IMG/VR virus record: IMGVR_UViG_3300031963_001033
Span: 1-21,748 of that record
Reading direction: 5' to 3' (one strand)
From: a virus
DNA length: 21,748 bases
In this document: in pieces, positions 1-21,748 of the stretch
How the letters are laid out: every line of letters starts with the position of its first letter
Numbering within the stretch: the first letter of the stretch is position 1
The notes under the pieces: generated by a model
What the model was told of the DNA's origin: nothing
The model's database searches: none
The model's input: only the letters and a program-made list of their open reading frames with translations
Program-made: the position numbers and the translations under genes

Positions 1-401
1 TCGACGGACCCATCCCAGGCCGACGCCATCAGCTTCTCACGCCGCTTCACCTTCACGGCGGGGTTCTTGGCGTAGAGCGCCGCCGTCTTCGCCGCCGTGT
101 GCCGCAGCACAAGGTTCACGACATATTTCTTCGCGTCGAGCCAGCCCTTGTCCGCGCCGTCCCGAAGGAACTGCGCGTCCTCGCGCATCGTCTTGAACTG
201 CTTTTCCCAATGCTTCTTGTCGCGGCGCACCGCGTCCTGCATCTGCTTGACCAGGGCCGCACGCGCAGCGGGCGGCGCCGGGTTCTCGCGCAGGATTTCG
301 GTCTGCCCGCCGGGCGTGTCAGCACCCATCGCGCCGAAGCCCGCTGCGGGCTCCGGAGGCGCCATATCCTCGGCGTCCGGAAGCACAAAGGTCTGGCCCA
401 T
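1..401 (-). CDS. Phage portal-like protein, N-terminal part (runs off the window)
   Basis: Only the first 133 codons lie in the window; the rest is beyond position 1. The ATG at 401 follows an AAGGGG ribosome site nine bases upstream. After an acidic, proline-rich start the protein has a basic helical stretch with many K and R residues. Then comes a segment resembling the N-termini of a group of phage portal or head-tail connector proteins: a YVVNLVLRH block followed by KTAALYAKNP and a KRREKLM run. Portals form the dodecameric ring through which DNA enters the capsid. The gene lies just downstream of the large terminase and a small protein, the usual place for a portal. The assignment rests on that motif and on position. 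A head-associated protein of another kind cannot be excluded because the core is missing. Confidence 0.6.
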   Translation of the reverse strand, partial: MGQTFVLPDAEDMAPPEPAAGFGAMGADTPGGQTEILRENPAPPAARAALVKQMQDAVRRDKKHWEKQFKTMREDAQFLRDGADKGWLDAKKYVVNLVLRHTAAKTAALYAKNPAVKVKRREKLMASAWDGSV

Positions 402-414
402 GGGCTAGTGCCCC

Positions 415-684
415 TTATCGCTCGTTGATGTAGCGCGAGCCCGAACGCGGCGCGATCCCACCCGGAACCGCCGGAGGCATCATGCCGGCCGGAGGGCCAC
501 CAAACGGAGGCCCGCCAGCCCACGCCTCGGGCGGCGGAGACGGCATCGGAGGCGGCGTCTGCCGCTGCGCCTGCGGCACGCCGGGCTGCTGCGGCTGCTG
601 CCCGCGCGCGATCTGCCCCATCCGATCCGCGAACTGCCCCAGCGGATGCGGGCCGCCTCCGCCCATGTTCGGCATGACACACAT
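415..684 (-). CDS. Small Pro/Gly/Gln-rich phage protein, unknown function
   Basis: This 89-residue protein lies between the large terminase and the portal-like gene. I chose the ATG at 684 because GGAGGG at 692-697 sits seven bases upstream of it. An in-frame ATG at 699 would place that site inside the gene. It starts one base beyond the terminase stop, so the two are probably co-translated. The sequence is low complexity, with a GGGG run, PQQPG and PPPMPSPPP blocks and repeated GGPP units, and little predicted fold. Small disordered proteins at this place are often head or packaging accessories, but nothing here proves a role. The reading frame is intact and its codons match its neighbours. 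Confidence 0.6.
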   Translation of the reverse strand: MCVMPNMGGGGPHPLGQFADRMGQIARGQQPQQPGVPQAQRQTPPPMPSPPPEAWAGGPPFGGPPAGMMPPAVPGGIAPRSGSRYINER

Positions 685-685
685 A

Positions 686-2275
686 TCAGAACCCTCCAAA
701 GCTCGGCTCGCGAGCCTTCTTCTTCATGTCATCGAGCCACTTGATCCACCCGATAGTCCCCGTCTTCGGCGCGTGCGCCGCCGGGTTCTTCTTGCGCGAA
801 GCCTTCATCATCCGGTCCACCAGATTGCACAGGTGGGACAGAAAGCTCACGAAATCGTCGTGCGTTGCGTTCGGGAACTTCAAAAGCTCCTCGCGGGCAT
901 CGCCCCACCACGGCGCGAAGGACGGAAACCTCACCATCCCCGCCTGGAGCATACCACGCGCGGTCGCCGCCATCGTCCGCTTATCTTTGCGGACGGTCAC
1001 AGGCTCCAACACGCACCACACGCGCTCGTCGTTCATGCGGCGCCGAATGAACGGCCCCAGCGACATGCCGATGTGGTCGTTCTCGCCGGCCCAGGTCAGC
1101 GGCTTCTCGTTCCGCATGAGCCCCAGCATCTTTTCCACCGTCTCGTCCGGCGGAAACCGCCCCCACTCCAAGCTGGGAAGCACCCACAACACGCCGTTGT
1201 CGTCCACGCCGCCGACGCCCATGCACGTCCGGTCGTTCTGCTCCTTCGTGCCGACCGCATGATCCGACGCGGCATAACGAATGAGCCGCCCCGGCAACTC
1301 GTCGCGCTTGTAGGTCTGCAACCACGCCGCCCGGAAATCCTCGCCGTCCTCCGGGGACGGCCGGCCCTGATACAGCGACGCGAAGCCGCGCGGATTGCGC
1401 CGCCGCACCGCTTCCAGGTGGACCTTCGAGAACCGCTCCGGCCACAGCGCATCCCCCGGCGCGCGGCCCAGCGGGTCCGCATCGCCGGCCAGCGCCGGCA
1501 AATCGAGGATGCGCCAGTTGGCGGCCTCCTCCTCCACGAAACACGGGTTGTTCGGGTCCGTCAGCCGCCCGACAAGATCATCCTCATGCCAGCGGGTCAT
1601 GATGATAATGAACCGCCCACCTTCATCCAGCACACGGGTCTGGATGTCGTTCTGCCACCAGGACCAGCACTTGTCGCGGACGGCCTTCGACGCCGCCTCC
1701 TCGCTGTTCTTGATGGGGTCGTCAATGATGATCAGGTCCGCGCCGCGCCCCGTGATGCCCGTCCCGCGCCCGACGAAAAAAAGCATCCCGCCCGCTTCCG
1801 TCTGCATACGATCGGCCGACTTGGAGCCCTTCCGGAGCGCCGCGCCAGGGAACATTTCCCGATACAGCGGCGTCTCCATGATCGCGCGCACGTCACGCCC
1901 GATATCGCCGGCCAGATCGTCCGAATAGGTGCCAACCGCCGTGCTGCGGGTCGGATCACGCCCCACGAACCACGGGATCATGCGCTTTGTCGCAAGCTCC
2001 GTCTTCCCGTGGCGCGGCGGCATGGTGATGATCAGGTTCAGCCACTCGCCCTTATCGACCTTCTGCAAGGCCGCCGCCAACGCCTCATGGTGCCGCGCCG
2101 GCTTGTAGCGGGACGAAACCGGGTCGTCCGGATTGTTGATGTCCGGCATCGTCACCTGGACGAATGGAAGCAACTCCTCGCGCGCCATCGCAATGCGCTC
2201 GGCACGCCGAAGCAGCGCAATGCGCCGCTGGCGCGCTGCCTCCTCCTGCGCGGCCTTACGCTCCGCTGCTGTCAC
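686..2275 (-). CDS. terL: Terminase large subunit (packaging ATPase and nuclease)
   Basis: The large terminase drives DNA into the procapsid by ATP hydrolysis and cuts concatemers at the portal. With the start at 2275 the protein has 529 residues, normal for the family. The ATPase domain shows Walker A MPPRHGKT (about 85-92), Walker B LIIIDD (181-186) and the coupling motif TRWHEDD. The C-terminal half contains the RNase H-like nuclease start YAASDHAVG, followed by further acidic positions. The GTG at 2275 overlaps the previous gene's stop as GTGA, which favours it. An in-frame GTG at 2308 would add 11 residues but has a poorly spaced ribosome site. The N-terminus is a basic, Ala/Arg/Glu-rich helix. 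The small terminase is not adjacent: three genes separate them. Confidence 0.95.
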   Translation of the reverse strand: MTAAERKAAQEEAARQRRIALLRRAERIAMAREELLPFVQVTMPDINNPDDPVSSRYKPARHHEALAAALQKVDKGEWLNLIITMPPRHGKTELATKRMIPWFVGRDPTRSTAVGTYSDDLAGDIGRDVRAIMETPLYREMFPGAALRKGSKSADRMQTEAGGMLFFVGRGTGITGRGADLIIIDDPIKNSEEAASKAVRDKCWSWWQNDIQTRVLDEGGRFIIIMTRWHEDDLVGRLTDPNNPCFVEEEAANWRILDLPALAGDADPLGRAPGDALWPERFSKVHLEAVRRRNPRGFASLYQGRPSPEDGEDFRAAWLQTYKRDELPGRLIRYAASDHAVGTKEQNDRTCMGVGGVDDNGVLWVLPSLEWGRFPPDETVEKMLGLMRNEKPLTWAGENDHIGMSLGPFIRRRMNDERVWCVLEPVTVRKDKRTMAATARGMLQAGMVRFPSFAPWWGDAREELLKFPNATHDDFVSFLSHLCNLVDRMMKASRKKNPAAHAPKTGTIGWIKWLDDMKKKAREPSFGGF

Positions 2276-2556
2276 GGGTGCGCCCCGCCCCCGCCGCGCG
2301 TCACCCACGCCTCGAACATCTGCCAGATCGCCGCGCCCACGCCTGCCAGACCGCCGCCAATGCCGACCGCTGCCGCCGCCTGCTGCTGGGGCGCCGGAGG
2401 CGCGCCGCGCTCAAGCCGGTCGTTCAGCACCGCGAGCTTCGTGGACACGTCCGCAAGGTTGTCGCTCAGCTTGCGAACGTCCCCGCGCGCCTCGCGCATG
2501 TCTTCCTTGAGAGCGGAAATCTCGGTGGAGAGGATCGCGGTTTCGCTGGCAGGCAT
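2272..2556 (-). CDS. Coiled-coil protein with a C-terminal membrane segment
   Basis: This 94-residue protein starts at the ATG at 2556, five bases after the stop of the upstream gene, with AGGG ten bases before it. Residues about 8-50 form a heptad-like charged helix (SALKEDMREARGDVRKL and onward). A proline linker then leads to a Gly/Ala-rich hydrophobic segment, AVGIGGGLAGVGAAIW, that could span the membrane once. The architecture recalls XhlA-type hemolysin or holin-associated proteins of phages, but the match is architectural only. The gene overlaps the terminase start by four bases. A recognisable holin lies elsewhere (18660-18878), so this may be an accessory membrane or tail-associated factor. 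Confidence 0.65.
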   Translation of the reverse strand: MPASETAILSTEISALKEDMREARGDVRKLSDNLADVSTKLAVLNDRLERGAPPAPQQQAAAAVGIGGGLAGVGAAIWQMFEAWVTRGGGGAHP

Positions 2557-2560
2557 GGCG

Positions 2561-3022
2561 TCAAACCCTGATTGCGGCAGCGGTCGCGAACAACTCGTCA
2601 ACCTCTTCTGCGCCCCACCCGAAGTTCTCCGCCACTTCCAGGACGGTCGGGGAATATCGGTGGATTTCGTTGGCCTCGCGCCACGCAAGCGCCTGCAAGC
2701 CGCCCTGGCGAGCCATGTAGGTTTCCACCTGCGGGAGCGCGGGTTGGTTCTTGTGGCGCTTCAAGAACAGCGCCGCCTTGATCTGGAAGCGCGTCACGAC
2801 AACGGGCTTCCGCTCCGGCGAGGGTGGAGGAACCTCCGCGCCGACAACCTCGAAATCCTCGTCCTCGCGGGCGAGGCTCTCGACCACCGGATGCTCTACC
2901 GGCGCCGGGGTGTCCACGGTCAGCCGGTGTTCGGCCAACGCCTCACGGAACGCCGCCGCGCGCTTTCGGAGGTCGTCCTCCGTGCCAAAAACCTCAACGA
3001 TATTGGCGGGTATCTGCTTCAT
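2561..3022 (-). CDS. Tail-fibre-associated small protein (possible assembly factor)
   Basis: The 153-residue product follows the collar-type fibre gene, its ATG sharing one base with that gene's TGA. The C-terminal half has a pattern I associate with small proteins placed right after tail-collar genes in proteobacterial phages: VTRFQIKAALFLKRH, then a short W-containing helix (ALAWREANEIHRYSPTV), and a terminal DELFATAAAI. In that family these pieces appear as xTRRQARxxLL, a W-E-x-A-x-x-x-x-R-x-x-P helix and a DxLFRxA end. The N-terminal half is acidic and proline-rich and looks unstructured. Its function in the family is not established. A role in folding or attaching the fibre is inferred from position. 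Confidence 0.7.
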   Translation of the reverse strand: MKQIPANIVEVFGTEDDLRKRAAAFREALAEHRLTVDTPAPVEHPVVESLAREDEDFEVVGAEVPPPSPERKPVVVTRFQIKAALFLKRHKNQPALPQVETYMARQGGLQALAWREANEIHRYSPTVLEVAENFGWGAEEVDELFATAAAIRV

Positions 3023-4383
3023 CAGCCGAATGTCCCTGCATAGATCGCGACATTGACGATCATCGTGGGCGGCATGTTCTGCGCCGTGCCGGAACCGCCG
3101 TTGGCGATCGTGATGCCGGTCGTGGCCGACGAGAGCGTCAGAGAGGGCGTTGCATCGCCCTCCCAGTTGCCACTGGCGGAGAAATCATTCGCGCCCCCGG
3201 GGGATTGCTTGAGCAGGGTATCCCCGCCCGTGACGGTGTGCGTGTGCCCAGGGTCCGTGATGCTGTGCGTGTGCGAGTGAAGCCGCTGGTCGCCGCCCGT
3301 CGCTCCCAGCGTCGTTCCCGTGATGCCGGACACGGCGTTGGTGACGCGGCTGGCGGCGGAGCCGCCCATGTCGTCCTTGCCGAAGCGCGCACGGCCCCGG
3401 AGGTCCGGCAGGGTGAAGGTCGTGCTGCCGTCGCCCACGCCATAGGTCGTGCCGATCTTGGCAAAAAGCTTGGCGTAGGTGGTGCGGGAGACGTTGCGGC
3501 CGTCGCAGAGGAGCCAGCCGGCCGGGATGTTGGCGTCGATGCAGGCGAAATCCGCCAGCATCCCGATCATGATGTCCTGGACCTGCTCGAACTGCGGCGC
3601 CTGCCCCGCCGCCGTGGCGGCGGAGAGCGCGACGGGCGCGCTGACCGTGAAGATGGGCGTGTTGCGGTTGATGGAGAGAACCGTAGTCGGCCCAACGCCC
3701 GCGTCCGTGTAGTAGCCGACCGTGAACCGGGAGCCGGCGTCGCCGCCGCTTTCGATGTGCGCGCTACCCAGGTCCAGGTGCCAGCGCGCGTTTCCGGCAA
3801 TACTGCCGACAATCTTCGCGGACTGCCCGGATGCCGCTTTGCTTAAAACAAGCCGGGGGCTACCCTTGGCAATCCCAAGGTCGCCGGTCATGTCCACGCC
3901 GCCGGATATGGGCACGGCGAGGGCGTAGATGCGCGCTTCCGCGATCGCGGTCGCTTCCGCGACGGTGGTGTAGCTCACCCCGCCAGAGGTCGCGATGAGA
4001 GCCCACTTGTTCGCGGCGAGGTCGGTCGCAAAGAGCGCGGCTGACGTGTGCGCTGCGGTGCAGAGGTAGGTGGACGTGCCTTCCGTCACCACGTCCTTGA
4101 CGGCGTAGGTGGTCGCCGTGACCCAGGCGCCGCGGACGTTGTAGCCGCCCATGAGGTTGAGGACGCCTTGGCTTAGGCTGTCGGGCGTGACCGATTGGTT
4201 CGCAATGGCGCCGTCGCTGCGGCGCACGTCCCCGAGGGCGGCGATGATGCTGTCAGTCGTCACCTTGAGGGCGTCGAACTGCACATCGTCCTGCGCGCCC
4301 GGGTAGGGCTGCGTGGGGTTCGCGCTCTGGTAGTCGGAAAAGTCGAACGACCGGGTGTAAGGGGTCGGCGGCGGTGCCGGCAT
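3022..4383 (-). CDS. Tail fibre protein with phage tail collar domain
   Basis: This 453-residue protein has a short N-terminal attachment-like segment, then a low-complexity Ala/Thr/Gly/Val shaft, and from about residue 270 a phage tail collar domain. The domain is recognisable from IPAGWLLCDGRNVSR, then YAKLFAKIGTTYG and FTLPDLRGRARFG. The C-terminal part carries HSHTHSITDPGHTHTV, a His-rich stretch of the kind that binds metal in trimeric fibre tips, and ends in a MPPTMIVNVAIYAG-type strand. Such proteins form receptor-binding fibres or tail tips. The segment around residues 80-130 (VRGAWVTATTYAVKDVV) resembles the carbohydrate-binding-like modules found in many fibres. The ATG at 4383 is preceded by a G-rich stretch, not a strong ribosome site. 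Confidence 0.88.
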   Translation of the reverse strand: MPAPPPTPYTRSFDFSDYQSANPTQPYPGAQDDVQFDALKVTTDSIIAALGDVRRSDGAIANQSVTPDSLSQGVLNLMGGYNVRGAWVTATTYAVKDVVTEGTSTYLCTAAHTSAALFATDLAANKWALIATSGGVSYTTVAEATAIAEARIYALAVPISGGVDMTGDLGIAKGSPRLVLSKAASGQSAKIVGSIAGNARWHLDLGSAHIESGGDAGSRFTVGYYTDAGVGPTTVLSINRNTPIFTVSAPVALSAATAAGQAPQFEQVQDIMIGMLADFACIDANIPAGWLLCDGRNVSRTTYAKLFAKIGTTYGVGDGSTTFTLPDLRGRARFGKDDMGGSAASRVTNAVSGITGTTLGATGGDQRLHSHTHSITDPGHTHTVTGGDTLLKQSPGGANDFSASGNWEGDATPSLTLSSATTGITIANGGSGTAQNMPPTMIVNVAIYAGTFG

Positions 4384-4727
4384 GTGATCGCGCCCCGCGT
4401 GTTGGGTTATGTCCGGGTAAGTGTATCAGCTTTCCGGAGAAATCCGAAAGTCAGGATTGACCCCGAAATTTTGTATGGGGGTCGGTCAAAACAAAAATGC
4501 GCGCCGCGCGGAGGCCCCCGGGAGGGCGGGGGCGGGGGTGCGGGACGCGCCGCGCCACGCGCGCGGACGCGCCCGAGCATCTTTCCGGACGGCGCCGCTG
4601 GCCGCCACCGCTGAACCCACCGCGCCAGCCGCCCGCAATCGTCCGGGACGCCTGCCCGGCGCGATCCCGTGGCGCCATGTGTGTGCAACACATGGCCCGG
4701 CGTGCAGGAAAGCCCCGTTTTCCGGGC
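4384..4727. other. Gene-free spacer between small terminase and tail fibre genes
   Basis: No convincing gene lies here; the open frames are GC-rich and low in complexity. Moving from 4384 to 4727 the spacer holds an AT-richer patch near 4440-4500, an inverted repeat GACCCC...GGGGTC with a 13-base spacer near 4460-4483, a very GC-rich run, a perfect 9-bp hairpin (4674-4696) and a terminator-like hairpin (4710-4729). The AT-rich patch is where a leftward promoter for the fibre gene would be expected, but no well-spaced -35/-10 pair was found. Being next to the small terminase gene, the spacer could also hold the packaging (cos or pac) site. Confidence 0.5.
4674..4696. repeat. Perfect 9-bp inverted repeat, GCCATGTGT / ACACATGGC
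   Basis: The two nine-base arms are exact reverse complements separated by five bases (GTGCA). It lies 14 bases from the terminator-like hairpin after the small terminase gene. It lacks a T tract, so it is not a standard terminator. A protein-binding site or an RNA structure is possible. Confidence 0.6.
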
Positions 4728-4729
4728 TT
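4710..4729 (-). terminator. Weak hairpin terminator overlapping the terS stop
   Basis: On the minus strand AAGCCC and GGGCTT (six pairs) flank a GGAAAACG loop, beginning within the TAA stop of the small terminase gene. Only TCC follows it, so the U tract is poor. It may give partial termination. Confidence 0.35.
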
Positions 4730-5234
4730 ATCCGGGTTCGATAACCGTGACGTTACGCCGGTTTTCCGGCGCTACGTCCGATTGACGCGCCAACTCCGCC
4801 CGGATTTCGTCCAGGCTCATCTGTCCAATGGGCTTGCCGCCATCGTCCGCGACCGTCCGGACGTTCCGCCCGACGACCCGGCCGACTTCGAGCCCGAGCC
4901 GCAGCGCCGCCATGTATGGGCCGGAGACTTCGCGCTCGCCCTCAACAACCTCACGGAGACGCTTCAGCGCCAGGAGCGCGACAGGAAGCGCCGTCTGGCG
5001 CACCTCAGCGTCAATGGCCGCGCCGACCGCAGGATTGACGACGACGCGCCGCCATTGCTCCGGAGCGCCGTAGCCGGCCGCCTCTGCCGCTTTCCAGCCG
5101 TTGCCGCCATTCGTCACATATTCCCGGACGAAAGCCTCTTGCTGCGCCGTCAATCCGTCGCCCGAAGCCCACCGCCCGAGCGCACCACGACCGATGGCTC
5201 CAGCCTCTAACGCCCGCCCTCCGCCTCCCGACAC
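4728..5234 (-). CDS. terS: Terminase small subunit (DNA recognition)
   Basis: The 168-residue product carries the N-terminal DNA-binding pattern of the Terminase_2 family: LTAQQEAFVREYVTNGGNG, then a WKAAEAAGYG helix and a VVVNPAVGAAI segment, matching the LTxxQexFvxeYlxdgNxxxAAxrAGY...NPxV consensus. A helical middle (LKRLREVVEGE) and an acidic tail follow, as expected for the oligomerisation and TerL-contact regions. Small terminases bind the packaging site and hand DNA to the large subunit. The start is uncertain. GTG at 5234 has GGGAG about ten bases upstream; TTG at 5258 would add eight residues. Residues before the conserved part are Gly/Arg/Ala-rich. A minus-strand promoter-like pair lies upstream at 5290-5318. 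Confidence 0.82.
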   Translation of the reverse strand: MSGGGGRALEAGAIGRGALGRWASGDGLTAQQEAFVREYVTNGGNGWKAAEAAGYGAPEQWRRVVVNPAVGAAIDAEVRQTALPVALLALKRLREVVEGEREVSGPYMAALRLGLEVGRVVGRNVRTVADDGGKPIGQMSLDEIRAELARQSDVAPENRRNVTVIEPG

Positions 5235-5289
5235 TCCGCCAAATCTCCCGACAGCCAAGGTCTAGGCCCCATTCTGCCACGCCCCAAAA

Positions 5290-5318
5290 AAAATATCGCC
5301 TCTCGTCCGCTATGTCAT
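5290..5318 (-). promoter_or_regulatory. Promoter-like -35/-10 pair driving terS
   Basis: Reading the minus strand, ATGACA (5318-5313, five of six bases of TTGACA) is followed after exactly 17 bases by TATTTT (5295-5290, four of six of TATAAT), inside an A/T run. The start point would fall near 5283, upstream of either terS start. The -35 is one arm of the TGTCA/TGACA inverted repeat. Confidence 0.45.
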
Positions 5319-5336
5319 CTTGACAGACCGGACGAC
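5312..5336. repeat. Operator-like element, copy 1 (TGTCA-TCT-TGACA + GACCGGA)
   Basis: A 5+5 inverted repeat with a three-base spacer (5313-5325) is followed by GACCGGA and CGAC. A second copy stands at 17559-17583, where 22 of 25 positions are identical. Two of the changes fall within the palindrome spacer. Here it lies between divergent genes, and the plus-strand arm forms TTGACA at 5320-5325, a perfect -35 hexamer, though the base pattern 17 bases on (CTACGC) is a poor -10. It probably binds a regulator and controls the divergent transcripts. Confidence 0.55.
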
Positions 5337-5389
5337 GCCGGACTACGCAGGCGAACCGGACGGCACCACCCGCCCGGCGCCACCGCAAT

Positions 5390-5401
5390 GGAGCCCACCA
5401 C
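5390..5401 (+). promoter_or_regulatory. Leader 12-mer GGAGCCCACCAC, copy 1 (ribosome site)
   Basis: The exact 12-mer sits immediately before the ATG of the 20-residue leader peptide at 5402. GGAG provides the ribosome site with eight bases to the start. It is identical to the copies at 7707, 8738, 11284 and 17530. Confidence 0.7.
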
Positions 5402-5464
5402 ATGCTCACCAAGACGGGACGCAAGATCGTCCCGACCCGCCCCCGCCCGGAGGAGCCCCGCTAA
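5402..5464 (+). CDS. 20-residue basic leader peptide upstream of the AAA ATPase
   Basis: The peptide reads MLTKTGRKIVPTRPRPEEPR. It begins right after the repeated GGAGCCCACCAC site and ends in TAATG, so its stop shares one base with the ATPase start. The ATPase ribosome site GGAGGAG (5449-5455) lies inside its last codons. This arrangement points to translational coupling. Whether the peptide itself does anything is unknown: it is basic and proline-rich with no membrane segment. Supporting it as a real gene are the shared ribosome site, the spacing and the overlap. Against it is its very short length. Confidence 0.5.
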   Translation: MLTKTGRKIVPTRPRPEEPR

Positions 5465-6810
5465 TGGCCCGCCGCGCCAAGCACTCCCCCGAAGCCGCCG
5501 AGGCATGGGCCGCGTCCCTGATCGGTGCCCGTGGCACCGTGTCTGCCCTCACCGAAAAGACACGCGGCCCCGTCCGGTTCTGGCTCACATCCAATGGCCT
5601 GCCGTCCGCTTTCGTTCGCGGTGGTGACGGCTTCCCCGGCCTCACGATGGCGACGCTTTGCGCCGCCTGGAACGACACCACGAACGAGACGCTTGAAAGC
5701 CTCCGCCGCCTCGCGAGCGAGACGGCCAGCACCACCGCCGCCCAGGACGACACCACCACCACCACCACCACGGAGCAAGACGATATGGCCCTGCAAGAAA
5801 GCCTCGCGATGACGCGCGGCACCCGCACCACCACCACCACCACCACCACCGCCCCCGAAGCCGCCACGCAGCTTGCCACCCTCATTGCACAGATGGCCGG
5901 TGGTGCCATCGACGAGAACAAGGTCCGCGCGATCGTGGACGAGCAGGCAGGCGCCTCTATCGCCGCCGCATCCCGCCACGTCCTCGAAAACGTCAAGACG
6001 GAGCTGACCTCCGCCCTGGAAAAGATCGCCACCGCGCAGAAGATCGAAATCGAAGTGAAGGACCACACCGGCACCGTCCGGAATGTGGGCCGCCAGCACA
6101 AGACTTTCCCCCGCCTCCTCAAAATGGCCGCCGCTCGCCGCAACGTTTGGCTTCGCGGCCCGGCTGGCAGCGGCAAGACCACCGCCGCGCGCATGGTGGC
6201 CGAAGCCCTCGGCCTCGCCTTTTACTTCACGGGCGCAATCGACACCGAATACAAACTTCTTGGCTTCACCGACGCCCAGGGCCGCATCGTGAAGCGCCAG
6301 TTTCGCGAAGCATGGGAGAACGGCGGAGTATTCCTCTTTGACGAGGTTGACGCTTCGCTCCCGAACGCCGTCCTCGCCCTGAACGCCGCCCTGGCGAACG
6401 CCTATTGCGACTTTCCGGACGGCTGCATTCCGAAGCACCCGGATTGCATCATCATCGCCGCCGCCAACACCTACGGACTTGGCGCCGATGCAACCTATGT
6501 GGGCCGAATGCGCCAGGACGGGGCGTTCCTCGACCGTTTCGTGAAACTCGATTGGGCATACGACGAGGAGCTTGAGCGCGCCACCTGCCCGAACGCCGCG
6601 TGGTGCGCACACGTCCAGGCGATCCGCGCCAACGTCACCCGCCAAGGCTTGCAGGTTATCGTCTCCCCGCGCGCCAGCTACGATGGCGCCGCTTTGCTCG
6701 CCCATGGCCTCACCTGGGACGAAACCGAGGAGGCCACCCTTCGCGGCGCCATGACCACCGAACAGTGGCGCAGCGTCGCCATCGACGCCAGCGCGCGAAA
6801 GGCGGCCTGA
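5464..6810 (+). CDS. MoxR/CbbQ-like AAA ATPase
   Basis: The ATG at 5464 has a strong ribosome site (GGAGGAG, eight bases upstream), giving 448 residues. The N-terminal 200 residues are not recognised. They hold two threonine runs (97-103 and 122-129) and a helical stretch before the ATPase core. The core has Walker A GPAGSGKT (232-239), Walker B VFLFDEVD (289-296), a sensor-1 Asn in IIIAAANT (N335) and an Arg-containing VGRMRQDGAFLDRF region, in the order of MoxR/CbbQ/GvpN-type AAA+ proteins. These usually remodel a target together with a partner carrying a VWA-type domain. The next gene, three bases downstream, may be that partner. The substrate is unknown. It is the first large gene of the only rightward operon. 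Confidence 0.88.
   Translation: MARRAKHSPEAAEAWAASLIGARGTVSALTEKTRGPVRFWLTSNGLPSAFVRGGDGFPGLTMATLCAAWNDTTNETLESLRRLASETASTTAAQDDTTTTTTTEQDDMALQESLAMTRGTRTTTTTTTTAPEAATQLATLIAQMAGGAIDENKVRAIVDEQAGASIAAASRHVLENVKTELTSALEKIATAQKIEIEVKDHTGTVRNVGRQHKTFPRLLKMAAARRNVWLRGPAGSGKTTAARMVAEALGLAFYFTGAIDTEYKLLGFTDAQGRIVKRQFREAWENGGVFLFDEVDASLPNAVLALNAALANAYCDFPDGCIPKHPDCIIIAAANTYGLGADATYVGRMRQDGAFLDRFVKLDWAYDEELERATCPNAAWCAHVQAIRANVTRQGLQVIVSPRASYDGAALLAHGLTWDETEEATLRGAMTTEQWRSVAIDASARKAA
5752..5850 (+). repeat. Two ACC trinucleotide runs inside the ATPase gene
   Basis: Six ACC codons plus ACG (5752-5772) and eight consecutive ACC codons (5827-5850) encode the two poly-threonine runs. They lie in the linker region before the ATPase core. 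Using the same codon throughout, although other Thr codons occur in the gene, suggests slippage-prone repeats and not selection on threonine alone. Confidence 0.8.
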
Positions 6811-6813
6811 TCC

Positions 6814-7620
6814 ATGCTTCGCATATTCGACAACCCAGCCGCCCTTGTGGCGGCCTACACCGCCGCCGGTTGCCCCCGCACCCACAACGGCGACAACACG
6901 TATTGGCTTGGCGGAACCATCGACGGCGCCCTGCACGACCTCCGCAACGGCGGCAACGAGAAGCACGTCTCCGCCGCCCGCGCCCTACTCGACAAGATCA
7001 TGCCGAGCCTGCCCGCATCCCACGTTGAAGCATGGTCGCCCGATATCGCCGGAGCCTACCCCAGCGTCCCCGACTTTCTGGCAGGCGCCCCCGACTGTAT
7101 GCGCCGCCGCATTCGACAGGAAAGCGATAGCGCGCCCGTCCATATCCTCATCAATACCGTATCCAGCGGCGGCATCCCCGCCGCCGACCTCACGCGGCGG
7201 GGCGTTGCCTGCCTCGCCCTCGCGATGGCTCTGCAGGCTACCCGAGGCGTGCGCCTCTACATCGCCGCCACCCTGCACGGCGCCGACACCGCAGGCCGGA
7301 CGGAATACCTTGTCCGCGTCCCGTCCGAACCCCTTAGCCTAGCCGAAGCCTGCACCATCCTTTGCGATGGCGCCGTGACGCGCGGCATCCTCTACGGCCT
7401 AGGCCGGCACGAAAACGGCTTCGATGGGGGTTGGCCCCGTGGCGCCTCCGGCGCCGGTATCACCTATATGCGCGGCCTCGCCGCCCGCGCCGGTATGCCG
7501 GAGGATACCATTATCCTAACCCCGCCGAGCCTCGGCCACGGCGACGACCTCCCCGAAATGAAGCGCGACCCCGTGGCATGGGTGAAAGCGCGCCTCGCGC
7601 CCTTCATGCCCCAGGACTGA
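6814..7620 (+). CDS. Putative partner of the AAA ATPase (possible VWA-like domain)
   Basis: The 268-residue product starts three bases after the ATPase stop. I do not recognise it firmly. It resembles a phage protein family found next to MoxR-like ATPases. Shared features are a WSPDIAGAYPSVPDFLAG then DCMRR segment, and a hydrophobic strand leading to HILINTVSSGGIPAADL (about 110-126) and RRGVACLALAMAL, followed by a second strand RLYIAATL. This strand-loop-helix order recalls a VWA fold, with NTVSS where a metal site would have DxSxS, so metal binding may be lost. A C-terminal ILTPPSLGHGDD segment is also strand-like. The pairing suggests that it presents or is the ATPase target. Function is inferred from context only. 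Confidence 0.6.
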   Translation: MLRIFDNPAALVAAYTAAGCPRTHNGDNTYWLGGTIDGALHDLRNGGNEKHVSAARALLDKIMPSLPASHVEAWSPDIAGAYPSVPDFLAGAPDCMRRRIRQESDSAPVHILINTVSSGGIPAADLTRRGVACLALAMALQATRGVRLYIAATLHGADTAGRTEYLVRVPSEPLSLAEACTILCDGAVTRGILYGLGRHENGFDGGWPRGASGAGITYMRGLAARAGMPEDTIILTPPSLGHGDDLPEMKRDPVAWVKARLAPFMPQD

Positions 7621-7706
7621 CGACCCCAACCCCCACCAGCGCACGCGGCGCCCCGTCGCGTGACGCTGGCAAGGGATGGCGCCGTTGCCATCGCACCACC
7701 ACCACA

Positions 7707-7718
7707 GGAGCCCACCAC
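7707..7718 (+). promoter_or_regulatory. Leader 12-mer GGAGCCCACCAC, copy 2 (ribosome site)
   Basis: It is an exact copy directly before the ATG at 7719, preceded by CACCACCACCACA. It marks the start of the next gene after a 98-base gap. In that gap GATGGC-GCCGTT-GCCATC forms a small hairpin. Confidence 0.7.
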
Positions 7719-8156
7719 ATGACCAGCACCCGCTTCTGGCGCGTCTATTCGGACGATATCGCCGCCCCCGAGCCCACCACCCTTGAGCGCGAAGCCGCCG
7801 ACCTCCGCCCCACCGGAGGCGGACGCGACCGCCCCGCCATCATCGCCCAAGCCGCCGACGCTATGCATGCCGTCCGCATCGCGCATGCCTACGCCCTGGA
7901 TTGCGAGCGCACCCCCACCGACGCCGATCCGCGTGAAACCACCTGCACGAACATCCCCACGGACGGCTATCCCGTGCCCGTCCTCACCCTAGCCCGGGCC
8001 GACCGCGCCAGCACCCCCGAGGAGCGCCGTGCCGTGCTGCAACGCGGCTTGTGGTTCCTGCAACTCCGCAAGGACCGCGAAGCCCGCGCCGCCAAGCGCG
8101 CCGCCCAGGCGCAGCCCGAGCCCGACGCTTCCCCGATCGCCGCCACCCCCACCTAG
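7719..8156 (+). CDS. Hypothetical protein, 145 residues
   Basis: The ATG at 7719 follows the repeated GGAGCCCACCAC site, which decides the start although the frame stays open further upstream. The protein opens with MTSTRFWRVYSDD. It has an Ala-rich helix (AIIAQAADAMHAVRIAHAYAL), a DGYPVPVLTLARAD strand region, and a C-terminal basic helix with RRAVLQRGLWFLQLRKDREARAAK before a disordered tail. No catalytic motif or membrane segment was seen, and no family is recognised. The third gene of the rightward operon, it is separated from the ATPase pair by a gap that may allow separate translation control. Confidence 0.7.
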   Translation: MTSTRFWRVYSDDIAAPEPTTLEREAADLRPTGGGRDRPAIIAQAADAMHAVRIAHAYALDCERTPTDADPRETTCTNIPTDGYPVPVLTLARADRASTPEERRAVLQRGLWFLQLRKDREARAAKRAAQAQPEPDASPIAATPT

Positions 8157-8170
8157 GGAGCCCTCGCACC

Positions 8171-8195
8171 CACGGGCCGGACCTCCCGGCCCGTG
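8171..8195 (+). terminator. Strong GC hairpin between operon genes
   Basis: CACGGGCCGG and CCGGCCCGTG are perfect ten-base arms around ACCTC, 15 bases after the preceding stop. No T tract follows, so termination would be weak or factor-dependent. Alternatively it protects the upstream RNA from decay. Confidence 0.5.
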
Positions 8196-8256
8196 TAGCG
8201 AAGGCATCCCGCCCTCGCCGCCTCACCACAGGCGGAACATGGACCACCACCACACC

Positions 8257-8532
8257 ATGACCAAAACCCTAGCCTTCCCCCTCGGCCGCACCCTGGCGAC
8301 CCCTGGCGCCGTCGCGGCTTTCAACGACACCGCGCCGCTGTTGCTGGCGCTGGACCGGCACGTTGCCTGCGATTGGTCCGAGATGACCGACGACGACCAG
8401 CAGGCTAACCGCCTCGCGGTGCTGGACGGGACGCGCATCCTCGGCAGCTACACCGTGGAAGGCGTTCGCCTTTGGATCATCACCGAAGCCGACCGCAGCG
8501 CGACGACGATCCTACTCCCGGAGGAGTATTGA
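8257..8532 (+). CDS. Small conserved protein of the 'plasmid-related' type, unknown function
   Basis: The 91-residue product (MTKTLAFPLGRTLATPGAV...) matches a small family common in proteobacterial genomes, plasmids and phages. Members begin with a FxLGRxVATPGAL segment, have a DRHVACDWSEMTDDDQQAN middle, then GTRILGSY, and end in VRLWIITEADRSATTILLP. These proteins are often labelled plasmid-related, but no activity is known to me. The start is chosen at 8257 because it gives the family's usual N-terminus. An ATG at 8239 would add a His-rich MDHHHT and has GGCGGA only two bases upstream, which is too close. The gene after it starts two bases past its stop. Confidence 0.8.
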   Translation: MTKTLAFPLGRTLATPGAVAAFNDTAPLLLALDRHVACDWSEMTDDDQQANRLAVLDGTRILGSYTVEGVRLWIITEADRSATTILLPEEY

Positions 8533-8534
8533 TC

Positions 8535-8630
8535 ATGGCTCGCGCCATCCTCGCGTGCGTCCTCGCATCGTGGATCATCGCCGGCATCATGGCCGGCTTG
8601 CTTGCGAGCCTCACCGCATGGCCCGCCTAG
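8535..8630 (+). CDS. 31-residue single-pass membrane micro-protein
   Basis: The ATG at 8535 has GGAGGAG eight bases upstream (within the end of the previous gene), an excellent ribosome site. Almost the whole product is hydrophobic, with AILACVLASWIIAGIMAGLL forming one membrane span and only one Arg (position 3) near the start. Its end overlaps the next micro-gene by 13 bases in another frame. Phage micro-proteins of this type can act as holin regulators, superinfection factors or membrane-protein modulators. None can be chosen from sequence. Confidence 0.55.
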   Translation: MARAILACVLASWIIAGIMAGLLASLTAWPA

Positions 8631-8725
8631 CCCGCGCAGCGGCCAAAGCCGCTGGCACCGCCGCCGAAGCCCTGGCCCTCGCCGCCCTATGGGCGGCGGC
8701 GGCCATCGCCCTTCCGCTCATCTGA
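8618..8725 (+). CDS. 35-residue Ala-rich membrane micro-protein
   Basis: It starts at the ATG at 8618, inside the end of the previous micro-gene, and stops at 8725. The N-terminal part has basic residues (MARLARAAAKAAG). It is followed by an Ala/Leu-rich segment (ALALAALWAAAAIALPLI) long enough to span the membrane, giving an amphipathic-then-hydrophobic layout. No clear ribosome site precedes it, so it would depend on coupling to the upstream gene. The Ala-rich composition could also arise by chance in GC-rich DNA, which lowers confidence. Confidence 0.4.
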   Translation: MARLARAAAKAAGTAAEALALAALWAAAAIALPLI

Positions 8726-8737
8726 CCCACCATCAAA

Positions 8738-8749
8738 GGAGCCCACCAC
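8738..8749 (+). promoter_or_regulatory. Leader 12-mer GGAGCCCACCAC, copy 3 (ribosome site)
   Basis: It is an exact copy directly before the ATG at 8750, extended upstream to AAAGGAG, which makes it the strongest ribosome site of the set. Confidence 0.7.
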
Positions 8750-9076
8750 ATGACCAAGCACACCCCCGGCCCGTGGACTGCGCTACAGGAGCCCAGCCTT
8801 TCGCGCTGGCGCATTGGCGCAGGCTTCGCAGCCGCCGACAGTGTGGCCGCAGTCTATGCGACCAATGTTGACGGCATCACCGAGGCCAACGCCCGCCTCA
8901 TCGCCGCCGCGCCCGAGTTGCTGGACGCCCTTCGCGCCCTGCACGCCTTCGCCTCTCGCATGGTGGAGCGCCACGGGATGAACGGCGACGACAGCATGAC
9001 CGACGCGGACCACGCCGCATGGCAGGACAGCGCCTCGCTTGCGAATATCGCCATTGCCAAGGCAACCAATGACTAG
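8750..9076 (+). CDS. Conserved phage hypothetical protein (HTPGPW...NARLIAAAPELL family)
   Basis: The 108-residue product begins MTKHTPGPWTA and contains ANARLIAAAPELLDALRAL, followed by a helical tail. This pair of signatures marks a very common phage protein family, usually around 80-120 residues, found in early accessory regions. Its function is not known. The W near the start and the short strands before the NARLIAAAPELL helix are intact, so it looks like a full-length member. The ATG is set by the repeated leader site. The next gene overlaps its end by eight bases. Confidence 0.85.
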   Translation: MTKHTPGPWTALQEPSLSRWRIGAGFAAADSVAAVYATNVDGITEANARLIAAAPELLDALRALHAFASRMVERHGMNGDDSMTDADHAAWQDSASLANIAIAKATND

Positions 9077-9308
9077 CGAGCCCTGGACCCCCGCAGACAG
9101 CCCCGCCCCCTTTCCAGGGTTGGGCCTCTGCTTCTACGAGCGCGGCCCGATCCGCCCGCCGCGCCCAGGCGACTACTACGCCACGCCAGGGCGCCCGATC
9201 CGACAGGCAACTGAGCCCCACCAGTGGGGATCGCGCATCGTCCGCCCGACGCACCGCGCGGAACTGGACCCGCGCCCCCGCTGGCGCAAAGGCGCCCCGA
9301 TCCTCTAG
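9069..9308 (+). CDS. Hypothetical protein, 79 residues, last gene of the rightward operon
   Basis: The ATG at 9069 lies eight bases inside the end of the previous gene, which suggests coupling. The product is rich in Pro, Arg and Trp (PGLGLCFYERGPIRPPRPGD, then RIVRPTHRAELDPRPRWRKGAP), with no recognised domain or membrane segment. It ends 37 bases before a hairpin at 9346 that separates it from the converging RusA gene. The open frame continues upstream, but only this start fits the overlap pattern. It is plausible, but a family match is needed for certainty. Confidence 0.55.
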   Translation: MTSEPWTPADSPAPFPGLGLCFYERGPIRPPRPGDYYATPGRPIRQATEPHQWGSRIVRPTHRAELDPRPRWRKGAPIL

Positions 9309-9345
9309 ACCACAAGCCCAGCGCATCGCGCCGTCCGGAAAAGAA

Positions 9346-9377
9346 AACGGGCCGAGGGATCACTCCCCCGGCCCGTT
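9346..9377 (-). terminator. Terminator between converging operons
   Basis: AACGGGCC pairs with GGCCCGTT, and an inner GGG pairs with CCC around ATCACT. Reading the minus strand the stem is followed by TTTCTTTTCC, a usable U tract, so it ends the RusA transcript. The rightward operon runs into the same stem without a T tract. The spacer 9378-9583 between the stem and the RusA stop holds no gene that I can support. Confidence 0.75.
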
Positions 9378-9583
9378 GCGCTTGTGGTGCCACCATCACG
9401 CCCACCAGCCGCCCGCTTGTCGCGCTGGCGGTCCAACCCGCCGCGCCGCCTCGGCCTCCCCACCACGAGAGCCGGGCCAAGCCCCCGGATTGTATGGCAC
9501 CGTCCGCCCCGTCTGCAACCCATTCCGGACGGGACCGAACAAGCTACCGAACAAGCCCGGCACCAGGTCTGGCAGCCCGTCCG

Positions 9584-10336
9584 CTAATCCGTCCCGTCGC
9601 CGTCCGGAACTAGATCCCCCAGGGGGTCTATCACGACCCCCTCGCCCGCTCCCGCCAGCACCCAGGCGGGCACGCCGTCATCGGCCAGCCACGCGGGCGG
9701 CTCCCCGTAGGCACACGACGGCGCCTCGCGCTTCTCGCGGGAGCCCGGCACCAGGGCGCGCATTTCCACGCCCACCCCGCTCGTCTGCCCCCAGGTTTTT
9801 TCCAGGGACAGCCTCGCGCCGGCCGCGTCGTCGTTCCGCCAGCCCGTGAACCAGCCGCCGTCAGACAGCGCATCGAGAAGGAGCTTACTCAGGTTGTCCG
9901 CGTCTGGCTTCGCCGTGTGCGGCTCGCCCCACCGCTCGCGCCGTGGCGTCTCGAACGTCCACCGCACGATGAGCCAGAGCCCGGCTGTGCCGCCTCGCGC
10001 TTTCGTCCACTCCGCGACGTTCTCCGGCCCGCCCATCATATCCATGACCTCCCGTGCTCTGCGCGTCAGCCGCTCCCGGTAGAGCTTGATCCCCTTGTCC
10101 GCCGTGGCTTGGCTCACAAAGCGCGACCGCCCGAACGCGCCGCGCACCATCCGGCCCGACTGCTTCGGGCGTGGCTTGCCGGAGACGTAGAGGCTCGCGA
10201 CCGGGACGCTCGCCGCCCGTGGCGTGTCGGCCAGATGAGCACACGACGGCGCCTCGCACAGAAGCGCCTCCGCCTCGATTTCGATTTCCCTCTCAGGAGC
10301 CTCGCCAGCGGCTTTTTGCTCCTCGCCGCTACCCAC
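9584..10336 (-). CDS. rusA: RusA-family Holliday junction resolvase
   Basis: RusA proteins are dimeric, metal-dependent nucleases that cut four-way DNA junctions; phages use them to resolve or debranch replication intermediates before packaging. The signature is KPDADNLSKLLLDAL with D145 and D147, then GWRNDDA with D169/D170 and K180. These match the catalytic Asp positions of the family. The strand SLYVSGKPRPKQSGRM that begins the fold lies near residues 48-63. The protein has 250 residues, longer than the ~120-residue E. coli enzyme, with a charged 45-residue N-terminal extension and a C-terminal acidic tail after about 195. The GTG at 10336 directly follows the previous gene's TAG and has GGGGAG upstream. 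A later internal start would still keep the domain. Confidence 0.88.
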   Translation of the reverse strand: MGSGEEQKAAGEAPEREIEIEAEALLCEAPSCAHLADTPRAASVPVASLYVSGKPRPKQSGRMVRGAFGRSRFVSQATADKGIKLYRERLTRRAREVMDMMGGPENVAEWTKARGGTAGLWLIVRWTFETPRRERWGEPHTAKPDADNLSKLLLDALSDGGWFTGWRNDDAAGARLSLEKTWGQTSGVGVEMRALVPGSREKREAPSCAYGEPPAWLADDGVPAWVLAGAGEGVVIDPLGDLVPDGDGTD

Positions 10337-10681
10337 CTAGCTCCCCTCCCCCGAAAAGCCGTTCTCGGTCGCCCCCGCACCAGCGGAACCGGCCATCCTC
10401 GCGGCGGCCATGGGGTTCGGTCTGTAGGTCTGCCACTTGAGGCCGCTCCGGTCCCCCTCCGTCAGCGTCAGCTTCGCCACCCGCTCGACGCCCCGCACGG
10501 TGTAGTGCAGCCGCCCATCCTCGCCCTTGATTTCGGCCGGCCCCGAATACCCCAGCGCGCCCAGCTTCCGGCACAACCTCGCCAGCCCATCGGTTCCGTC
10601 AGCCGTCAGTCCGCTCTCAGCGTGGGTGTAGGTGTGGGAGGTTCCGTTGCGGGCTTCGGTGGTAACGATGGTGTGGGCCAT
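10337..10681 (-). CDS. Hypothetical protein, 114 residues
   Basis: The ATG at 10681 has GGAGGA nine bases upstream. The sequence opens MAHTIVTTEARNGTSHTYTH. It has a short basic helix (GLARLCRKLGALGYSG), then strands (AEIKGEDGRLHYTVRGVERVAKLTLTE), and ends in a disordered Ala/Gly tail. Its TAG abuts the RusA start, so both are read together. No catalytic motif or membrane segment is seen and I do not recognise a family. As the first gene after the gene-free region, it is likely expressed from a promoter within 10682-10850. Confidence 0.7.
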   Translation of the reverse strand: MAHTIVTTEARNGTSHTYTHAESGLTADGTDGLARLCRKLGALGYSGPAEIKGEDGRLHYTVRGVERVAKLTLTEGDRSGLKWQTYRPNPMAAARMAGSAGAGATENGFSGEGS

Positions 10682-10770
10682 GGTGGGGCGTCCTCCGTTC
10701 GTGCGCCGGAGGATATCACGCTCCTCCCCGCACTCGCCAGCGCCGCCGACGAACGCATCCGGATCGCGCC

Positions 10771-10844
10771 CTACCTATAGGTAGAGGTATAGCCTCTCCC
10801 TAAGAGGTATATGAGGCTCTCTGCCTCTATACCTATAGGTATAG
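10771..10844. repeat. Iteron-like cluster: two palindromes on ACCTATAGGT plus AGAGGTATA repeats
   Basis: CTACCTATAGGTAG (10771-10784) and CTATACCTATAGGTATAG (10827-10844) are perfect palindromes with the same ten-base core, 58 bases apart. AGAGGTATA occurs at 10783 and 10803. AGAGG-TATAG-CCTCT (10783-10797) and GAGGC-TCTCT-GCCTC (10813-10827) are smaller inverted repeats in between. Such clusters bind initiator or regulator proteins. Which protein would act here is not known. Confidence 0.75.
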
Positions 10845-10861
10845 GGGAAAGTCAGAAACGC

Positions 10862-10931
10862 CCATTCTATAAGGCTCGAAAACGCCTACTCTTGGAAATC
10901 CGGAAAACCTAGGAGCCTTATTCTTCAATGG
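10862..10931. repeat. Inverted repeat CCATT..ATAAGGCTC / GAGCCTTAT..AATGG
   Basis: ATAAGGCTC (10869-10877) and GAGCCTTAT (10913-10921) are exact reverse complements. Outside them, CCATT (10862-10866) and AATGG (10927-10931) also pair. The spacer between the inner arms is 35 bases. Confidence 0.65.
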
Positions 10932-11023
10932 CTTAGGGGGGGTCCCTTGACTTTTGAGACACGCTTCCCAAACGTTAATCTAATCCCAGGAAACGAAGGG
11001 GGGGGACCCCCTCTAACCCATTG
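10926..11023. repeat. Long imperfect inverted repeat with G-run arms
   Basis: The left arm 10926-10946 (CAATGG, then CTTAG, a run of Gs, TCCC) pairs with 11003-11023 (GGGACCCCC, then TCTAA, CCCATTG). The arms agree apart from two mismatches and one inserted base and are separated by 56 bases. The left arm has seven Gs in a row, and eight Gs precede the A in the right arm. Confidence 0.7.
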
Positions 11024-11269
11024 ATATTTCAGGCGTCTAAAAATCTACTTTCTGATACCGGGGTCGTGACGCTCCTTCAATAACATCGGCCAAATCCTGT
11101 ATTTGCTGGGCATGTAAGATTTTGTCTCGTCCGGAAACGCAGATCGGAGCCACGGAACCTTATAAACCGGGCACTCTCGAAGCCCCCACCGATCAATGCG
11201 CTTTGTAATTAACTGCTTGTAACCTGGGCAGGTGCTTGAATGATCGCTGACATATTGACATAAGACAAA

Positions 11270-11303
11270 GCATCCCGGTCGCCGTGGTGGGCTCCCGGGA
11301 TGC
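11270..11303 (-). terminator. Terminator of the replication operon
   Basis: GCATCCCGG and CCGGGATGC form a nine-pair stem. On the minus strand it is followed by TTTGTCTTA. It lies about 130 bases after the last gene of the 11432-17527 block. Its loop contains the 12-mer GGAGCCCACCAC. Confidence 0.7.
11284..11295 (-). promoter_or_regulatory. Leader 12-mer GGAGCCCACCAC, copy 4 (no start codon, in terminator loop)
   Basis: This copy reads on the minus strand but is followed by GGCGACC and no start codon. It sits in the loop and inner arm of the terminator at 11270-11303. It may be a displaced leader sequence or a target for the same RNA-binding factor as the other copies. Confidence 0.5.
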
Positions 11304-11340
11304 TCACTGCCTCTGCCGCGAGGTAGGGATGTGGTGGTGC

Positions 11341-11370
11341 GGCGCCGGGGCCGTGGCGGGCCTCGGCGCC
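11341..11370. repeat. GC hairpin GGCGCCGGGG / CCTCGGCGCC
   Basis: Ten pairs including one G-T flank a ten-base loop, just after the 11432 gene's end on the minus strand. There is no T tract. It may stabilise the RNA end ahead of the terminator at 11270. Confidence 0.5.
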
Positions 11371-11431
11371 ATTCCCTTAGCCGCGTAAGGGTTTCCCTTC
11401 AAGACGCACAAAAGCGCGATAGGGCAGATAT

Positions 11432-11737
11432 TTAGTCCGCCTTGCTATCGTCCGGCCGCAGCGCGCGGATGGCGGCGGCAATGTGCTTGGGCGTGCGCGC
11501 GTGCTTATCGCCCTCACACACCCGCGCCGCCATCTCCCGCGCAGCCGCGAAGCCCTCGGCGCGCACGTCGCGGTCAACGCGGCGCAACCACGCAACTTCC
11601 GCCTCCAACTCCGCGACGCGCGCCTGTAGCCGCTCGATTTCGGCCCGCCGCTCCAACTCGACAGCCCGGCGGCGCAGGTCATCGGCGGCTTCGTCGAAGG
11701 TCACGCCGCGCGCGCGCGCGTTTTCTGCGGCGGTCAT
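11432..11737 (-). CDS. Coiled-coil protein, 101 residues (shares its start with 13001-13468)
   Basis: The ATG at 11737 overlaps the previous gene's TAA as TAATG. The product opens MTAAENARARGV, then forms a long charged helix rich in Arg, Glu, Ala and Leu (RRRAVELERRAEIERLQARV and onward), a likely coiled coil. It ends with PKHIAAAIRALRPDD. No enzyme motif is seen. The first eleven residues nearly match those of the gene at 13001-13468, and both share an alternating GC run in the DNA. The rest of the two proteins differs. It is the last gene before the terminator region. Confidence 0.7.
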   Translation of the reverse strand: MTAAENARARGVTFDEAADDLRRRAVELERRAEIERLQARVAELEAEVAWLRRVDRDVRAEGFAAAREMAARVCEGDKHARTPKHIAAAIRALRPDDSKAD

Positions 11738-11967
11738 TACGTGCCATTCCTTGCGTCCATCAGGTTTGTCAGCCAATCGGCCTCAAACCATTTTTCCACG
11801 CCATCCACCCTGCGCTTTATGTCTAGCGTGTTGCGTGGGTGGATTTCCGCAAGTAGGTCGCGCCCGTCCACATGCGAAAACGTGCGCTTCACCATTGCGT
11901 CAAACCGCTTGGTTTTTTCATCTGCTGGTAGAGCCAGAAGATCCGCCAGCGTTGGCTGTTGCCTCAT
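11737..11967 (-). CDS. Hypothetical protein, 76 residues
   Basis: The ATG at 11967 has GGAGGA seven bases upstream, inside the end of the preceding micro-gene. The product is MRQQPTLADLLALPADEKT followed by FDAMVKRTFSHVDGRDLLAEIHP and a C-terminal VEKWFEADWLTNLMDA. Its codon use is less GC-biased than its neighbours (TTTTTC, TTGGTT), which may mark a recent arrival. No family is recognised and no membrane segment is present. Confidence 0.7.
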   Translation of the reverse strand: MRQQPTLADLLALPADEKTKRFDAMVKRTFSHVDGRDLLAEIHPRNTLDIKRRVDGVEKWFEADWLTNLMDARNGT

Positions 11968-12036
11968 TCAATCGTCCTCCATGAACCACAGCGTTACGAC
12001 AAGCCCGGCGATCAGCAGCCAATCCAGCGTGTTCAT
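11968..12036 (-). CDS. 22-residue membrane micro-protein coupled to the methyltransferase
   Basis: The ATG at 12036 overlaps the methyltransferase stop as ATGA, and the TGA at 11968 abuts the next gene's ATG at 11967. The peptide MNTLDWLLIAGLVVTLWFMEDD is one hydrophobic span with an acidic C-terminus. It fills the gap between two solid genes exactly, which favours a real gene. Its function is unknown. Confidence 0.55.
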   Translation of the reverse strand: MNTLDWLLIAGLVVTLWFMEDD

Positions 12037-13004
12037 GCGACGGTCGCCAGCAATGGCGCGTCTGCCGTGATGCGCTCACGGGCGAGGCGCGCGTATTCCG
12101 GGTTGAGTTCGCAGATGGTCGCGTGGCGGCCGAGCCGATCGGCTACAAGCGCGGTCGTGCCTGCGCCACCGAACGGGTCCAGGACGTGGTCGCCGGGCTT
12201 GCTGCCCGCCTTAATGCACCGCTCGGCAAGGTCTGGCGGCATGGTCGCGAAATGCGCGCCGCTGTAGGGCTGGGTTGCGATGGTCCAGACGTTGCGGGCG
12301 TTGCGGGTGGCGCCGCCGACTGCGCGCATCGGGCCGTTCGTCTTCGCGCCGCCGTTTGCGCGCATGGATCCCGCCTGCGCGCCTACGTCCTGCGCCAACC
12401 GCGCCACGGTGCTTTCCTCGACCGGCTCCGCAATCGCCTCCGCGTCGTAGCAGTAGCGGGCCGCCTTCGTCAGCAGGAACACCATCTCGTAACTGTTGGT
12501 CGGCCTGTCGCGGACGCTCTCGGGCATCGGGTTCGGCTTGGCCCAAACGATGGCGCTGCGGAGGAACCACCCGTCCGCGCGCATGGCAAAGGCGACCATC
12601 CAGGGGATGCCGAGAAGGTCTTTGGGCTTGGCCTCGCCCATGCCAACGCGACGCGCTGCCATTTTCTGCCGCGCGATTGTCCTAGCGGCCCCTTCTGCCG
12701 ATTTCCTGGCCATCAAAGAACCCGAAACGGCAGTGCCGCCCGTGCCCTTGATCGGCTGCGCGTAGCTGTCCCCCAAGTTTAGCCAAAGCGTGCCGTCATC
12801 GCGCAGCGCGCGGCGAACCTCGCGGAACACGTCCACCAGCCGCGCAACGTATGCGTCCGGGCTTTCCTCAAGCCCGATCTGCCCGGCCACGCCGTAATCC
12901 CGCAGCCCGTAGTAGGGCGGGCTGGTCACGCACGTCTGGAACGTGCCGACGGGCAGCGCTGCCATGCTGGCGATGCAATCGCCGGTCAGGACTTGCACCG
13001 TCAC
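12033..13004 (-). CDS. DNA methyltransferase, amino (N4/N6) type, beta order
   Basis: It transfers a methyl group from S-adenosylmethionine to an exocyclic amino group of adenine or cytosine. The catalytic motif TSPPYYGLRDYG lies near residues 27-38, and the AdoMet site DPFGGAGTT lies at 276-284. Catalytic-before-AdoMet is the beta order. SPPY instead of DPPY is common in N4-cytosine enzymes but also occurs in adenine enzymes, so the base is not settled. The length of 323 residues is normal. A target-recognition region with many Arg and Gly residues lies at about 95-125 and 205-240. The GTG at 13004 overlaps the previous stop as GTGA. No restriction partner is seen, so it is an orphan, probably protecting phage DNA or regulating. 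Confidence 0.92.
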   Translation of the reverse strand: MTVQVLTGDCIASMAALPVGTFQTCVTSPPYYGLRDYGVAGQIGLEESPDAYVARLVDVFREVRRALRDDGTLWLNLGDSYAQPIKGTGGTAVSGSLMARKSAEGAARTIARQKMAARRVGMGEAKPKDLLGIPWMVAFAMRADGWFLRSAIVWAKPNPMPESVRDRPTNSYEMVFLLTKAARYCYDAEAIAEPVEESTVARLAQDVGAQAGSMRANGGAKTNGPMRAVGGATRNARNVWTIATQPYSGAHFATMPPDLAERCIKAGSKPGDHVLDPFGGAGTTALVADRLGRHATICELNPEYARLARERITADAPLLATVA

Positions 13005-13468
13005 TGCGCGGCATCCACGGCGGCGAGTAGGTCGTCCAGCGTCGGCGGCTGCTCGTCCTCGGCGGGCGCGGACAGCGCGGCGCGGGCAACGTGCCCATTA
13101 TCCGCGCAGCCGTCGCCGCTGTATTCGTAGTATTCCAGCGCCGCCCGCAGCCTGTCCGCCTCGGCCCGCGCCGCGTCACGCTCGGCCGCAACCCTGTCTA
13201 GCAAGTCGGCCGCGACTTCCGCGTTGGTATCCATGGCGGCGCGCAGTTCGTCACGCTCGCCATCGTAGGCGATGGCGCGTTGCTTCCACATTGCCAGTTC
13301 AGCGTCAGCCGCGTCACGCTCGGCCACCAGCGCGCGCAGAAGCGCGGCGGTGGCGCGCTGGTCGTGCGCCGAAATCATGCGGCCCGTCTGAAGCATCGAG
13401 GCGGCCCGCTCGACGTTCTCCCGCCCCGTGTCCAGGCCGCGCGCGCGCGCGTTGTCTTCGGCGGTCAT
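13001..13468 (-). CDS. Coiled-coil protein, 155 residues
   Basis: The ATG at 13468 overlaps the primase-helicase stop as TGATG and has AGGAGG ahead of it. The product opens MTAEDNARARGL and then consists mostly of Ala/Arg/Glu helices with many ER, DA and EA pairs (ALLRALVAERDAADAELAMW; VAAERDAARAEADRLRAALE). It ends with an acidic segment (DEQPPTLDDLLAAVDAAQ). A coiled-coil structural or scaffold role is likely, perhaps contacting the replication protein upstream. No catalytic residues are seen. The shared start with 11432-11737 suggests that the N-terminal piece was copied between the two genes. Confidence 0.75.
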   Translation of the reverse strand: MTAEDNARARGLDTGRENVERAASMLQTGRMISAHDQRATAALLRALVAERDAADAELAMWKQRAIAYDGERDELRAAMDTNAEVAADLLDRVAAERDAARAEADRLRAALEYYEYSGDGCADNGHVARAALSAPAEDEQPPTLDDLLAAVDAAQ

Positions 13469-15897
13469 CACTTCCTCCTCACGATCATGTCTTTCTCCGC
13501 GTCGTATTCCCACGCGCTCCAATCCGGCGTCTGCCGCAGGCCCCGCGTGTCCGGCTTCTCGCCCATGGCGATAGGCCCATGCGGCACGTCCATGTAGCCG
13601 CCCCGCACCATCACGGGCGCCTCGCCGCCGCCTTCCGGCGCCGTCAGCAGCCGCCCGACGATGGACCGATCCAGCCCAACCTTCGGCTCGTTCTGTAGCT
13701 CGTCGCGCTTGAGCGTCCGCAAGCATGGGTGCAGCCGGCCACGGGCCGCGAACATGCTGTTGCTCCCGTGGCGGGTGAACGGAGTGAACCGAATGGCCGC
13801 CTGCTCGATGTGCCAGAGCGCCCAGGCCATAACCTCGGCCTCACCATCCCGCTCGCGCTGGTTCGTGGCCCTCACCGTCTCGGTGATATCTTCCAGCGAT
13901 CCGATGCTCGTCCGCATCAGCGTCCGCTCGCCGGCCATGGCTTCGGGGTTGTTCGCCTTCGCGACGCCCATCTGCCACAGGTGCCCGCGCTTCGGGGGCA
14001 GGCCCAGGCGTTCCATGCGGTCCTTCCAATCCTCCGGTTGCCAGATCACGATTGCCAGACGGACGGCGGACGTGAGCGCGTTCGAGCCACGGATATCGTC
14101 CCGCACGTCCTCGATCGTGCGCGGGGCGGCGTCCTTCGAGGCTCGCCGCTGCCGGTCCATCTTCCGGACGTGATGCAGCGCCATGTAGGCCGCGCGGCAC
14201 TCGGAGATAATCCGCTGCGCCGCGTAGGCCCATTCCTGTGCGATCATGGAGGAGTTCTCGTCCCCATGGAGCGTGCTGGCGAGCGTGTCGAAGATTACCA
14301 GCCGGAGGTCGGGGATTTCCTTGAGCCACGCCAAGGTCTTCTCAAAGGCCGGCGTTCCCTCGCTCGCGCCGGTCGCCGGGTTCCGCTGCACCAGCCGCAG
14401 GGCTCCGCCCGCCTCCATCAATGGGACGACGATGAAGCGGTCCCCCGCCGCTGCGCGGCGGGAGCCGTCCGGGTCCATGTCCGCAAGCCGGATGTGGATT
14501 TCGTCCTTGTCGTCCTCCGCCGTCAGGATCACGACAGTCCCTTGCGCCTCGCGGTTGACCATCTGGCCCAACCAGCGGTCCCCCATGCGCGGGGCGGCGA
14601 TCTTCATACCCAGGTCCAACACGGCGTAGGTCTTGCCAGCGCCGCCCTCGGCCACAAGAAGGTGCGACTTGCGGGCGGCGACGAGCCCTTGAACCAGCCA
14701 TTTCCGGACGGGCTTCTCGCTCATCGTCCAGCGGCGGGCCGCGAACATCTGCAAGAAGTTCCCAGGGGGCGGAGAGGCATCGGCGGTAGCCACGGAGCCC
14801 CCGCTATCGCCTTCGACGCCGGCACCACCCGACGCTGCCTCTCCGCCCTCCTCCGCCGCAGCCTGCCATGCGCTCGCGCTGATCCCCTGCGACAGCACCG
14901 GCTTGGATGCGGCAATCGGTCCCTTGTCGTTGATGTCCCGCGACAGGATCGCGGCCCACTCGCGCTCAAACCTGTCCGCAGGCCATGCCGGCTTCATGTG
15001 CGCCAGCATCCACCCCTCGGTGAGCGCCTTCGCCTCCTCCGGGGTCGCGACCTGTCCGGCCCGGAGCGCGTGGATGTAGTGCCCAGCCACGCGGGAAAAC
15101 TCGGACCAGCGGTTCGCGTCCGGCCCGCCGCCCTCGGTGATATCCTGCGTGAGCGCGAGCGGCGCCCGCGTGTCCGTCCCCGTCTCCGGCGTGAACACCA
15201 GCAAGCCTTGCTCGTTCACGGTGGGGCGCTTGATGCGCTTCGGCTCTGGCGCCCAGGCCGGACGCTCCGCGTCCGCAATCGCGGCCAGCAGATCGTCCAG
15301 GGTGTAGCGCGTCTCCGGCTCGCACTTGACCAGCGCGACAGGACGCTTCTCGCCGCCCTTGTGGTTGGTCGTGCCGGGCACGCGGATGATTTGCGGGATG
15401 CGGAAGAACGCCGCGTCACCGCCCACAAGCTCCGCCAGATGGCGGCGCGTGGCGGCGATCATGCGCGTGTCCTCGCAGGGCTCGTCCAGCAGCCAATACA
15501 GGTGGCGCTTCGGGCTCGCGGTTCCGGACGACGCCACGATGATCGAGGGCGGCCCCAGGATTTCGCTCAGGTAGTGCGTGGCCTTCTCCGCCAGCGCCTC
15601 GTCGTCCAGGTCAACGAGGATCGACGTGAACGCCATCACGTCATCGTCGTGCGGCGCGGTGCGGGTGACGCCGGGCGCGATGGTGCCGGGCACCACGAAC
15701 GCGCCGATGCCGTTCTCGGTCCACCGGGTCAGGTGGCCCATGGCGCGGGTCGTGTCGCACATGACGGGTTCGGAGAAGGCGCCGAACTTGTCGGTGCCCT
15801 TCTCCCCCACCCCTCGCAGGGCGATGCGCGCCCCTGGCGGCAGGAGCGCCGACAGGAACGCATGGACGCTCGGCGCGTGGATGATCGGGACGCTCAT
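13468..15897 (-). CDS. Primase-helicase (PrimPol-like domain plus RecA-type helicase)
   Basis: The 809-residue product joins two replication activities. Residues 1-200 form a PrimPol/RepB-like primase domain with SILVDLDDE (metal Asp 96/98), SPKRHLYWLLDEP (His 132) and RVPGTTNHKGG, in the order of archaeo-eukaryotic-type primases. A Pro/Ala/Gly-rich linker (about 345-380) follows. The RecA-type helicase domain then shows VAEGGAGKT (418-423 core), Walker B LRLVIFD (533-537) and ALHHVRK (sensor region), as in RepA/AAA_25 helicases. The C-terminal 150 residues are less conserved. I chose the ATG at 15897 because it overlaps the previous gene as ATGA; an ATG at 15909 would add four residues. It probably primes and unwinds at the phage origin. 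Confidence 0.9.
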   Translation of the reverse strand: MSVPIIHAPSVHAFLSALLPPGARIALRGVGEKGTDKFGAFSEPVMCDTTRAMGHLTRWTENGIGAFVVPGTIAPGVTRTAPHDDDVMAFTSILVDLDDEALAEKATHYLSEILGPPSIIVASSGTASPKRHLYWLLDEPCEDTRMIAATRRHLAELVGGDAAFFRIPQIIRVPGTTNHKGGEKRPVALVKCEPETRYTLDDLLAAIADAERPAWAPEPKRIKRPTVNEQGLLVFTPETGTDTRAPLALTQDITEGGGPDANRWSEFSRVAGHYIHALRAGQVATPEEAKALTEGWMLAHMKPAWPADRFEREWAAILSRDINDKGPIAASKPVLSQGISASAWQAAAEEGGEAASGGAGVEGDSGGSVATADASPPPGNFLQMFAARRWTMSEKPVRKWLVQGLVAARKSHLLVAEGGAGKTYAVLDLGMKIAAPRMGDRWLGQMVNREAQGTVVILTAEDDKDEIHIRLADMDPDGSRRAAAGDRFIVVPLMEAGGALRLVQRNPATGASEGTPAFEKTLAWLKEIPDLRLVIFDTLASTLHGDENSSMIAQEWAYAAQRIISECRAAYMALHHVRKMDRQRRASKDAAPRTIEDVRDDIRGSNALTSAVRLAIVIWQPEDWKDRMERLGLPPKRGHLWQMGVAKANNPEAMAGERTLMRTSIGSLEDITETVRATNQRERDGEAEVMAWALWHIEQAAIRFTPFTRHGSNSMFAARGRLHPCLRTLKRDELQNEPKVGLDRSIVGRLLTAPEGGGEAPVMVRGGYMDVPHGPIAMGEKPDTRGLRQTPDWSAWEYDAEKDMIVRRK

Positions 15898-16031
15898 CGG
15901 CTCACCCATGCGGTCGCGAGGAAGGCAACGGCGCTGATGCCGATGAACCAGGGGTTCGGGCCGCTTGCGGTCGCCATCCAGGCGATGGCAAGGAGCGCGA
16001 TCCCCAGGATCAAGTAGGGTATTGCGAGCAT
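15894..16031 (-). CDS. 45-residue two-pass membrane micro-protein
   Basis: The ATG at 16031 opens a short frame that ends with ATGA overlapping the primase-helicase start. The product has two hydrophobic stretches, LAIPYLILGIALLAIAWMA and WFIGISAVAFLATAW, joined by SGPNP, so a membrane hairpin is likely. The ribosome site is weak: the start is preceded by repeated CCACCAC units. The exact stop/start overlap with a major gene supports it. Its role is unknown. Confidence 0.55.
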   Translation of the reverse strand: MLAIPYLILGIALLAIAWMATASGPNPWFIGISAVAFLATAWVSR

Positions 16032-16065
16032 GTGGTGGCGTGTCCCGTGGTGGGGTTGTGGTGGG

Positions 16066-16422
16066 TTACTCGTCGTCGCTGAAAGGTGTTGCTGACCGCT
16101 GCGGTAGTTGCAGTGTGCCGTAGCCTGCCAGGGCGATAACGCGCTCCGGCGTGTCGTTGGACGGGTTCCGGTCGTTCCCTCGCCGCGACAGCATCCCGCT
16201 CTTTTCGTGAGCGTCCGGCTGGCGCTGGCGCTTCGCGGCCCACTCCGCCTGCTTCATGAGCCAGCGGTCGCGCTTGGCGGCGCTCCGCGTGCGGTCATAC
16301 ACAAGCGCAGCGTGCGTCCCGCAGTAGGGCAAGGCTCCGTCCGTGGCGGCCCCGCAATAGGCGTGCGCCTCTTGCGGGTCGCCCGTGATGTATTGGCACT
16401 CCAAGGTGGTGCGCCGCGACAT
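16066..16422 (-). CDS. Small zinc-motif protein resembling GcrA (cell-cycle regulator) end
   Basis: The 118-residue product begins with LECQYITGDPQEAHAYCGA and LPYCGTHAALVYDR. C9, C23, C34 and H37 in the order CxxxxGDP...CG...PYCxxH...VY match the zinc-like block of alphaproteobacterial GcrA proteins, where it follows a DNA-binding N-terminus. Here the block is at the very start and the GcrA helix-turn-helix is absent. The rest is basic (RSAAKRDRWLMKQAEWAAKR) and then acidic. GcrA controls methylation-dependent promoters, and a DNA methyltransferase is encoded about 3 kb away. A regulatory role is inferred only. The ATG at 16422 lies five bases past the HD gene's stop; the ribosome site is weak. 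Confidence 0.6.
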   Translation of the reverse strand: MSRRTTLECQYITGDPQEAHAYCGAATDGALPYCGTHAALVYDRTRSAAKRDRWLMKQAEWAAKRQRQPDAHEKSGMLSRRGNDRNPSNDTPERVIALAGYGTLQLPQRSATPFSDDE

Positions 16423-16426
16423 GGAG

Positions 16427-17527
16427 CTAGTGCCGCGTCTCGGTGGTCGGCGCCGTCCGCAGCAGCCCCATCAGGCGGCTTTCAGCGTCTTCTTCCATCG
16501 CCTGCAAGGCGGCGCGGGCGGGGTCCGTCTTGACCAACTCCGGGTCCAGGCCGCCCCGAAGGTTGTCGGCGCTCATCGCTTCGAGAAACTTCTTCGCAAA
16601 CCGGACGATGGCGAGCGCCGCATCGTCTCCCGCGACGCGCAGCTTGTCGTCCGGAACGTCGCCCGTGGTCGCGCAGGCGGCCGCGATCGCCGCCTTGGCG
16701 GCGGGCAGCTTGAGTTGTTCGGGGACCGGCGCCTCGGTGTAGGCGAGCCCGAACAGGCGCGAGGACGAAAGCGGACGCCACCGCAGGGAGCGGGTCCGCG
16801 CCTCCTCCATCATGGAGTGAGCCCGGACGATCGCGGGGGAGCGCGGCGCGACGTTTTCCAGGCGCCGGACCTCCGCCTCAAACCGCAGCACCCACAACAT
16901 CGACGCATGAGGGCCGGCCTGCGCGTCCATGTTGCCGGCGTCGGGGTGAACGTCATGGGCTTCGAGCCATTCCGTCCCGTCCGGAAGCCCGTAGTCCACG
17001 GGCCGGAGGTTCGCGACCATGGCCTCGGCGGTCGCGGCTTCGTTCATGCGGCCGGCGCTGGCGTTCTTCATCGCGGCCTCGCGATACGAAAGAACGTTCG
17101 CGCTGACTTCGTGCCGCAAAGCCTCCTTGTCCGCCGCCCGCAGCGCGGGGTGGTTCATGATGCCGCGCGGAAGCTCGAAGGCTTCTTCGACAACGGCCAT
17201 GACGTTGTTCTCGATGTGCGCGTAGCTCGGCAGGATGCGCTTCAACGGCGCCGGCACGTCGCCCATGTAGCACTCCGCCGCATCGTGCAGCAGCGCGGCC
17301 AGCAGAAGCTCCGGCGTCTGGCGCACGGCGTCCGGATGCTCGGCGCGCAGAATGTCCGCGACGATGATCGAGTGGACCGCGACCGGGGTGCGGTGCGCGT
17401 GCGAGCCGCAATAGCGGATGATGCTCGCCAGCGAGTGAGAGATGTCGTCCAGCCGGATCATGCTGGCGTCGGGGCGGTTCAGGTAGAACCGCGCTCCGCT
17501 GGCGGTGAACACAAACGGGTCGTGCAT
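16427..17527 (-). CDS. HD-domain phosphohydrolase with a C-terminal extension
   Basis: The N-terminal ~190 residues match the HD phosphohydrolase/YfbR-like family common in phages and alphaproteobacteria. The metal-site pattern is H31 in ISHSLASIIRYCGS, H52 in VAVHSIIVADIL, H81-D82 in AALLHDAAECYMGD and D133 in ALRAADKEAL. Relatives hydrolyse deoxynucleotide phosphates, so a role in adjusting nucleotide pools is plausible. The remaining ~170 residues are helical, rich in Ala, Arg and Glu, and unfamiliar; family members usually stop after the HD fold. The ATG at 17527 sits just downstream of the repeated GGAGCCCACCAC site and the operator-like element at 17559. Confidence 0.8.
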   Translation of the reverse strand: MHDPFVFTASGARFYLNRPDASMIRLDDISHSLASIIRYCGSHAHRTPVAVHSIIVADILRAEHPDAVRQTPELLLAALLHDAAECYMGDVPAPLKRILPSYAHIENNVMAVVEEAFELPRGIMNHPALRAADKEALRHEVSANVLSYREAAMKNASAGRMNEAATAEAMVANLRPVDYGLPDGTEWLEAHDVHPDAGNMDAQAGPHASMLWVLRFEAEVRRLENVAPRSPAIVRAHSMMEEARTRSLRWRPLSSSRLFGLAYTEAPVPEQLKLPAAKAAIAAACATTGDVPDDKLRVAGDDAALAIVRFAKKFLEAMSADNLRGGLDPELVKTDPARAALQAMEEDAESRLMGLLRTAPTTETRH

Positions 17528-17529
17528 AG

Positions 17530-17541
17530 GTGGTGGGCTCC
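17530..17541 (-). promoter_or_regulatory. Leader 12-mer GGAGCCCACCAC, copy 5 (ribosome site)
   Basis: On the minus strand the exact 12-mer precedes the ATG at 17527, with CT between. A second, partial ACCCACCAC lies directly upstream (17542-17550). Confidence 0.7.
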
Positions 17542-17558
17542 GTGGTGGGTTATCAGCA

Positions 17559-17583
17559 ATGTCATGCTGACAGACCGGAGGAC
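17559..17583. repeat. Operator-like element, copy 2 (TGTCA-TGC-TGACA + GACCGGA)
   Basis: This is the second copy of the element at 5312-5336, differing at three of 25 positions. It stands about 32 bases upstream of the HD gene start and 30 bases from the endolysin stop. Its minus-strand ATGACA has no good -10 17 bases on, so it looks more like a protein site than a promoter here. Confidence 0.55.
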
Positions 17584-17612
17584 ACCATACAACGCCCTAC
17601 CCTGGCAAGGGT

Positions 17613-18218
17613 TTATTTTGCCTCCCGCGCCATTTTTTCGGCGCGGTCCCGCACGTCCACGACGCGACGGGTCCAGCCGCGCCCAAAGTCGTCCCAGGTG
17701 GGCAGGGTTTGCAGCCACGCGAGCCGGCGCCCGCATATGATCTTCGCCGTCAGCGCCGGGTCCGCGTTGCGGACTGCCGCCAGCGTGCGCGGCCCGAACA
17801 GGCCATCAACCTCGGCGCCGACTGCTTCCTGTAGAAACCTCGTCGCTCTCCCCGGCCCGCTGTTCACGGCGAAGTCGAACGTCGCGAGGTCGATACCGGC
17901 GGGGAGGTCGTCCCCCCGCACGTCCCGCCAGAACCAGCCGCGATAGACGCGCGACGCAAGCTCCGGCGTCACCAGGACGATATCGGCCTTGTCCACGTCC
18001 CCATCGCCATCGAGGTCGAACATGGAGCCACGCGAGCGCGCATAGCGCAGCGAAATACCATGGTTCGTAGCCCCACCAGGATCGCGGGGGTGGTCCACAT
18101 AGCCCCCTTCGTGCCGGAGGATGATCGGGATGCACGCTGCGAAGCGCGCGTCCGGATCGTCCCGGCGGAGAGGCGCGATTACGGACGGCGCGCGACGCGC
18201 CGGAAGGAACCAAGCCAT
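17613..18218 (-). CDS. Endolysin: GH108-type muramidase with EF-hand-like loop
   Basis: The enzyme cleaves peptidoglycan at lysis. Residues about 25-60 hold RHEGGYVDHPRDPGGATNHGIS, the GH108 (zliS-like) catalytic block, with E37 as the likely acid. LFGPRTLAAVR and the tail match the peptidoglycan-binding region that follows in this family. The total of 201 residues is typical. Unusual is the segment DLDGDGDVDKAD (68-79), an exact calcium-binding EF-hand or dockerin loop pattern inserted where relatives have an ordinary loop. The ATG at 18218 has GGAG 11 bases upstream and lies six bases past the o-spanin stop. There is no signal peptide, so release depends on the holin. Confidence 0.92.
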   Translation of the reverse strand: MAWFLPARRAPSVIAPLRRDDPDARFAACIPIILRHEGGYVDHPRDPGGATNHGISLRYARSRGSMFDLDGDGDVDKADIVLVTPELASRVYRGWFWRDVRGDDLPAGIDLATFDFAVNSGPGRATRFLQEAVGAEVDGLFGPRTLAAVRNADPALTAKIICGRRLAWLQTLPTWDDFGRGWTRRVVDVRDRAEKMAREAK

Positions 18219-18224
18219 CGAGCA

Positions 18225-18461
18225 TTATTCTCCGCACACGGCGCGACGGCGGGCGCGCAGGATGCGGTAGTCCTGCATCATCTGCGGAAGCTCGGCGTCA
18301 GGTGGTAGGGATGAGAGTTCGAGAGCGGCGCGCGTGGTGCGCTCCGCCGAGTAGGGGGTGATCGGCAGGGCCTCGCACACGCCTGGGCTAGAAGGTGCCA
18401 TCGCGCAGGCTGCGGAGAACATCACTGTCGCCGCGAGAACGGATATCGCGTTCAGCCTCAT
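18225..18461 (-). CDS. Outer-membrane spanin lipoprotein (Rz1-like)
   Basis: The 78-residue product starts at the ATG at 18461 with GGAG seven bases upstream. It has a signal sequence MRLNAISVLAATVMFSAAC ending in a lipobox-like SAAC, so C19 should be lipidated. The mature part has prolines, PSSPGVCEALPITPYSAE, and a charged helical end. The gene overlaps the i-spanin gene by 74 bases in another frame, the usual nested layout. O-spanins join the i-spanin across the periplasm to fuse the membranes at lysis. Assignment rests on the lipobox, length and place. The proline content is lower than in lambda Rz1. Confidence 0.75.
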   Translation of the reverse strand: MRLNAISVLAATVMFSAACAMAPSSPGVCEALPITPYSAERTTRAALELSSLPPDAELPQMMQDYRILRARRRAVCGE

Positions 18462-18663
18462 GCGCTCGCTCCACCGCGCGTTGGTCGCGCTGCTCGATTT
18501 GTTCGATGACCTCGCGCCGCCCGTCCGCTTCGCGGCGCTCGCCGTAAACCCACAGGAACACCAGGACGGCGAGCCCAGCGAGCGTGATCCGCCCCGCTTT
18601 CGTGCTGACGAGCCACGCGCCCGCCATGCGAGCCAGGGCGATTGCGCTCGTCACGGTGATCAC
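18388..18663 (-). CDS. Inner-membrane spanin (Rz-like)
   Basis: The 91-residue product has an N-terminal membrane segment (RITLAGLAVLVFLWVYG) followed by a charged periplasmic helix (EVIEQIEQRDQRAVERAHEAE), the i-spanin architecture. The GTG at 18663 overlaps the holin stop as GTGA, and the o-spanin gene lies within its last third in another frame. With the o-spanin it completes outer-membrane disruption after holin and endolysin. The length is shorter than lambda Rz (153) but within the range of proteobacterial phage spanins. Confidence 0.8.
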   Translation of the reverse strand: MITVTSAIALARMAGAWLVSTKAGRITLAGLAVLVFLWVYGERREADGRREVIEQIEQRDQRAVERAHEAERDIRSRGDSDVLRSLRDGTF

Positions 18664-18878
18664 TTGGAAAAGTCCTTCCGCTTCTCCGCCCCCTCAGGGG
18701 TCAGGAAGGCGTCCACCGCCAGCCAGATTGCGGACAGGATCGCAACCACGGTGCCGGCCTGCGTCAGCGCGTCCGGATCAATGAACCCGAAGTATCCACC
18801 GACTGCCGCCATGACGCCGGCCGCCCGCTTCGTGTTGCGTTCGGTGGCGCGCTCTTTGAGCCATGCGAGGGTCGTCAT
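18660..18878 (-). CDS. Putative holin, 72 residues
   Basis: It is the first gene of the lysis cassette. The N-terminus is basic (LKERATERNTKRAA). Two hydrophobic segments follow, GVMAAVGGYFGFI and AGTVVAILSAIWLAVDAFL, then a charged tail PEGAEKRKDFSK, so a two-pass membrane protein of class II holin type is likely. The ATG at 18878 shares one base with the preceding gene's TGA. Holins form the membrane holes that release the endolysin. The family cannot be named from sequence alone, but length, layout and neighbours agree. Confidence 0.78.
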   Translation of the reverse strand: MTTLAWLKERATERNTKRAAGVMAAVGGYFGFIDPDALTQAGTVVAILSAIWLAVDAFLTPEGAEKRKDFSK

Positions 18879-19846
18879 CAGCCGAACGCCATATAGAGGA
18901 AGGATTGACCCGCAGCGTTCTTGGACAACGGCGGTCGAAATGTGGTGCCGCTCACAATGACGCCGTTCGCATCGGTTGTGATTGCGGAGTTGGACCAGGG
19001 TTGCCAATACTTTGTCCACGGCGAGGTCGGATTGCTTTGCGCCTCGTAGTTGTGCATCCAGTTCGCGGCGGTCGTCTGGAACAGATACAGCGACTTGATC
19101 TTGACGCCGGTTTCCACCGTCGCGCCGTTGGCCGCGCCGTCGCCGGAATACGAGCCGATCTTCAACACGCCGGGGCGAGAAGCGAACATCAGCACCAGCG
19201 ACGCATTGCCGGTCGCGTTGAGCGCGGTTCCTGCCACGTTGCCGATAGTGACCTGCGTGGCGGTCGGGTTCGTATTGTTGAGCCAGTTGTTCGTCGCCGT
19301 GCCGATGTTCGCAGGGAAAAAGCAGAGGTTGGCAGCGCCACCCAGCGATGGCGCGATATACATGCCCCACGAGTTGGCGGCGGCTGACATATTGCGCGCC
19401 CACATGATCTCAGGCGCTACGCCGAGATTGTGCGAAACCGTCTGGCCGGCCGCGCCGTTGCCGCTGATAAACGCCCCGTCGAAGAAACCGCGCCGCCGCT
19501 GCACCGCCTGCCAGACGTATTCAGTCGCAGCCGCGTTGACCGTGGTCGCCGTTCCCAGCGAGAACGAGCTAGAGCCGAACGCGGTAAAGCCCTGCGCGTC
19601 TGCGCCGAAGGGGACCACGCCGGACACGTTGAATAGGCCAAAGTTGCCCACGCCGATCAGCGCCGGCCCGCCCAGCCGCGTATAGTTGGCACCACGGTTG
19701 ATCATCACAAGGTCAGGCGTCATGCCCGTCTGGATGGTCCGCGCGCTGCCGCTGCCGGTGTAGCCGCCGACATTGATGAGCCTTCCGCTCAGCACACCCC
19801 CGGAGCGTAGCCGGGCAATGCGTCCGCGTCCGCCACCGAACGCCAT
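18878..19846 (-). CDS. Tail-fibre or host-binding structural protein, 322 residues
   Basis: The protein has repeated strand modules typical of phage adhesins and fibre tips: INVGGYTGSGSARTIQTGM near the start and VLKIGSYSGDGAANGATVET near residue 230, each followed by an aromatic/charged strand block. The repeat GGYTGSGS/GSYSGDGA suggests two copies of one domain, as in a fibre family with xVGxYTGNGxx blocks that I remember from phages. The C-terminal part is Trp- and Tyr-rich (YLFQTTAANWMHNYEAQSN), as in receptor-binding surfaces. No signal peptide or membrane segment is seen. It precedes the holin with a TGATG overlap. The role in adsorption is inferred. Confidence 0.7.
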   Translation of the reverse strand: MAFGGGRGRIARLRSGGVLSGRLINVGGYTGSGSARTIQTGMTPDLVMINRGANYTRLGGPALIGVGNFGLFNVSGVVPFGADAQGFTAFGSSSFSLGTATTVNAAATEYVWQAVQRRRGFFDGAFISGNGAAGQTVSHNLGVAPEIMWARNMSAAANSWGMYIAPSLGGAANLCFFPANIGTATNNWLNNTNPTATQVTIGNVAGTALNATGNASLVLMFASRPGVLKIGSYSGDGAANGATVETGVKIKSLYLFQTTAANWMHNYEAQSNPTSPWTKYWQPWSNSAITTDANGVIVSGTTFRPPLSKNAAGQSFLYMAFG

Positions 19847-19849
19847 GGA

Positions 19850-20191
19850 TCAGATGCCCGTGCCGGTCGTGATGAACAGGTCGGTTGTCTCGCCCGAATT
19901 GCAGATCGCCGCAATGTGCGTGATATCCGCCGCAAGCTCGAAGATTTCGGCGCTCTTGTTCGCGCCAATATACATGGTCGTGTCCACCGTCGCGGTGATG
20001 CCGTTGCTGGTCCCGAAGGCGACGAAGCACTCGTTGTCGCCGCCGTTCACAAGGCGCACGTTCCGCCGAACACCGGCCGGGAAGGTGCCGGGGACGGCGA
20101 CGTTGCCGCTCGCTGCGGTGACGGCGAGCTTCGCGGACGCGACCGGCTGGAACAGCCGGAGGTCGCCCATGGTGCCCTGGAAGATGCTCAT
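19850..20191 (-). CDS. Small structural protein, 113 residues, unknown role
   Basis: The ATG at 20191 has GGGAG nine bases upstream. The sequence is all-strand in character: MSIFQGTMGDLRLFQPVASA, then RNVRLVNGGDNECFVAFGTS, then TMYIGANKSAEIFELAADI and IAAICNSGETTDLFITTGTG. This is like phage decoration or tail-accessory proteins that sit between fibre genes. Its stop is three bases from the fibre gene's ATG. No function can be named. The next gene upstream overlaps only in the stop/start region. Confidence 0.65.
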   Translation of the reverse strand: MSIFQGTMGDLRLFQPVASAKLAVTAASGNVAVPGTFPAGVRRNVRLVNGGDNECFVAFGTSNGITATVDTTMYIGANKSAEIFELAADITHIAAICNSGETTDLFITTGTGI

Positions 20192-20192
20192 G

Positions 20193-20516
20193 TCAGGCGG
20201 CTCCCGAGACGCGATAGGTCGGATTTCCGGACGACAGCGCGGGGTTGAGCCGATACAGGACGCCCGGCTCCGGCTCGTCCAGCGACACGGAGAAAGCACT
20301 CGTCCAAGAGTTCGGCGCGCCGTTCGGCAGGGTGCAGTTGTGCCAGTTGCTCCCGCCGTCAAAGCTCCGCTCGATGGCGATGCCTCCGACGAAAGACCCC
20401 GAGACGGTCAGGTTGAAGCGGCCGGTCCAGACGCCAACAGGGGCGGCCGCGCTGCCAGCCAGGATGCCGGATACGACGCGGCCCTGCTCACCGATCCTGG
20501 AAGATGGGCTTCCCAT
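20193..20516 (-). CDS. Small structural protein, 107 residues, beta-rich
   Basis: The product contains GVWTGRFNLTVSGSFVGGIA and ERSFDGGSNWHNCTLP, a strand-turn-strand pattern seen in phage virion proteins with RSFDGG-type turns. I chose the ATG at 20516. A TTG at 20537 would add seven residues but has no ribosome site. Upstream lies the hairpin at 20564 and a TATACT -10-like box, so this gene may begin a separate transcript for the fibre and lysis block. Its function is unknown. Confidence 0.62.
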   Translation of the reverse strand: MGSPSSRIGEQGRVVSGILAGSAAAPVGVWTGRFNLTVSGSFVGGIAIERSFDGGSNWHNCTLPNGAPNSWTSAFSVSLDEPEPGVLYRLNPALSSGNPTYRVSGAA

Positions 20517-20551
20517 TTGCCTGCACACCCCGACCAAACGTGTAGGGTGTC

Positions 20552-20557
20552 AGTATA
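20552..20557 (-). promoter_or_regulatory. -10-like box TATACT upstream of the fibre/lysis block
   Basis: On the minus strand TATACT, five of six bases of TATAAT, lies 35 bases from the ATG at 20516. No matching -35 is present 16-18 bases before it, where a hairpin lies instead. It may need an activator. Confidence 0.3.
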
Positions 20558-20563
20558 GCGCCA

Positions 20564-20589
20564 TCCGGACGGCTCCGCCACCGTCCGGA
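20564..20589 (-). terminator. Hairpin after the Cas4-like nuclease gene
   Basis: TCCGGACGG and CCGTCCGGA pair over nine bases around CTCCGCCA, starting twelve bases past the gene's TAA. There is no U tract. It may slow or end the nuclease transcript before the fibre block. Confidence 0.5.
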
Positions 20590-20600
20590 ATGCTGGACGA

Positions 20601-21446
20601 TTATTTCATCCAGGCCGGAAGCGCAGGGCCTTTGGGCGGGTTCTTCGGCGCCTCGCCGGCCCAGCATCGGTCCTGGAAGGAACAGAACCGGCATTGCCAT
20701 GCGTCCTTGTCCTTCCCCAGCCGGGGGAGGGTGTCCACGGACGGCGCGGTGATGACGGTCACGCCGCGATCGGAGGCGGTCTGCGCGGCCTCGATATCGA
20801 GCGTCAGCACGTCCGCCCAAATCTCGCATGTGTCCTGGTCCTCCGCCGTGAACAGAGCGCGAGGGATGTCCAGGTAGGCCATGTAAAGGTTGATCTGCGC
20901 GTAGTAGAGCGGCTTGGAGCCCTTGAGCCCCTTGTTTTTGAGGTCTTGGAAGGACCGATGCTTGAGCCCCTTGTTCTCCCAAAGCATCGGGAACTCTAAG
21001 CCGTCCGCCCAAGTCCAGCCGTCCGGCGCCCACTGAGCTTCATAGGTCGGGCTCCACCCCCGAATGATCCCGTCCGCGTGGCCCTGGATGCGCGCCTTGC
21101 CTGTCTCCGGGTCTTTGGCGGCGTAGAACCCCCACTGTCCGCCGTCCGGCTTCTCCGTCCGCAAGTCGAACCCGGCGGCCCGAAGATACCCCGCCATGCG
21201 GGCTTCTGCGTCGTGGCCGCGCTGGAACACCCGCAGGATTTCGGGCGAGGGCTCACGCCCTGGGTCGGCCGGCGCCCCCTCATACTCGTAGCGCAGGCGC
21301 CGAAGGCACTCCTCCCCCAACAGGGACGCGCCCAGGTAGTCCCGCCTGCCCTGCTGCTCCCGCTGCGCTGCCTGCGCCGCGCCGATCAGGGTCGAGAGCG
21401 CGTGCGAGACACGCTCCGTCTGCGTCGCCTGGGCAAAGTCGATCAT
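20601..21446 (-). CDS. Cas4/RecB-like PD-(D/E)XK nuclease with Fe-S cysteines
   Basis: The 281-residue product shows the full set of Cas4/AddB-type residues. C47 lies near the start (GEECLRR), then GHDAE (His 78), GHADGII (Asp 125), LWENKGLK (Glu 157 and Lys 159), YYAQINLYM (Gln 184 and Tyr 188), and finally CRFC with a third Cys (252, 255, 261). Four cysteines in this arrangement bind a 4Fe-4S cluster in relatives, and the D/E-x-K site cuts single-stranded DNA ends. Phages use such enzymes in recombination or genome processing. No CRISPR genes are nearby. The ATG at 21446 has AGGAG upstream and overlaps the next gene's stop by four bases. Confidence 0.88.
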   Translation of the reverse strand: MIDFAQATQTERVSHALSTLIGAAQAAQREQQGRRDYLGASLLGEECLRRLRYEYEGAPADPGREPSPEILRVFQRGHDAEARMAGYLRAAGFDLRTEKPDGGQWGFYAAKDPETGKARIQGHADGIIRGWSPTYEAQWAPDGWTWADGLEFPMLWENKGLKHRSFQDLKNKGLKGSKPLYYAQINLYMAYLDIPRALFTAEDQDTCEIWADVLTLDIEAAQTASDRGVTVITAPSVDTLPRLGKDKDAWQCRFCSFQDRCWAGEAPKNPPKGPALPAWMK

Positions 21447-21646
21447 CCCTCAAGCTCCTTGATGCGGGCGCGGAGGCGGGCGTTCTCGGCTTCCAACTCC
21501 ACCAACACGCGCAGCCGCCACACGCCGGGGGATACCTCTACCACCGGCAGGACATTCACCGGCTCCGGGGCGCCCCCTCGCAGGACGTGTGCGCTGCGTT
21601 CGGCGGCGTCGGTGCGTTGGTCGGTCGGTTCCGCTTCATCGGTCAT
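21443..21646 (-). CDS. Hypothetical protein, 67 residues
   Basis: The ATG at 21646 starts a small protein that ends with TGA overlapping the nuclease ATG by four bases. The product is acidic at first (MTDEAEPTDQRTDAAERS), has a central strand region (VNVLPVVEVSPGVWRLRVLV), and ends in a leucine/arginine helix (ELEAENARLRARIKELEG) that could form a coiled coil. No family is recognised. The overlap with both neighbours supports translation. Confidence 0.6.
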   Translation of the reverse strand: MTDEAEPTDQRTDAAERSAHVLRGGAPEPVNVLPVVEVSPGVWRLRVLVELEAENARLRARIKELEG

Positions 21647-21748
21647 CGGCTGGCACCCTCACCGCCGCCATGCGCGGCAGCTTCATCGTCGCGCGGATCA
21701 CGAAGCCGCTTTCCGCGGGCTCTTGCGTAACCGTGATGACCGCTTCAT
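21636..21748 (-). CDS. C-terminal fragment of a hypothetical gene at the window edge
   Basis: The frame is open to the right edge and ends at the TGA at 21636, overlapping the next gene by 11 bases. The visible C-terminal 36 residues include EAVITVTQEPAESGFVIRAT and MKLPRMAAVRVPADDR, a strand-like end. The start lies outside the window, so the product cannot be named. Confidence 0.5.
   Translation of the reverse strand, partial: EAVITVTQEPAESGFVIRATMKLPRMAAVRVPADDR

Follow-up and report, generated by a model that had tools for sequence, protein, structure and literature searches.

Two adjacent genes in the 21,748 nucleotides of viral DNA analysed here (the whole stretch, hereafter the window) encode a MoxR-like AAA+ ATPase and a protein of family DUF7192 that appears to be a divergent member of the NorD/CobT class of VWA domains. 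Taken as a whole, the best explanation for the pair is an ATP-driven remodelling machine of the MoxR-VWA kind with an accessory role, a reading to which we give a probability of about 0.7. Computation provided the family assignments, the adjacency of the genes, the grouping of the ATPases in one clade, the relation between DUF7192 and VWA domains, the erosion of the metal motif and the conservation of a finger segment.

Gene arrangement in the window

The ATPase gene (5464..6810, plus strand, TGA at 6808-6810) encodes a 448-residue protein of the MoxR/CbbQ-NorQ type (phrog_249; CobS-like). The partner gene (6814..7620, plus strand, 268 residues, DUF7192) follows across the junction TGA-TCC, with a gap of exactly 3 bases and a shared frame. 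Both are preceded by a 20-residue leader ORF (5402..5464, plus strand, ATG at 5402, TAA at 5462-5464) whose stop codon shares one base with the ATPase start codon at 5464 (TAATG). The three ORFs lie within the sole rightward gene block of the window, about 5.4-9.3 kb, flanked by leftward genes: a TerS-like gene at 4728-5258 and a RusA gene at 9584-10336. An earlier note on this DNA had described the coupled leader, the 268-residue partner three bases after the ATPase and the location in the only rightward operon, and all three descriptions were confirmed. GC content at the third codon position was 0.82 in the ATPase gene and 0.80 in the partner gene, versus 0.53 and 0.55 at the second position, a pattern that fits coding; the corresponding value for the leader, 0.90, comes from 21 codons only.

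A repeated start or ribosome-binding element, GGAGCCCACCACATG, is found ahead of the leader (5390..5404, plus strand). This sequence of 15 bases has exactly three exact copies (at 5390, 7707 and 8738), each ending in the ATG of a rightward ORF (starts at 5402, 7719 and 8750). When up to 3 mismatches were allowed, 6 matches were detected versus 0.99 expected, a number reached by none of the shuffles. The start of the leader is credible because the element is repeated before three rightward ORFs far beyond chance. Weaker copies on the opposite strand are found at 17527, ahead of an HD-domain gene, and at 11281, where no ATG follows.

A coupled leader of this type was not seen among 13 near relatives checked, and a possible longer mini-ORF occupies the leader position in two relatives (L064 and L079). 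Hence, the description of the pair as lying behind a coupled leader holds for the window but not as a conserved part of the system: the leader is largely a trait of the window's phage rather than of the ATPase-DUF7192 system, and is probably a local translation feature. The next gene of the rightward block (7719..8156, plus strand, 145 aa, no family match) is a member of the operon, and nothing else ties it to the ATPase-DUF7192 machine. Elsewhere in the window, some 650 bases between packed genes (about 10785-11430) lack a convincing ORF on either strand; Rfam and tRNA searches of the window, this stretch included, yielded no matches.

The ATPase and its VWA-like partner

The ATPase contains an AAA domain and matches PHROG 249 (6.5e-52), a family labelled 'porphyrin biosynthesis'. 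Its Walker A, Walker B and sensor residues had been described as intact, and so they proved: GPAGSGKT at residue 232 (6157..6180), GVFLFDEVD, with FLFDEVD within residues 288-296 (6325..6351), and sensor 1 AAANTYG at residue 332 (6457..6477), all on the plus strand. Among the matches listed, these motifs are kept in 188-200 of 202 ATPase relatives. The segment FTDAQGRIVK (H2i; 6265..6294, plus strand) forms a helix-2 insert beta-hairpin according to DSSP of the model (strand pair at residues 268-276), and a hairpin of this kind is the hallmark of clade-7 MoxR-like ATPases (PMC13036017). When the ATPase part of a one-chain model of both proteins was searched with Foldseek, ranks 1-21 were all NorQ or CbbQ, with target-normalised TM-scores of 0.71-0.79; sequence matches among solved structures were CobS and NorQ. 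Membership in the anti-phage IetA system was considered and rejected, the matches being limited to the P-loop. Two side observations concern the gene itself: ACC-rich runs at 5738-5858 of the window encode poly-threonine stretches in the ATPase linker (residues about 97-128), and the record of Sinorhizobium phage phiM5 shows a small ORF nested in the ATPase gene (L292:42460-42657), flagged as detected in the phage particle.

The partner, which the earlier note had called unfamiliar, already has a family: it belongs to Pfam DUF7192 (PF23822; 45.3 bits versus a curated cut-off of 27) and to PHROG 1909 (2e-17). Both families are listed as 'unknown function', the libraries searched attach neither function nor fold to DUF7192, and no paper naming it was found in the openly licensed literature searched. 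Three lines of evidence suggest that the protein is a divergent VWA domain: structure comparison with Foldseek, a profile match to CobT and a finger motif.

The partner was modelled with AlphaFold2 using an alignment of 101 relatives, from which four rows from phage records were left out (pLDDT 89, pTM 0.85). Foldseek against the PDB placed NorD VWA at ranks 1-4 (E-values from 1.6e-4 to 1.8e-2; probabilities 1.00, 0.98, 1.00 and 0.57), and the best solved match was NorD VWA bound to NorQ. Rea1-MIDAS and VWF A domains came next. Against viral models, DUF7192 proteins came first and VWFA/CobT proteins next. The order of elements in the model, beta1-alpha1-beta2-beta3-alpha-alpha-beta4, fits the first half of a VWA fold. 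TM-scores to VWA structures were 0.2-0.4, under the usual fold threshold of 0.5; the VWA assignment therefore rests on Foldseek probability and sequence profiles.

In profile comparisons with hhalign, DUF7192 matched the VWA domain of CobT with a probability of 87.6 (E 3.5e-6, score 43.9) when the set was made of cellular CobT plus two further sequences (L044 and L255). Controls scored lower: a maximum of 23.7 in 100 column shuffles, 14.0 with a reversed profile and about 20 with ATPase controls. The probability was 65.6 with cellular CobT alone and only 15.6 with a mixed set of viral and cellular VWA domains, so the strength of the match depends on the set chosen. No match was obtained with full-length viral CobT (a phrog_459-type profile alone), and a search of PDB sequences with the DUF7192 profile returned chance matches only, with no VWA chain. 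The aligned stretch runs in the order finger, beta1/MIDAS, alpha1 and beta2. With NorD VWA as the best solved match and the CobT profile match, the VWA-like nature of the partner suggested by the earlier note is supported, at TM-scores to VWA below 0.5.

The predicted pore finger, with the motif G-x10-G-x-P-xx-M (partner residues 80-96; 7051..7101, plus strand), aligns with the CobT motif G-x-LD-xxx-L through its conserved residues G80, G91, P93 and M96. The finger glycine of the window's partner lies 34 residues from the MIDAS position; among the CobT-type sequences counted, this distance is 35-38. The loop NTVSS (residues 114-118; 7153..7167, plus strand) is the MIDAS equivalent: N114, at the end of a strand, aligns with the MIDAS Asp of CobT, in agreement with the earlier proposal that the loop sits at the metal site but lacks the usual Asp. 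The partner of the window does not match the MIDAS motif DxSxS. Among 106 relatives, the Asp position is Asn in 42 and Asp in 21, and the strict pattern D-x-[ST]-x-[ST] is found in 4, including phiM5 and two others of the window's own branch. Loss of the metal motif is thus widespread among DUF7192 relatives, though not complete, and metal adhesion therefore cannot be their common mode of action.

Mean column entropy was 2.12 bits in the finger versus 2.78 in the MIDAS loop and 2.91 in the whole protein, which places the predicted finger among the best-conserved parts of DUF7192; Arg190 is kept in 104 of 106 relatives. In NorD, the MIDAS is required for the target and not for NorQ binding (PMC9976466), and the finger is required for remodelling (PMC13036017). 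Stronger conservation of the finger than of the MIDAS loop fits a protein that keeps its contact with the motor while altering its contact with the target.

Linkage and distribution of the gene pair

The scan of IMG/VR and genome contigs used no patterns other than those of the ATPase, so the partner had no influence on the loci fetched. The resulting set of loci is a sample rather than a census, and its retrieval favoured one group. Among the matches listed, 121 ATPase clusters (90% identity) scored above 190 bits, with DUF7192 downstream in 111 and upstream in 7; the other 3 are cut off by the end of the contig and cannot be counted for adjacency. In other words, DUF7192 adjoins the ATPase in 118 of the 118 untruncated clusters among the matches listed, and the adjacency that had been noticed in a single genome extends to many phages unrelated to one another. 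None of the 37 testable clusters below 190 bits carries DUF7192, and five viral CobS-like clusters in this range have VWA/CobT-like partners (PHROG 459 or 1576), again among the matches listed. In a tree of 90 ATPases, those paired with DUF7192 form one group (SH-aLRT 99) beside viral CobS, and partner type switches the minimum possible number of times; the deep order of this tree is unsure and several branches are long.

DUF7192 is nearly confined to viruses: it was detected in 1 of 198 genomes of one bacterial phylum and in none of 14 control genomes. The two genes are adjacent in Sinorhizobium phage phiM5, Mycobacterium phage LeBron and the Twort-like staphylococcal phage JDYN, and in the first two the pair lies near the right genome end, among non-structural genes. 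Named neighbours in relatives include resolvases, ParB-like proteins, polymerases, helicases and methyltransferases; most neighbours lack names. Some genomes contain a second DUF7192 gene near the first (L002:7544-8383, which is LeBron gp120, and L064:6299-6982 and L087:5543-6313 in uncultured viruses), suggesting paralogous adaptors. An Actinocrispum genome (L215; L257, L261) carries DUF7192 twice on a single contig, at a distance of about 106 kb, and both copies are accompanied by their own ATPase gene.

The closest relative of the window terminase (686-2308) is that of Microcystis phage Mae-Yong1326-1 (46%). This phage carries a CobS-CobT pair (L308:871-4337) whose rightward block adjoins leftward genes, much as the block with the window's pair does. 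A first scan with the window ATPase as single query found no relative, and an alignment of four DUF7192 sequences was too diverse to serve as a search query. Genes 060/061 of Rhizobium phage RHph_N65 were examined as a candidate homologous pair and rejected as not homologous.

The single recurrent neighbour family is PHROG 6361, SprT-like, found in 83 of 202 loci and always directly upstream of the ATPase; counted by cluster, it is present in 25 of 109 (90% identity) and 10 of 54 (50% identity), all among the matches listed. Carriers span L008-L209, with L028:3518-4144 and L022:4848-5468 as examples. HExxH..H is present in 82 of 84 SprT-like proteins and a zinc ribbon in 75 of 84. The viral CobT-like partners (PHROG 459, and that of Mae-Yong1326-1) have an N-terminal HExxH...NxxEDxRIE signature of gluzincin type in most of those examined (L043, L045-L048, L052 and L308), while 0 of 13 cellular CobT proteins have it; the 'peptidase' label of PHROG 459 may thus not be a mistake.

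Possible mechanism and role of the pair

Cryo-EM of NorQD provides the template for a mechanism (PMC13036017, PMC9976466). By analogy with NorQ-NorD, the ATPase would form a hexameric ring, and DUF7192 would sit on it with the finger (residues about 72-101) inside the pore. DUF7192 would stimulate the ATPase, and ATP hydrolysis would move the VWA domain and thereby pull or twist the bound target. Given the erosion of the metal-adhesion loop, it is probably a protein surface, for example around Arg190, that grips the target rather than a MIDAS metal. The one-chain model of both proteins, in which the intervening TGA was read as Gly as a computational device only, gave two good domains at a pTM of 0.59, a value that does not support their relative placement; we thus infer the contact between ATPase and partner from adjacency and analogy.

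The likeness to NorQ-NorD of Paracoccus denitrificans extends to both halves: the ATPase resembles NorQ and has the helix-2 insert, and the partner, whose best solved match is the NorD VWA, has a predicted finger ahead of the MIDAS strand. However, DUF7192 has 268 residues, lacks the N-terminal domain and linker of NorD and has an eroded metal motif, and the window pair is viral and without a nitric oxide reductase target. With viral CobS-CobT (phrog_249 plus phrog_459; T4-like cyanophages, haloviruses) the pair shares the ATPase PHROG, an adjacent VWA-type partner and a sister position in the tree. In contrast, viral CobT has 600-850 residues, an intact MIDAS and, in most of those examined, an N-terminal HExxH domain, while DUF7192 is short and has neither. 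Cellular CobS-CobT is related as well, through the ATPase and through the profile-level relation of DUF7192 to the CobT VWA, but differs in that CobN was not noticed in the window, the clade is separate and the MIDAS is lost. A MoxR ATPase that adjoins a vWA co-chaperone was also described in group 2.2 jumbo phages by Iyer and co-workers (PMC7824862); there the vWA protein has a fused N-terminal metallopeptidase, whereas in the DUF7192 systems the protease gene is SprT-like and separate, or is missing. The split SprT-ATPase-DUF7192 arrangement resembles a variant of this fused form.

We regard an early, accessory machine that would act on a host or replication complex as the most likely identity of the pair. 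Its early timing would follow from map position in two phages and from neighbour families, and the position in phiM5 and LeBron, together with the neighbour survey, points to a host or replication complex as target more than to the virion. A chaperone for the folding, assembly or processing of phage structural proteins, the role suggested for jumbo-phage MoxR-vWA pairs and for the tail of Acidianus two-tailed virus (PMC7824862), would suit the TerS-like packaging gene that adjoins the pair leftward in the window. We consider it improbable, as neighbours are mainly replication, recombination and nameless genes; the packaging neighbours are terminase subunits only, and capsid, portal and tail families are absent from those shown. 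Moreover, the phiM5 pair is far from the structural block, with neither protein flagged as particle-borne, and the LeBron pair is more than 40 kb from the tail and lysis genes. A role in counter-defence or host takeover, directed at one particular host system, is about equally doubtful. The defence library contains no match for the partner, its significant matches to the ATPase are confined to a generic P-loop region, and no defence target is indicated; what speaks for such a function is that the pair is phage-borne, patchy and early-looking in position, in a family that is essentially viral by the genome counts given above. Cobalamin synthesis is an unlikely role. Its specific form, in which the pair would give CobS/CobT function to host CobN and raise cobalamin production, has been proposed for viral CobST (PMC8651126), where it is itself unproven, and has in its favour the phrog_249 label and the relation of DUF7192 to the CobT VWA. 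We regard it as very improbable indeed: the DUF7192-paired ATPases are a clade of their own, DUF7192 has neither the N-terminal part of CobT nor a MIDAS motif, a CobN-like gene was not noticed within the window, and the closest solved relatives of the ATPase model are NorQ/CbbQ.

The SprT-like neighbour admits a further explanation, which we advance tentatively and would sooner doubt than accept: that the pair belongs to a protein-removal machine, in which the ATPase and its VWA adaptor would pass unfolded or DNA-bound proteins on to a gluzincin protease. The invariable position of the SprT-like gene directly upstream where present (in 25 of 109 clusters among the matches listed), the HExxH and zinc-ribbon counts and the N-terminal signature of viral, and not cellular, CobT proteins all point this way. 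A metallopeptidase-vWA fusion with MoxR has already been noted in jumbo phages (PMC7824862), and SPRTN/Wss1 cooperate with the AAA+ proteins p97/Cdc48 (PMC4559962; PMC7062751). Nevertheless, a SprT-like gene is absent both from the 21.7 kb window and from the complete phiM5 genome, the SprT-like Pfam matches score under the curated cut-off, and retrieval of loci favoured one group; in the window's phage, the protease would have to be encoded elsewhere, supplied by the host or lost. An equally tentative generalization, to be taken as a whole, is that phage CobS-like ATPases with CobT-like or DUF7192 partners might be a single widespread viral class of AAA+/VWA plus gluzincin protease machines that extract and cut host or DNA-bound proteins, and not cobaltochelatases. 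The protease would be fused to the VWA protein in some phages and encoded by a separate SprT-like gene in others, and the window's phage would have a stripped-down form with neither an adjacent protease nor a metal site.

As for the remodelling machine that we favour, the earlier idea of a VWA-type pair is supported, but such a pair is not novel to phages: MoxR-VWA pairs as a kind are already known (PMC7824862). What appears to be new is the reading of DUF7192 as an eroded VWA domain, its strict linkage to a particular clade of ATPases and the SprT-like gene as an optional addition; no description of such a pair was found in the openly licensed literature searched. A family of 'unknown function' thus gains a testable fold, a partner and a likely role, with a reach that includes Mycobacterium, Sinorhizobium, staphylococcal and many uncultured phages, and the 'porphyrin biosynthesis' label on DUF7192-paired ATPases is called into question. 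At 268 residues, such a VWA adaptor would be unusually small among MoxR partners, and it could serve to ask whether the motor is driven by the finger alone after loss of the metal site.
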